From contig CANFWB010000003.1 in assembly GCA_947450605.1 (NCBI GenBank), forward strand, positions 1 through 64,000: a stretch of 64,000 bases of DNA. The letters run 5' to 3'. Below, one piece after another: positions 1 to 64,000 of this stretch; position 1 is the stretch's first letter, and each line of letters begins with the position of its first letter. The notes beneath the pieces were generated by a model. It was not told the origin of the DNA. It worked only from the letters and a program-made list of their open reading frames with translations, and did no database searches. The DNA is from Burkholderiaceae bacterium. Its GTDB lineage: Bacteria; Pseudomonadota; Gammaproteobacteria; Burkholderiales; Burkholderiaceae. A program made the position numbers and the translations under genes.

Positions 1-732
1 CAACAGCGGGCGATAGAGGAGTTGGGCCCCCAGTTTTTAATTCCATTTCAGGATGAAGAGCTCAATCTTCAGGAGGCTTTTGGTGGCTCCTCGCATCCCA
101 AGATCTTGGAGATTGGTTTTGGAATGGGTGAGACCACTGCCAAAATTGCCGCTTTACGTTCTGACGACGATTTTTTGGCAATCGAGGTACACCCTCCAGG
201 GGTAGGTGCTTTACTCAAACTGATTGGTGAACATAATCTCACTAATTTACGTTTGATTCGTCATGATGCTGTTGAAGTTCTGGAAAAAATGATCGCACCA
301 AACTCTTTGGATGGCATTCATATTTACTTTGCGGATCCTTGGCATAAAAAGCGTCATCACAAGCGTAGACTGATTCAGGCGGGATTTGTAAAGTTGTTGG
401 TGTCAAGATTAAAGCCTGGAGCTTACTTGCATCTAGCGACTGATTGGCATAACTACGCCGAGCAAATGCTCTTGGTCTTAAATGCTGAATCTGACTTGGT
501 AAATAGCTCTATAGAGCAAATGAGCGTAGAAACTTTTTCTGTAGCTGACGTGGCAAGTGAGCTTGAGCTTACTAAAGAATCCTTTCAGGAATTCAAACCT
601 ACAATACATCAGCTCACTGCAAAACATCCTGGCTATGTGGAGAGGCCGATATATAGGCCAATTACCAAGTTCGAGAACCGCGGCCTCAAGTTGGGTCATG
701 GGGTTTGGGACTTGGTTTATAAGAAGAAATAA
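1..732 (+). CDS. trmB: tRNA (guanine-N7-)-methyltransferase, 5' end outside the window
   Basis: Open frame continues to base 1 ([13 protein letters not shown]...); SAM motif [23 protein letters not shown] signature of TrmB. Confidence 0.93.
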
Positions 733-737
733 TGCAA

Positions 738-767
738 AAATAAAGCCGCTATGTAGCGGCTTTATTG
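738..767. terminator. Bidirectional hairpin terminator between trmB and the aldehyde dehydrogenase gene
   Basis: aaataaagccgctatgtagcggctttatt: inverted repeat with flanking A/T tracts between convergent genes. Confidence 0.75.
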
Positions 768-782
768 ATGAACTCTGCTGAT

Positions 783-2267
783 TTAGAGTCCCAGGCAAAC
801 ATATTTCAGTTCGAGATATTCATCCATGCCGTAAGTGCTACCTTCACGCCCAAGGCCCGATTGTTTGACTCCACCAAACGGCGCAACCTCATTAGAAATA
901 AGTCCCGTGTTAACACCCACAATGCCGAACTCCAAGGCCTCAGCAGCCCTCCAGATACGACCAATATCTCGACTATAAAAATACGATGCTAAGCCGTACT
1001 GGCTATTGTTAGCTAGGCGCAGTGCCTCTTCATCACTCTCAAAAGGGATAATCGGTGCTACTGGGCCAAAGGTTTCTTCGTAGGTGATGAGCATGTCATT
1101 CGTGACATTGGACAGAATGGTGGGCTCATAGAATGTGCCACCCAAGGAGGACGATTTGCCTCCAGCAATGAGCTTGGCGCCTTTGCTAAGTGCATCAGCT
1201 ACATGACGCTCTACTTTTTCTAGGGCTGCTGGTTCAATCAGGGGGCCTTGAGTAACGCCAGCTTCCAGGCCGTTGCCAACTTTGATTGACTCAACTGCTT
1301 TGGCAAATTTTTCTACAAACTCATCCTGTATTTTTTTGTGTACGTAGAAGCGATTAGCGCATACACAGGTTTGGCCAGAATTACGATATTTAGAGGTCAC
1401 AGCACCAGAAACTGCAGCATCAATATCTGCGTCTTCAAAGACGATAAAAGGGGCATGCCCACCAAGCTCGAGCGCTAATTTTTTGATAGTGGGTGCACAT
1501 TGCGCCATCAAAATTCGACCGACCTCTGTGGATCCTGTAAAGGAAAGGTGACGAACAACTGGCGATTCGCAGAGTGTTTTGCCGATTGCAATCGATTGAT
1601 CGGCATCGGCGGTCAAAATATTAATGACCCCAGGCGGAATCCCTGCTCGTAAGGCGAGTTCTGCAAGTGCTAAGGCACTCAATGGTGTGAGTTCTGCTGG
1701 CTTAATAACAATGGTGCATCCCGCCGCCATTGCTGGAGCAATCTTACGAGTAATCATGGCATTGGGGAAATTCCAGGGAGTGATGGCAACGCACACCCCA
1801 ATGGCTTGTTTCATGACAATCAAGCGCCTGTCGTTCGAGGTAGTACTTGGAATTGATCCGGTGACACGCTTAGCCTCTTCCGCAAACCATTCAATAAACG
1901 AAGCGCCATAAGTCACCTCGCCAGCCGCCTCTGCTAGCGGCTTGCCTTGTTCTAGGGTCATGAGGGTGGCAAGGTCTTGTGTATTGGCAATAATCAGATC
2001 AAACCACTTGCGCATGACGTTGGCACGCTCTTTACCCGTTTTATTTTTCCACTCTTGAAAAGCCTGTTCAGCCGCAATAATCGCTAGCTCAGCTTCTTGA
2101 GGGCCCAGATTGCTGACATTGGCAATCAGTTCGTTGCTTGCTGGATTGGTGACGGCAAAGGTTTTGCCTGAGAGACTTTTTGTCCATACCCCATTAATAA
2201 AGGCTTCCTCTTTAAAAAGGCTGGGGTCATTCAGTAGCTTCCGAATATCTATTTTTTGCATTGTCAT
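783..2267 (-). CDS. gabD: NAD(P)-dependent succinate-semialdehyde dehydrogenase family protein
   Basis: 494 aa; ALDH motifs ELGGHAPFIVF, GQTCVCANR, EETFGPVAP. Confidence 0.88.
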   Translation of the reverse strand: MTMQKIDIRKLLNDPSLFKEEAFINGVWTKSLSGKTFAVTNPASNELIANVSNLGPQEAELAIIAAEQAFQEWKNKTGKERANVMRKWFDLIIANTQDLATLMTLEQGKPLAEAAGEVTYGASFIEWFAEEAKRVTGSIPSTTSNDRRLIVMKQAIGVCVAITPWNFPNAMITRKIAPAMAAGCTIVIKPAELTPLSALALAELALRAGIPPGVINILTADADQSIAIGKTLCESPVVRHLSFTGSTEVGRILMAQCAPTIKKLALELGGHAPFIVFEDADIDAAVSGAVTSKYRNSGQTCVCANRFYVHKKIQDEFVEKFAKAVESIKVGNGLEAGVTQGPLIEPAALEKVERHVADALSKGAKLIAGGKSSSLGGTFYEPTILSNVTNDMLITYEETFGPVAPIIPFESDEEALRLANNSQYGLASYFYSRDIGRIWRAAEALEFGIVGVNTGLISNEVAPFGGVKQSGLGREGSTYGMDEYLELKYVCLGL

Positions 2268-2339
2268 TCTCCGAAATTTCTCAGGCTAAATAGGTGAATT
2301 CATTTTATCCCGCTAGTCTACATTCTGTATGTAGCAATA

Positions 2340-2376
2340 AAAAACCCCTGGGCTCCGGGAAGCGCAGGGGTTTTAC
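2340..2376 (-). terminator. Rho-independent terminator downstream of nusB
   Basis: aaaacccctgggctccgggaagcgcaggggtttta imperfect stem with A/T flanks. Confidence 0.65.
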
Positions 2377-2398
2377 GGACCTAGCTAATATTGCCCGG

Positions 2399-2902
2399 TT
2401 AGCCAGCCTGAATTTCAGTACTGCGTAATTTTTGAGCCAGTAGATCTAAGACGCCATTGACGTATTTGTGGCCATCGGTGCCGCCAAAGGTTTTGGCAAG
2501 CTCGACTGCTTCATTGATAGCAACTTTATAGGGCACAGCCAAATCAAGCGCTAATTCATAGGTGCCAATCAACAAGGCTGCATGTTCAACTGGGGAGAGT
2601 TCATTAATCGGACGATCCAAGGCGGGCGTAATCAGGCCTTCTAATTCATCGGTGTGCTCTAGGACGCCAATGAAGATCCCTTGAAATAACTCTGGTTTGC
2701 AACGACGAAAGCCAGGATCTTCGGCAAGCTGCTTAGCAATAGCTGCGGCATTGGGCAAGCTACCAGCACGACGCATGACTAAACTTTGATAGACGCCTTG
2801 TAAGGCATATTCACGGGCACGACGACGCGGCGTGAGAGAGCGCTTGGGCGCACTAGCCACTGGGGCTGGGGAATTGATAGGGGTCTTGGTCATATCAATC
2901 AT
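2399..2902 (-). CDS. nusB: Transcription antitermination factor NusB
   Basis: RRRAREYALQGVYQ... YKVAINEAVELAKTFGGTDGHKYVNGVLD. Confidence 0.95.
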   Translation of the reverse strand: MIDMTKTPINSPAPVASAPKRSLTPRRRAREYALQGVYQSLVMRRAGSLPNAAAIAKQLAEDPGFRRCKPELFQGIFIGVLEHTDELEGLITPALDRPINELSPVEHAALLIGTYELALDLAVPYKVAINEAVELAKTFGGTDGHKYVNGVLDLLAQKLRSTEIQAG

Positions 2903-3417
2903 TATTCTTCGTTAGGGTGGATTTCAAAATCAATATCGGGAGTCAGGGCTAATGCAAGATTGGCCATTTCAACAACGGCCTTGGCACAATCGGCGCCTTT
3001 AACTTGAGCACGTACTTGCGCTTGTTCATCAGTCTCGCAGGTTAATACGCCATTGGCGATGGGTAGGCCAGAGTCAATTGAGATCCGAGTGATACCAGAG
3101 GCGGACTCATTAGAAACAAGCTCAAAGTGGTAAGTCTCACCACGAATCACTGCGCCCAATGCTACCAAGCCATCAAATTCACCGGTCTCTACCAGCTTCT
3201 GAAGTGCAAAAGGAATTTCCAGTGCGCCCGGCACAGTCACTAGCTTGATGTCAGCCTGAGACACGCCGAGTTTAATGAGTTCTTCAATGCAAGCAGTTGT
3301 TAAAGCAACGCAGTGTTCTTCATTAAAGCGTGCTTGTACGATTCCAATGCGTAGATCTTGGCCATTTAAATCGGCTGCTAATACGCCAACTGCTTGTTCA
3401 TTATTCGATGTGTTCAT
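2902..3417 (-). CDS. ribH: 6,7-dimethyl-8-ribityllumazine synthase
   Basis: [34 protein letters not shown] motifs; adjacent to nusB and ribBA. Confidence 0.96.
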
Positions 3418-3436
3418 GATGATCTTTGGGTGCGGA

Positions 3437-4573
3437 TTATTGAGGTTCGAATGGGGTGTAGCCAGTGACTTCTAGTTTGTATCCGGAAAGACTGGGTACT
3501 GGATTCGGGTTAGCAAGTAAACGCATTTTGCCAACGCCAATATCTTTGAGAATTTGTGCGCCAATGCCGTAGCTGCGGAAGTCGGTTTTGCGGCCTAGTG
3601 ACTTTGCAGCTTCTTCAGACTGAGAGCCGTTCAGTTTATGGAACTGTGCGAGCCAGTCAACATCATTTGGTGCTGCAATGCCAGAGGCGTTGAGGAGTAC
3701 CGCAACGCCTGCTGGAGCAGTTGCTAGCTTTTGCAGTGCTTGTGCAAGAGGCCAAGAGTGGGTGCTGACATGGGCGTCCAAGAAATCTAAGACGGTGACC
3801 GGTTCGTGAACACGCACAAGCGTTTCTTCTGCCTCAGAGGGCTTTCCATGAATTAATGCAAGATGGATGCATGAGCTTGGTGTATCACGATAAATCACGC
3901 CTTGGAACTTGCCCCAAGGCGTGTTGAACTCGCGTTCACCTTCGCGAACCACAATGCTTTCATGTTGACTGCGATATTGAATGAGATCAGCGATGCTGCC
4001 AATCTTCAATTGATGTTCTTTAGCAAACTCCATGAGATCTGGAAGGCGCGCCATGCTGCCATCATCTTTCATGATTTCGCAAATGACGGCAGTAGGCGAG
4101 CAACCAGCCATTGCGGCTAAATCACAACCTGCTTCGGTATGCCCTGAGCGAATCAATACGCCGCCAGGTTGCGCCATGAGTGGGAAGATGTGTCCTGGTT
4201 GGACTAAATCATTTGGCTTGGCATGTGCGGCTACTGCTGCTTTAATGGTATGCGCGCGATCAGCTGCTGAGATTCCGGTGGTGACACCACTTGCCGCCTC
4301 AATGGAGACCGTGAAGTTGGTGCCCATCGAGGTACCGTTGTCTCGCACCATCAATGGCAGATTGAGTTGTTGGCAGCGCTCACGAGTCAACGTGAGACAA
4401 ATTAGTCCGCGACCATGTTTCGCCATAAAGTTGACAGCATCCGCTGTAACGTGATCTGCGGCCAGAACTAAATCGCCTTCATTCTCACGATCTTCTTCAT
4501 CAACCAGAATGACCATCTTGCCGGCTTTGAGCTCAGCAACGATTTCTTCTGTAGGGGCGAGGGTATTTTGCAT
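3437..4573 (-). CDS. ribB: 3,4-dihydroxy-2-butanone-4-phosphate synthase fused to a degenerate GTP cyclohydrolase II-like domain
   Basis: [43 protein letters not shown] motifs; C-terminal GCHII-like half lacks the cysteine zinc motif. Confidence 0.92.
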
Positions 4574-4714
4574 AGCCCTCTATTTTAAGCTGAGGAGGAG
4601 TTTTCAGGCTGTAAGCCCCGATCTCCCTCAATATTGAGTAAATATCCAGCCTTTCTGACACTGGGCGCCCATCAAAGGCATTTATTCCCCTTTCCGGCCT
4701 AGCGAAAATGCCTT

Positions 4715-5053
4715 ATGCCCCGATTGATTCACAAATCCGAAAACCTGGATCTAGATGATCAAGGCTCTACTGGATTTATTTTGCTTGAGGTATTGGTGGC
4801 CATGAGTCTGATAGCGAGTAGTTGGATGACTCTAGGCGCTAGCTATCAGCAAATGGTCCTGCGTTTAGGAAAATCTCAAGAGCAGCGGGTGCAAATGAAA
4901 AAAGAGGCGGATCAATATGAGCTCACTATATTTTCCGCAAGCCCATCAAACCGTGAAATTCATGATGCAAGAGGACTAATAAATGAGCCTTCTAGAGTGT
5001 CTCGTCGGTCTCGCCTTATCACTCATTCTGGTGGCGCCACTGATAAAAAATAG
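4715..5053 (+). CDS. PilV-like minor pseudopilin
   Basis: Type IV prepilin N-terminus GFILLEVLVAMSLIASSWM; first of four overlapping genes. Confidence 0.6.
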   Translation: MPRLIHKSENLDLDDQGSTGFILLEVLVAMSLIASSWMTLGASYQQMVLRLGKSQEQRVQMKKEADQYELTIFSASPSNREIHDARGLINEPSRVSRRSRLITHSGGATDKK

Positions 5054-5609
5054 CGGGGAGCTGTTAGTCAAACAGATTGCGCTTGAGAAAACACATTCAA
5101 TCGCCTTCGAGGCCGATCGTGCCCTGGAATTAATTGGTAGATCGATCCGCATGGCGGGCTATCAAAATGCTCAATCCTTTTTGGAAGGAAAAGGAAGGCC
5201 TCAGTCGGAGAGTGATTTCATCCAAATCCAAAAAAATAGTGGATATCGCGGATCGGATTCACTGATGGTGAGGCACGAACTTTCACCTGGGGTGGACTTT
5301 GATTGCATCGGCAATACATTATCAAAAGAACGGACTAAAAATGGATTAGCGCATCAAGGATTTGTAGTAGATCGACAAGCCTCTGCACCCAAAGGTATGC
5401 GCGTGAATGGTGGATCCTTAATTTGCCAATCCCTTGATCGACAAGGTCGCTTGCAAAACACCACCCTCATGAACGGGGTGCACCTTCTTTCCATTACAAA
5501 ATTAGAGGGCCGAGCTGGCAGGGCTTATAAGGTCAGGCTCGAGATGACTGACGGGGCCTTAATTCATCAGGGGTTTGAGCGCACCTTTGCAACGCGCAAT
5601 CTCCCGTGA
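4983..5609 (+). CDS. PilW-like minor pseudopilin
   Basis: SLLECLVGLALSLILVAPLI hydrophobic prepilin segment; RSIRMAGYQNA typical of PilW. Confidence 0.65.
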   Translation: MSLLECLVGLALSLILVAPLIKNSGELLVKQIALEKTHSIAFEADRALELIGRSIRMAGYQNAQSFLEGKGRPQSESDFIQIQKNSGYRGSDSLMVRHELSPGVDFDCIGNTLSKERTKNGLAHQGFVVDRQASAPKGMRVNGGSLICQSLDRQGRLQNTTLMNGVHLLSITKLEGRAGRAYKVRLEMTDGALIHQGFERTFATRNLP

Positions 5610-5935
5610 TTATCGCTTGGGTGTTATCGCTATTGGTTTTGTTGTCCACCTTGGTGGCGCACTTGGAGCGCCTTGCTGCGCTGGAGATAGTTGCTGTCAA
5701 TAGTTACATAGAGTCACACAAGCAATTGATTGCAGCTGAGAAATCCTTGCTGGAGTGCGAACGAAATCTCTCAAATATCGCCGCCCTAGGAAATACCACT
5801 TGTCATATTCAGTCCGCAGGAAAACATCATTGGCTGATTTCCAGTAAAGACAAACCCGTCTTAGAGATATTGGTTCATCTTGATTTAAAAACCAACGCAG
5901 TCACTCGCTTAAATTGGCGGCAACGATTTGAATAG
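5606..5935 (+). CDS. PilX-like membrane protein
   Basis: 109 aa, N-terminal TM, EKSLLECERNL; overlaps its neighbours. Confidence 0.5.
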   Translation: MIIAWVLSLLVLLSTLVAHLERLAALEIVAVNSYIESHKQLIAAEKSLLECERNLSNIAALGNTTCHIQSAGKHHWLISSKDKPVLEILVHLDLKTNAVTRLNWRQRFE

Positions 5936-6476
5936 GCAGGAGCAAGGCAACAGTTTGCTGGAGTTAATGGCTGTTGTGCTCATCATTGCCATCATGGCGG
6001 TGATGGCGTTGCCACGATTACATGAGCACATGGCCGCCCGCGAAATCGAGATCATTGCGAGGCGTTTTATTGCTCATGCTCAATTTGCGCGGGCACAGGC
6101 ACTCACACTCGGAATCCCGGTTCGTATCGCGCCGCTTGCCGACAATCTTTGGGATGACGGGTGGATAGTCAAAAGTGGCTGCAATGACCGACCTAGCCAG
6201 CCTGCCTGTATCGAGCGCTTTTGGGTTTCACAAGGCGATATCGCTCCGGTGTATTTCAAGGGAGGGGGTAAGCAGTTTATAGATCCGCATACGAGCAAAA
6301 GGGGTATTTTGTTTAATGCGGCTGGTGCGGCAAAAACAGCCCAAGGGGGGTTTGTAGCTAACCGATTGATATTGGGCCATGAGCGAGATCACGCCTTGGA
6401 ACGTCATTTAATACTGGGTAGCGGGGGTCGTTGGCGAATTTGTGACCCAGTCAAGGATCACAGGGCTTGTAGATAG
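5928..6476 (+). CDS. FimT/GspH-like pseudopilin
   Basis: NSLLELMAVVLIIAIMAVMALPRL prepilin motif; ARRFIAHAQFARAQALT; DDGWIV typical of FimT/GspH. Confidence 0.75.
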   Translation: MNRQEQGNSLLELMAVVLIIAIMAVMALPRLHEHMAAREIEIIARRFIAHAQFARAQALTLGIPVRIAPLADNLWDDGWIVKSGCNDRPSQPACIERFWVSQGDIAPVYFKGGGKQFIDPHTSKRGILFNAAGAAKTAQGGFVANRLILGHERDHALERHLILGSGGRWRICDPVKDHRACR

Positions 6477-6526
6477 CACGATCGGTAAATTTCCCTCCTG
6501 GTCTCGCAATCGGTTTTAATAGACCC

Positions 6527-7657
6527 ATGTACACCGCAGTCGACCACCAATTGATGAGTCAGGCATTAGCCGAGGCTCAAAATGCCCTTTATTTATCCAA
6601 CCCTAACCCTCGGGTGGGATGTGTCATCGTTAAAGCAGGGCACATCATTGGTCGTGGCCATACCCAAAGGGTAGGCGGTCCGCATGCAGAAGTACAGGCT
6701 TTGGCGGATGTAAGCGCCCATGGATTCGATCCTATTGGGTCAACGATATACGTCACTTTGGAGCCCTGCAATCACACCGGCAGAACCCCGCCTTGCGTAG
6801 ACGCCTTAATCGCAGCAAAGCCTGCCATGGTGATTGTGGCGATGTCAGATCCCAACCCCTTGGTTGGTGGTAAAGGCCTCGAGCGCCTGAAGGCCGCTGG
6901 CATTGATGTGCGCTGCGGCTTATTGGAGTCTGAAGCTCAGGCATTAAACCCAGGCTTCATCTCGCGCATGACCCGGGGCTTGCCTTGGGTGCGGATGAAG
7001 ATTGCAGCGAGCTTGGATGGAAAAACTGCGTTGCCCAACGGCCAGAGCCAGTGGATTACTGGCCCCTTAGCGAGGGCGGATGGCCACCATTGGCGTGCGC
7101 AAGCCTGCGCTATTTTGACTGGCGTGGGAACCGTCAAAGAGGACGATCCGACGTTAAATGTCAGAGAGGTTCAAACAGATCGCCAGCCTTGGAAAATTAT
7201 TATTGACTCTAGACTAGAGACGCCAATCAATGCCAAGGTATTGGCTAATCCTCAGGCATCAGGTGTTATCTTGGTTTGTGCTGGATTGGATTCTCAAGAG
7301 AGTCAAGAAAAGGCAAGGGTATTTGAGGCCCAAGGTGTAGAAGTGATTGCGATGGCCAATCCCAGCGGTAAAGTAGATTTGCCAAAACTCTTTTCGTATT
7401 TAGCAAAAGAACGCCATATGAATGAAATCCATGTTGAGGCAGGATTTAAGCTCAATGGATCTCTGCTGAGAGAGGATTGTGTTGATGAGTTACTGCTGTA
7501 TTACGCGCCTTTCTTTATGGGCGATGGTATTGGTATGGCAAACATCTCCCCATTGACAGCCTTAGATCAGCGCCAAGATTTTCAAGTCATGGATCAAAGT
7601 CTGTTAGGTTCTGATTGGCGTATTCGACTGCAAAAATATAAAAAGAATAAAGAATAA
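6527..7657 (+). CDS. ribD: Bifunctional diaminohydroxyphosphoribosylaminopyrimidine deaminase / 5-amino-6-(5-phosphoribosylamino)uracil reductase
   Basis: GGPHAEVQAL, TLEPCNHTGRTPPC deaminase motifs and reductase domain. Confidence 0.96.
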   Translation: MYTAVDHQLMSQALAEAQNALYLSNPNPRVGCVIVKAGHIIGRGHTQRVGGPHAEVQALADVSAHGFDPIGSTIYVTLEPCNHTGRTPPCVDALIAAKPAMVIVAMSDPNPLVGGKGLERLKAAGIDVRCGLLESEAQALNPGFISRMTRGLPWVRMKIAASLDGKTALPNGQSQWITGPLARADGHHWRAQACAILTGVGTVKEDDPTLNVREVQTDRQPWKIIIDSRLETPINAKVLANPQASGVILVCAGLDSQESQEKARVFEAQGVEVIAMANPSGKVDLPKLFSYLAKERHMNEIHVEAGFKLNGSLLREDCVDELLLYYAPFFMGDGIGMANISPLTALDQRQDFQVMDQSLLGSDWRIRLQKYKKNKE

Positions 7658-7722
7658 AAAAGATGTATTAGGCAAGCGACAATCATTTTAGAAATTCAAA
7701 AATAGAAATTAAAGAACCCATC

Positions 7723-8340
7723 ATGTTTACTGGAATCATTACTGCTGTAGGTCAAATCAAGCACGCTCAAGCTAAAGGCGATGGCCTGCACTTGCTCATT
7801 GAAGTGCCCGCGGGCTATCTCGATGATGTCGTTTTAGGCGATAGCATTGCGATTCAAGGCGCATGCATGACTGCGACCGAATTGACTGACACTACTTTTG
7901 CTTTGGATATTTCGCGCGAGTCTCTTAATAAGACTATCGGTTTAGATAAAGTTGGCCCAGTAAACCTTGAAAAGGCACTGCGTTTAAATGATCGTTTGGG
8001 CGGCCATTTAGTGAGCGGTCATGTAGATGGCGTTGGTAAGGTAGCCCATTTTGCAACTGTGGTACAAGACCCTTACGGCTCATGGCTGCTGCGGATTGAG
8101 GCTCCAAAGGCATTGGCACCATTTTTAGCTTACAAAGGTTCCATCGTGGTCAATGGCGTGTCTTTGACGGTGAATAAAACTGAAGATACTGATGATGCTT
8201 GCATGGTGAGTATCAACATCATTCCGCATACGCTGGAGAACACAACACTAGGCAATCTGACGCAAGGTGATGCAGTTAATCTCGAGGTGGATTTGATTGC
8301 GCGTTATGTTGCGCGCATGCTGGAAACACAGGCTCAATAA
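7723..8340 (+). CDS. ribE: Riboflavin synthase
   Basis: MFTGIITAVGQI; GGHLVSGHVDGVG; VNGVSLTV. Confidence 0.96.
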   Translation: MFTGIITAVGQIKHAQAKGDGLHLLIEVPAGYLDDVVLGDSIAIQGACMTATELTDTTFALDISRESLNKTIGLDKVGPVNLEKALRLNDRLGGHLVSGHVDGVGKVAHFATVVQDPYGSWLLRIEAPKALAPFLAYKGSIVVNGVSLTVNKTEDTDDACMVSINIIPHTLENTTLGNLTQGDAVNLEVDLIARYVARMLETQAQ

Positions 8341-8355
8341 ATGAAGGCTAGTGAA

Positions 8356-9096
8356 TTACTTATTTTGATAGCGGGTTGGGTCGCTTAGCTTAGCCTGCTT
8401 AAAGCCGACTTGTCTCAAGCGACAGGATTCACACTCACCGCAGGCTTCACCTAGATCATTGGCTTGGTAGCAGGAAACGGTTTGCGAGTAATCCACTCCC
8501 AACGTGGTGCCCAATTGAATAATTTCGGCCTTGCTCATGCTGATGATGGGTGCATGAACCCGAAAGCGATTGTCATTGTTCAGTGCCTCTACGCCTGCTT
8601 TGGTGGCCAGGTTTGCCATCGCTTCAAATGAGGCTACATACTCAGGGCGGCAATCTGGGTAGCCAGAGTAATCTACTGCATTGGCACCATAAAAAATATC
8701 AAGACCGCCCAATGATTCTGCCCAACCTAATGCGAGTGAAAGTAGGATCGTATTGCGTGCTGGCACATAGGTGACAGGAATCTCTTGATCGTTGCCCGGG
8801 GTAACCGGAATGTCGATAGAGGCGTCTGTTAACGCAGAGCCACCAAAACGGGTGAGATCTAAATTCACTACCTCATGACGGATGACGCCCATCTTTTTAG
8901 CAATGTGTTTAGCGGCTGCTAATTCTGAAGAGTGGCGTTGTCCGTATCCTACGGAAAGCACATAGGGCGCGTAACCGAGATCTTTTGCAAGTGCCAGAAT
9001 CGTGCTGGAATCGAGACCACCGGAAAATAGAATGACTGCAGGGGCATTCGGCTTACGTGGGGCAATATTTTGGAATGCAGCAGATAAGAAAGACAT
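8356..9096 (-). CDS. queC: 7-cyano-7-deazaguanine synthase
   Basis: [17 protein letters not shown]-loop; [21 protein letters not shown]. Confidence 0.95.
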
Positions 9097-9107
9097 GGGA
9101 GCTAAAC

Positions 9108-9848
9108 TTACTTAATTGCAGTGTTCAATTGCTGAGCGTCTTTAGCGGCTTCAGTATCTGGGAACTTCCCAACAATTTCAGCGAACGTTTTCTTGGCCGC
9201 CACTTTGTTACCACTTTCCAATTGCGCATTGCCGAGCGTCAACATTGCTGATGGAATACGTGGATGAGTTGGGTAGCGTTTAATAAGATTCTGTAGCTGT
9301 GCAATCGCGCCTGCATAGTCTTTATTGGCATATTTGCTATTACCGCTCCAGAAAAGCGCTAGTGGCAAGTAGGGGCTCTTAGGATAACGCGTAGCAAAGG
9401 CTGAGAAGCCTTCGTCCGCCTTCTTCAGACTCCCTGATTGGAAGGCCTTTAATGCGTCTTCATAGGCTTTTTTCTCACCAGGCTGCACTGTCCCGCTAAC
9501 ACCTTCAATAGTGGCTGTACGAGGCTCAAAATTACCTAAGCGGGTATCGAGGTCCTGGTAGTAAGTCTTCTGGCTGGTGTTGATATCTTCACCCTGCTTC
9601 TCCAGGTTCTCCACTTTGCCGCGCAACTCGGCATTTTCTGCTTTGAGCTTTTCAATCTGATTTTGTAAATCCATTTGCGTTGTTGCCAAGGACTTGCGTA
9701 AATCCAAAATAGCCTTGCGAGCGTCATCGTCAGCAAAGAGTGCCCAAGCACTGCTGGACATTCCCAGGCAAATAGTGGCGACACTTAAACAAAACGCTCG
9801 TGAGAGCGTTTGTTTGAAAGAGTAAGACTGCTTTTGCATGCGTCGCAT
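9108..9848 (-). CDS. cpoB: Tol-pal system / cell division coordinator CpoB (YbgF)
   Basis: Signal peptide, coiled coil, TPR repeats, [20 protein letters not shown]; next to pal. Confidence 0.9.
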
Positions 9849-10348
9849 TAATTAGTGATGTAAACAATGTCAGCGCGGCGATTTTCTGCCCAAGCTGCTT
9901 CGTTATCACCTTCAGCTTTCGGTTTTTCTTTACCAAAGCTCACCGCTTCCATTTGGTCATCAGATACACCCATGAGATTGAGTGACTTGCGCACCGCATC
10001 TGAACGACGTTGGCCCAAGGCTAAGTTGTACTCGGCTGTACCGCGTTCATCGGTATTGCCCTGAATGATGATCTTTTGTTTTGGGTTGGATTTGAGGAAG
10101 TTTGCGTGCGCAGACAATTGTTTCTGATACTTAGTCTGAACAGTGTATTCATTGAAATCAAAATACACGCTACGCTGAAAGAGTGGGCTACTTGGATCAT
10201 TCCAAGGTTGTGAACCGAAGTTGCCGCTGCCACCACCATTAGCGCCATCAACGTCATCCAATTTGACGCTTGAGCAAGCTGCCAAAAATAATGCGGTGAC
10301 ACCTACAAGGGTGAGTGTTGCGGCACGGCGTGCGATAGAAATCGTCAT
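9848..10348 (-). CDS. pal: Peptidoglycan-associated lipoprotein
   Basis: Lipobox LAAC; OmpA-like GNTDERGTAEYNLALGQRR. Confidence 0.95.
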   Translation of the reverse strand: MTISIARRAATLTLVGVTALFLAACSSVKLDDVDGANGGGSGNFGSQPWNDPSSPLFQRSVYFDFNEYTVQTKYQKQLSAHANFLKSNPKQKIIIQGNTDERGTAEYNLALGQRRSDAVRKSLNLMGVSDDQMEAVSFGKEKPKAEGDNEAAWAENRRADIVYITN

Positions 10349-10465
10349 GATCTTTCCTTTTCCTACAAATGAAGCTATTAAATGAGCTAATAGACAATAT
10401 TATGCCCCTAAGAACTCAATATTGGCTATTCAAGCGGAAAGACCCAGTTGAATCTAACTGAGTCC

Positions 10466-11788
10466 TTAGTCCATAAATGGACCCCAGGATGGCTGACGGA
10501 CATCAGATCCTGGAATGCTTAATACCTGTTTAGAGTTCCCGTCTACCGATACGGCAGCTAAGACTCGCTTGCCGCCGACTTTGGTGGAATACAAAACATA
10601 ACGACCATTTGCGGCAAAGGAAGGGGATTCATCACTGCTGCCGTCGGTTAAGGCTTGCGAGTCGCCTGTCGCCAGATTGAGGATGTAGAGGCGGAAAGCC
10701 CCACCAATATTAGCGATATACGCCAAATACTTACCATCTGGAGAAATGCGCGGTGATGTCACAAAACCTTGTTTGTAGGTAACGCGTTTTGCGCCCTCAA
10801 CTTGCTCGCCTTCAGCGCTCATGCGATAGATTTGCGGATTACCACCGCGATCGCTCGTGAAATAAATGTAGCGCCCATCTGCAGAGTACTGCGGTTCTGT
10901 ATCAATGGTGTAGCCGCGGGTTAAGCGTTGCAAGCCTGTGCCATCTGCATTGATACCGTAGATCTGGGTATTGCCGTCTTTGGAAAGTGATATTGCCAGT
11001 TTTTTGCCATCTGGTGACCAAGCTGGGGCGCTGTTATTCCCCTTTTGGTTTGAGAGGGATATGCGACGACCCGTTGCGAGCTCGTGAACATAAATGACCG
11101 GCTTACGATCTTCAAAAGATACGTATGCTACTTTTTTACCATCGGGTGACCAGGATGGGGAGATGATGGGCTCACCGCTGTTCATCGCATTGCGAATATT
11201 TTGACCATCCGCATCTGAGATCACGAGGCGATAACGCTTGCCTTCTTTAATCACATAGGACAGTCGTGTGGAGAAGATGCCACGCTCACCCAGTAATTTG
11301 AAGATGATGTCATCGGCAATTTTGTGACCAGCAGCGCGTAAATTATCTGTGCTGGAGTTGAGATTAAGCCCACCCAAACTGAGAGACTTGCGCACATCAA
11401 ATAATTTGTAATGAATCTCAAATTGGGATGCACCTGTTTGCACTACCGAGCCAAGGACTAACGCATCTGCACCGCGAGCCGCCCAAGATTTGTAGTTTGG
11501 GGTGCCTTCATCACTTTCACTAGCATTGCCGTTCTCGGTGTTTTTAAAGTAACCACTACGTGCTAAGTCCTGGCGCACGATTTCAGTAACGCTGGTTGGC
11601 AACTTGTTCTCATCCCTAAAGCGCATGACGGCGATGGGATAGAGTGATTGACCTACGCCAGTGATTTCAATATTCATCTGCGCCATAGCGGGAGAGCTGA
11701 GGCCAATGCTGGATAACACTACCGCGCACACTACTGCGGCGAGTGAGAAGTCTGGTTTACCGGTAATCCGTTTAACAGCTTGCAACAT
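10466..11788 (-). CDS. tolB: Tol-Pal system translocation protein TolB
   Basis: WD40-like repeats PSWSPDGKKVAYVS..., N-terminal TolB domain. Confidence 0.95.
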   Translation of the reverse strand: MLQAVKRITGKPDFSLAAVVCAVVLSSIGLSSPAMAQMNIEITGVGQSLYPIAVMRFRDENKLPTSVTEIVRQDLARSGYFKNTENGNASESDEGTPNYKSWAARGADALVLGSVVQTGASQFEIHYKLFDVRKSLSLGGLNLNSSTDNLRAAGHKIADDIIFKLLGERGIFSTRLSYVIKEGKRYRLVISDADGQNIRNAMNSGEPIISPSWSPDGKKVAYVSFEDRKPVIYVHELATGRRISLSNQKGNNSAPAWSPDGKKLAISLSKDGNTQIYGINADGTGLQRLTRGYTIDTEPQYSADGRYIYFTSDRGGNPQIYRMSAEGEQVEGAKRVTYKQGFVTSPRISPDGKYLAYIANIGGAFRLYILNLATGDSQALTDGSSDESPSFAANGRYVLYSTKVGGKRVLAAVSVDGNSKQVLSIPGSDVRQPSWGPFMD

Positions 11789-11791
11789 GCT

Positions 11792-12607
11792 TTAGTCCTT
11801 GGGTTTAAAGGTCAACTTAACTTCTCTTTGAGGAATTTTGCCATTGTCGTCCTTCGGTAGGCTTTCTGCGCGGGTGAGCGCAAGTAGTACTGCGCGATCC
11901 CAACCAGCACTTCCGCTCGAGCTTAATAGCTCTGTACTCAAAATAGCGCCATCGGGTGCGAGATTGACTTTAACAACTGCCGCGGGATTACCGCTAATGG
12001 ATTCCGGGTTGTATACGATGAGGGGCTTCACCTTCTTAATGACCTTATCGGTCCAACCTGGAGGTGCATTGCCACCACCGCCAACACCGCTTCCACTGGT
12101 GCCACCACTACCACCTTCAGCTCCAGCCGCAGCGCGTAGGCGAGCCATTTGGTCTGCACGCACTTTCTCAGCAGCGGCATTGGCTTTGGTTTCTGCAGGG
12201 GTAGCAGCTTTTGGAGTCTCAACCTTTTTAGGTTTCTCTTTTTCCTTCTCCTTGGGTGGAGTTGGCTTAGTGGGGGTAACTGGCTTTGGCGCTTCTTTGA
12301 TAACTTCTTTTTTTGGAGGCTCTTTCTCAAGCTTCTTTTTCTGAATCGCGATGTCAGCCGCTTCCTCTTTCATTTCTGTTTTGAGCTCTGGTACGACGGG
12401 CGTCTCCACTTGCTGACTAGCATCCCACAGCTCAACTTCAACACCAGCCGGGGTGGAGTTATTCCAGCTAATGCCAATCATTAAAAAGGCAAGTAAACCC
12501 ACATGCGCAGCAAGCGAGAAGATGAAAGCACGTTTGGTGCTTTCGTTTTTAGTGGGGCGACCACGTGAGAAGCTCGAGTGAAAGGTTTGCGCGCTATTCA
12601 TGAACAA
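11792..12607 (-). CDS. tolA: Cell envelope protein TolA/TonB-like
   Basis: Single TM, Lys/Pro/Glu-rich linker, TonB-like C-terminus; tol operon position. Confidence 0.88.
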   Translation of the reverse strand: MFMNSAQTFHSSFSRGRPTKNESTKRAFIFSLAAHVGLLAFLMIGISWNNSTPAGVEVELWDASQQVETPVVPELKTEMKEEAADIAIQKKKLEKEPPKKEVIKEAPKPVTPTKPTPPKEKEKEKPKKVETPKAATPAETKANAAAEKVRADQMARLRAAAGAEGGSGGTSGSGVGGGGNAPPGWTDKVIKKVKPLIVYNPESISGNPAAVVKVNLAPDGAILSTELLSSSGSAGWDRAVLLALTRAESLPKDDNGKIPQREVKLTFKPKD

Positions 12608-12620
12608 ATGACAAAGAGCT

Positions 12621-13040
12621 CTACTGACTCTTCACAGCAAGGCCGACACGTTTCACGCCATTCTCTTTTAGCTTGGACATTACTTCCATCACGACTTCAT
12701 ACTTGATGGATTTATCCGCGGCAAGAACAACCGGCTGATCAGCAGATTTCTCTGCTTGCGATCTTGCAAATGCACCCAGTTCAAACTTATTGAGTGTTTG
12801 TACGGGATCACCATCCTTACGCACAATGACATTTTCATTGGCATCAATCGTCAGAAAGACTGGCGGTAGGGATTGCACTTTTGCCCCACCGACAGTTGGC
12901 AAATTCACGACGCCGGGATTGACCATGGGTGCGGTCACCATGAAGATGACCAGTAAGACCAACATCACGTCGATGTAAGGCACTACATTGATGTCGGCCA
13001 TTGCCCGACGCTTAGAGGACTTTCTAAAGGAGCCGGCCAT
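12621..13040 (-). CDS. tolR: ExbD/TolR biopolymer transport protein
   Basis: INVVPYIDVMLVLLVIFMVTAPM. Confidence 0.94.
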   Translation of the reverse strand: MAGSFRKSSKRRAMADINVVPYIDVMLVLLVIFMVTAPMVNPGVVNLPTVGGAKVQSLPPVFLTIDANENVIVRKDGDPVQTLNKFELGAFARSQAEKSADQPVVLAADKSIKYEVVMEVMSKLKENGVKRVGLAVKSQ

Positions 13041-13042
13041 GC

Positions 13043-13699
13043 TTATTTGCCTGATGCTTGACGTTGCAAGATGTTAGTAAATTCTTCGATGAAGGTTTCA
13101 AAGCGAATCGCCAAGCGATCCACATCAGTGGCAGCGCGGTTGTAGGCTACTACTGCTGGGATAGCGGCAAACAGGCCGATAGCTGTAGCAATCAGCGCTT
13201 CAGCAATACCAGGGGCAACGGCAGATAACGTGGCATTCTGGACATTGGCTAGGCCGCGGAAGGAGTGCATGATGCCCCAAACGGTGCCAAAGAGGCCGAT
13301 ATAGGGAGAAACGGAGCCAACCGATGCCAAGAATGGCAAATTGGCTTCCAGCATGTCCATTTCGCGCTGGTAGGTGGCTTTCATGGCGCGGCGGGCAGCA
13401 TCGATTTCACGGACTTTCATGAACTCCTGCATACCTGCCTCAAAGATGTGTTCTAAAACGGCATCGCTACGGGTATTGCGCTGAGCTGCCTCTAAAAGAG
13501 TGTTGAGGTCGCCTCCAGACCAAAAGTCCCGCTCAAAACGCTCGGTATCGCGTCTGACACCCCGCAGAATGGCCGTTTTCTTAAAAATGATGGTCCAAGA
13601 AGCTACCGACATGCCCATTAATAACAACATTACCAACTGGACTAATAGGCTGGCATTGAGGACTAGGGAGAGGAATGAGAGGTCTTGAGTAGGGTTCAT
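13043..13699 (-). CDS. tolQ: TolQ/ExbB/MotA proton channel
   Basis: YIGLFGTVWGIMHSF; AEALIATAIGLFAAIPAVVAYN. Confidence 0.94.
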   Translation of the reverse strand: MNPTQDLSFLSLVLNASLLVQLVMLLLMGMSVASWTIIFKKTAILRGVRRDTERFERDFWSGGDLNTLLEAAQRNTRSDAVLEHIFEAGMQEFMKVREIDAARRAMKATYQREMDMLEANLPFLASVGSVSPYIGLFGTVWGIMHSFRGLANVQNATLSAVAPGIAEALIATAIGLFAAIPAVVAYNRAATDVDRLAIRFETFIEEFTNILQRQASGK

Positions 13700-13765
13700 G
13701 GGGGATTTTGTATGATGTAGGTTGTGATTTTACTTAAGCAATCCAACTTCATCAGGATTATTACC

Positions 13766-15010
13766 ATGTTTGACCGTCAAAACACCTTAGCTAAAACCGA
13801 CCCAGAATTGTGGGTAGCCATTCAGAATGAAAATCAGCGTCAAGAAGACCATATTGAACTGATCGCTTCTGAGAACTACACCTCCCCCGCAGTCATGCAG
13901 GCGCAAGGCTCTCAGTTAACGAATAAGTACGCTGAAGGCTATCCAGGCAAGCGTTATTACGGTGGCTGTGAGTTTGTGGACGTGGCTGAGCAGTTGGCGA
14001 TTGATCGCGTCAAGGCCTTGTTTGGTGCTGAGGCAGCGAACGTACAACCCCATTGCGGCGCATCTGCTAATCAAGCTGTGTTCTTGGCTTTCTTAAAGCC
14101 GGGCGATACCTTTATGGGTATGAGTTTGGCCGAAGGGGGTCACTTGACTCACGGTATGGCGCTCAATATGAGTGGCAAGTGGTTTAACCCAATCGCTTAT
14201 GGCTTAGATCAGAACGAAGAGATTGATTACGAGCAGATGGAGCGTTTGGCTCGTGAGCACAAGCCTAAGTTAATTATTGCGGGCGCCTCTGCTTATTCCA
14301 GAAAGATTGATTTCGAACGTATTGGTAAATTGGCCAAAGAAGTGGGCGCGATTTTCATGGTGGATATGGCACACTATGCTGGCTTAGTTGCTGCTGGTGT
14401 ATATCCCAATCCAGTGCCGCATGCTGACATTGTTACCTCCACTACACACAAGAGTTTGCGTGGCCCTCGTGGCGGCATCATTTTGATGAAGGCTGAGCAC
14501 GAGAAAGCCATTAACTCTGCAGTGTTCCCAGGCTTGCAAGGCGGTCCTTTGATGCATGTGATTGCTGCTAAAGCAGCGGCATTTAAAGAGGCTCAAGAGC
14601 CGGGCTTTATTGATTACCAAAAGCAAGTTATTGCTAATGCCAAAGCCTTGGCTGAGACATTGATCGCTCGTGGTCTACGTATTGTTTCTGGCGGTACAGA
14701 CTCTCATGTGATGTTGGTAGATTTACGCGCCAAGAAGATGACTGGTAAAGAAGCCGAGCGGGTCTTGGGCGAAGCACATATTACTTGTAACAAAAACGGT
14801 ATTCCAAACGATCCAGAAAAGCCTATGGTGACTAGCGGTATTCGCTTGGGCTCACCAGCAATGACTACCCGCGGCTTTAAAGAAGCCGAAGCACGTCAGG
14901 TTGGTAATTTCATTGCCGATGTTTTGGATAATCCAAATGATGCTGACAATATTGCTAAAGTGCGAACCCAAGTTGCTGAGTTGACCAAGCGTTTCCCGGT
15001 TTACGGTTAA
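13766..15010 (+). CDS. glyA: Serine hydroxymethyltransferase
   Basis: [50 protein letters not shown]. Confidence 0.97.
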
Positions 15011-15050
15011 GCATTAAAACGGCCTCACTAAGACTCTAAGAAAGCATTCA

Positions 15051-15497
15051 TTGCGCTGCCCTTTTTGCCACAACGACGATACCCAGGTACTCGATACCCG
15101 GGTATCGGACGAAGGCGATACCATTCGCCGCCGCCGCCGTTGTAGCAAATGTGACAAGCGCTTTACTACTTATGAACGCGTAGAGCTGGTACTACCGGCG
15201 ATCGTGAAGAAAAATGGGAGCCGCGTTGATTACAGCCATGACAAGTTGGCAAGCTCAATCAAGCTCGCATTACGTAAGCGCCCAGTATCTTCTGATTCTG
15301 TAGATGAATCCATTGGTCGTATTGAAGAGAAGCTACTGAGTCTTGGCGAAAAAGAAATTCCTAGTGAGCGCGTAGGTGAGCTCGTGATGCGTGAACTCAA
15401 GCGCTTAGATAAAGTGGCCTACATCCGCTTTGCCTCTGTCTATCGAAGCTTTGCTGATATTGAATCTTTTGAGAGTGCGCTCAAAGAGCTGAAGTAA
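15051..15497 (+). CDS. nrdR: Transcriptional repressor NrdR
   Basis: [31 protein letters not shown] zinc ribbon and ATP-cone. Confidence 0.97.
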
Positions 15498-15628
15498 TTA
15501 TTCTGAAGCTTGAATCTATTGGATTTGATCTAAGCTCTTAACCTCCCATCGCTTGAATTCAGCATCCAAGGTTCGCCTCAAAATTTCAAAGAATAGCTAT
15601 TTCCATTGGATGGTTTTTGAATGTATAC

Positions 15629-15646
15629 TGTAATCAATCGATTACA
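15629..15646. promoter_or_regulatory. Palindromic operator-like site immediately upstream of the toxin-antitoxin module
   Basis: TGTAATC-AATC-GATTACA inverted repeat ending 3 bp before the annotated toxin start. Confidence 0.6.
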
Positions 15647-15648
15647 AT

Positions 15649-15957
15649 TTGGATATGTATGAGATCAATAAAACTGTTGAATTTGAGGTGTGGCTTAGCG
15701 CTATTCGTGATCCCATAACTCGAGGGCGATTATTGGCAAGACTTCGTAAGGTTGCGCTAGGTAGTTTTGGGGATGTTGCCCCAATATCCAATTCAAACGG
15801 AGTTTGGGAGATGAGGGAGCACTTTGGGGCTGGTTGGCGCATGTACTACATACTGCGTAAGCAAGTGGTGGTGATTGTCTTGGGAGGCGGCATCAAGTCG
15901 ACTCAAGCTGCTGATATTAAAAAAGTTAAGAAAATACTTCTGACCATGGAGGATTAA
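15649..15957 (+). CDS. RelE/HigB-superfamily (Gp49-like) addiction module killer protein
   Basis: 102 aa; FGAGWRMYYILRKQVVVIVLGGGIKSTQAADIKKV. Confidence 0.85.
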   Translation: MDMYEINKTVEFEVWLSAIRDPITRGRLLARLRKVALGSFGDVAPISNSNGVWEMREHFGAGWRMYYILRKQVVVIVLGGGIKSTQAADIKKVKKILLTMED

Positions 15958-16260
15958 ATGGCGAAAATGAAAAAGATCAAACTCAGTGAGTTACCGAAGT
16001 TTGATGTTGTTGATTACTTAAAAACAGAAAAGGATATTGCTGGATATCTGAATGCTGTTTTAGAGGATGGTGATCCCGCTCTATTTGTTGCTGCAATCGG
16101 CGATATATCAAGAGCAAAAGGAATGAGTGCTATTGCTAAAAAGAGTGGCGTTACAAGAGAATCTCTTTACAGGGCCTTAAAGATTGAAGCTAGACCACGA
16201 TTCGAAACTGTTGCGAAGGTAATACATGCATTAGGGATGAAATTGAGCGTTCATGCCTAA
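15958..16260 (+). CDS. Addiction module antidote protein, HTH domain
   Basis: IAGYLNAVLEDGDPALFVAAIGDISRAKGMSAIAKKSGVTRESLYRALK; directly follows the toxin. Confidence 0.85.
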   Translation: MAKMKKIKLSELPKFDVVDYLKTEKDIAGYLNAVLEDGDPALFVAAIGDISRAKGMSAIAKKSGVTRESLYRALKIEARPRFETVAKVIHALGMKLSVHA

Positions 16261-16261
16261 T

Positions 16262-16291
16262 AAAAAAGGACTGCAATGCAGTCCTTTTTTG
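16262..16291. terminator. Bidirectional terminator between the TA module and adk
   Basis: AAAAAAGGACTGCA-ATGCAGTCCTTTTTT near-perfect stem with A and T tracts. Confidence 0.85.
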
Positions 16292-16308
16292 CTTTTGCGG
16301 AAAATGAA

Positions 16309-16995
<687 letters not shown>

Positions 16996-17078
16996 TCATT
17001 GTCCCGTATTTTTTCGGGTTCATTTGTAACCAATTCCTAGGATTATCCCCGAGAAGCCTTCGGGGTCGAGATTCTGAC

Positions 17079-17834
17079 TTATTTGGCCAGGATCTGGCGG
17101 ACCCGTTCTAGGTCTTCGGCAGTATCTACACCGGCTGGTGGGGCTTCGCTGGCAGTGTGGACGGCAATGCGGTAGCCATTCCACAGCGCCCTGAGCTGCT
17201 CTAGAGCCTCTGCTTGCTCTGGTGGGGCTGGTTCAAGGCGGCTGTAGGCTTGCAGAAAATCGGCTCTGTAGGCATAAATGCCGAGGTGGCGTAAGTGTGT
17301 CACCTCTGGAGTGGATTCTGGGTCGCGCACAAAGGGGATGCTTGCTCTTGAGAAATACAAGGCTTCGCCAGCTTTATTGAGAACCACTTTAACTACATTG
17401 GGGTTGGTAATTTCTGCGGTATTGGTAATGGGCACTGCCACAGTAGAGATCGCACATGCGGTGTTGTCAGCCAAAGTTTGAGCTACTTGATTGATTAACT
17501 CTGGCGGAATGAGGGGTTCGTCGCCTTGTACATTTACCACCAAAGTATCTGCTGGTAGTTTTAGTAGTTGTGCCACCTCTGCAATGCGGTCAGTTCCAGT
17601 GGGATGATCTGAGCTAGTCAGCAAGCACTCAATACGGTGCGCATCACAGGCTGCTTGGATTTCTGGAGAATCTGTAGCAACTACTACGCTCTGCGCTTGT
17701 GACTGCTGGGCGCGTTCAGCCACTCGAATCACCATGGGCTTGCCACCAATATCTGCCAGTGGTTTGCGAGGTAGGCGAGTGGATCCTAGTCTTGCCGGAA
17801 TCACTACTAAAAATTCTGGAGGCTTATTGCTCAT
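17079..17834 (-). CDS. kdsB: 3-deoxy-manno-octulosonate cytidylyltransferase
   Basis: [36 protein letters not shown]. Confidence 0.97.
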
Positions 17835-17866
17835 AGGTGGCTAGCGTTCAATCAGCGTTGATTGAA

Positions 17867-18046
17867 TTAATGGCACTCATCGGCAGAGAGGCTGCGGGCT
17901 TCCTCAACCAGCATCACAGGAATATCGTTACGAATGGGGTAGGCTAGGCGATCTGCTTTACAAATCAGCTCCTGTTTCTCGCTATCTAAATGCAAAGTGC
18001 TTTTGCATAAAGGGCAAACCAAAATCTCTAGTAGGCGCTTATCCAT
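17867..18046 (-). CDS. Trm112-family small zinc-binding protein (not in the ORF track)
   Basis: [59 protein letters not shown], 59 aa, between kdsB and lpxK. Confidence 0.88.
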
Positions 18047-18065
18047 GTCTGCTCTTTGTGATCTT

Positions 18066-19166
18066 TTATAAAGTGTATTGATGGGGATCGGGTCTTTGCA
18101 AAATTGATTGCAACCAATCTGCTAATCCATTGGGAATGTCTAAACTCATGGGAACCACCCAAATACGTTCATCGTTCATTGAGGCACATTTTACGGCATC
18201 CTTCTCCGTAATCAGAATGCACTGCGCAGGGATTGCGTTAAAAAATTCTGGGGTAAAGGTGCTGTGATCCGGCAAACCAATGCACTTACCTGCAATACCG
18301 TGTTTGAGTAAATCATCAAAAAAGCCTTGTGGATTACCAATGGCCGCTACAGCGGTAATTTTATTGGGAAGATAGGCATCTGCAATCGCCTCTAAGGATT
18401 GCGTATTTTCTGGATTGATCAATTCATAAGCCTCACCCAGTTGACCAGTCAAAGTGAAAGCGCGTCGCCCAAGAAAATACTCATCAATATGACCGCGGGA
18501 TATATTCATGCCAGTCATGAGGGTTGCATCACGCTCGCGCGATGCTGGCTCACGTAAGGGGCCAGCCGGTAGTAAAAAGCCATTACCTTCCCCGCGTTGA
18601 TCACGCACTACAAACTCAATATCACGACCGCCTTCACGAGCGGGCCAGCGCGCTAGGGCTCGATGTTGTAATCCATCATCGCTGATGATGACATTGACCC
18701 CAGGGTTTTGCTTGAGAAGTTCCCGAATACTTTGTAGCCGTTTTGGGTGAACCCAAATTGGAAATTGATTCTGTGTGCGCCTGGCGATGAGGACGGGTTC
18801 ATCGCCTACTTCCGCTGGATTGGAATGGCTGTGAACTTGAATGGGCTTTGTTGAGGAAGAGGAGCCATATCCTCTACTGATGATTCCGGGTTTCCATCCC
18901 AGTTCTGCCAGGCGCTCTGCTAAGGCGATCACGATCGGTGTTTTACCTGTGCCACCTACGCGGATATTGCCCACAATAATGACGGGGACCGATTGAGGCT
19001 TGCTACCAGTGAGCCCCAAATCATTGATCAGATCAAGGCCGCGATTGATTGCGCCGTAAACCCACGACAGGGGCCACAGTAGGAGGCTTGTAGGGCCGCG
19101 CCTCTCCCAAAACTTGGGAGCTTTATTGAGCTGAAGTAGGCGAGAAGGCTTCTTAGTGGATGACAT
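18066..19166 (-). CDS. lpxK: Tetraacyldisaccharide 4'-kinase
   Basis: [35 protein letters not shown]. Confidence 0.95.
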
Positions 19167-19183
19167 TGAAGATCGGTGCGGGT

Positions 19184-19633
19184 TTATTTCTTGGTCTGAC
19201 TGCTAAACACAATATTCGATAAATTGGCATCGCGTGCCGCTTCTAGCGCATTCATGACTGCTTGATGTGGCGCTCTTGCATCAGCATCGATGTTGACTTG
19301 AATGTTGCCATCCTGATTTGAGTTAATCATCGTCAATTGATTGCTGAGTTGGTTGCGATCAATCACTTTGCCATTGATAGCAAAACGTCCATCGCGACTC
19401 ACCGCAATATGTATTTGCTTTACCTCTGTTTGGCTTGCTGCGCCATTGGCGGAAGGGAGTGTGATGGCTAATTCTTGATAGCGCGTGAAGGTAGTGGAGA
19501 TCATGAGGAAAATCAACACCACCAACAGCACATCAATGAAGGGGATGAGATTAATCTCTGGCTCTACTGAGCTGGACTTCACCCCAAGAGAAAATCGCCC
19601 CTGATGATGCAGGCTGTTATCTAACCAACTCAT
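19184..19633 (-). CDS. exbD: ExbD/TolR-like biopolymer transporter
   Basis: INLIPFIDVLLVVLIFLMISTTF. Confidence 0.9.
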   Translation of the reverse strand: MSWLDNSLHHQGRFSLGVKSSSVEPEINLIPFIDVLLVVLIFLMISTTFTRYQELAITLPSANGAASQTEVKQIHIAVSRDGRFAINGKVIDRNQLSNQLTMINSNQDGNIQVNIDADARAPHQAVMNALEAARDANLSNIVFSSQTKK

Positions 19634-20280
19634 TTGCCATCCAAAGAGCTGGCGTGATGTGAGTACAGTTTTTTAAATAACTGACGGGTAAATTCTTCAC
19701 ACTCATGTTGGCGTTGATTGGCCATCGCACGTAAACCGCGCCAAGCTGCTAAAGCGGGGATCGCAATGAGGAGGCCAAATGCAGTGTTGTAGAGCGCTAC
19801 TGAAATACCATGCGCCAATTGTTGGGGGCTACCAGCGCCACCGTTAATAGCGCCTTGACTACCAAAGATTTCAATCATGCCGACAACAGTGCCAAAGAGG
19901 CCTAGAAGAGGTGCCACCGTCGCAATCGTTGCCAGGGCGCCCAAATACCGATCGAGCTTCAGCCACGTGGTCTGGGCGCTAGCTTGAAGCTCTTCCAGAG
20001 CAGCCTGTGCCGAACTAGCGGCAACTTTCTCGCGCAAAAGGCAGCCAAACAGTGAGCCGACAGGAGCAAGCTGGCTAATCGCCGTAATTTCAGCGTCAGA
20101 GATGGGTTTTTGCTGGGAAATCGCGTTAGCTGCCTCAAATACCGATTCGAGACTATCTTTGGGAAAGATGTGAATTTGGCGCAAATACCAAGCCCGTTCC
20201 AGAATAATAGCCAGCCCGATAATCGAGATGATGAGTAAAGGCCAAATAGGCCAGCCTGCAGACAGTAAGATTGAGTACAT
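19630..20280 (-). CDS. exbB: MotA/TolQ/ExbB proton channel
   Basis: APLLGLFGTVVGMIEIFGSQG; overlaps exbD. Confidence 0.9.
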   Translation of the reverse strand: MYSILLSAGWPIWPLLIISIIGLAIILERAWYLRQIHIFPKDSLESVFEAANAISQQKPISDAEITAISQLAPVGSLFGCLLREKVAASSAQAALEELQASAQTTWLKLDRYLGALATIATVAPLLGLFGTVVGMIEIFGSQGAINGGAGSPQQLAHGISVALYNTAFGLLIAIPALAAWRGLRAMANQRQHECEEFTRQLFKKLYSHHASSLDGK

Positions 20281-20594
20281 ATGCTCAGTACTTTAGCTGA
20301 ATTAAAAATGGGGTTTAACAAAGCGTTCCTGTGGATAACTCTGTGCAAAACTTTTGAAGAAATACTTTATAGGTCTTTGGTTAAGCGCTCATGGGCGTTT
20401 TTTTAGGGCAAACCCTAGGAAATCATCATGAATAATAAGTGATATATATCAATGACTTATGTATCCAATGTGGGATTTATCAAAGGTTTTGGGTCAGTAA
20501 TTACTTACTTATCAGGGTTGAAACTAGGGCGAATGTGTTTCTGTGGATATTTATTGACCGCTAAGCCACATGCTTTCGTAGAAAAAGAGAAAAA

Positions 20595-21821
20595 ATGTCG
20601 GAAATATCAAGAGAAATTCTGAGTGTTGGCGATCTAAACCGTGCCATTGCTAGCTCTTTAGAGGAGCGCTTCGATGCGGTTTGGGTGAGCGGGGAGATTT
20701 CTAATTTCAAGGCCTATGACAGCGGGCACTGGTACTTTTCTCTCAAAGATGAAGAAGGACAGATTCGTTGCGTGATGTTCCGTGGGCGCAATGGCCAGGT
20801 AGGTTTTATGCCTCAATCCGGCGATTTGGTGGAAGTGGCTGCCAATGTGGGGTTTTATGTTCCCCGGGGCGATATTCAGTTGACAGTGCAAAGTATGCGT
20901 CGCGCAGGGATGGGTGGTCTGTATGAAGCCTTCTTAAAGCTCAAAGCCAAGTTAGCAAAAGAGGGTCTATTTGATGTTGAGAATAAGCATCCCATTCCAA
21001 CCCATCCAAGATCGATCGGCATTATTACTTCGCCCCAGGCGGCTGCATTAAAAGATGTGCTGAGCACATTGGCTAGAAGAGCGCCGCATATTCCGATTGT
21101 GATTTATCCAACGCTGGTGCAAGGACCTGACGCACCCGCGGGAATTATTTCTGCTTTGAAGGCTGCTGAAAAAGACAATGCCGTAGATGTTATTTTGTTG
21201 GTGAGGGGTGGTGGAAGTATTGAGGACCTCTGGGCCTTTAACGATGAAAGGTTAGCTTATGCAATTGCTGCTTCGCCTATTCCGATTGTGAGTGGTGTGG
21301 GTCATGAAACCGATGTCACGATCGCTGACTTCGTTGCGGACTTACGTGCACCGACTCCTACAGGGGCGGCAGAATTGGCTGCACCACGACGCGATCAAAT
21401 GTTGCAAGAATTGGATGCCATCATGCAGGCCCTCTTGCAAAGAGTGGGTCAGCGTGTTGAGCGTGAAGCACAAACTTTAGATCAATTAGCTCTGAGATTA
21501 AGTCATGCCTTACCCAATCCTGATCGTATGCGCGAGCAGATCAGTAGTTGGGAGAAGCGACTGAATCAAGCTTGGCTTGTTAGGGTGGAAAGCTGGAAGC
21601 GTGATCAAGCTCACTTCCAGTCACAACTTGAAATGCTTAATCCCCAGCGAACCCTAGAGCGTGGTTATGCAGTCATTCTGAGTAACAAGGTGAACTCCAA
21701 AGAAGAGCAAGCAATGCATGCGGTGCGAAATCCGATTGAGCTCAATACCGAGAGCCTATTTGAGGTGCGCCTAGCGGAGGGGCTGGTAGAGGTGGAGTTT
21801 TCGAGGGTTAAAGAGAGATAG
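20595..21821 (+). CDS. xseA: Exodeoxyribonuclease VII large subunit
   Basis: WVSGEISNFKAYDSGHWYFSLKDEEGQIRCVMFRG; ITSPQAAALKDVLSTLARRAP; GHETDVTIADFVADLRAPTPTGAAE. Confidence 0.97.
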   Translation: MSEISREILSVGDLNRAIASSLEERFDAVWVSGEISNFKAYDSGHWYFSLKDEEGQIRCVMFRGRNGQVGFMPQSGDLVEVAANVGFYVPRGDIQLTVQSMRRAGMGGLYEAFLKLKAKLAKEGLFDVENKHPIPTHPRSIGIITSPQAAALKDVLSTLARRAPHIPIVIYPTLVQGPDAPAGIISALKAAEKDNAVDVILLVRGGGSIEDLWAFNDERLAYAIAASPIPIVSGVGHETDVTIADFVADLRAPTPTGAAELAAPRRDQMLQELDAIMQALLQRVGQRVEREAQTLDQLALRLSHALPNPDRMREQISSWEKRLNQAWLVRVESWKRDQAHFQSQLEMLNPQRTLERGYAVILSNKVNSKEEQAMHAVRNPIELNTESLFEVRLAEGLVEVEFSRVKER

Positions 21822-21840
21822 CCTTTTAGTGGGAGCTTGA

Positions 21841-22263
21841 TTAATGGGCGCGCTCAAAAAATACTCCTACCGGCACCTTAAATCGTTTTGCCAAAGAATG
21901 AATTTGGCGGACATTAAGTTCGCGAGCGCCAGAAAGAATTTGAGAGACAACACTTTGATTGCCGACCTCTGGTAAATCGGATTGCTTGAGTCCATGCTCT
22001 TCCATCAAAAAAGAAAGAAGTGCCTGAGGTTTTGCATCTGGCACATTAAAGTACTCCAAATCATAAGCTCGAATTAATTCACTTGTAAGTTCAAATAAAT
22101 TAAGAAGAGGATGTTTTTTGGATGGACCGATGACATCACTCAACATGTCGGCGAGCTCAACCATCTTCCGGTATTGCTTTTCGGAATGAATGGGGCTGAG
22201 ATCAATCGTCTTTTCGAGAGCTTCCCAAGCTTTTTGAAGATCATTTAAATTCATTATTTCCAC
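21841..22263 (-). CDS. higA: HigA-type antitoxin, HTH domain
   Basis: LLSFLMEEHGLKQSDLPEVGNQSVVSQILSGARELNVRQIHSLAKRFKVPVGVFF. Confidence 0.82.
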   Translation of the reverse strand: MEIMNLNDLQKAWEALEKTIDLSPIHSEKQYRKMVELADMLSDVIGPSKKHPLLNLFELTSELIRAYDLEYFNVPDAKPQALLSFLMEEHGLKQSDLPEVGNQSVVSQILSGARELNVRQIHSLAKRFKVPVGVFFERAH

Positions 22264-22538
22264 CCATCTTTGTCATAGTCTTTATGAGTTAAAACGGCCT
22301 TTATATAACAAATCTGCCTTTCAAACTGGAGGTAAGCTACAAGGCGATATTTATTTCTACAAATGTTAAATACATACAAATCTCGTACCTTGTCTGCTGA
22401 TGAAAAAACTTGCCTTACTTCCGCAAAGTTCTTAAAAAAACCAAATTCCATCAACTTTCGCCAAGTCTGAAGTGATTCCTGAGAATCTCTATGTTTAGCT
22501 GAAAATTCAAGTAGTCGACGATTTGTAATGACTCTCAT
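22254..22538 (-). CDS. higB: HigB-type mRNA interferase toxin
   Basis: MRVITNRRLLEFSAKHRDSQESLQTWRKLMEFGFFKNFAEVRQVFSSADKVRDLYVFNICRNKYRLVAYLQFERQICYIKAVLTHKDYDKDGWK; overlaps higA. The track's longer ORF start is not needed. Confidence 0.87.
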   Translation of the reverse strand: MRVITNRRLLEFSAKHRDSQESLQTWRKLMEFGFFKNFAEVRQVFSSADKVRDLYVFNICRNKYRLVAYLQFERQICYIKAVLTHKDYDKDGWK

Positions 22539-22545
22539 AAAATAA

Positions 22546-22568
22546 TTATATTGCAAATTGCAATATAA
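22546..22568. promoter_or_regulatory. 23-bp palindrome, candidate HigBA operator between divergent genes
   Basis: TTATATTGCAA-A-TTGCAATATAA: 11-bp perfect inverted arms, 8 bp upstream of the higB ATG. Confidence 0.75.
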
Positions 22569-22600
22569 GGAGTAATTAAAGCATAACCTTATTCTTACAA

Positions 22601-22933
22601 GTGCATAATAAAAAACTAAAATTAAGGCATCAACCTCAAGGACAAAAGGTGGGAAAAATGCACAATCCGTCACACCCTGGATTGACAATTAAAGAGGATA
22701 TTCTCCCCGCCCTCGGCATAAGTGTGACTGAGGCTGCAGAGCAACTAGGGGTTACGCAAACTGCACTTACGCATCTAATTAATGGGAGGGCTGCCATTTC
22801 TCCCGAAATGGCTATACGTATTGAGAGATGGTTGGGTGTTAAAAACGGTGGCAGTGCTAATGCTTGGCTGAGTCAGCAGGCCGCATATGATCGGTGGCAA
22901 AAAAGCGCGCCGGGTTTAAAAAAGCGCAACTAA
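22601..22933 (+). CDS. HigA/VapI-family HTH antitoxin without an adjacent same-strand toxin; start may be the internal Met of MHNPSHPG
   Basis: [58 protein letters not shown]. Confidence 0.82.
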
Positions 22934-22963
22934 ATTGAATTTAGTGAAATTGCCAAAATTTCT

Positions 22964-24004
22964 TTACAGAATATTTGGCTCAATTTCAAGTTGCACATTA
23001 AATTTACCCGCAACTTCCTCTTGGATACTTTTTGCTAAATTCAGGATGTCAGTGGCTTTGCCGTCGCCATGATTGACCAGTACCAATGCTTGGTTTTCAT
23101 AAACGCCCACAGAGCCAACGCGCTTGCCTTTAAAGCCGCATTGATCAATGAGCCAACCAGCGGCTAGCTTGCGTTTGCCAGGAGTATCTGGGTAAGAAAC
23201 TAGGTTTGGAAATTGTTGAATTAACAATTCGTATTGCTCATTGCACACAATCGGGTTTTGGAAAAAACTTCCAGCATTACCAATCACTTTGGGGTCTGGT
23301 AACTTCTTCGATCGGATAGCGCACACCGCATCAAAAACTTGCTTAGCATTTGGAGGATTTTTTTGTTCAGAGAACTGCTTTGCTAGATCGGCATATTGAA
23401 GTCGCGCTTGCCAAGCATTGGGGATTTTAAAAACGACCTTTGTCACGATAAACCGATTGGGATGTTGCTTGAAGTAGCTATCGCGATAGGCGAATTGGCA
23501 TGCAGCTTGCGGGAGGGTGACAAAGGCATGGGTCGCAGAATCAAACGCTTCGATATTGTCTATATATTCCCCGACCTCAACACCATAGGCACCAATGTTT
23601 TGAATGGGCGCGGCCCCAACGGTTCCAGGTATGAGTGCGAGGTTCTCGAGTCCTGGTAGATTGTGATCTAGCGTCCAAGCAACGAATTCATGCCAATTGA
23701 CGCCTGCACCAATAGCTACCCACGTATTCTGGTCATCTGACTTGATTAGCTCTTGACCCAAAATATTGATCAGCAGCGTAGCGCCAGGCAATTGGTCTGG
23801 AAGAATCACATTGCTGCCACCGCCTAATACACGCCAGGCCAGTTTCTGATTACCAAGCTCTTCCACTAGTCTTGGCAATTGATCGCTAGAGGAGATTTCG
23901 TAAGCAAGCTCCGCTGTCGAATCTAGCCCAAAGCTATTCCGGTGCTTGAGCCCCATGTTGGGAGTCAATTTTGCTGGTTGGGGCGCATTTTTCGCGGAGT
24001 TCAT
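22964..24004 (-). CDS. murB: UDP-N-acetylmuramate dehydrogenase
   Basis: LGGGSNVILPD; GTVGAAPIQNIGAYGVE; GNAGSFFQNP. Confidence 0.96.
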   Translation of the reverse strand: MNSAKNAPQPAKLTPNMGLKHRNSFGLDSTAELAYEISSSDQLPRLVEELGNQKLAWRVLGGGSNVILPDQLPGATLLINILGQELIKSDDQNTWVAIGAGVNWHEFVAWTLDHNLPGLENLALIPGTVGAAPIQNIGAYGVEVGEYIDNIEAFDSATHAFVTLPQAACQFAYRDSYFKQHPNRFIVTKVVFKIPNAWQARLQYADLAKQFSEQKNPPNAKQVFDAVCAIRSKKLPDPKVIGNAGSFFQNPIVCNEQYELLIQQFPNLVSYPDTPGKRKLAAGWLIDQCGFKGKRVGSVGVYENQALVLVNHGDGKATDILNLAKSIQEEVAGKFNVQLEIEPNIL

Positions 24005-24122
24005 GCCACAATCTTATTCGTGTTCGAGTTTCTGGCAGTAATTTATAGGAAAACTTGAAAAGTAACAAAGCAACATATGCAATTTGCCAATTCATTGATG
24101 AAGATTATTTAAGGAGTTTGAG

Positions 24123-24608
24123 ATGCCCTCATTTGACGTAGTGTGTGAGCCAGACATGATTGAGTTGAAAAACGCGATCGAGCAATCTAATAAAGAGATT
24201 ACCAATCGTTTTGACTTTAAGGGTTCTGATAGCCGCGTTGAGCAAAAGGACGAGACCTTGATCTTGTTTGGCGATGATGACTTCAAATTGGGTCAAGTAC
24301 GCGATGTCTTATACGGCAAGATGGCTAAGCGTAATGTGGACGTGCGTTATCTGAAAGATGATAAAAAAGAGACTATCGGTAGCGATAAGCGCAAGCAAAC
24401 GATGAAAATTCAAAAAGGGATTACGTCGGAGTTGGCTAAAAAGGTGGTCCGCATCATTAAAGACAGCAAGATTAAGGTTCAAGCCAGTATTCAGGGTGAT
24501 GCAGTGCGCGTCACAGGTACTAAGCGCGATGATTTGCAAGAAACTATGGCAATGCTTAAGAAAGAAGTAACTGAGGCGCCATTGGGCTTTAATAACTTCC
24601 GTGACTAA
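24123..24608 (+). CDS. yajQ: YajQ family nucleotide-binding protein
   Basis: [35 protein letters not shown]. Confidence 0.95.
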
Positions 24609-25536
24609 TGTAGCTGGCCCTGCAGCTAGCGCTGCCATTCCACTAACAAGCCAAGAGGCGATTGAGCGTTTCTGCGACGCTTGTTGGTTGGAGGATGGGT
24701 TGGCAAAAAACAGCCTGTCTGCCTATCGCCGAGACCTCTTACTCTTAGCTCAGTGGCTCCAAAAGGACTCAGGCACTGATCTTTATGCGGTAACTGAAAA
24801 AGATCTCACTGCTTACATTGCGCATCGACGCGCTGATAAAGCCACTACTGCAAATCGCCGTTTAACCGTCTTCAAGCGGTTTTATCGCCATGCTCTGCGC
24901 ATGAATTTGGTTAAAAGTGATCCTTGCATAGGCTTGCGTGCTGCAAAGCAAGCATTGCGTTTCCCTAAAACCTTAAGCGAAGATCAGGTCACATCTTTGC
25001 TCAATGCCCCTGACGTGGAAACTTCTTTAGGATTGCGCGATCGCACCATGTTGGAGTTGATGTATGCCAGTGGCTTGCGTGTATCAGAAATTGTGGCCCT
25101 AAAGACTGTCGCTCTAGGATTAAATGAGGGCGTGATTCGGGTGGTGAATGGTAAGGGCGGTAAAGAGCGCTTAGTGCCATTTGGTGGTGAAGCGGGCCAG
25201 TGGTTGCGCCGCTATTTAGCAGATGCCAGAACACCATTGCTAGAAGGTAAAACATCCGATGCCGTGTTCATTGGGCGCCATACCGGAACGGGTCTAAGCC
25301 GCCAGGCCTTCTGGGTACTAATAAAGCGCTATGCCACGATTGCCAATATTCCTGTGGCTTTATCCCCGCACACCCTACGTCATGCCTTTGCTACCCATTT
25401 GCTCAACCATGGTGCCGATTTGAGGGTGGTGCAGCTCCTTTTGGGCCATGCTGATATCTCGACAACTCAGATCTATACCCATGTGGCTAGAGAACGTCTT
25501 AAATCCATTCATCAGCAGCATCACCCTAGGGGGTAG
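24601..25536 (+). CDS. xerD: Site-specific tyrosine recombinase XerD
   Basis: [56 protein letters not shown]. Confidence 0.95.
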
Positions 25537-25619
25537 GGGCAGCTAAGCTGCTGAGGTCTCCTACGTGCTGTTATGCCTTGCTATCAAGCAATACTTTAAT
25601 AAGTGTTTAAGATAGCACC

Positions 25620-26255
25620 ATGAATTTCACCTTAGACCTGTTGCTCATTCCGCTTGCCTACCTCATCGGCTCAATCTCTTTTGCGGTAGTGGTGAGTAAG
25701 TGCATGCGCTTGCCCGACCCCCATTCTTACGGCTCAGGTAATCCCGGCGCTACGAATGTTCTACGCACTGGTAATAAGTTGGCAGCTGTTCTCACCTTAA
25801 TGGGGGATGCGCTCAAGGGGTATTTCGCTGTCATGTTGGCGCGCGTGCTTTTGGGCGATGAGTCCCTGACGTCGACACTCCACTCTTGGTTATTGTGTGG
25901 TGTCGTGATTGCCGTCTTCTTGGGCCATGTGTTTCCTCTATTTCATGGGTTTAAGGGTGGCAAGGGCGTGGCTACAGCTTGCGGTATCTTGTTCGGTATT
26001 AACTGGATCTTGGGATTGGCCACATTGGCTACTTGGGTCATTGTGGCAAGGTTTATGCGCTACTCATCATTGGCAGCATTGGCTGCAGCAGTATTCGGCC
26101 CCATCTACTTTGTATTCTTATTTGGTTTTCAGCCAATGGGTCTTGCGCTCTTAGTGGTTTGCCTTTTATTGATCTGGCGCCATCGCAGCAATATCCGCAA
26201 TTTGATGAACGGCACAGAGAGTCGAATTGGCTCCAAGAAAACAGGGCAATCATGA
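25620..26255 (+). CDS. plsY: Glycerol-3-phosphate acyltransferase
   Basis: [41 protein letters not shown]. Confidence 0.95.
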
Positions 26256-26623
26256 CCATCGCTTATTGGTGTGTTCTTTTCATGGGCTTGTTCCCTTATG
26301 TTGCGGCCGGCATTGCCAAAAAGGGATTTGAGGGTTACGACAACGGTATGCCAAGACAGTGGCTTGCCAAGCAGACAGGTTTTCGGGCGCGTGCCAATGC
26401 CGCACAAGCTAATCTTTTTGAATCGCTCCCCCTCTTTTTTGCTGCGGTGATCATTGCGCACATATCCAATGCGTCGCAACAAAGAGTAGACCTACTTGCA
26501 CTTGGATTTGTGGCGGCACGTATTGCCTATGCCATTTGCTATGTAGGCAATTGGCCCACTGTAAGATCGATTGTTTGGCTCGCTGGCATGGCTTGCGTGA
26601 TAACGATCTTCTTTCAGATCTAG
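26252..26623 (+). CDS. MAPEG family membrane protein
   Basis: [25 protein letters not shown]...[28 protein letters not shown] overlap with plsY. Confidence 0.8.
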
Positions 26624-26691
26624 CAAAGTCCACAAAGCACCAATCAGAGTATTAAAAAGTACTTAAAAATCATTAACGAGACAAAACATTC

Positions 26692-27471
26692 ATGGCGATT
26701 AAAAACACTCCTACTAAAAAAACCACAAGCGCCAAGCCTGTGAAGACGGCTGTAGGGCCCCCTGTAAAAAAAGTTGCAGTAAAAAAGACTGATGCTGGCA
26801 CACCTTTGTCTGTGGTGATTCGCCGTCGCATCGAGGCTCAAAAAGCGCGCTTTCATGCGAATGACAATATCTCCGCTTTTATCAAGCCAGGTGAGTTAGA
26901 GAGCTTGGTTGATGAGGTAGCAGGGAAGATGCAGGCAGTGCTAGAGAGTTTAGTCATTGACACTGAGAGTGATCACAATACAAAAAATACCAGTCAACGT
27001 GTAGCAAAAATGTTTGTTAAAGAAGTATTTAATGGTCGCTACGTTGAGCAGCCAACTCTTACTAAATTTCCCAATGTGAGCAAATTAAATGAGTTGATGA
27101 TCATTGGCCCTATCACTGTACGCAGTGCTTGCTCCCACCATCTTTGCCCCATCATGGGCCGCATTTGGATTGGGGTTCTCCCAAGCAAAGAGTCGGCACT
27201 GATTGGTCTGTCAAAATATTCACGCTTAACTGAATGGGTGATGTGCCGCCCACAAATTCAGGAAGAGGCGGTAGTGGAGTTGGCCGACATGCTGGAGAGA
27301 AAAATCAAGCCCATTGGTGTTGCCATCGTGATGGATGCGGATCATTTCTGCATGCAATGGCGTGGCGTTAAAGATCGTGATTCAAAGATGGTCAACAGCG
27401 TGATGCGCGGAGCCTTCTTAAAAGACTCTAATTTGCGCAGAGAGTTTTTATCTCTGCTTGAGAGAAGATAA
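26692..27471 (+). CDS. folE: GTP cyclohydrolase I with a Lys/Thr-rich N-terminal extension
   Basis: RVAKMFVKEVFNGRY; SACSHHLCPIMGRIWIGVLP; GLSKYSRL; EFLSLL. Confidence 0.93.
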   Translation: MAIKNTPTKKTTSAKPVKTAVGPPVKKVAVKKTDAGTPLSVVIRRRIEAQKARFHANDNISAFIKPGELESLVDEVAGKMQAVLESLVIDTESDHNTKNTSQRVAKMFVKEVFNGRYVEQPTLTKFPNVSKLNELMIIGPITVRSACSHHLCPIMGRIWIGVLPSKESALIGLSKYSRLTEWVMCRPQIQEEAVVELADMLERKIKPIGVAIVMDADHFCMQWRGVKDRDSKMVNSVMRGAFLKDSNLRREFLSLLERR

Positions 27472-27480
27472 AGTTAGTAG

Positions 27481-27714
27481 ATGAGAGCTTACGCTTCAAT
27501 GCAAGCCCTGCTCAAAGCCACAGCCAGTTTCTTGATTGCTGCTACTTTATTTGCATGCTCCTCGTATCCTGATATCAATAGCGATCCCGCCAAGAACAAT
27601 AAGGCCACCTTTCAGCGTGATGCTCTGGAATGCGCCCAGTCCTACCCGGAGGCTGGGTCAGGGGTGCACATTAAGCAGCGAATTAGCTGTATGAATATCA
27701 AGGGATGGCATTAA
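27481..27714 (+). CDS. Small putative lipoprotein
   Basis: Signal peptide with lipobox-like ATLFACSS; 77 aa. Confidence 0.55.
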   Translation: MRAYASMQALLKATASFLIAATLFACSSYPDINSDPAKNNKATFQRDALECAQSYPEAGSGVHIKQRISCMNIKGWH

Positions 27715-27893
27715 TCTGTTCGGGTGATCTCTGACTTATTGAGCGTGATGCCATATTTTATTCTTTGAGAACAATTCTCAACAAAATCATCAATTAAATC
27801 AATTGCTTACATTGGTCATAGTTGAGTAATTTGATCTGCTCTATGATCCAATCTAATATCAATTTTTGTTCTATCTCACCCTCTGGAGTCCAT

Positions 27894-28202
27894 ATGAAAA
27901 ATAGTCGTCGCCAATTTATGATTTTGTCCGCTGCTGGTGCTTGCACCTTGGCTTTGAACGGTAAAGTTCAGGCTCAAGCGATGGTTGCTGAAACTGATCC
28001 ACAGGCTGCTGCTTTAGGTTACAAGGCGAACGCTACTACTGTAGATAAAGCAAAGTACGCTAAATACGCTGCTGGTCAAGAGTGCGATAACTGCGCCTTG
28101 TTCCAGGGTAAAGTTGGTGCTGCTGCTGGTGGTTGCTCACTGTTTGCTGGTAAGCAAGTTGCTGGTAAAGGCTGGTGCTCTGCTTACGCCAAGAAGGCTT
28201 AG
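27894..28202 (+). CDS. High-potential iron-sulfur protein (HiPIP), Tat-exported
   Basis: Tat-like SRRQFMILSAAG; C-x2-C ... GGCSLFAGKQVAGKGWCSAY cluster-binding cysteines. Confidence 0.92.
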   Translation: MKNSRRQFMILSAAGACTLALNGKVQAQAMVAETDPQAAALGYKANATTVDKAKYAKYAAGQECDNCALFQGKVGAAAGGCSLFAGKQVAGKGWCSAYAKKA

Positions 28203-28244
28203 TTTTTTAGCGGTTGCTTATTCAAGTTGTAGTTTGGAAATCTT

Positions 28245-28270
28245 AAAGCCCATCATTGATGGGCTTTTTC
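28245..28270 (+). terminator. Rho-independent terminator after HiPIP
   Basis: aaagcccatcattgatgggctttttc stem with T tract. Confidence 0.8.
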
Positions 28271-28356
28271 ACAAACAAGCAAATTATCGACTGCTTTTTA
28301 AGTGGTCATTACCCTGCAAGATGGGCACTAAAGCTTATATTCCCAATGCATAGAAT

Positions 28357-30387
28357 TTGTGGCGAACTAAATATTTTTTCAACCTGCCAATTAACATTAA
28401 CCATCAAATAATGCATCCCCCTAATTCTAGTATTACAGCGCCTAGCCATCAGAAATATCGCCCTGATATAGATGGATTAAGGGCGATAGCCGTTCTCTCG
28501 GTGGTAGGTTTTCATGCGTTCGGAGTTATGGGCGGGTATGCCGGAGTCGACATATTTTTTGTTATTTCTGGTTTTTTAATTTCTACGATTATCTTTGAGG
28601 GTCTGGATAAAAATTCTTTTAGTTTTGCAGATTTTTACCAAAGACGCATTAGAAGAATATTCCCTTCATTATTTTTAGTGCTCATCACCTGCTTGATTTT
28701 TGGGTGGCTTGCACTGTTTGCTGATGAGTATCGGGAATTGGGAAAGCATGTCAGTTCCGGCGCTGGGTTTGTATCTAATTTAGTCTTGTGGCAAGAGAGT
28801 GGATATTTTGATAGTGCTGCAGAGAAAAAATTTCTATTGCACTTATGGTCCCTTGGGATTGAAGAGCAGTTTTATATTTTTTGGCCACTCCTCACTTTTT
28901 TCCTTTGGAGGCTTCGAAAACATTTCCTGTGGATACTGTTCGGGCTACTTTTTACATCTTTCTTTCTCAATATTTGGTTTATCGGGGAGGATAGTATTGC
29001 CACCTTTTACTCTCCGTTCACTCGTTTTTGGGAGCTCCTCTGCGGGGCTTGCTTGGCCTATGTGACGCTCTATCACAAAATACTGATTGATTTTCTAAAC
29101 AGATGGGCCAATGCTTGCGGATTGATTGGGCTCTTATTAATTGCTGGTGCCATCTCTTTCTTTTCCAAAAATTTGACTTTTCCAGGTTGGTGGGCTTGCA
29201 TTCCAGTCTTGGGTACAACCTTATTAATCATCGCTGGTACAAAGTCTTGGGTCGGTAAAAAGATTTTGTCAAATAAAATATTGGTTTGGTTTGGCTTGAT
29301 TAGTTTCCCTCTTTACCTCTGGCATTGGCCGCTATTAACTTTTGTGAAAGTTGTTGGTGGAAACTCAAGATGGATGACGATTAGCGCAATTCTTTTGTCT
29401 ATTGTTCTAGCATGGCTTTCGTACCGTTATGTTGAAAGGTCTTTTAGGTACGGCAAGGCGTTAAAAGAGAAATCCATATTCTTGGCGTTTGGAATGCTGA
29501 CGGTTGCGCTCTTGGGATGGATTGTTTACTCAGAAGGTGGTTTTCCATTTCGGATTGACGATGGCCATAGCGGTAGGCTTGCCGCTAAATATCGTCTTCA
29601 ATTGGAGTGGCCCGAAAACTATAACCGTAGCGCTGAATGCGTTGCTAAATACGGCGCTGATCAATATTGCCTGGTTGAGAATATTGCCGAACCACCAACG
29701 GTTGCTCTTATTGGCGACTCACATGCGAACCATTTTTATCCAGGATTGAATGAATACTATAGAAATCATGGTGGCAATCTAATACTTCTCGGAGCTGGTG
29801 GTTGCCCACCATTCTTTGATATAAGTAGAGTGACAAAGCCTCCTGAGCCCAACCTACAGTGCGATAGAAGAACATCCCACCTGCATAAATTTGTATTAAA
29901 TGACCCGCATATTAAAACGGTATTTATTGCCTTTAGGCATAACCTAACATTCGAAAGCAACTTTATTTTTGATGATAAGTTACACCAATTGGATTCTCTA
30001 GATAATTACCAGGCAACAGTTTTAGCTTTAACTAGAACTATCAAAATGCTTGAAGCAAAGGGAAAACAGGTTGTCCTTTTATATGATATGCCGGAGCTCA
30101 ATCATGATGTGCGATCTTGTACTTTCAAGAGGCCTCACTTTTCAAATGGCGCTACCTGTAGCTTGGATCAAATTGGATTGATAGACGATTTTGCTAATTA
30201 CAATAAATTGATTGAAACTTTACTCAGTAATACCCAGGTCAAGGTGTTTGATACTCGACCGTACATCAAGGGAATTTTCCCAATTGATGGCAAGGATAAT
30301 TTAAATTACAGGGACTCTACTCACCTATCGTATGGTGGCTCTATGTTTTTTGCTGACAAGTACGATTTCAAGGAGCTGAAAAAATAA
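28357..30387 (+). CDS. OafA/YrhL-type acyltransferase-3 with C-terminal SGNH domain; real start probably MHPPNSS (~28411)
   Basis: YRPDIDGLRAIAVLSVVGFHAF; SLGIEEQFYIFWPL; ALIGDSHANHF SGNH motif. Confidence 0.92.
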   Translation: MWRTKYFFNLPININHQIMHPPNSSITAPSHQKYRPDIDGLRAIAVLSVVGFHAFGVMGGYAGVDIFFVISGFLISTIIFEGLDKNSFSFADFYQRRIRRIFPSLFLVLITCLIFGWLALFADEYRELGKHVSSGAGFVSNLVLWQESGYFDSAAEKKFLLHLWSLGIEEQFYIFWPLLTFFLWRLRKHFLWILFGLLFTSFFLNIWFIGEDSIATFYSPFTRFWELLCGACLAYVTLYHKILIDFLNRWANACGLIGLLLIAGAISFFSKNLTFPGWWACIPVLGTTLLIIAGTKSWVGKKILSNKILVWFGLISFPLYLWHWPLLTFVKVVGGNSRWMTISAILLSIVLAWLSYRYVERSFRYGKALKEKSIFLAFGMLTVALLGWIVYSEGGFPFRIDDGHSGRLAAKYRLQLEWPENYNRSAECVAKYGADQYCLVENIAEPPTVALIGDSHANHFYPGLNEYYRNHGGNLILLGAGGCPPFFDISRVTKPPEPNLQCDRRTSHLHKFVLNDPHIKTVFIAFRHNLTFESNFIFDDKLHQLDSLDNYQATVLALTRTIKMLEAKGKQVVLLYDMPELNHDVRSCTFKRPHFSNGATCSLDQIGLIDDFANYNKLIETLLSNTQVKVFDTRPYIKGIFPIDGKDNLNYRDSTHLSYGGSMFFADKYDFKELKK

Positions 30388-30600
30388 TGGGCTTAGTTTT
30401 TTTGTAGGATTCGTAAAGGTGATGTTAATGTTAAGAGAAGCTATTCAGAAGAGGCTTAATTAAAGGGGTGCATACGATAACTGGGTTGTGGGCATTGATG
30501 CTTGGGGTAATAGCCACTTCTTTTTCGTGCCATCAAAAAAGTGAGCTTGATTGCTAAACACCTATAAAATTGAGTCATATTTACAAAAAGCATAAAGGTT

Positions 30601-32130
30601 TTGCAAATTAATCCCATGGATAAAGCCACCTTAGTTATTCCGGTAATTCTTTGCGGCGGATCGGGCACTCGTCTGTGGCCTTTGTCGCGCTCAGGCTTTC
30701 CAAAGCAGTTTTTGGTGCTTTCGGGCGACGATTCAAGTCAGAGCTTGTTCCAGCAGGCAATTCAGAGAATGAATGCGGTAGGGGCTGGGCAGGGTATGAA
30801 TTTGGGCTCCACCCTCATTGTTACAAACGAGGAGCACCGTTTTTTAGTCTTAGATCAATTGCGTGAATTAAGGGATGTCAGGGCAACACTGCTACTTGAG
30901 CCAGTAGGGCGAAATACCGCTCCGGCGTTAAGTTTGGCCGCCTTTGCGGCAGTGGATCTCGTAGGGGGTGCTGCCGCCACTGAAAATGACCCTATTTTAC
31001 TGATTACCCCAGCAGATCAAACGGTTAAAAACCAGACTGCATTTGTCAGGGCGTTGCGAGAATCTGTATCGGTAGTTGAGGCTGATCAATCCAAACAAAC
31101 AATTGCCATATTGGGAATTACGCCAACCGCGCCTGAAACTGGTTATGGCTATATTAAGCGACAAGGACTTCCCGGTGAGAATCAGGAATATGCGGTGGAA
31201 AAATTTGTAGAAAAGCCTGATGTAAAGACTGCGCAAAGTTATTTAGCGGATGGTAGCTACCTTTGGAATAGTGGCATGTTTGTATTGCGTGCTAGCACAT
31301 GGCTGTCTGCTTTAAAGGAATTTCGTCCGGATATTTTTAGTGTGACTGAAGCTGCATGGCTTTCTCGTAGTAGCGATCATTCTGATCGAACCCACTTTAT
31401 TCGCCCTGATTCGGAAATTTTCAAAACAGTTCCCAGTGAATCGATCGACTATGCAGTGATAGAAAAATGCCCTGGCAGCAAGTTCTCGGTAAAAATGGTT
31501 GAGCTCAGTGCCGGTTGGAGTGATCTGGGTGCCTGGGATGCTGTATGGCAGGTGGGGAAACAAGATGAGAGCGGTAACGTGATCTCGGGGGATGTCATTG
31601 TTAGCAACTCTAAAAACTCATTGATTCATTCGAGTGGCAGATTGATTAGCGCTGTCGGAGTGGAAGATCTTATTATTATTGAAACTGCTGACGCAGTTCT
31701 GGTGGCCGATCGAAAAAATAGTCAAGATGTCAAAAATGTCGTTTCTCAACTAGAGGCACAAAAGCGGGAGGAGAAAAACCTTCATCGCAAAGTTGCTCGG
31801 CCTTGGGGTTGGTATGACAGTGTAGATGAAGGTGAGCGCTTCAAGGTGAAGCGCATCCAAGTAAAGTCTGGAGCTAGCCTCTCATTGCAAATGCATCACC
31901 ACAGGGCTGAGCACTGGATTGTGGTCAAAGGCGTTGCGGAGATTACCAATGGTGATCAAGTCATCACCCTGACGGAGAATCAAAGTACCTATATTCCTCA
32001 GGGGCAAACCCATCGCTTAGCTAACCCAGGAAAGACGCCGCTGGAAATCATTGAAGTGCAGTCGGGTAGTTATCTGGGTGAAGACGATATCGTGCGTTTT
32101 GAGGATAGTTATGGACGCTCTAATTCATGA
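30601..32130 (+). CDS. manC: Mannose-1-phosphate guanylyltransferase / mannose-6-phosphate isomerase; start likely MDKATLV (~30616)
   Basis: VILCGGSGTRLWPLSRSGFPKQFL; RPWGWYDSVDEGERFKVKRI. Confidence 0.94.
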   Translation: MQINPMDKATLVIPVILCGGSGTRLWPLSRSGFPKQFLVLSGDDSSQSLFQQAIQRMNAVGAGQGMNLGSTLIVTNEEHRFLVLDQLRELRDVRATLLLEPVGRNTAPALSLAAFAAVDLVGGAAATENDPILLITPADQTVKNQTAFVRALRESVSVVEADQSKQTIAILGITPTAPETGYGYIKRQGLPGENQEYAVEKFVEKPDVKTAQSYLADGSYLWNSGMFVLRASTWLSALKEFRPDIFSVTEAAWLSRSSDHSDRTHFIRPDSEIFKTVPSESIDYAVIEKCPGSKFSVKMVELSAGWSDLGAWDAVWQVGKQDESGNVISGDVIVSNSKNSLIHSSGRLISAVGVEDLIIIETADAVLVADRKNSQDVKNVVSQLEAQKREEKNLHRKVARPWGWYDSVDEGERFKVKRIQVKSGASLSLQMHHHRAEHWIVVKGVAEITNGDQVITLTENQSTYIPQGQTHRLANPGKTPLEIIEVQSGSYLGEDDIVRFEDSYGRSNS

Positions 32131-32537
32131 GCAATATCAAGCTAGCAGTTAAAACCTCTGATACTCCAATTTGCGGTGTAAGTCGGCGGGATACTGGTAG
32201 TGAAAAGTTAAAACTTGGCCGATTAGATATTTGGAGGGATTGGGCTTGGGTGCCAGAATGTATAGAGGCGATGTTGCTTATGCTGCAAAAAAATCAGCCT
32301 CAAGATTATGTGATTACTATGGGGACAGCAATTACCCTAGAGGGGTTTGTGAAAACTGCATTTGAGCAAGCCGGCCTCACCCGGAAGGATCCCGTTGCTC
32401 AGGATTCAAATCTTTCCCAACATACCGATTTGGCTATTGGGCGTTCTCACCCTAGTACAGTGCATCAGATGTTAGCTTGGAAAGCTTCGACCCAAAGGGT
32501 TAAGGTTGTTAAAAAAATGTATCACTCTTTACAATGA
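32127..32537 (+). pseudogene. C-terminal remnant of a GDP-mannose 4,6-dehydratase-like gene
   Basis: LKLGRLDIWRDWAWVPECIEAMLLMLQKNQPQDYVITMGTAITLEGFV aligns to the C-terminal third of the 58416-59375 protein; lacks the Rossmann and YxxxK regions. Confidence 0.85.
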
Positions 32538-32567
32538 ATCAAGTTAAATAAGTAAGCAAAGATCACT

Positions 32568-33698
32568 ATGACCAATAAACAAAAAGTCGCCCTCATCACC
32601 GGTATTACTGGCCAAGATGGCTCTTACCTTGCTGAGTTCTTATTGGAAAAAGGTTATATTGTTCATGGCATCAAACGCCGCGCATCCTCTTTTAATACCG
32701 AGCGCATTGACCACCTCTATCAAGACCCGCATGTAAACCATCCCGATCTGATCTTGCACTACGGTGATTTAACCGATACCAGCAATTTGGTGCGCATCAT
32801 TCAGCAAACCCAGCCTGATGAGATTTATAACCTCGGTGCCCAGTCTCACGTAGCCGTCTCTTTTGAGTCTCCTGAGTACACAGCGGACGTGGATGCGATG
32901 GGGCCACTCAGAATGCTTGAGGCTATACGCATTCTTGGTTTAGAAAAGAAAACCCGCTTTTACCAAGCCTCCACCTCCGAGCTCTACGGCCTAGTACAAG
33001 AAATCCCCCAAAAAGAAACCACCCCGTTCTATCCCCGTAGTCCTTATGCGGTCGCCAAGATGTATGCCTACTGGATTACCGTCAACTACCGCGAAGCCTA
33101 TGGCATCTATGCCTGTAATGGCATTCTCTTTAATCATGAGTCTAAACGCCGTGGTGAGACCTTTGTGACTCGTAAGGTCACTCGTGGCCTAGCCAATATC
33201 GCCCTAGGTTTAGAGAAATGCCTCTTTATGGGCAATATCGACGCACTACGTGACTGGGGTCATGCTAAAGACTATGTCCGTATGCAGTGGCTCATGCTCC
33301 AGCAAGACAAACCAGAAGACTTTGTCATTGCTACCGGTGTGCAGTTCACCGTGCGCGAGTTTATTACCCGTAGTGCCAAACAGTTAGGCATCACTCTGCG
33401 TTTTGAGGGCACAGCCGAAAATGAAAAAGCCATCGTAGCGTCTATCGAGGGTGATAAAGCCCCTGCACTGAAGGTTGGCGATGTAATTGTCCAAATCGAT
33501 CCACGCTACTACCGTCCTACTGAAGTTGAAACCCTCTTGGGTGATCCAACGAAAGCCAAAGAAAAACTGGGCTGGGTGCCAGAGATTACCCTCGATCAAA
33601 TGATCGTCGAGATGGTGGCTAACGATCTAGAAAAAGCCAAGCAACATGCGCTCTTAGAAAAGCATGGTTACTCTGTTGCGGTAGGTAAAGAGAGTTAA
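32568..33698 (+). CDS. gmd: GDP-mannose 4,6-dehydratase
   Basis: [64 protein letters not shown]. Confidence 0.97.
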
Positions 33699-33743
33699 TT
33701 CAATTAATTGATTAAAAGAAAATAAAGCTAACAAAGAGAATAC

Positions 33744-34718
33744 GTGAGTAAAGATCTCAATCAAAAGATTTATGTTGCTGGCCACAGAGGCATGGTGGGC
33801 TCAGCCATTGTGCGTAATCTACAAGCTAAGGGCTTTAGCAACATTGTGACCCGTACTCATAGCGAGCTCGATCTAACCAATCAAGCTGCTGTACAAGCCT
33901 TCTTTGAGCTTGAGCGGCCAGACCAAGTCTACTTAGCGGCAGCTAAGGTAGGGGGCATCCATGCCAACAATACCTACCCAGCACAGTTTATTTATGAGAA
34001 CTTGATGGTGCAAAATAATGTCATCCATCAAGCCTTTGTGTCTGGAGTCAAAAAGCTCTTGTTCTTGGGATCGAGCTGTATTTATCCCAAGTTAGCCCCG
34101 CAGCCCATGAGTGAAGATGCATTACTCACAGGCAAGTTAGAGCCCACCAATGAGCCGTATGCCATTGCCAAGATCGCCGGTATCAAAATGTGTGAGAGTT
34201 ATAACCGCCAGTATGGGCAGTCTCATGGGATTGATTACCGCTCCGTGATGCCGACCAATCTGTATGGCCCAGGGGATAACTACCATCCAGAAAATAGCCA
34301 TGTCATCCCAGCACTCATTAGACGATTCCATGAGGCTAAAGTAGCCAATAGCCCAGAAGTAGTGATCTGGGGCACAGGCACCCCTAAAAGGGAGTTCCTG
34401 TACGTAGACGATATGGCAGCAGCCTCTGTCTTTGTGATGGAGCTAGATAAGACTACCTACGATCAACACACAGAGCCAATGCAAAGCCACATCAATGTGG
34501 GCTTTGGATCTGATGTGACCATTAATGAGTTAGCCCATGCAGTAGCTAAAGCAACGGGCTATCAAGGCAGTATTAGTTTTGATCCCAGTAAGCCTGATGG
34601 ATCACCTAGAAAGTGGATGAGTTCGGAGCGGTTAAATCGGCTGGGTTGGAATGCTAAGGTGGGGCTGGAGCAGGGGTTAAAACTAGCTGTATCTGAATAC
34701 CTATCCTGCAAAGCATGA
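33744..34718 (+). CDS. fcl: GDP-L-fucose synthase
   Basis: [59 protein letters not shown]. Confidence 0.96.
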
Positions 34719-35521
34719 ATTCACCTTCAGCAACGACTAAGTTTGGTTGGAGTTTTTGTATTCCGACTGCACCCGGGGGCGAGGGACAGCTTAGTTTGGT
34801 GATTAATTCAATTATTTCTGAATTTTCAGATCGATCAGACTTCGAAATTATTGTTATCGGATGCTGCTCCTTATCCAAAATAAAATCCCTTCAAGCGTCA
34901 GAAGATTTAAAGCACATTCATTTCTTGCCATTCACGGAGAAGCATTTTTCATTCGATTGGAAGTGCTTTAGGCGGGCTGTTAAAAAAGGGAAATTTCAGG
35001 ATGCATTGATGCGAGGGGGGTGGATTACAAGAAAGAAAAATCTGCTGGTACAAAATGCACATTTCGATAACATTTGCTTAATGCATGATTATGTTGCCCT
35101 GAAGTCTGGTTGGAGGGAGGGCTTTAATCAATATGGGTTTGATTGGAATGTGTGTGTCAATGCAGTTCTCAATAAAAATCAGACTAGGCATCGTGATTGG
35201 CTGGTATGGGATTACCCAGAAATTGGTGCCACATTACTGCCATATGAGATCAGTCATTTAAGTCGATTTATGTATATCTCGGGAACTTATTTTTGCGTTA
35301 AGAAAAATTTTTTCTTAGCTCATCCACTGAATGAGGGATTGCACTGGGGTGAGAGTGAAGATGTTGAGTGGTCTATCCGAGTACGTGAGCACACCAACTT
35401 TAGTTTCAATCCTTATTCTCAGGTTTGCTATGTCAAAGAAAAGGCCTTGGATGAGGCGCCGTACTGTGATGATTGGCAAGTTAGATCGCTTCTGTTGAAT
35501 GCAAAGTTAGGGCTGTCATGA
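34715..35521 (+). CDS. Glycosyltransferase-like protein (GT2-like)
   Basis: [32 protein letters not shown]; coupled to fcl. Confidence 0.6.
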
Positions 35522-36156
35522 TTCAAATTATTGCGCACCGAGGCCTCTGGACTAAGCCAGATGAAAAAAATACCGAGGAAGCCTTCAAAAAAGCACTAAG
35601 TCAAGGGTTTGGAATCGAAACTGATTTTCGAGACCAGATGGGTGGGTTGGTGGTCTCTCACGACCCCCCGGCTCAGGATGCGTTGTTGGCAAAGGAGCTC
35701 GCTGAGCTTTATTTGGAAAATCCTGTTAACGCACCGATGGCATTAAATATTAAGTCAGATGGGCTTTATGAACTGATGGCTGTATTTGCCGCCGACTCAA
35801 ATCTGAGAAATTACTTTGTGTTTGATATGTCGATACCAGATACACTGGGCTACATTAACAAAGGGGTGCCTTTTTACAGCAGGGTAAGTGAGTTTGAGCT
35901 ATCCCCAGCTTTTCTAGATCAGGCGAGTGGCGTTTGGTTGGATTGCTTTCAGAGCGATTGGTATGATGCTGAACTACTAAATCGCTACTTAGGTATGGGT
36001 AAGGCGGTTACAGTGGTTTCACCAGAGTTGCATCGACGTCCTCATTGGGGTATTTGGAATTTACTAAAAAATAATAAATTTCACCTTAATTCAATGATGT
36101 CAATTTGTACTGATTTTCCAGTAGAAGCCAAGGAATTTTTTGATGCCCAAGATTAA
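35518..36156 (+). CDS. Glycerophosphodiester phosphodiesterase-like protein
   Basis: IIAHRGLWTKPDEKNTEEAFKKALSQGFGIETDFRD TIM-barrel GDPD motif. Confidence 0.7.
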   Translation: MIQIIAHRGLWTKPDEKNTEEAFKKALSQGFGIETDFRDQMGGLVVSHDPPAQDALLAKELAELYLENPVNAPMALNIKSDGLYELMAVFAADSNLRNYFVFDMSIPDTLGYINKGVPFYSRVSEFELSPAFLDQASGVWLDCFQSDWYDAELLNRYLGMGKAVTVVSPELHRRPHWGIWNLLKNNKFHLNSMMSICTDFPVEAKEFFDAQD

Positions 36157-36775
36157 GGCAGTTTTATTTGATATGGATGGCGTCTTAATTGACGCAAAAG
36201 ATTGGCACTATGAGGCCTTAAATATGGCCCTATCTCTTTTTGGCATGGAGATTAGTCGCTATGACCATCTGGTGACCTATGATGGTTTGCCAACCAAGAA
36301 AAAACTGGAAATGCTAACCCTCGAAAGGGGGTTGCCAGAGCAGTTACATCATTTTATAAATGATATTAAACAGGAATTTACATTTCAATTGGCTTATGCA
36401 AAATGTAGGCCAACTTTTAATCATCAGTATGCGTTATCTCAACTCCACTCCAAAGGATATCGCCTAGTTTCTTGCTCAAATTCTATGCGCAAAACAATGG
36501 ATTTGATGTTTGAGAGAGCGGCAATTAAGTCTTATTTTGAATTTTATTTATCCAATGAGGATGTTAAAGAGCCAAAACCAAATCCAGAAATGTATGTTTC
36601 GGCAATTAGGAAGTTGAATTTGTCGCCTGATGAGTGCCTAATCTTAGAGGACAACGAGAACGGCATACGTGCGGCAAAAGCCTCGGGAGCTCATTTACTG
36701 ACCGTCGCTAGTACACAGGATGTGAATTTTGAAAATATAACTACACGTATTCAAGAAATCGAGCGCGCACTATGA
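36140..36775 (+). CDS. HAD-superfamily hydrolase (phosphoglucomutase/phosphatase-like)
   Basis: AVLFDMDGVLIDAKDWHYEALN; SCSNSMRK; LILEDNENGIRAAKASGA. Confidence 0.85.
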   Translation: MMPKIKAVLFDMDGVLIDAKDWHYEALNMALSLFGMEISRYDHLVTYDGLPTKKKLEMLTLERGLPEQLHHFINDIKQEFTFQLAYAKCRPTFNHQYALSQLHSKGYRLVSCSNSMRKTMDLMFERAAIKSYFEFYLSNEDVKEPKPNPEMYVSAIRKLNLSPDECLILEDNENGIRAAKASGAHLLTVASTQDVNFENITTRIQEIERAL

Positions 36776-37506
36776 ACTTGGTTATTCCTATTGCCTCGGG
36801 ATCCAATTTTTTTAAGATTGAAGAGTTTGGTTACCCAAAGCCCTTAATTGAAATTATGGGCAGGCCAATGATCCAGCATGTGATTGAGAATATCACTACA
36901 AATATCGAATTTAAGAAGATTATTTTTATTGTTAAGCAAGATGACTGTGAAAAATATCACCTTGATCAGACCTTAAGTCTTTTAAGCCCGATTACTCCTG
37001 TGGTCATCAAGGTGCGTGGAGAAACTCAAGGCGCCTTATGCAGTGTGCTGCTAGCAATAGATCATATCTATGATGATGAGCCCTTGATCATTGCAAACGC
37101 GGATCAAATTTTTGATGGTGGTGTTGCTGAGGTGATAGCGAGTTTTATTGCTAGCCCTTTAGATGCAGCCTGTGCAGCATTTAATTCCGTGCATCCGCGC
37201 TGGTCTTATGTGAGACTCAATCAAGAGGGCAATGTTGTGGAGGCGGCCGAAAAAAGACCAATTAGTCGAAATGCTATTGCTGGATTGTATTTGTATAAAA
37301 AGGGAAAAGAGTTCATTAAAAATAGCATGAACTCGATCAAGAATGGATCGAGTACTGATGGTAAGTATTTTATTTCACCCGTATTTAATGAATATGTATT
37401 GTCAGGAAAGGCGGTGGGATGTTTTTCGATTGACAACCAGAGATACCACTCTTTTTATACGCCGCAAAAAATCTATGAATATGAGCAGGCCAATTCAAGA
37501 ATATGA
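36772..37506 (+). CDS. Nucleotidyltransferase (NTP_transferase family)
   Basis: EEFGYPKPLIEIMGRPMIQHVIEN; ANADQIFDGG. Confidence 0.8.
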   Translation: MNLVIPIASGSNFFKIEEFGYPKPLIEIMGRPMIQHVIENITTNIEFKKIIFIVKQDDCEKYHLDQTLSLLSPITPVVIKVRGETQGALCSVLLAIDHIYDDEPLIIANADQIFDGGVAEVIASFIASPLDAACAAFNSVHPRWSYVRLNQEGNVVEAAEKRPISRNAIAGLYLYKKGKEFIKNSMNSIKNGSSTDGKYFISPVFNEYVLSGKAVGCFSIDNQRYHSFYTPQKIYEYEQANSRI

Positions 37507-37826
37507 AAATTGCTAATTTATCCGAAATGAAGGGTGGTTGGTTTGTGGGGGATTTTTTACCCACCCTAATGAAAACTCAGGCAGTAGAGGTTGGGGTAAA
37601 AAAATACACCAAGGGTGACTACGCTGAGAAACATCATCACAAGATTGCAACGGAAATTACGGTGATTCTTTCTGGAAGCGCTCGCATGAATGAGTGCACG
37701 TACTATGCCAATGATATTGTTGTCATTGAGCCAGGCGATTCAACCGACTTTCTGGCTCTGGAGGACGTCACGACAGTGGTTGTGAAGCTTCCCGGCGCAA
37801 TCAATGATAAATATTTGGATGTTTAA
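37503..37826 (+). CDS. Cupin-domain protein
   Basis: YTKGDYAEKHHHKIATEITVILSGSARMNECTYYANDIVVIEPGD. Confidence 0.75.
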   Translation: MKIANLSEMKGGWFVGDFLPTLMKTQAVEVGVKKYTKGDYAEKHHHKIATEITVILSGSARMNECTYYANDIVVIEPGDSTDFLALEDVTTVVVKLPGAINDKYLDV

Positions 37827-37829
37827 ATT

Positions 37830-38552
37830 ATGAATATTGTTATCCCAATGGCAGGCTTGGGATCTAGATTTTCCGATGCCGGTTATGAGTTGCCCAAACC
37901 ATTTATTGACGTTAATGGTAAGCCCATGATTTCAAGGGTGATGGATAACTTGAGCCACCCCAATGTCAATTTCATTCTTCTGGCAAATGCTCAGCATCTC
38001 GCGAGATTTCCCGGGGTAGTGGAGGAGATTTCTCGCTCCTATCCCGTCACTTTTATTCCCGTTTCGAAAACAACCGAGGGGACGGCCTGTACCGTTTTAT
38101 ACGCTAGGAAGGCTCTTGATTTGGATCAGCCCGTGATAGTCGCCAATTCAGACCAAATTGTTGATATTGACTTTAGTGACTTCATTGGGGATGCAGAGGC
38201 AAGGAATTTGGATGGCTCCATCATGACTTTTATTGATGGGGAGCGTAATCCAAAATGGTCTTTTGCAGAACTGAATGCTGAAAAATTGGTTGTGCGTGTA
38301 CGTGAAAAAGAACCTATTTCTCAGTTTGCCACTGTGGGTATTTACCACTTCAAGAGGGCTGATTGCCTACTGGATTCAATTATCCAAATGATCATTGAAA
38401 ATGACAGGACAAATAATGAGTTTTATATTTGTCCTGTGTATAACTATTTAATTGGTGATGGATTGAAGGTGGGGATTTTCAATATTGAGCATAATCAGAT
38501 GCATGGAATTGGAACGCCTGCCGATTTGAACGCCTATCTAGTCAACGTTTAA
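37830..38552 (+). CDS. Second nucleotidyltransferase (NTP_transferase family)
   Basis: MNIVIPMAGLGSRFSDAGYELPKPFIDVNGKPMISRVMDNL; VANSDQIVDIDFSDF. Confidence 0.85.
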   Translation: MNIVIPMAGLGSRFSDAGYELPKPFIDVNGKPMISRVMDNLSHPNVNFILLANAQHLARFPGVVEEISRSYPVTFIPVSKTTEGTACTVLYARKALDLDQPVIVANSDQIVDIDFSDFIGDAEARNLDGSIMTFIDGERNPKWSFAELNAEKLVVRVREKEPISQFATVGIYHFKRADCLLDSIIQMIIENDRTNNEFYICPVYNYLIGDGLKVGIFNIEHNQMHGIGTPADLNAYLVNV

Positions 38553-38606
38553 TTTTAGAGTTTCTCTTATGTATTGCAGATCTACACGCTTTGATCAAAA
38601 TGACTA

Positions 38607-40559
38607 ATGACTAGTCAAACATCCCATCTGAAATATCGCCCTGATATCGATGGGTTAAGAGCTATCGCTGTTTTATCGGTTGTCTGTTTTCATGCGTTCC
38701 CGAACCTCTTGCCTGGAGGGTTTATAGGCGTAGATATTTTCTTTGTGATATCAGGCTACCTAATCACATCCATCTTATTCAATGATCTTGAGGATAAAAG
38801 TTTTAGTTTTAGAGCTTTTTACAGTCGTCGCATTCGGAGGATATTTCCGGCCTTACTGCTGGTTTTGATGGCAACATTTGGGCTCGGGTGGGTTCTTTTG
38901 CCCGTTGGAGAGTTTGCGCAATTGGGTAAACATATTCTGGGTGGCTCAAGCTTTCTTTCCAATATATTCACTTGGAAAGAAAGTGGATATTTTGATCGGT
39001 TAGCTGATACCAAGCCGTTGCTCCATTTATGGAGTCTGGGGATCGAGGAGCAGTTCTACATTGTTTGGCCAATTTTTTTACTGGCTGCATATAAATTAAG
39101 AGTGCATTTTCGGCGATTGATTATTTGCTTATTGGTAGCATCTTTTTTTTACAGTCTGTTACTTGTAAACGGCGATTCTATTGCCGCATTCTTTTCGCCA
39201 TTAAGTCGTATGTGGGAATTGCTGATTGGATCTAGCATTGCCTACCTCTATATATATAGACAGAAATTTGTTGCTCATTTGCAGGGTCGTTATAGCAATG
39301 TTCTTGGACTCCTTGGGTTTGCTTTGGTAGGTGCTGGGTTGGTATCTCTGTCATCCCAAAGCCTCTTTCCTGGTGCTTGGGCGCTATTGCCAACATTAGG
39401 GGCGGCATTGATCATTTTGGTCGGACCACGCTCTTGGTTCAATCATCGAGTTTTAGCTTTACCCTTGTTTGTTTGGTTTGGATTAATCAGTTATCCACTG
39501 TATCTCTGGCATTGGCCTGTACTGACATTTTTCCGGATAACTACCCTGGAGGAAATAAGTCCGTTCACTTATCTTTTTTTGATTGCGATCTCTATATTTC
39601 TGGCTTATTGCACCTATCATTTTATAGAAAAGCCTCTTCGCAATAAAATGGCAACTATTTATTCAGTTCCCGTTTTAACTGCGGGTGTATTGCTGATGGG
39701 CTTTTTAGGATTTAACACTTATCAACGCGAGGGTTTGCCATCGCGCAAGATTGCAGTGGAGTCACCAAATGCCTCGTTGAGCAGTGCATTTGGAAAGTCT
39801 GGTTGTTTTAACGTGCTTGACTCTAATGGGCAGGTTGTATGCGAGGATGCCGTACGCACAACCCCCTTTGCGACAAGGAAAATCCCCATAGTTTTTTTAT
39901 GGGGGGATTCGCATGCGGGTCATTTAAATGCCGGATTACTATTGCAGGCAAGCAAGCTTGGCTTTAGTTTGTATGATGACTCAATGCCAGCGTGTCCGCC
40001 CATTCTTGATTTTGCACCAAGAGGCGATAAATCAGGGGCCTTGGATGAAAATCAAAAGTGTATTAGTCATAACTTAAATGCAGTTAATGCCATCAAAGAA
40101 ATTCGACCAAAGGTAGTTGTGTTGGCGGCAAATTGGATGCAATACGACGGCGTTAATCAATTTAATGTGTTGCCGATAGACAAACTTCTAGACACAATTT
40201 CTTTGATACGAAGTCTTGGGGTTGAAACTATTGAAGTTCTAGGTAATATGCCCGTCTTCTATGTTGATCAAGCTAAGTTGGCAGCTAAGCTCTATAAGCC
40301 GGGACATGAAAATAGATCTTATAAGCGTTTCGACTATAGATCTCTCGATGCCGATCAGAAAATGTCCGATTTAATTAAGGCGATGAGCATCAAATTTATT
40401 TCCCCCATTGAGCTGCTATGCAATGATCAAGGTTGTTTAATGTCAACCTCAAACAGTCTCCTCATCCCGATGGCTTTTGATACTAGCCACTTTAGCAAAG
40501 AGGGCTCTCAATTCTTCATACAAATGTTAGTTGATCAACATCTAATCGACCTTAAGTAA
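38607..40559 (+). CDS. OafA/YrhL-type acyltransferase-3 with SGNH domain (paralogue of 28357-30387)
   Basis: [55 protein letters not shown]. Confidence 0.93.
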   Translation: [650 protein letters not shown]

Positions 40560-40573
40560 TTCAGACCTAGGGC

Positions 40574-41962
40574 TTATTTGCTACCAAGGCAGCAGTGTTT
40601 AACTGGATGTCGGAGAGTGAGACCACAGAAAAATGCCGTCATAAAAAATAACATTTCAATAAAGTGACTTACCGCAACCTCAGTGGTGAGGTAGGCAAAA
40701 CTCATTATTGGAATGGTCCAGCTCGCATAGGAATACCAAAGCCCATCTTGGTAAAGCGCTCTATACCAAGATGCCCAAAGAGGGATTAAAACTAGCAATA
40801 AGCCGGGGATACCAAGCCCTAAGGCAAAGTCGAGCCAACCACTGTGGGTAGCGCCACGAAACTTTTCAGAAGCTACTTTATAGTCCGGCCACTTAGCGCT
40901 GGCTAGCGCACCAAATGAATGATTTAGCAATCCATAGCCTAAAGGGTTCTCGGCCAAGAGGCGCGAGCCTGCCACAAACCAGGCCGATCGCTCGTAGGTG
41001 CTGATGTCGACAACTTTTCCCAGCCCGTTGTGCGGGTATGCACCTGAATTTTTCCAGCGGTTTTGATGGTCAATATCTATCCCAATCTTTGCATCAGCAA
41101 TCATTGAGAGCCACTGGGGGTTATGCTCAAGATGTTTTGAAATTCCTAGGTAGGAGGTGCCCCCTAATATCACTAAGATACCAATTCCAGCGAAGAAATT
41201 TCTTATTGAAGGCTTGGTTTTTAAAAGAAGATTCCATAAAAAAACAATCAAGACGATTGCAAATATAGCGATTCCATTTTTCGTATTGGAAAAATAGGAG
41301 CTAAATATGCTCAATAATATTCCGATGGTGGCAGGCGCTATCCATACTTTTCTTTCCTGAGTATTCAGCGCCCGAAGGATCAAAATAAAGCAGAGGGGAA
41401 GTAGCAGTACATTAGCAATGACAAATGGTTGTTTCGCTTTATAAAAGGAGTACAAAAGACCCATATGAATTGGGTTTAGGGTTTGATAGACCTCGTAAAA
41501 ATAGCGTCCAGCGCTTATGAGGCTGAGACCGGATAATCCCGTAAACAAAATGATTAACGGCCACCCCCCGTGCCCTAAGCAGGTTTTAGCGCTAGCACCA
41601 GCAATTCTTTTTGAATACTCCAAACCAAGAGCCAATCCTAGGGGCGCTATCAAGAGCGTCCTTAGCCAAATACTGCTGACTTCGGATAACTGAAGCGAGT
41701 ATTGGGTCGAAAAAAAAGCCAAATGAATTAATATCCACGCATAAATGCTCAGAAATACCCAAATTGGCCACGCAGCATATTTAAAGAGCGCATGTGATTC
41801 GCGGCTAAGGTAGACTAGACTAACTAAAAACCCAACACCCATCAATAGATATCTGAGGGCAATCGTTTCTGGTATAGGCCAAATAGCCAGAAGCCCGGCA
41901 GAACAGGCTGAGATCGGGAAAGAAATGTTTTTCCGGGTAAATTGGCAGAGTTTTTGAATCAT
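40574..41962 (-). CDS. O-antigen ligase family (WaaL/Wzy-like) membrane protein
   Basis: Multi-TM; ENPLGYGLLNHSFGALA... GATHSGWLDFALGLGIPGLLLVL typical of Wzy_C. Confidence 0.82.
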   Translation of the reverse strand: MIQKLCQFTRKNISFPISACSAGLLAIWPIPETIALRYLLMGVGFLVSLVYLSRESHALFKYAAWPIWVFLSIYAWILIHLAFFSTQYSLQLSEVSSIWLRTLLIAPLGLALGLEYSKRIAGASAKTCLGHGGWPLIILFTGLSGLSLISAGRYFYEVYQTLNPIHMGLLYSFYKAKQPFVIANVLLLPLCFILILRALNTQERKVWIAPATIGILLSIFSSYFSNTKNGIAIFAIVLIVFLWNLLLKTKPSIRNFFAGIGILVILGGTSYLGISKHLEHNPQWLSMIADAKIGIDIDHQNRWKNSGAYPHNGLGKVVDISTYERSAWFVAGSRLLAENPLGYGLLNHSFGALASAKWPDYKVASEKFRGATHSGWLDFALGLGIPGLLLVLIPLWASWYRALYQDGLWYSYASWTIPIMSFAYLTTEVAVSHFIEMLFFMTAFFCGLTLRHPVKHCCLGSK

Positions 41963-42133
41963 CGGTAAAGTATAGTTTTAATTCCCAACTTTAGGAGAGC
42001 TTGCTTAATCCTACCTCTGAGTGTTGTGAATGTGCAGCCAATCAACTCAAAATTGCATAATTATAAATTTAATAATGAGATAATCGGAATCTGTTAGCGT
42101 AAGCTTATTACATTTTATTGGAAAGCATTTCTA

Positions 42134-43420
42134 ATGACGTCGCTAGAACATTCCGTGCAATCCCATCCTTCTCGTGATGAGTCTGGCGGCAATAATGATG
42201 GGGCCGAAATCTCTCTCTTGGATATTGTCCGGTTTGGGATTGATTCCTGGAAGAAGCTTGCAGCCGCTGCATTGATTGGGGCTACTCTTGGAGTTGGGTG
42301 TTGGTTTTTCTTAGGGCAATACTCTGCTGAATACACTTTGCTTAATAATTCCAACACCAACACCAACACCAACACCAACACCAACACCAACACCAACACC
42401 AACACCAACACCAACACCAACACCAACACCAACACCAACACCTATGGGCTCGATTTGGTATCTTGGAAGATCATTCAAAAGAGCCTGCCTAATCTGGCGG
42501 CCCAAGTGGTGGAGGGGGGTACGGCTCCTGACGGTCAGGTGGGTCTATATCAGGCAATGGCTAACGACCAGTGGTGGCAAAAAAATGTCGTGCCTAGTTA
42601 TGCCTTATCGAAGGCTGATACCAAAGACTTGGCTGGTGTGAGTAAAGAGTTTGATGGAGCCAGCACCACAATCTTGAGCTTGACCCTCAGCGCTGGAGGC
42701 CCCAGCAACGAAAAGGCCTCAGAATCGGTCAAGGCGGCCGCTAAATTTTTACGTACTGGTGGAGCCTATTTGCAACTGCGAAACATGCTCAATGCCTATG
42801 AGGGTGATGTCATCAGTGCTGCGGCAGATATTCAGAAAAAAATTACCACGACCCAAATTGAGATGGGCTACCAACAACAGCGAGCTAAAAGCCTGGAAGA
42901 TCTCTACAAACGCTATCCTAGTAATTCAAATCAAGGGCAGCAGGTAATTGATCCTAAAGAATCCGGTGCCAAGTACCTCTCCATTACCACCCAAATCATT
43001 GCGGTGAATAATGACATCAATCAGTCCAAGGAAAATCTGCAGCGGATGCGCGATCGCTTGGCCCAGCTGGCATTAACTAAAGACTTCCTCCATGCAGCGC
43101 TTCCTTTAGCTAAAATCACTTTTGATGGCCTTGCTTTGGACGCTGAGCTACTGGCTATTGAAGCTAAGCTGCGGGCTAATTTAACTAATGATGATCCCAA
43201 ACAACAAGAGATTTTGGATCAAATTTATTCTCAACTACTCATGATTCAGTCTAGGTTCACTAAGGGTTTGGAGGCCAATACAGCGCCGACTAGTAGTGGC
43301 AAGAAGGGAATGATTAAGTTTACTGTGGGCGGTTTAGCTGGGGCGTTCTTTTTAATGCTTCTAGTGCTTCTGGGCCAGCGAGTATGGCTGAGCATTAAAA
43401 GTGACGGGATGAAGTCTTGA
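42134..43420 (+). CDS. Wzz-like polysaccharide chain-length regulator with (Asn-Thr)15 insert
   Basis: [20 protein letters not shown]1; long periplasmic coiled-coil region; C-terminal [22 protein letters not shown]; sits between WaaL-like and glycan genes. Confidence 0.78.
42353..42442 (+). repeat. Perfect hexanucleotide microsatellite (AACACC)15, in-frame
   Basis: 15 uninterrupted units counted directly; translation (NT)15. Confidence 0.98.
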
Positions 43421-43496
43421 GACACGCTAATAAACAGATTAATGCGCGGTATCGGGCATTAGCGGGCTTGAGTAGCAAATATAGATAGATGATTTT

Positions 43497-43658
43497 TTGA
43501 AGAATAGGCATATTGGGGATGCGCTAAAGACATCGACCAATGGTTTACGAATACTGTTACAGGAGCGCGCAGCAAGATTAGAGCTTGCTCTAGTTATGGT
43601 TGCGCTGGTCGCTTTTTTGTTTTCTCGCAGTATCTATGCCTTAGTAATTAATGGTTAA
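43497..43658 (+). pseudogene. Possible N-terminal fragment of a DgkA-like diacylglycerol kinase (53 aa)
   Basis: TTG-start frame LKNRHIGDALKTSTNGLRILLQERAARLELALVMVALVAFLFSRSIYALVING*; stops where the AT-rich segment begins. Confidence 0.45.
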
Positions 43659-44601
43659 TAATGTAAAAAGAGCTGTGATATTAATATCGACTTTAGGGTT
43701 GATATATTTTACTGCCTATTCAGTTAATATCTCACAATTGAAGCCGTCATTAACGATTGAATTTTTTATTTATGCATCAATAGCGCTAATATTCCTTCTA
43801 TTTTCATACGCATTATCCTGTTTAAGATGGCTTTTATTGTTAAAGACAATAGATAAATCTCTAAAATTTTCAGATATTTTCTATATCTTCTATCTATCAA
43901 ATACTATATCAACATATATACCAGGTATGCTTTTAGGCGATTATTTTAGATATGAATTACTGAGGAAAAAAATTAGGTTAGAGGGCATCTGGAATGCGAT
44001 ATCCTATACGGTGCTAGTTGATCGCATGATTTCATTGACCTCATTAATAATTAATATATCTTTATTTTATATGATTTTTATAGAAAAAGATATATTAATA
44101 TATAATATTATATATTATATATTAATTGGAATTCTTTCAATAATTATAACTTTATATGTTATCTATATTGTTAGAATTAAAATTATTAAATTATTGTATA
44201 ATCTTGAAGGTTTTGGTGGAATAAAAATATATAATTTTCTTAGTTTTATTAACAATAATAAACTAAGAATTTTTTTCTTAATTCCATTTTCAATGTTGGT
44301 CAATTACACTGTACTTATATCTTTTTATTTTATAACTGTTGCATATGAACTAAATTTAAATTTTATCGCAAGTTCGATGTCTGTTCAACTTGCCTTTTTT
44401 GGAACCCTAATTCCTCTGTCGCCAAGCGGCCTCGGAATCTCAGAATATATTTATAGTGAAATGTATTCATTAATAACTAATAGCTTTAATAATATAATCT
44501 ATGTATATGTTGCATTTCGCCTTGTGTGCCTTATAGCCAATCTACCATCTTTTTTATATATATTTATGAATTATTTTTCAAGTAATCATCCAAAAATTTA
44601 G
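43651..44601 (+). CDS. Lysylphosphatidylglycerol synthase TM region-like (UPF0104) membrane protein
   Basis: CLRWLLLLKTIDKSLKFSDIFYIFYLSN...IPGMLLGDYFRYELLRKK; LIPLSPSGLGISEYIY. Confidence 0.75.
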   Translation: MVNNVKRAVILISTLGLIYFTAYSVNISQLKPSLTIEFFIYASIALIFLLFSYALSCLRWLLLLKTIDKSLKFSDIFYIFYLSNTISTYIPGMLLGDYFRYELLRKKIRLEGIWNAISYTVLVDRMISLTSLIINISLFYMIFIEKDILIYNIIYYILIGILSIIITLYVIYIVRIKIIKLLYNLEGFGGIKIYNFLSFINNNKLRIFFLIPFSMLVNYTVLISFYFITVAYELNLNFIASSMSVQLAFFGTLIPLSPSGLGISEYIYSEMYSLITNSFNNIIYVYVAFRLVCLIANLPSFLYIFMNYFSSNHPKI

Positions 44602-44662
44602 AACTTATTAAAAAAATTACAGAAGAAAATATGTTTAATCATTATGTTTATTTTTCTATTGC

Positions 44663-45667
44663 ATGAATATTTTATTAACTGGCGGTGCTGGGTATATCGG
44701 TAGCCATGCCGCTGTAGTATTGACAGAGGCTGGTCACGAAGTGGTGCTGTTGGATAACTTTAGCAATAGTAATAAGAGTGTTCTAAAGCGCATACGTAAA
44801 ATCCTTGGCAGATCTCTGCCCTGTATTGAAGCAGATGTCCGCGATACAGATATTGTTGAGAGGGTTTTGCGCGAATACAAGATCGGGGCTGTTATTCACT
44901 TTGCAGGGTTAAAGGCAGTGGGTGAGTCTGTGGCTAACCCTATTTCGTATTACGCCAACAATGTTCAGGGGTCGATTAACCTATTTCAGGTCATGCAAAA
45001 GGTTGGAATTAAAACTTTGGTATTTAGCTCAAGTGCAACCGTTTATGGTGAACCCAAGTATTTGCCATTCGATGAAGATCATCCAAAAAATCCCATGAAT
45101 CCCTACGGGCGATCTAAGCTACAGGTTGAAGAAATACTTCGGGATTTAGCTGACTCAGACTCCGAGTGGAAAATCGCTTGCTTGAGATACTTCAACCCAG
45201 TGGGTGCTCATGAGTCAGGTCTTATTGGCGAGGACCCCAATGGCATCCCAAATAATTTGATGCCATATGTTGCGAAGGCTGCTTCTGGGGAGCTTCCCCA
45301 TTTAAATATATTTGGCGATGATTATGAAACGTGCGATGGCACAGGTGAGCGCGACTATATCCATGTAATGGATTTAGCTGAGGGGCATATGGCAGCGATA
45401 TCTTATCTAAAAAACCATGCGGGCTTTACTTGCGTTAATTTAGGCACAGGTAAACCTCTATCGGTAATGGATTTATTAAATGCTTTTGAGAAAGTAATTG
45501 GGAAAAATCTTAAAAAAGTAGTTGTTCAGCGACGCTCGGGAGACTTGCCTTGTTACTATGCCAGCGTTGAGCAGGCGAGCATCCAGCTTAATGGGAGTGC
45601 ATTTCGATCAATTGAAATCGCATGTAGAGACATTTGGAAATTTCAGAAAGCAGACAATTTCCAGTGA
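44663..45667 (+). CDS. galE: UDP-glucose 4-epimerase
   Basis: MNILLTGGAGYIGSHAAVVLTEAGHEVVLLDNFSNS; SSSATVYGEP; PYGRSKLQVEEIL. Confidence 0.95.
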   Translation: MNILLTGGAGYIGSHAAVVLTEAGHEVVLLDNFSNSNKSVLKRIRKILGRSLPCIEADVRDTDIVERVLREYKIGAVIHFAGLKAVGESVANPISYYANNVQGSINLFQVMQKVGIKTLVFSSSATVYGEPKYLPFDEDHPKNPMNPYGRSKLQVEEILRDLADSDSEWKIACLRYFNPVGAHESGLIGEDPNGIPNNLMPYVAKAASGELPHLNIFGDDYETCDGTGERDYIHVMDLAEGHMAAISYLKNHAGFTCVNLGTGKPLSVMDLLNAFEKVIGKNLKKVVVQRRSGDLPCYYASVEQASIQLNGSAFRSIEIACRDIWKFQKADNFQ

Positions 45668-47007
45668 AAAGGGTGATATCTTTTTTTGCAATTGACAAAT
45701 CAATAGCTCTTAATCTATTTGGGCGTGGGTGGCAGTCAATTGCAGGGCTAATTACCTTATGGGCAATTGGACATTACCTAACTGTGATCGAACAGGGCTT
45801 CTATTTCACATTTTTATCGGTTTTGGGTTTGCAGGTATTTTTTGAGCTTGGGTTGGGCTATGTAATTTTGCAGTTTGCTAGTCATGAAGTTGCTCACCTG
45901 ACTTGGAATAAAGCAGGGCTGCTTGAAGGTGATTTATTGGTAAAAAATCGTCTAAGCGCATTCTTTCGCTACTCCTTAACTTGGGGTTTAGTAGTTGCTA
46001 TATTGATTCTGGCGATTATTTTTCCAGTAGGTCACTATTTTTTCAGTAAACAACCTATCACTAACAGTGGCTATATTCTATGGCAGGCACCATGGTTTTT
46101 AATTTGTCTTTTTTCATCTTTGGTAGCCTTGGTCAATATAATTTTTTGCTACCTAGAGGGGTGTGGGTTTGTTAAAGAGATTGCTGGCGTCAGAGTAATT
46201 CAAAATGTTTTAGCCAGCATAGCAATGTGGGGTTTATTGAAATTTGACGGGCACTTATATTCAGCCTCATTGATGTTGGCTGTATCTGCAGTTGTGGGAA
46301 TTTTTTATCTAATTTTTTGTAAAAAACAATTTATCTTAGATATATTTAGAACAAAAAAATTTGGGGGATTAAGGTTAGATTGTTCTAAGGAATTATGGCC
46401 GATGCAATGGAGAATTGCCCTTAGTTGGATAAGTGGCTATATAGTTTACCAATTGGCATCACCAATTGTTTTCGCATATCAAGGGCCGAAAGCAGCCGGT
46501 CAAATTGGGATGAGTATGGCAATAGGATTGGCTTTAATGTCATTCTCGATGGCCTGGATTAGTACAAAATCAAACAAATTTGGAATGTTAGTTGCCAAGA
46601 GAAATTTCAAAGAATTAAATAAGGTATTTTATATTTCAGCAAGAGCATCGTCGTCATTGGTATTTGTAATGGCATTAATGGCAAGCGGGATAAATTATTT
46701 TCTGCACATTAATGGTAGTAATTATGCAGATAGGCTTTTGGCGCCAACAGCATTTTTTGTGTTGATGTTGTCATCGGTTGCGACATTTCTGACCTATGCA
46801 TTGGCGCTATACATGCGGGCGCACAAAAAAGAGCCACTGGCATTTAATTCCCTACTTGGCGCAGTTGCATCTATTTCATTTTTGTTCATATTCGCAAAAT
46901 ACTATAGTTTAAATGCGGTAGTTTTAGGGTACTTTATTGTTTCAGTTATGATTTTGGGCTTAACTGTTAAAAAATTTATAGAGAAAAAGAAAGAGTGGCA
47001 GGAATAA
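45634..47007 (+). CDS. Polysaccharide flippase (Wzx-like)
   Basis: 457 aa, ~12 predicted TMs, MATE/Wzx-like, in a glycan locus. Confidence 0.65.
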   Translation: MEISESRQFPVKRVISFFAIDKSIALNLFGRGWQSIAGLITLWAIGHYLTVIEQGFYFTFLSVLGLQVFFELGLGYVILQFASHEVAHLTWNKAGLLEGDLLVKNRLSAFFRYSLTWGLVVAILILAIIFPVGHYFFSKQPITNSGYILWQAPWFLICLFSSLVALVNIIFCYLEGCGFVKEIAGVRVIQNVLASIAMWGLLKFDGHLYSASLMLAVSAVVGIFYLIFCKKQFILDIFRTKKFGGLRLDCSKELWPMQWRIALSWISGYIVYQLASPIVFAYQGPKAAGQIGMSMAIGLALMSFSMAWISTKSNKFGMLVAKRNFKELNKVFYISARASSSLVFVMALMASGINYFLHINGSNYADRLLAPTAFFVLMLSSVATFLTYALALYMRAHKKEPLAFNSLLGAVASISFLFIFAKYYSLNAVVLGYFIVSVMILGLTVKKFIEKKKEWQE

Positions 47008-47738
47008 ATTCCGCAAACTCTGAATGTTATATGAATAATAAAAATATTAATAATGAATATGTAAATTACAGAGAATTTAAAGGATGGAATACCTTTTTTA
47101 ATCCTACCGATTCTGAAGTAAGTCAACTTGATTACGAGTTTAAAAATGTGCCAATTCAGTCGGGAACATTACTTTTAGATGTTGGATTTGGTAACGGAGC
47201 TTTATTAAAATGGGCCTCAAATAAATTAGCCAATATAGCTGGGATTGAATTAAACGACGAGCTGATTAGGGAGGCTAAAAAATTCGAAATAAAGCTGTAT
47301 TCATCACTAAATTCTGTCGAATCAAAATCAATCGATGTACTTACATTCATGGACGTTTTTGAGCATTTAGAAATTATGGAAATTAATCAAACTTTAGTAG
47401 AGGCAGCGAGAGTTCTGAAAGATGGCGGATATTTGGTAGCACGTTTTCCTAATTGCCAAAGTCCAGCCGGTTTGATAGAGCAGTTTGGAGATGTTACTCA
47501 TAAAACTATGCTTTCAGCCCCAATTCTTAGCGCTAAGTTGAAGGAGCATGGGTTTAAAATAACTTCTATTGCCGGAGCTATTCCCCTCTCAGAATTCCCT
47601 GTTGGCATAAACGCAAAGATTCTATTGGGCATTAAAAAAGGTGTCAGAAAAATCATCCTGTTAATCTACAGGCTTGGATTTGGAACAGGTAAAGCTTTAC
47701 TCTCACCAAGTATAATTGTCACGGCAAAATTAGATTAA
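46995..47738 (+). CDS. Class I SAM-dependent methyltransferase
   Basis: LLLDVGFGNGALLKWASNKLANIAGIELND; VLTFMDVFEHLE. Confidence 0.8.
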   Translation: MAGINSANSECYMNNKNINNEYVNYREFKGWNTFFNPTDSEVSQLDYEFKNVPIQSGTLLLDVGFGNGALLKWASNKLANIAGIELNDELIREAKKFEIKLYSSLNSVESKSIDVLTFMDVFEHLEIMEINQTLVEAARVLKDGGYLVARFPNCQSPAGLIEQFGDVTHKTMLSAPILSAKLKEHGFKITSIAGAIPLSEFPVGINAKILLGIKKGVRKIILLIYRLGFGTGKALLSPSIIVTAKLD

Positions 47739-47751
47739 GAAAGTTATAGAA

Positions 47752-48597
47752 ATGAATCAGAGACTTAGAGAATTAGCTAGATTAATTTTTAATTTAATAC
47801 AAAATATAGAGGTATTTTTTTTGAGGTTATTCGGCATTATTGATTTTCCGGTTCCACCAAATTCGAATATGCGAAGAACTTCAGCAAAAACAATTAAACA
47901 CTACATTTACTCGGGCATTACAACATACCTGCCAATTGCAACCTTAGCGCAGTATTTAGGCGTGAACTTTGATGAAAAAATAAAGGCACTTGACTTTGGT
48001 TGCGGTGGGGCTGGTCAGTTGAGGATGTTTACAAAACATTTCCCCGCTACGCATTTTTATGCCTGTGATGTAGATCCAAGCTCGATAGATTTCATTAAGC
48101 GATGTTATCCTCAAGTAAATTCTTGCGTGAGTAATTTCAAGCCGCCATTACCTTTTGAGTCAAATCAATTTGATTTAATTTACAGCGTCTCTACTTTTTC
48201 ACATTTTGATGCTGAGACAATTGACATATGGCTTTTAGAATTTTCTAGAATTTTAAAAGTGAACGGAATTCTCTTATTAACAATTGAAGGTGAATTTGCA
48301 ATTAAAGTAGTTGCAGATGAGACAGCTGAAAGTCCTGAATTAATTAAATTGGAATTGGAAAAAAGCGGAATTTTTTACAAAAATTATGATTGGTTAGGCA
48401 CCTTGCAAAAAAGGGGGAGGGCACTAACAAAAAGTGTAGATATTTCCACTTATTTTGGATCTGCTTATGGGAATACAGTACTAGGCAGGAAATTTATAGA
48501 TGAAAAGTTTAATAACCATGGGCTCAAAGTCATGGGTGTGTCCGAGGGAATAATTTGTGAGAGGCAGGATTTAATAGCCTTGAAAAAGTTGGCTTAA
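47752..48597 (+). CDS. Class I SAM-dependent methyltransferase
   Basis: ALDFGCGGAGQLRMFTKHFPATHFYACDVDPSSIDF; FDLIYSVSTFSHF. Confidence 0.8.
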   Translation: MNQRLRELARLIFNLIQNIEVFFLRLFGIIDFPVPPNSNMRRTSAKTIKHYIYSGITTYLPIATLAQYLGVNFDEKIKALDFGCGGAGQLRMFTKHFPATHFYACDVDPSSIDFIKRCYPQVNSCVSNFKPPLPFESNQFDLIYSVSTFSHFDAETIDIWLLEFSRILKVNGILLLTIEGEFAIKVVADETAESPELIKLELEKSGIFYKNYDWLGTLQKRGRALTKSVDISTYFGSAYGNTVLGRKFIDEKFNNHGLKVMGVSEGIICERQDLIALKKLA

Positions 48598-49731
48598 TTG
48601 AATAAGATTTTTATTCTTAATGATCATGCAGTTGTTATGGGTGGAGCTGATGCGGTAGCAATTTCTCAATATAAAGACTTCAGAAAGTCTGGCCTCGATG
48701 TAACACTTTGCTCTGTAGTTGATGAGAGTCTACAGAAAAATACCGATGATCTGATTGGTTATCCACTTTACCCACGCTATTTTTTGAAAAATTTATTCTG
48801 GATAAAGGCTTACAAAAAAGTAAAAAAATTATTTGTTATGAATGATATTGGTATATATATTATTCATAGCTGGACGAAACAATTAAGCTCATCAATATTT
48901 TATGCATTAAGAGGAAAAAAAGTTTACATTGTTGCGCATGACTATTTTCTAGTATGTCCAAATGGTGGTCTATATAACTACAATAAAAAACAAAAATGTA
49001 ATGTTAGGGGTGGTGGGGCAAAATGCTTATCTATAAATTGTGATAAATCGAGCTATTGGATAAAGATTTATAGGTGGCTGCGATTCTGGATTCAGGCATT
49101 TGGGATAAAAATTTGCAATCCGCAGATCATTGCTTTAAATGAATTGCAAGTTGGGTTGTTTGCTCAATTCCCTCGCGTCCAACTACTCAAAAATAAGATA
49201 GATCAAGATTTCTGTTTTCCTGAAATAAATTCATCAAATAGAAAATATCTTACTTATATTGGTAGAGGCGATCCAGAAAAAGGCGTGAGCGTATTGGGAG
49301 ACCGAGAATTGGTTTCTAGTTTACCAATAATGGTTATAGGCCCAGAAAAAGGGTCGCTCGGACCATCTTTTGAGAATGTAATTTATACCGGATGGCTCAG
49401 CGAAGGTGATATTAGGAGGCATATTGATCAGACCATAATTGGAATTTTTCCTTCTTTATGGAATGAGGTAGATCCACTTACGCCTTGGAAGTTTTTTTCG
49501 CGAGGCATTCCTGTTGCGTGCTGTATAGAAAATATTTTTGGCCAGTTTATGGTTAATAAAATTCCTGAATTAGTTTATTCCAATGTGAATGAGTTGAATT
49601 TTTTACTTCAAAAAATTGAGGATAAAATTTTTTATGACAAATTATGTGAAAAAGTTAAAGATTTATATGTCTCTGAAGTCGAAATAAGATCAGATATATG
49701 GTCAAGGGGTTTTAATGAAATTATTAATTGA
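48598..49731 (+). CDS. Glycosyltransferase (GT4-like)
   Basis: YIGRGDPEKGVSVLGDRE; VIYTGWLSEGDIRRHIDQTIIGIFPSLWNEVDPLTPWKF. Confidence 0.75.
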   Translation: MNKIFILNDHAVVMGGADAVAISQYKDFRKSGLDVTLCSVVDESLQKNTDDLIGYPLYPRYFLKNLFWIKAYKKVKKLFVMNDIGIYIIHSWTKQLSSSIFYALRGKKVYIVAHDYFLVCPNGGLYNYNKKQKCNVRGGGAKCLSINCDKSSYWIKIYRWLRFWIQAFGIKICNPQIIALNELQVGLFAQFPRVQLLKNKIDQDFCFPEINSSNRKYLTYIGRGDPEKGVSVLGDRELVSSLPIMVIGPEKGSLGPSFENVIYTGWLSEGDIRRHIDQTIIGIFPSLWNEVDPLTPWKFFSRGIPVACCIENIFGQFMVNKIPELVYSNVNELNFLLQKIEDKIFYDKLCEKVKDLYVSEVEIRSDIWSRGFNEIIN

Positions 49732-50821
49732 TGGAAGGCCTGTAAGGTCGCCGTTAAGTGGATCGGCAGTATTTGTTGTAAATTTAGCAAGAGCAATGTC
49801 AAAATTTGATGTAGAAACATCTATTTTTTTTCAAAGCGATAGAAATAGAAATCAAGAGATTAAAAATCTATCCGATTTAAAGCAGATTGTCAGTCATGCA
49901 AACAAAACTTATGAGAACTTGCTGGCTGAATATGGCTTCAATTGTAAAGCGTTAAAATCTTTTAAAGAGTTAGTTGCTCATGAAACCTATTTTGCAAGGA
50001 TGCCCATTAAAGCCGCTAAAAAAATAGCAACCATTCATGACGTCATCCCACTTGATTATCCAAAATGGTTTTCGTGGAGAAACAGTCACTATGCAAGGAA
50101 AAATTTCTATCGGCAGATGAGTGAATGTGATCATGTAGTCTTTTCATCTAATTTCACCTTGGATAGGGCCCTGAGTTACTGCGATGAGGCCCCTAAGTCT
50201 TCAGTAATACAGTTGGCTGTTAGTGAAAATATACAAAACTCATTTGATAGTTATGGCAAAGAAAAAAATTTACCTCCTAAGTTCTCGCACCTTGATCAAT
50301 ATATTTTAATGGTCGGGAATGTAGAGCCAAGAAAAAATATTCCAATAGTGGCAGAGGCAATCGGAATATTAAATAATCGACTGAATTTAAATCTTAATCT
50401 TGTAATTGCAGGTAAGGAAAACTTTAAGAGCCAAGAGATACTTGTTGAGAGCTCCAGAAAGCTTGGCAAAGATCCGATTTGCCTGGGTTTTATATCTGAA
50501 GATGAGAAGATTGCCCTTTATCAAAATACAGCCTGTCATGTGTATGCTTCTAAATACGAGGGTTTTGGTATTCCTCCTGTTGAAGGGCTACTTATTGGTG
50601 CGCCTACAGTTGTTGCACAAAATACTAGTCTTCTGGAGATTACACCCTCTCCAGAAATGGGTTTTCAGACTGACGATTGCTTAGACTTGGTTAATGCGCT
50701 GGAAAGAAATCTATTTAGATCGCCATTTTTAGACAAGTCAATTGATATGAATTTCCTCAAGAAGCATTTTTCTTGGACCCGGGTTGCTGATGAATACTAC
50801 CAAATTTATAAGTCTCTATAA
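49715..50821 (+). CDS. Glycosyltransferase family 4
   Basis: KIATIHDVIPLDYPKWF; MVGNVEPRKNIPIVAEAI; HVYASKYEGFGIPPVEGLLIGAPTVV. Confidence 0.88.
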   Translation: MKLLIDGRPVRSPLSGSAVFVVNLARAMSKFDVETSIFFQSDRNRNQEIKNLSDLKQIVSHANKTYENLLAEYGFNCKALKSFKELVAHETYFARMPIKAAKKIATIHDVIPLDYPKWFSWRNSHYARKNFYRQMSECDHVVFSSNFTLDRALSYCDEAPKSSVIQLAVSENIQNSFDSYGKEKNLPPKFSHLDQYILMVGNVEPRKNIPIVAEAIGILNNRLNLNLNLVIAGKENFKSQEILVESSRKLGKDPICLGFISEDEKIALYQNTACHVYASKYEGFGIPPVEGLLIGAPTVVAQNTSLLEITPSPEMGFQTDDCLDLVNALERNLFRSPFLDKSIDMNFLKKHFSWTRVADEYYQIYKSL

Positions 50822-51460
50822 ATGCGATCGATTCCGAATAATACTAAGGATTTAATCTATCTGATATCAAAAGTTGGATTTAGTCCAATTCGTGGCCTGT
50901 TAGTTTGGTTGTTCATGTCGAAAGGGTCTGGACTTCCTTTTGTGGGTCAAGGCGTAAAAATAATTTCTGCGCGGATGATCACATGTGGAAAGTTAGTGTG
51001 GATTGGTCAATATTGCTACATAGATGCACAATCTGAAGTAGGAATCAAGCTAGGGAGCGGTGTCACCCTTCGAGAGGGGGGGACCATACAGTGTAGAAGC
51101 GGGCTGAATACTCCTGGTGCAGGGTTATCTATTGGAGAAAATACATTTATAGGTCCTAATTTCAAGATAGGGGTGGGTGGATTTATTGCGATTGGCAAAA
51201 ATTGTCAATTCGGTTCACATTGCTCCATTAATGCTGAAAGTCATGTTGTGGGATCTGATGGCACTTACACGTCAGGTAAAACTCAGCGAAAAGGAGTTGT
51301 GATAGGGGATGATGTTTGGGTCGGTGATGGCGTTATCTTTTTAGATGGAATCCAAGTCGGATCAAATTCAATCATTGGTGCCGGATCAGTAGTTAATAAG
51401 GATGTTGATTCAGGGACCGTGGTGGCAGGCATTCCCGCAAAATATTTACGAAAATTGTGA
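50822..51460 (+). CDS. Hexapeptide-repeat acyltransferase
   Basis: Left-handed beta-helix repeats; VVIGDDVWVGDGVIFLDGIQVGSNSIIGAGSVVNKDV. Confidence 0.85.
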   Translation: MRSIPNNTKDLIYLISKVGFSPIRGLLVWLFMSKGSGLPFVGQGVKIISARMITCGKLVWIGQYCYIDAQSEVGIKLGSGVTLREGGTIQCRSGLNTPGAGLSIGENTFIGPNFKIGVGGFIAIGKNCQFGSHCSINAESHVVGSDGTYTSGKTQRKGVVIGDDVWVGDGVIFLDGIQVGSNSIIGAGSVVNKDVDSGTVVAGIPAKYLRKL

Positions 51461-52563
51461 CCAGAAAGTTTCAATACTTCCTGCTTTGCGCTTATTTTAT
51501 AGCGCCACATTATTTATTTTATTATCTATTTGATATTAGAGCTATTAAGCCATTTGATATCGCAGCTTTATTCATACTAATTTCATTTATTTTCAATAGC
51601 AATTTTAAATTTAGAATTGATAAAGCCTTTTTTTATCTTGCTAGCTGGTATTTCATAAGAAGCATTATTTCTAGCTTCGAAATAGGCGCAGAGTCATTGC
51701 TTTATGGTGTCAAACTTTATGAATATTTAGTTATTTTTACGGCCATAGGACTTCAAGATAAAGTCGCTAAAAATAAATTACTTTTAATAATAATAATAAG
51801 CACGATTTTCTGGGCATCTCTAGAGTTGTTTGGTTATTCTCTAAATATAGGGTGGGGGGATAGACTGTCAGCCCAATATGGTGGACCATATGAGCTTGGT
51901 GCAATAGCTATAATAGGGGTAATTTTATTTAGAGAATCAAAGTACAGATTAATAAGTTTATTTATACTATTATTAAGTGGAGCAAAATCTTCAATATTAA
52001 GTTTATTTTCCTCTACATTAATATATAAAAAAAAATATGCGATATTAGGAATTGCTTTAATAGTAGTAGCAGGAATATTTTTTAATGAACAGTTTAGGGG
52101 TCGAGAATTTATAATAAGCACTACTGATTTACTAAGCGATAATTTATTAAAAATATATAACGATGTAAATACAACGGAAAATAAGCATGAATATGATGAA
52201 AATTGGAATTCACGAGAGGTATATTTTAAAGGCAGCAATATAGATTTAAGTACAGGATCTAGAATTTACACATATTTTCTGATAATAAAATCTATCAGTG
52301 GACTTGGATGGATATATGGAAATGGGCCTGGGTACTATTCTGCAGCTGTGGACTCATCGATACTTAGGTTGTTGGGTGAGACTGGTTTAATGGGATTGAT
52401 TCTGTTTGCGTTGTTTATGAGAAAAATATTTAGTGGTATCGGCTATCATTGGTTAACATTGGCAGTTACATTAAATATGCTCCTTGTCGACATATTTTTT
52501 TCAGCTCGTTTTTTATGTGTACTTTATCTTATCTTTATTATGAAATATGAAAATAAAAAATAA
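51457..52563 (+). CDS. Wzy-like oligosaccharide polymerase
   Basis: Multi-TM; GLGWIYGNGPGYYSAAVDSSILRLLGETGLMGLILFALFMRKI; very AT-rich. Confidence 0.65.
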   Translation: MTRKFQYFLLCAYFIAPHYLFYYLFDIRAIKPFDIAALFILISFIFNSNFKFRIDKAFFYLASWYFIRSIISSFEIGAESLLYGVKLYEYLVIFTAIGLQDKVAKNKLLLIIIISTIFWASLELFGYSLNIGWGDRLSAQYGGPYELGAIAIIGVILFRESKYRLISLFILLLSGAKSSILSLFSSTLIYKKKYAILGIALIVVAGIFFNEQFRGREFIISTTDLLSDNLLKIYNDVNTTENKHEYDENWNSREVYFKGSNIDLSTGSRIYTYFLIIKSISGLGWIYGNGPGYYSAAVDSSILRLLGETGLMGLILFALFMRKIFSGIGYHWLTLAVTLNMLLVDIFFSARFLCVLYLIFIMKYENKK

Positions 52564-54037
52564 AGCTTTGATGTTAGGAATTATTTTTTTAGTTCCATTA
52601 GCCCTATTGATAATATATGGCGAACAACCTCTCCTTGAGAGGCATGCATATAGGCAAACCCAAACGGCACTAACAACATTTTGGATAATTCAGGAAGGTT
52701 TAAGATTGGATTATCTTACTCCAGTTCTTGGATTTCCATGGAGTGTACCGCTAGAGTTCCCTATGTATCAAGTAATCGTAGCTTTATTTGTGAATATATT
52801 CTCAGTGAGTTTGGACCTGGGCGGAAGAATGGTGGGATTAATTTTTTACTATTTAATTTTAATTCCGCTATACCTGATATTAAAACCATTCGGTAAAAAA
52901 GCTATTTTTATTGGAATGGTTATGTATATAACTAGTCCACTTGAATTATTTTATTCAAAAGCCTTTTTAATAGAATCTACAGTAACTTTTTTAGCATTAA
53001 TTTCATTATATTCATACCTAAAATATTTAGATTCGAACTTAAAAAAATATCTTATTATTTTTCTTATATCAACAACGCTAGCAGGGCTTCAAAAAATTAC
53101 AACATTGTTACCGTTACTTTTAGTATATTTTTCAGATAATATTTATTTTATCTTTAAATATAAAAATTTTCCAAGAAATAGAATTGTTGTTGTATTAGGG
53201 ATTGCGTTATCATTTTTACCTAGTATTTTTTGGAGCTTATACTCCGACATAATAAAAAATACAGGCTATTTGTCATCTTACATTAGTAGTACTCAGATGA
53301 GGGAATGGATTTTTGGAACAATCCAATTTCGTTTGGATATATTATATTGGGCCAAAGTTTTTATATTTAGATTGATATTATTGGGCGGGTTAATTGTGCC
53401 TGTATCATTGATTGTCTATAGATATTTTAAAGCAAAGATAGTTTTTAACAGAATTTCATTTTTGTTTTTAATAACGAGTTTATTAGGCCCTTTAATATTT
53501 GCACCATTATACTTTGTGCATGATTATTATTATAATTCATCAATTGCGTTTATGATTTGCGCGTTGGCTATAATTTTATGTACTAATGAAGCGGAATTAA
53601 TAAATAAAAAGTTTTTTTCTATTATTTCGGCTATTTTATTTATAAACTACATTATTTATGGGTTATTTTTAAATAATTTTAATAATAAAATAGCTGACAT
53701 TGATAAAAATTCACATGAGATTGGGTTGTACTTAAAAGATAAGGTAAAGAAGGCTGATGTAATTGTAATTCTTGGCCTTGATTGGAACAGTACCATACCG
53801 TACTACTCGCAGCATTATTCATTGATGCTTCCAGATTGGATCCCGTTGGAAAATCCTGTGGTTTCTAATCCAGAAAAATATATAGATGGAAGAAATATTG
53901 GTGCTATTGTAGTTTGTCGATCTGGATTATGGCGAGAAAATTTTACAGATCAAACAGTGAGTGATTTAATGAGTAAAATTAATGGTAATTTATTTGAATA
54001 CAAATCATGTTTTATCAAGATAGGTAATAAAGAATGA
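52547..54037 (+). CDS. GT-C type (ArnT/PMT-like) membrane glycosyltransferase
   Basis: LLERHAYRQTQTALTTFWIIQEG...; polytopic; FYSKAFLIESTVTFL. Confidence 0.7.
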   Translation: MKIKNKALMLGIIFLVPLALLIIYGEQPLLERHAYRQTQTALTTFWIIQEGLRLDYLTPVLGFPWSVPLEFPMYQVIVALFVNIFSVSLDLGGRMVGLIFYYLILIPLYLILKPFGKKAIFIGMVMYITSPLELFYSKAFLIESTVTFLALISLYSYLKYLDSNLKKYLIIFLISTTLAGLQKITTLLPLLLVYFSDNIYFIFKYKNFPRNRIVVVLGIALSFLPSIFWSLYSDIIKNTGYLSSYISSTQMREWIFGTIQFRLDILYWAKVFIFRLILLGGLIVPVSLIVYRYFKAKIVFNRISFLFLITSLLGPLIFAPLYFVHDYYYNSSIAFMICALAIILCTNEAELINKKFFSIISAILFINYIIYGLFLNNFNNKIADIDKNSHEIGLYLKDKVKKADVIVILGLDWNSTIPYYSQHYSLMLPDWIPLENPVVSNPEKYIDGRNIGAIVVCRSGLWRENFTDQTVSDLMSKINGNLFEYKSCFIKIGNKE

Positions 54038-55350
54038 ATAATTTAATTGCCCTTCATAAGCTAAGAACATTTGATAAAAGTTTCTCCTTAGACGTTTCCA
54101 TACAGCGCCCAGATAGATATCGTCATATAGATAGCCTTTCTAATTTGGAGCCAATAATTGCGAGGGGCGGTGGTTTTTCATATACTCCAGCGAGTTTCGG
54201 GCATGGCTCTAAGTCAATAGACATGACTAAATTTAATAGGATTGGTGTATATGATCATGCCAATTCAACTATTCTCCTTGAGTCTGGCGTCAAACTGATA
54301 GACCTCATTAATTGGGCTGCAAAACATAAGTTGCACTTACCAGTCTTGCCAGGTCATCCTTATATCACTATTGGTGGATGTATTGCCGCTGATGCTCATG
54401 GAAAAAATCCATTTGTAGATGGTACTTTCGCGGATTATGTTGAAGAAATACTGCTATTTCACCCCTCCTATGGCTACCAAAATTTATCTCGTATCAATAA
54501 CCCTGAAATATTCAGCCTTACTTGCGGAGGTTATGGGTTAACTGGAATTATTATTAGTACAAAATTGAGACTTTTAAAGCTTCCATCCTATTATGTTAAA
54601 ACCGTATCAACTGGGATTGCTTCTCTGTATGAGGCTATTGATAAGCTAACCACTGCCAGCGGCATGTCTGCTTATAGTTGGCATGACGCAACCAAGGGAA
54701 GTAATTTCGGTAAAGGGCTATTTTTTTCCAGTCAATGGGATGACGATAAAATTCCAACAGAATTTACGCCCTATTTATACAAATTAAACTCAACAATAAA
54801 AGATCTACCATTCTCGGCTTGGAATAAAAGTTCCACCTCAATAGTCAATTATATTTATAATAGAGTTAATTGCGGTAAAACTACTAGTATCGAATATATT
54901 AAATCTTGTTTTCCTCTGATAAACAATAGCTTCTATTATTATTTTTATGGAAAATTGGGGGTGAGAGAGTATCAGTTATTGATACAAGATCAGTTCATAA
55001 TAAAGTTTATTGATTATTTTTACGACCTTCAGAAAAATAATAATTTTCCTGGCGTAATGATTTCCATTAAAAAATTTAAGGGAAATCAGCATTCATTAAG
55101 CCCATCCGGAACTGGTTATATGATTTCCTTTGGTGCCTACGTAAATAAAGACACTTTGTGTGTATTCAGTAAGCTGGATGAAATGATGCTTGCTTTTAAA
55201 GGGCAGCCATACATCGTAAAAGATTCTAGGCTGCCATATGAGATTGCCATTAAAAGCATCAAAAATTATGATTCATTTCGAAATAATTTGATTAAGTATG
55301 ACCCTTTAAGGCTTTTAAGATCAGAGTTATCAGATAGGCTCAAGATATGA
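54034..55350 (+). CDS. FAD-binding oxidoreductase, DprE1-like (decaprenylphosphoryl-beta-D-ribofuranose 2'-oxidase family)
   Basis: ARGGGFSYTPASFGHGSKSIDMTKFN; PVLPGHPYITIGGCIAADAHGKN; GGYGLTGIIISTKLRLLKLP; C-terminal KDSR...DPLRLLRSELSDRL. Confidence 0.85.
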   Translation: MNNLIALHKLRTFDKSFSLDVSIQRPDRYRHIDSLSNLEPIIARGGGFSYTPASFGHGSKSIDMTKFNRIGVYDHANSTILLESGVKLIDLINWAAKHKLHLPVLPGHPYITIGGCIAADAHGKNPFVDGTFADYVEEILLFHPSYGYQNLSRINNPEIFSLTCGGYGLTGIIISTKLRLLKLPSYYVKTVSTGIASLYEAIDKLTTASGMSAYSWHDATKGSNFGKGLFFSSQWDDDKIPTEFTPYLYKLNSTIKDLPFSAWNKSSTSIVNYIYNRVNCGKTTSIEYIKSCFPLINNSFYYYFYGKLGVREYQLLIQDQFIIKFIDYFYDLQKNNNFPGVMISIKKFKGNQHSLSPSGTGYMISFGAYVNKDTLCVFSKLDEMMLAFKGQPYIVKDSRLPYEIAIKSIKNYDSFRNNLIKYDPLRLLRSELSDRLKI

Positions 55351-56075
55351 CTTTTATTATCGTCGGTGCATCCGCCGGTCTTGGTCGATCCTTGTCTGAA
55401 ACATATGCTGCTAATGGATATGATTTGATATTGATTTCAAGTGATTCTAGAGATCTTATGGCTCTTAGGAATCACTTAATTAGCTGCTACGGGGTGCAGA
55501 TATCCATCTGTGAGATTGACTTTTTATCGTCAACAATAGATTTTAATTTAATCGATGCTGAATTGATAAAATATAGCCCTCTTATGGGAATATTAGCTCC
55601 TATAGGACTTGTAAGTGACTCCGATATTGTTGGATTAAATAGTTCATTAATGAATGATATTTTAAGAATTAACTTCATATCTCCAGTTACGTTAATAAAC
55701 TACTATCTTCCAGCAATAAAAGCTAATGGGGGGAATATAATAGGTTTTGGTAGCATTGCTTCAGCTAGGGGCCGCCAGTCAAATATTGCTTATGCATCTG
55801 CCAAGGCAGCCCTTCAAACCTATTTTGAAGGGCTGCGTTTTGAGTCCTATAAATATAATTTCTTTGTTCAATTTTATACACTCGGCTACATGGACACTAA
55901 TCTGGCATTTTCAAAAAAACTACTTTTTCCAGTTGAAAGCACTTCAATAATTTCACAAGATGTTCTAAAAAATATGAGTGTGTCTAGCTTTTATTTCCTA
56001 CCAAGATTTTGGAAGCCAATATTTTATATTGTAAGATTTTTGCCCTGGAGTCTATTTAAAAGGATTTCTTTTTAA
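55347..56075 (+). CDS. SDR-family oxidoreductase, DprE2-like
   Basis: IIVGASAGLGRSLSETYAANGYDLILISSD; YASAKAALQTYFEGLRFE; overlaps the DprE1-like gene. Confidence 0.82.
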   Translation: MTFIIVGASAGLGRSLSETYAANGYDLILISSDSRDLMALRNHLISCYGVQISICEIDFLSSTIDFNLIDAELIKYSPLMGILAPIGLVSDSDIVGLNSSLMNDILRINFISPVTLINYYLPAIKANGGNIIGFGSIASARGRQSNIAYASAKAALQTYFEGLRFESYKYNFFVQFYTLGYMDTNLAFSKKLLFPVESTSIISQDVLKNMSVSSFYFLPRFWKPIFYIVRFLPWSLFKRISF

Positions 56076-56836
56076 TGATAATGAAACCTAACGTGAGCTT
56101 ATTTTTTCCTGCCTACAATGATGAGCATACATTACCAAATATTGTTGATCGATCGATTTCTCTTTTAAATGAAATTGCGAACGAATACGAAATAATAATA
56201 GTAAATGATTGCTCTCCGGATAATTCTGGAAAGGTTGCTGATGTTATTGCGGCAAGTAATTCCAAGGTAAAGGTAATACATCACGCTGTTAACATGGGTT
56301 ATGGCGGCGCCTTAAAAACGGGAGTTGCCAATTCTAAATATGAATGGATATGCATGGTTGACGGCGACAATGAATATGATGTGTACGAGTTAAAGAAGAT
56401 GCTTGCGGTGAGAGACTACTACCAATTAATCATTGGATTTCGCTATAAAAAACTTTATTCTACAAAAAGAATTTTTATTTCCTATATTTATAATCAATGC
56501 TTGCGATTGCTGTTTAAAAGTCCATTTCGCGATGTTTCTACTGGCATTAGGGTAATGCATCACTCAATTATCAATCAAATTAATATTACATCTAACAGTC
56601 CTTTTGTCGGGGCAGAACTCGCTCTAAAGGCTATGTTGAGGGGGATTCCTGTGGGTGAGGTGGGTATTCAAACTTTCCCAAGAATTTTTGGTAGCGGTTC
56701 CGCTACTAGTTTAAAAAATATCAGGCTTACTATTTCGGATGTTTTTAGAGTTAGGAAAGAGATATTTTCGGACTCTTACGATCTTCCATCCGGAAGAGTA
56801 AGACATATAAATGAGGAAATTTATAAAAAGCTATGA
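56075..56836 (+). CDS. GT2, polyprenyl/dolichyl-phosphate sugar synthase-like
   Basis: SLFFPAYNDEHTLPNIVDRSISLL; EIIIVNDCSPDNSGKVAD; MVDGDNEYDVYELKKM. Confidence 0.85.
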   Translation: MIMKPNVSLFFPAYNDEHTLPNIVDRSISLLNEIANEYEIIIVNDCSPDNSGKVADVIAASNSKVKVIHHAVNMGYGGALKTGVANSKYEWICMVDGDNEYDVYELKKMLAVRDYYQLIIGFRYKKLYSTKRIFISYIYNQCLRLLFKSPFRDVSTGIRVMHHSIINQINITSNSPFVGAELALKAMLRGIPVGEVGIQTFPRIFGSGSATSLKNIRLTISDVFRVRKEIFSDSYDLPSGRVRHINEEIYKKL

Positions 56837-57492
56837 GTTATTTGTCTAATCTATATAGAGTGCGCTTTGGCGAGGATGATATTAAGCGTAAAGAGAAGGT
56901 CTGGAAAGTGTTGTGTGAGCAGTTCTTTCAAAAATTTATACCCGAAAATGCAACGGTTTTGGATATTGCCTCTGGGTATGGTGAATTCAGTAGATATATT
57001 GTCGCTTCAAAAAAGATTGCAATTGATTTGAATGAGGAGTCAAGACTTTTTATTGATAAGGGTACTGATTTTTATTTAACAAGTGCGGATAATTTGAATA
57101 TGATTCCAGATGGTGCCATTGATGTTTGCTTTAGTAGTAATTTCTTTGAGCACTTACCTAGCAAGGATGCCATGAATAATGTCCTATTGGAGGCTAAGAG
57201 GGTACTAAAGATAGGAGGTTTATATATTTCAATGCAACCAAATATCAGGTATGAGCCAGGAAAATATTGGGATTACTATGACCATATTCTTCCGCTATCC
57301 CACATGTCTTGTAGGGAAGCATTTTTGAATTCCGGTTTTGAAGTGGTAGCTCTTTATGATAAGTTCATTCCGTTTTCCACTTCAAGTAAACTTCCTCAGC
57401 ACCCCTTGTTAGTCAAAATTTATTTGAAAATACGACCGCTGTGGAGAATCTTTGGTGGTCAATTTTTGTTAGTTGCTAGAAAAATAAAATAA
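56833..57492 (+). CDS. Class I SAM-dependent methyltransferase
   Basis: TVLDIASGYGEFSRYIVASKKIAIDLNEE; FSSNFFEHLPSKDAM. Confidence 0.82.
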   Translation: MSYLSNLYRVRFGEDDIKRKEKVWKVLCEQFFQKFIPENATVLDIASGYGEFSRYIVASKKIAIDLNEESRLFIDKGTDFYLTSADNLNMIPDGAIDVCFSSNFFEHLPSKDAMNNVLLEAKRVLKIGGLYISMQPNIRYEPGKYWDYYDHILPLSHMSCREAFLNSGFEVVALYDKFIPFSTSSKLPQHPLLVKIYLKIRPLWRIFGGQFLLVARKIK

Positions 57493-57495
57493 CTA

Positions 57496-58416
57496 ATGAG
57501 TATTAACTATTCGATTGCAATACCAACTTATAATGCTGGCGATGGTTGGATTGACTGCCTTAAATCCATTCAACTGCAGTCCATAAGTCCTCGGCATGTT
57601 TTGGTTATAGACAGCAACTCTTCTGATTCAACGTGCCAAAAAGCGGAGGAGATGGGGTGTAAACTCTTGCATACGAATCCAAAAGACTTTAATCATGGGC
57701 GCATTCGAAATGTATGTATTAATTATTTGAGCGATTCAGAATTCATAGTTTTCCTGACTCAAGATGCAGTTCTCTCCTCAGGAACATCTGTTTCACTCTT
57801 GCTAAGTACTTTTTCAGATCCGGAAATTGGAATGGCATACGGGCGCCAATTACCTCGCTTGACTACTAAACCTATTGGGGCCCATGCAAGGCTATTTAAT
57901 TATCCAGCCAGCTCTGAAATTAGGTCCATTGATGATGCCAAAAGACTAGGCATAAAAACAGCTTTTGTATCAAACTCATATGCTGCATATAGAAGAACTG
58001 CTATTGAGCAAATTGGAGGATTTCCTTCGAATGTCATACTAAGCGAAGATACGTATGTAGCTGGCAAAATGCTGTTGGCAGACTGGAAAATATCTTATGT
58101 AGCCAATTCAGCCGTGTTTCACGCGCACGACTACACTTATTTCTCTGAGTTTAAGCGTTATTTTGATACCGGAGTATTTCATGGGCGGGAAAGTTGGATT
58201 ACTCATGCTTTTGGGAGGTCAGAAAATGAGGGCTTTAAATTTATTAAATCGGAGTTTAGGTATTTAATGAAACATTCTCCATTTTTAATTCCCTCATCTT
58301 TTTTTAGGACCTTTATTAAATATCTTGGTTATAAGCTTGGGCAGCATGAGAGCATCCTTCCAAGAAGGATTAAGGTTTTATTTAGCATGCATAAAAATTT
58401 CTGGAGATCAAGCTGA
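57496..58416 (+). CDS. GT2, rhamnosyltransferase-like
   Basis: SIAIPTYNAGDGWIDCLKSIQLQSISPRHVLVIDSNSSDST; FLTQDAVLSS; GRQLPR. Confidence 0.85.
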   Translation: MSINYSIAIPTYNAGDGWIDCLKSIQLQSISPRHVLVIDSNSSDSTCQKAEEMGCKLLHTNPKDFNHGRIRNVCINYLSDSEFIVFLTQDAVLSSGTSVSLLLSTFSDPEIGMAYGRQLPRLTTKPIGAHARLFNYPASSEIRSIDDAKRLGIKTAFVSNSYAAYRRTAIEQIGGFPSNVILSEDTYVAGKMLLADWKISYVANSAVFHAHDYTYFSEFKRYFDTGVFHGRESWITHAFGRSENEGFKFIKSEFRYLMKHSPFLIPSSFFRTFIKYLGYKLGQHESILPRRIKVLFSMHKNFWRSS

Positions 58417-59375
58417 TGAGAAGGGCTCTGATTATTGGAGTCAATGGTCAGGATGGCGCATACCTCGCTAAATTTCTGCTTGAAAAAGGCTATGAAGTTA
58501 TAGGTACCTCGCGTGATGCCACAGTATCATCTTTTGCGAATCTCACAAAATTAGGGGTCCAAGCGAGATTGCAGATTGTTTCAATGGCATTAAATGATTT
58601 TCGAAGTGTTTTGGAGGTAATTAAAAAATTTACGCCTGATGAAATTTATAATTTAGCTGGTCAAACATCCGTTGGACTATCCTTCGAGCAGCCAGTTGAG
58701 ACAATGGAAAGCATTACTTTTGGAACTTTAAATATTCTTGAGGCAATTCGTTTTATTGATAGCCCTATACATTTTTATAACGCCGGATCAAGCGAATGTT
58801 TCGGTGATACTAAGAATCTGCCTGCAAGCGAAAGTACTCCTTTCTCGCCAAGAAGTCCATATGCAGTAGCCAAAACCGCCGCATATGGGTTGGTAAATAA
58901 TTATCGTGAATCATATGGGTTATTTGCATGTACCGGTATTCTGTTTAATCATGAATCTCCACTAAGGCCAAAGAGATTTGTAACTCAAAAAATTATTCAG
59001 GCTGCCTGGCATATCTCTAAAAATTTAGATACGAAATTATCACTTGGGAATATTTCAATTTATCGTGATTGGGGCTGGGCCCCAGAATATATTGAGGCTA
59101 TGTGGCTTATGTTGCAGCGGGAAAGGCCCGAGGACTTTGTCATTGCTACAGGAAAATCTGTTTCTCTGGAATATTTTATTGAGAAAGCTTTTTCCTATCA
59201 TGGCTTATCTTGGAAAAATCATGTGCTGATTGATTCATCTTTTTTGCGACCATCAGATATTGAATATGGAGCGGCTGATCCACGTAAGGCTGAATTTATT
59301 TTAGGCTGGAAGGCTAAATATGATGTAGATGACGTTATTCGAATGATGAGTACGATTACTCAAGATGCTGAGTAG
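58416..59375 (+). CDS. GDP-mannose 4,6-dehydratase-like NAD-dependent epimerase/dehydratase (short second paralogue)
   Basis: IIGVNGQDGAYLAKFLLEKGYEVIGTSRD; SPYAVAKTAAYGLVNNYRESYG; RDWGWAPEYIEAMWLMLQ. Confidence 0.85.
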   Translation: MRRALIIGVNGQDGAYLAKFLLEKGYEVIGTSRDATVSSFANLTKLGVQARLQIVSMALNDFRSVLEVIKKFTPDEIYNLAGQTSVGLSFEQPVETMESITFGTLNILEAIRFIDSPIHFYNAGSSECFGDTKNLPASESTPFSPRSPYAVAKTAAYGLVNNYRESYGLFACTGILFNHESPLRPKRFVTQKIIQAAWHISKNLDTKLSLGNISIYRDWGWAPEYIEAMWLMLQRERPEDFVIATGKSVSLEYFIEKAFSYHGLSWKNHVLIDSSFLRPSDIEYGAADPRKAEFILGWKAKYDVDDVIRMMSTITQDAE

Positions 59376-59414
59376 ATTGTTGTCAATTAATATTTTTATA
59401 AGCTCATTTAATTT

Positions 59415-60143
59415 ATGCTCCAGCAATCATCCTCTGAACCACAAGAAGCCTTTCCCTATACCCCACCTACTAAGGAGATTCTGGAGCAGTACCCTCATTT
59501 ATTTGAGTTAAAACAAACGTTGCCGCCAAGATTTTTTAAAGTCTTATTTGATAAGCTGGTTGCAATATTTCTCTTGTTAATGTCAGCCCCAATAATTTTA
59601 CTTCTTAAACTTGTTTTCCTTGTTGAGGGTTGGCTTATTCCTGAAAATAAAGGCCCCATGTTTTTCTATTACAACGGAGTAAGCGCTGGGAAGGTTATCC
59701 CTAAATACAAGATACGACTAATCAAAGAGAAATATATAGAACCCGAAGCTGCCAAGCGGCATGACTGGATTGCTTACTCAGCGGAATGGACGCCCGATAG
59801 CCGAACTTACACCGGTCAATTTGTAAAGAAGTTTTACTTAGATGAGTTGCCACAGTTTTGGAGTGTTCTAAAGGGTGATATGAGCATTGTAGGCCCTCGA
59901 CCTTTATCTGTTTTGCACTATGAGAGAGATCGAGCGCAGGGCAATGTCACTAGATTTCTGTTGCGCGGTGGTCTTTTGGGTCTTGGGCACATCAATAAAG
60001 GTACATCTGAGATGGGTAACCCGGTCTACGAATATGAATATGTGGACCAGTATCTAAAGCGCTCTTCTTTCGGTTTGCTATGTTTGGATTTGTGGATTAT
60101 TTGGAAAGGTATTTTGGTTATTGTTAAGGGCGGGGGTCACTAG
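59415..60143 (+). CDS. Initiating (bacterial) sugar transferase, WcaJ/Pgl-like
   Basis: FFKVLFDKLVAIFLLLMSAPIILLLKLVFLVEG; YLDELPQFWSVLKGDMSIVGPRPLS. Confidence 0.88.
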   Translation: MLQQSSSEPQEAFPYTPPTKEILEQYPHLFELKQTLPPRFFKVLFDKLVAIFLLLMSAPIILLLKLVFLVEGWLIPENKGPMFFYYNGVSAGKVIPKYKIRLIKEKYIEPEAAKRHDWIAYSAEWTPDSRTYTGQFVKKFYLDELPQFWSVLKGDMSIVGPRPLSVLHYERDRAQGNVTRFLLRGGLLGLGHINKGTSEMGNPVYEYEYVDQYLKRSSFGLLCLDLWIIWKGILVIVKGGGH

Positions 60144-60565
60144 GCCTTAGTCAAAGCTAGCAATTCTCCAATTGCCGTCGATAATTGTCTTTGTATTGTT
60201 GTTTGGTAGCGCATTAGACGATCAAGTTGATCTAGGTCCGGCGTTGTGGCCTGTTCTTCAATAGGGCCTAATTTTCTAAAGTCAGTTATTTTTTGGGTGC
60301 GTACAATCATTCTCATAATTTCTTGGCCATACCATTCTGCTGCGCGTTTTAGTTCCTTTAATTCAGCATTCTTGATGCCCTCCTCGACATCGGAGTCAAT
60401 TCTCGGTTTTTTATCGCCAAATACAAAGCGAATATCTATGCCTTGAGAGTAGTGTTGGTTACCTTCGGGTTTTTGCTTTGGAACTTTGTCGCTTATATAG
60501 TCTTTAATGGTTTGCTGACTTTTGACGGATTCGCTAAACAGATATTCGCAAGGTAATCCCCCCAC
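60140..60565 (-). pseudogene. Hypothetical protein gene, apparently 5'-truncated by the IS3-family element
   Basis: Reading frame runs into the IS terminal repeat; annotated start lies inside the repeat. Confidence 0.55.
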
Positions 60566-60621
60566 CCCTTAACCTGACTTAAAAGTAGAATTTCTAAGTT
60601 GTTTGATTTAAAGGAAATTCT

Positions 60622-60876
60622 ATGAAAACCACCCGCTTTACTGATCGCCAAATCATGGCCATCCTCAAACAAGCCGAAGCTGGCATGCCAGCCCCAGAGC
60701 TATGCCGTGAACACGGCATTAGCATCGCCAGCTTTTATAAGTGGCGAGCCAAGTATGGCAGCATGGATGCTTCCATGATGTCTCGCGTCAAAGAGCTTGA
60801 GCTTGAAAATGCCCGCTTAAAGAAGATGTTCGCGGAGGTGCAGCTCCAAGCTGATGTCCTCAAAGAAGTCTTATAA
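60622..60876 (+). CDS. IS3-family transposase OrfA (HTH)
   Basis: [49 protein letters not shown]. Confidence 0.93.
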
Positions 60877-61708
60877 AAAAATAACTCGGCCATCTCGTAG
60901 GCGCGAGATGGCCAGCCAACAGGTTCAAAGTGGGCGAATGACGATCCGCTTAGCGTGCGATACCTTTGTCATTAGCCAGACTTTCTATCGCTATACGGCC
61001 AAGCTATCAACTGACAATGCCCTCATTGCCGATTGGCTGGTGCGGCTCACTCAAAATCAACGTAACTGGGGATTTGGGCTTTGCTATTTGTACTTGCGTA
61101 ATGTGAAGGGCTTTAATTGGAACCACAAGCGGGTCTATCGCATCTATCGAGAGTTAGAGCTTAACTTGCGCATCAAACCCCATAAACGCTTAGTTCGCGA
61201 GAAGCCTTTGCCATTGGCAGTGCCCGAGGGCATCAACGATACGTGGTCGATTGATTTTATGCATGACCAGTTGCACAATGGCAGATCTATCCGCTTGTTT
61301 AATGTGATTGATGACTTTAATCGGGAGGCCTTAGCCATCGATATTGATTTTTCCATGCCAGCAAGCAGAGTGGTTCGCTCACTCGATCAAGTGATTGAGT
61401 GGCGTGGAAAGCCCCTCAAGATACGCTGTGATAATGGCCCGGAACTCATCAGTAGCGTGCTTGTGCAGTGGGCTGCGAAACACCAAATAGAGATCGCTTA
61501 TATCCAACCAGGCAACCCGCAACAAAATGCGTACATTGAAAGATACAACTGCACCGTACGTTACGACTGGCTTAATCAATACCTCTTTGAGTCAATGGAT
61601 GAAGTTCAAGACTTTGCCACTGACTGGATGTGGACATACAATCATGAAAGACCAAACATGAAAGACCAAACATGGACTTGGGTGGAATTACACCAAAGCA
61701 AAAACTAG
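60854..61708 (+). pseudogene. IS3-family transposase OrfB (DDE) with a frameshifted C-terminus
   Basis: IDFMHD, RCDNGPE, AYIERYN catalytic motifs; NHERPNM then out of frame because of a 14-bp tandem duplication. Confidence 0.88.
61644..61671 (+). repeat. 14-bp perfect tandem duplication ATGAAAGACCAAAC x2
   Basis: Direct reading; removing one copy restores [29 protein letters not shown] ending at 61746. Confidence 0.97.
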
Positions 61709-61874
61709 CACTCGCAGTACCAGCCTCTACTTTTAGCTTAAGTTAAAAATGGGGGTATTACCGATTATTCTGGACATTTTGCTAAGTACTTCATCTGCCC
61801 ATTTGGTTTAGGATAATGTTTTACTCATACAGCTTATCTTTTAGTTTGTTTGTTTAGTGGTGCTCTCATTGAAA

Positions 61875-62906
61875 CTAAGCCCTAGGAGCCACGGCTCTAA
61901 GCCACATGCGCTGGACTTGATCTGTCATATTGTCGGGTATTAACTCCACATCGGGGTGTTCATTCGCATAGACTCTAAATAGCTCGTCTGCAAAAGCCTG
62001 TCCAATCTCTTGGACCCCTGTAAAGTCAAGAATGACCTTTTTAAAACGATCAAATCGGGCGATCAATCTTTTTGCCTGGGATCTGGAGACTAATTGCTCG
62101 TCTCCATATTGAGCTAGGCGCATTGGCACCACGGTTTTAGAGAAATCAAAATCATCAGGCGCATTGGTATATTGAGCATAAACATCAGCTGCTGTCCTGG
62201 CGCATGACAAGTCAATATTCATAAAGACAACAGTGCCGCTTGCGAAAATTCCTTTGGCATCTCTTAAAAAATCATCGCTTGATAAGGTGTCGTGATGGTA
62301 TTCAAGTCCATTGGCTTTAATTCGAAACGAATCAAACATACGAGAGGTAAAAAAGACCCCTTCGCCACTATGCCTCGTTGGATCTGTAGTAAATTTGCCT
62401 TTAGATAGCTCAAAAAGAGCTTGCCTCATATCCACTAAATTTAAAGCATCTGCGATCTTTTTAAAAATGCCGATTCCGTTATCGGAAATTGCCAGGCCAA
62501 ATCTAGTCTCGGATTGCCTTGCCCAGATGAAAACCTCGTCGCCTGCAGAATGGTCTATGGCGTTATTGAGCATCTCTGTAAATCCGTGATTGACGATATT
62601 GAGTACGTTCGGAGCGAGATTAAAGTAGGGCTTAAAGTCTTTGCTCCAGACGGTATCTTCCTCTAAATCCTGGATCTTGTAGAGCTTAGTGATTTCCCGT
62701 CGATAACCCGGACTAAAGACGGGTCTGGTGGATGGCCCACTTCGGGCAATCCAGCCACCTACCTCTAACTGTTGAATGTAGTTATTTGCCGCTACTCGAG
62801 AGATTCCCAGCTGCTGTGCATAGTGGCGCGTTAAATCCTGAGGATGGTTTACAACATCCTCGGTGACGGTATCTATCAGTTCAGGGAGTTTCGAGGGCTT
62901 TGCCAT
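61875..62906 (-). CDS. wHTH / histidine-kinase-like ATPase / STAS-like (DUF4325) regulator
   Basis: QLGISRVAANNYIQQLEVGGWIARSG wHTH; GFTEMLNNAIDHS and LAISDNGIGIFKKI N- and G1-box-like; C-terminal KKVILDFTGVQEIGQAFADELFRVYANEHPDVEL STAS-like. Confidence 0.85.
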   Translation of the reverse strand: MAKPSKLPELIDTVTEDVVNHPQDLTRHYAQQLGISRVAANNYIQQLEVGGWIARSGPSTRPVFSPGYRREITKLYKIQDLEEDTVWSKDFKPYFNLAPNVLNIVNHGFTEMLNNAIDHSAGDEVFIWARQSETRFGLAISDNGIGIFKKIADALNLVDMRQALFELSKGKFTTDPTRHSGEGVFFTSRMFDSFRIKANGLEYHHDTLSSDDFLRDAKGIFASGTVVFMNIDLSCARTAADVYAQYTNAPDDFDFSKTVVPMRLAQYGDEQLVSRSQAKRLIARFDRFKKVILDFTGVQEIGQAFADELFRVYANEHPDVELIPDNMTDQVQRMWLRAVAPRA

Positions 62907-62913
62907 GGCATTG

Positions 62914-62969
62914 ACTATAAAGTTAAATATACACTACTGTAAACTTAAAACTAGATTACTGTAAAGTTA
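62914..62969. repeat. Three direct 12-bp repeats (ACTRTAAASTTA) at exact 22-bp period, candidate operator array
   Basis: 62914 ACTATAAAGTTA, 62936 ACTGTAAACTTA, 62958 ACTGTAAAGTTA, separated by two 10-bp spacers, starting 8 bp upstream of the ATG of the minus-strand gene. Confidence 0.9.
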
Positions 62970-63343
62970 TTTATTGGGAAGAGGTGTATTAGGCGCTTAG
63001 TAGGGCGCATTCTGTGCCTAGCTAAAGTCGTGTACACGGCTTTAGATGCGCTATCGGAGGGGCGCTGAGCCGCTTTTTGTGTCAAATTGAGCGAAATGAC
63101 CGATAAATATGAAAACTAATGGCGAAATATTTTGGTTTTCCTAATAGGGCTTGGATATAAAGAAGTCAATGAATATATAGGTCTATTGGATAAAAATGGG
63201 TAACAGGGATGCTAATGCCATTTAGCAAAGGCATTCCCACATCACAATCCACCAATTCCTGCAATCACTTTGCCATCTCCTGACTTACTTATTTTCATTC
63301 TCACTTTAGGCTTGAATCATCTTAATGCCTAAAGGGGGATTTC

Positions 63344-63475
63344 ATGCTATCGATTGAATATGTTCACAAAAGAGTAAAGCTGTTTCGGATTGAATTAAAG
63401 TTAATCGTAGTTGCTTGCCTGGTGGTAATAATATTAATTTGGCAAATACTGCGCGTACTAATGGTGTTGAAGTAG
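63344..63475 (+). CDS. Putative 43-aa single-TM microprotein (not in the ORF track)
   Basis: Purine-rich AAAGGGGGA 5' of the ATG; MLSIEYVHKRVKLFRIELKLIVVACLVVIILIWQILRVLMVLK. Confidence 0.4.
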   Translation: MLSIEYVHKRVKLFRIELKLIVVACLVVIILIWQILRVLMVLK

Positions 63476-63524
63476 CGAGTCAGCACTGTTGTGCTTTGGA
63501 ATTTTTATGTTGGGGATTGCGGAT

Positions 63525-64000
63525 TTATGGACGCATCCACTGAGGCGTTCTAAATGTCACAACCCTCTTGTAGAGCCATACATAGGAAATAATGAAGACT
63601 AGAAAAAATCCAATCAGAATGGAGGTTGAGTAAAAAAACAAGATTGCGGGAATGACTGCAAGGCTACTAAGCACCCAAAGATAAGGTGAAGTTTTGGCAT
63701 TAGCACTAAACCAATCGCTCTCGTCAGTGATATGGGTTCTATTGAGGATGCGCCTAAAGATGAGCGAGTGAAAATGAATCCCATCAGGATGCCCTGGGCT
63801 CTTGCCTTGATGGAATTTTCTACGATAAATTGTAAAGATAGTTTCTAGGATCGGATAGGCATTGAGTACGAGTGCAAACCAAGGGGAAACCTCACTATGC
63901 CGACAAACGGTGAGAACGCTGAGGATTGCAATCCAAAACCCAATGAGATAGGCGCCACCATCACCTAAAAATATTAAACCCCTTGGATAGTTCCAAATAA
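63525..64000 (-). CDS. WecA/MraY-family phosphoglycosyltransferase, 5' end outside the window
   Basis: Minus-strand frame open to the window edge: FGDGGAYLIGFWIAILSVLTV...NAYPILETIFTIYRRKFHQGKSPGHPDGIHFHSLIFRRIL. Confidence 0.85.
   Translation of the reverse strand, partial: IWNYPRGLIFLGDGGAYLIGFWIAILSVLTVCRHSEVSPWFALVLNAYPILETIFTIYRRKFHQGKSPGHPDGIHFHSLIFRRILNRTHITDESDWFSANAKTSPYLWVLSSLAVIPAILFFYSTSILIGFFLVFIISYVWLYKRVVTFRTPQWMRP

Follow-up and report, generated by a model that had tools for sequence, protein, structure and literature searches.

DprE1 and DprE2, a leading tuberculosis drug target, are to our knowledge known only for converting lipid-bound ribose to arabinose; in mycobacteria the decaprenyl-P-arabinose pathway uses Rv3806c as its DPPR synthase. 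The window (the whole stretch of DNA that was analysed, 64,000 nucleotides) holds a DprE1-like/DprE2-like pair, here E1 and E2, together with a family 2 glycosyltransferase (GT2) and a GT-C enzyme. On which lipid-linked sugar would such a pair act? A sequence-only reading of the window had suggested a D-arabinofuranose-like or some other 2'-epimerised sugar.

The operon and its proteins

Positions 52547-57492 are occupied by a single translationally coupled operon of window ORFs (Table 1), in which consecutive frames overlap by 4 nt (GT-C/E1), 4 nt (E1/E2), 1 nt (E2/GT2) and 4 nt (GT2/methyltransferase). Every ORF was found where the sequence-only reading had placed it and the E1 motifs it listed are correct; the pair with its GT2 and preceding GT-C was confirmed by models, folds and ORF overlaps. 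The operon lies within a low-GC surface-glycan locus (GC 0.36 at 42-60 kb vs 0.47 at 1-28 kb). The genome (1.95 Mb, 82% complete) belongs to a freshwater bacterium, by its gene content and size probably a Polynucleobacter-like betaproteobacterium. The methyltransferase has the same position in cassettes L142-L146, L155 and L161 and is also present in L075, while the LPG_synthase_TM/flippase-like gene, apart from the operon in the window, is found directly before E1 in L142-L146.

Table 1. Features of the glycan locus, in window coordinates.
Feature	Position	Strand	Evidence
GT-C membrane glycosyltransferase (PMT_2)	52547..54037	+	Pfam PMT_2, 30 bits above cut-off
E1, DprE1-like FAD oxidase, deep sister clade of canonical DprE1	54034..55350	+	NF053785, residues, fold, tree
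E2, DprE2-like SDR reductase, YxxxK intact	55347..56075	+	adh_short; DprE2 model 40 bits; alignment
GT2, polyprenyl-P-sugar synthase (DPM1/ArnC/GtrB-like), predicted sugar loader	56075..56836	+	identity to E1/E2-linked GT2s; fold
SAM methyltransferase, conserved in cassette	56833..57492	+	Methyltransf_11; position in relatives
LPG_synthase_TM/flippase-like membrane protein, candidate exporter	43651..44601	+	PF03706; position in relatives

Alignment of E1 with the DprE1 model NF053785 runs the full length (profile 38-448 of 449; E 2e-51) and scores 175 bits, far under the 500-bit cut-off; canonical proteins of congeneric genomes (325-426 bits) are likewise under it, and the cut-off alone is thus not discriminating. 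The nearest solved structures by sequence are mycobacterial DprE1, as are all of the best 48 PDB fold matches of the predicted E1 model (AlphaFold with 30 relatives, pLDDT 92.7), although identity to mycobacterial DprE1 over the fold alignment is about 23-25%. The sequence-only reading had called for a check of the active site: alignment with M. tuberculosis numbering indicates that the DprE1 catalytic set is kept, with H122, K124, Q314, K346 and K396 of E1 equivalent to H132, K134, Q336, K367 and K418. These M. tuberculosis residues, plus G133, are conserved in all sequences of both groups (canonical and window-type) in an 89-sequence alignment.

E2, an SDR adjoining E1, falls under the 250-bit cut-off of the DprE2 model NF053786; nearly every locus examined has such an E2 next to E1. 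The window GT2 has a predicted GT-A fold closest to DPMS, ArnC and GtrB, with DxD present and without C-terminal membrane helices; the best 25 PDB fold matches of its model are ArnC, dolichyl-P-mannose synthase and GtrB, all of them polyprenyl-P-sugar synthases. It is 47-66% identical to GT2s adjoining E1/E2 in nine other loci. Proteins of this type are rare: at E<=1e-40 they occur in 2 of 399 phylum genomes, both with this E1/E2 adjacent, and at E<=1e-30 in one of 151 genus-sample genomes, the window's own. Elsewhere, the ArnC and PgfS models cover most of the length of the upstream GT2s in the loci of Nitrospira, Bradyrhizobium, Bryobacterales, Obscuribacterales and Magnetococcales, and the AglJ model does so for the GT2 of the Uhrbacteria locus.

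A deep division among DprE1-like proteins

A DprE1 in the canonical range is present in eight of 151 congeneric genomes, and the divergent kind is confined to the window's genome. For phylogeny, sequences came from searches of order and phylum samples, from 53 loci that the clade alignment picked out in 84,980 species genomes and from M. tuberculosis DprE1; E1 as a single-protein query against species genome contigs gave no match. In the resulting tree of 89 proteins, one branch (bootstrap 100, SH-aLRT 100) divides 40 canonical proteins, M. tuberculosis DprE1 included, from 49 of the window type, the window's own included. The phylogeny proposed in the sequence-only reading thus places E1 outside the clade of M. 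tuberculosis DprE1 and the DPPR-synthase-linked proteins. Its companions (100/98) are proteins from Halioglobus, Gallionella and Schlegelella plus two other gammaproteobacterial proteins, all encoded in the order E1-E2-GT2-methyltransferase; in each case the gene for an LPG_synthase_TM-like membrane protein immediately precedes that for E1. Judged by sequence and predicted model, E1 has the DprE1 fold and catalytic set, yet stands outside the DPPR-linked DprE1 family. Among the matches listed in a plasmid search, only canonical-range identity (26-29%) was found, mostly in Rhizobium.

DPPR synthase and GT2 across loci

A DPPR synthase profile was built from 26 members found with NF008978. The synthase is present in the locus for 36 of 39 canonical E1 genes, but for none of 26 GT2-type and none of 25 Na/H-exchanger-linked genes; a GT2 within 2.6 kb of E1 is found in 2/39 canonical vs 22/26 GT2-type loci. 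Because the rows are related, the Fisher values for canonical vs GT2-type (4e-15 for DPPR synthase, 3e-11 for GT2) are descriptive. Locus L181 has a DPPR synthase some 12 kb away, beyond the stretch counted, and the canonical exceptions are L104 (genome G552), without any DPPR synthase, and L094 and L108, with one on another contig. GT2-type loci are spread over Pseudomonadota (including Bradyrhizobium), Nitrospirota, Acidobacteriota, Bacteroidota and CPR bacteria, and the pair is also present in one thaumarchaeote genome.

Our best explanation, held with moderate confidence, is a lipid-linked sugar epimerisation cassette: a sugar loaded by GT2 would be epimerised on the lipid by E1/E2 and transferred by the GT-C. 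Its foundations are the operon with its folds and conserved catalytic residues, the split in the phylogeny, and the exchange of DPPR synthase for GT2 in many lineages.

An alternative is that E1/E2 make polyprenyl-P-D-arabinofuranose from polyprenyl-P-ribose that a DPPR synthase encoded at another genomic site supplies, with GT2 doing a separate job. The window lacks a UbiA-type phosphoribosyltransferase, as the sequence-only reading had observed, and the genome-wide search it recommended found none either: the DPPR synthase model has no match in the window's genome (82% complete), where only two UbiA-family proteins are found, with neighbours consistent with UbiA itself and with CtaB, the haem O synthase. 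More generally, no match to DPPR synthase reaches E<=1e-10 in 17 of the 26 GT2-type genomes (window included), among them G548 and G172, each a single contig and 99% complete, and two isolates, Schlegelella koreensis and Bradyrhizobium Ai1a-2; the pair thus persists in genomes where the search for a DPPR synthase came up empty. This absence is not universal: one further genome has a 60-bit match only, seven carry a DPPR-synthase-like orphan, a point against the cassette explanation, and in the Gallionella genome (G911) the synthase adjoins that genome's own canonical pair, which again speaks against a supply in trans, as does the adjacency of window-type GT2s to E1/E2 in the nine other loci.

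On the other side stand the Na/H-exchanger-linked proteins, a subclade sister to the GT2 type. Within one gammaproteobacterial family, genomes with such an E1 have an unlinked DPPR synthase in 18/18 cases vs 4/77 for those without any E1; the 18 come from two genera, so that shared ancestry is a confounder. For this subclade a ribose substrate made in trans is probable. Ribose would then probably be used by part of the wider clade, a point that runs against the cassette explanation. So does a second one, which also favours supply in trans: of the 150 other congeneric genomes, a single one has a homologue of the window GT-C (E<=1e-20), and there it lies within a canonical DprE1/DPPR-synthase locus. 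The very existence of such canonical loci in congeneric genomes points the same way, as does Y393 of the window E1, which retains the canonical state at M. tuberculosis Y415. With both sides weighed, we consider a ribose substrate supplied in trans unlikely.

The Na/H-linked proteins also bear on the reading of the substrate pocket. Changes there (Q334E, Y415N, T118H/Y) might be taken for proof of a new substrate, a reading that we reject: Q334E, Y415N, T118H and W323Y are common to the Na/H-linked subclade and to many or all GT2-type proteins. Since that subclade shares most pocket changes and occurs with the DPPR synthase, the sugar cannot be read from residue changes by themselves; they mark the clade and are no proof of a new substrate. 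The D318 site, for example, differs between the two: it is N in every Na/H-linked protein (23/23), whereas the GT2 type shows no constraint there.

Thus D-arabinofuranose is unlikely in the window's glycan, with E1 outside the DPPR clade, no DPPR synthase found in the genome and, across relatives, a GT2 in its place. The D-arabinofuranose half of the initial proposal is accordingly not supported, and its other half – another 2'-epimerised sugar – is plausible and the better of the two.

Proposed epimerisation on the lipid

We infer the catalytic steps of the cassette explanation as follows. GT2 would move a sugar, probably a hexose, from its nucleotide to polyprenyl phosphate. By analogy with DprE1/DprE2 chemistry, E1 with FAD would oxidise a ring hydroxyl, probably at C2, and E2 with NAD(P)H would reduce the ketone from the opposite face, giving an epimer that is still lipid-bound. 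The flippase-like membrane protein may then export the lipid-linked sugar; outside the cytoplasm the GT-C would use the finished lipid-P-sugar and add the sugar to a surface glycan, and the methyltransferase may decorate the sugar or the glycan.

The same gene linkage would serve equally if E1/E2 acted on GT2's lipid-P-sugar at C3 or C4, or if their product were a keto- or deoxy-sugar instead of an epimer at C2, and residues near the conserved core are indeed altered (Q334E, W323Y/F, T118H/Y, D318 lost). Yet E2 is retained, which argues for net epimerisation, and we know of no DprE1 relative shown to act at a carbon other than C2; either variant is in our view improbable. Eight GT2-type loci (L148, L150, L151, L156, L159, L162, L188, L072) contain CDP-glucose and/or C-methyltransferase genes, with curated cut-offs passed by RfbF (L159, L072) and RfbG (L151); these genes count in favour of the cassette explanation. 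As CDP-sugar genes adjoin E1/E2 in some loci, the pair might instead have a nucleotide sugar or a diphosphate-linked glycan as its substrate, either ahead of the GT2 step or independently of it. The DprE1 fold, the precedent of lipid-P-sugars and a linkage to polyprenyl-P transferases, not to one nucleotide-sugar pathway, make this very improbable. In the five closest cassettes (L142-L146) no obvious nucleotide-sugar genes name the sugar, which counts against the cassette explanation.

With mycobacterial DprE1/DprE2 and Rv3806c the window shares the fold, the FAD and catalytic residues, the adjacent oxidase/reductase pair and the logic of a downstream GT-C; it differs in having a GT2 in place of DPPR synthase, and in R58, T118, D318, W323 and Q334, all of which are changed. 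In the three-component pentofuranose systems (Citrobacter youngae O1/O2, P. aeruginosa pilin Araf) a lipid-P sugar is likewise made inside, epimerised on the lipid, exported and used by a GT-C, but the route starts from PRPP with a UbiA-type PPPRS (PMC11127046). By the three components of those systems (PPPRS, flippase and GT-C) the window falls outside them, no PPPRS/DPPRS having been found in it or in its genome. PPPRS has no similarity to GtrB-type enzymes, and no other epimerase is known in O-antigen side-chain systems (PMC11127046). GtrA/GtrB/Gtr(GT-C) O-antigen glucosylation, ArnC and DPM1-type systems, in which a GT2 also makes a polyprenyl-P-sugar for a GT-C, are not known to have an oxidase/reductase epimerase pair (PMC11127046). 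Searches for new pentofuranose systems used the PPPRS protein as probe (PMC11127046), and GT2-linked loci would therefore escape them; searches of the open-access literature brought up no earlier account of a DprE1/DprE2 pair linked to a GT2.

These data suggest that many bacteria apply this oxidation-reduction sequence to other sugars carried on lipids. More tentatively, and with a little less than even confidence, we propose a second, widespread class of lipid-linked epimerisation, in which polyprenyl-P-hexoses made by GT2s, including CDP-derived 6-deoxy and C-methyl sugars, would be inverted at C2 by a DprE1/DprE2-type pair across phyla, giving sugars that no nucleotide-sugar epimerase supplies. 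If hexose-type loading is indeed combined with a deep sister group of DprE1, epimerisation on the lipid would be a general route to unusual sugars, comparison with the sister group would help to pinpoint the active-site residues that determine the substrate, and the annotation 'DprE1/DprE2' alone would be no predictor of arabinofuranose.

DPPR synthase and partners of the E1/E2 pair

The rule that a DPPR synthase lies near canonical DprE1 has an exception in L104 (genome G552), where the DprE1/E2 pair belongs to the canonical clade and a genome-wide search gave no DPPR synthase match. The order Na/H exchanger (with TrkA_N), E1 (DprE1-like oxidase), E2 (DprE2-like SDR) is kept in L077, L152, L157 and about 20 further Lysobacterales loci, and in one family 18 of 18 carrier genomes also have an unlinked DPPR synthase. 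In the congeneric sample the window's GT-C has a single homologue, encoded at a canonical DprE1 locus (L089). It makes up the C-terminal half of a protein of 924 aa, and an acyltransferase (Acyl_transf_3) makes up the N-terminal half.

Other features of the window

A perfect, in-frame hexanucleotide array lies within a chain-length-regulator-like ORF, where it encodes a long Thr-Asn repeat. The GDP-mannose 4,6-dehydratase-like fragment is related to an intact copy and is probably a remnant.

Coordinates of the features (window positions unless a locus is named)
Feature	Position	Remark
Chain-length-regulator-like ORF	42134-43420	contains (CCAACA)15
(CCAACA)15 array	42351-42442	
GDP-mannose 4,6-dehydratase-like fragment	32127-32537	C-terminal part, profile positions 203-332
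Intact GDP-mannose 4,6-dehydratase-like gene	58416-59375	
924-aa protein	L089:15052-17826	

Unusual carriers and neighbours

E1/E2 occurs in a thaumarchaeote genome (L168), and GT2-E1-E2 in two CPR bacteria (L162, L188); these occurrences may originate from contamination. A B12-dependent radical SAM gene adjoins E1/E2 in Magnetococcales (L073/L074) and Nitrospira (L147), a hint that these loci may deal with sugars of an unusual kind, C-methylated or rearranged.
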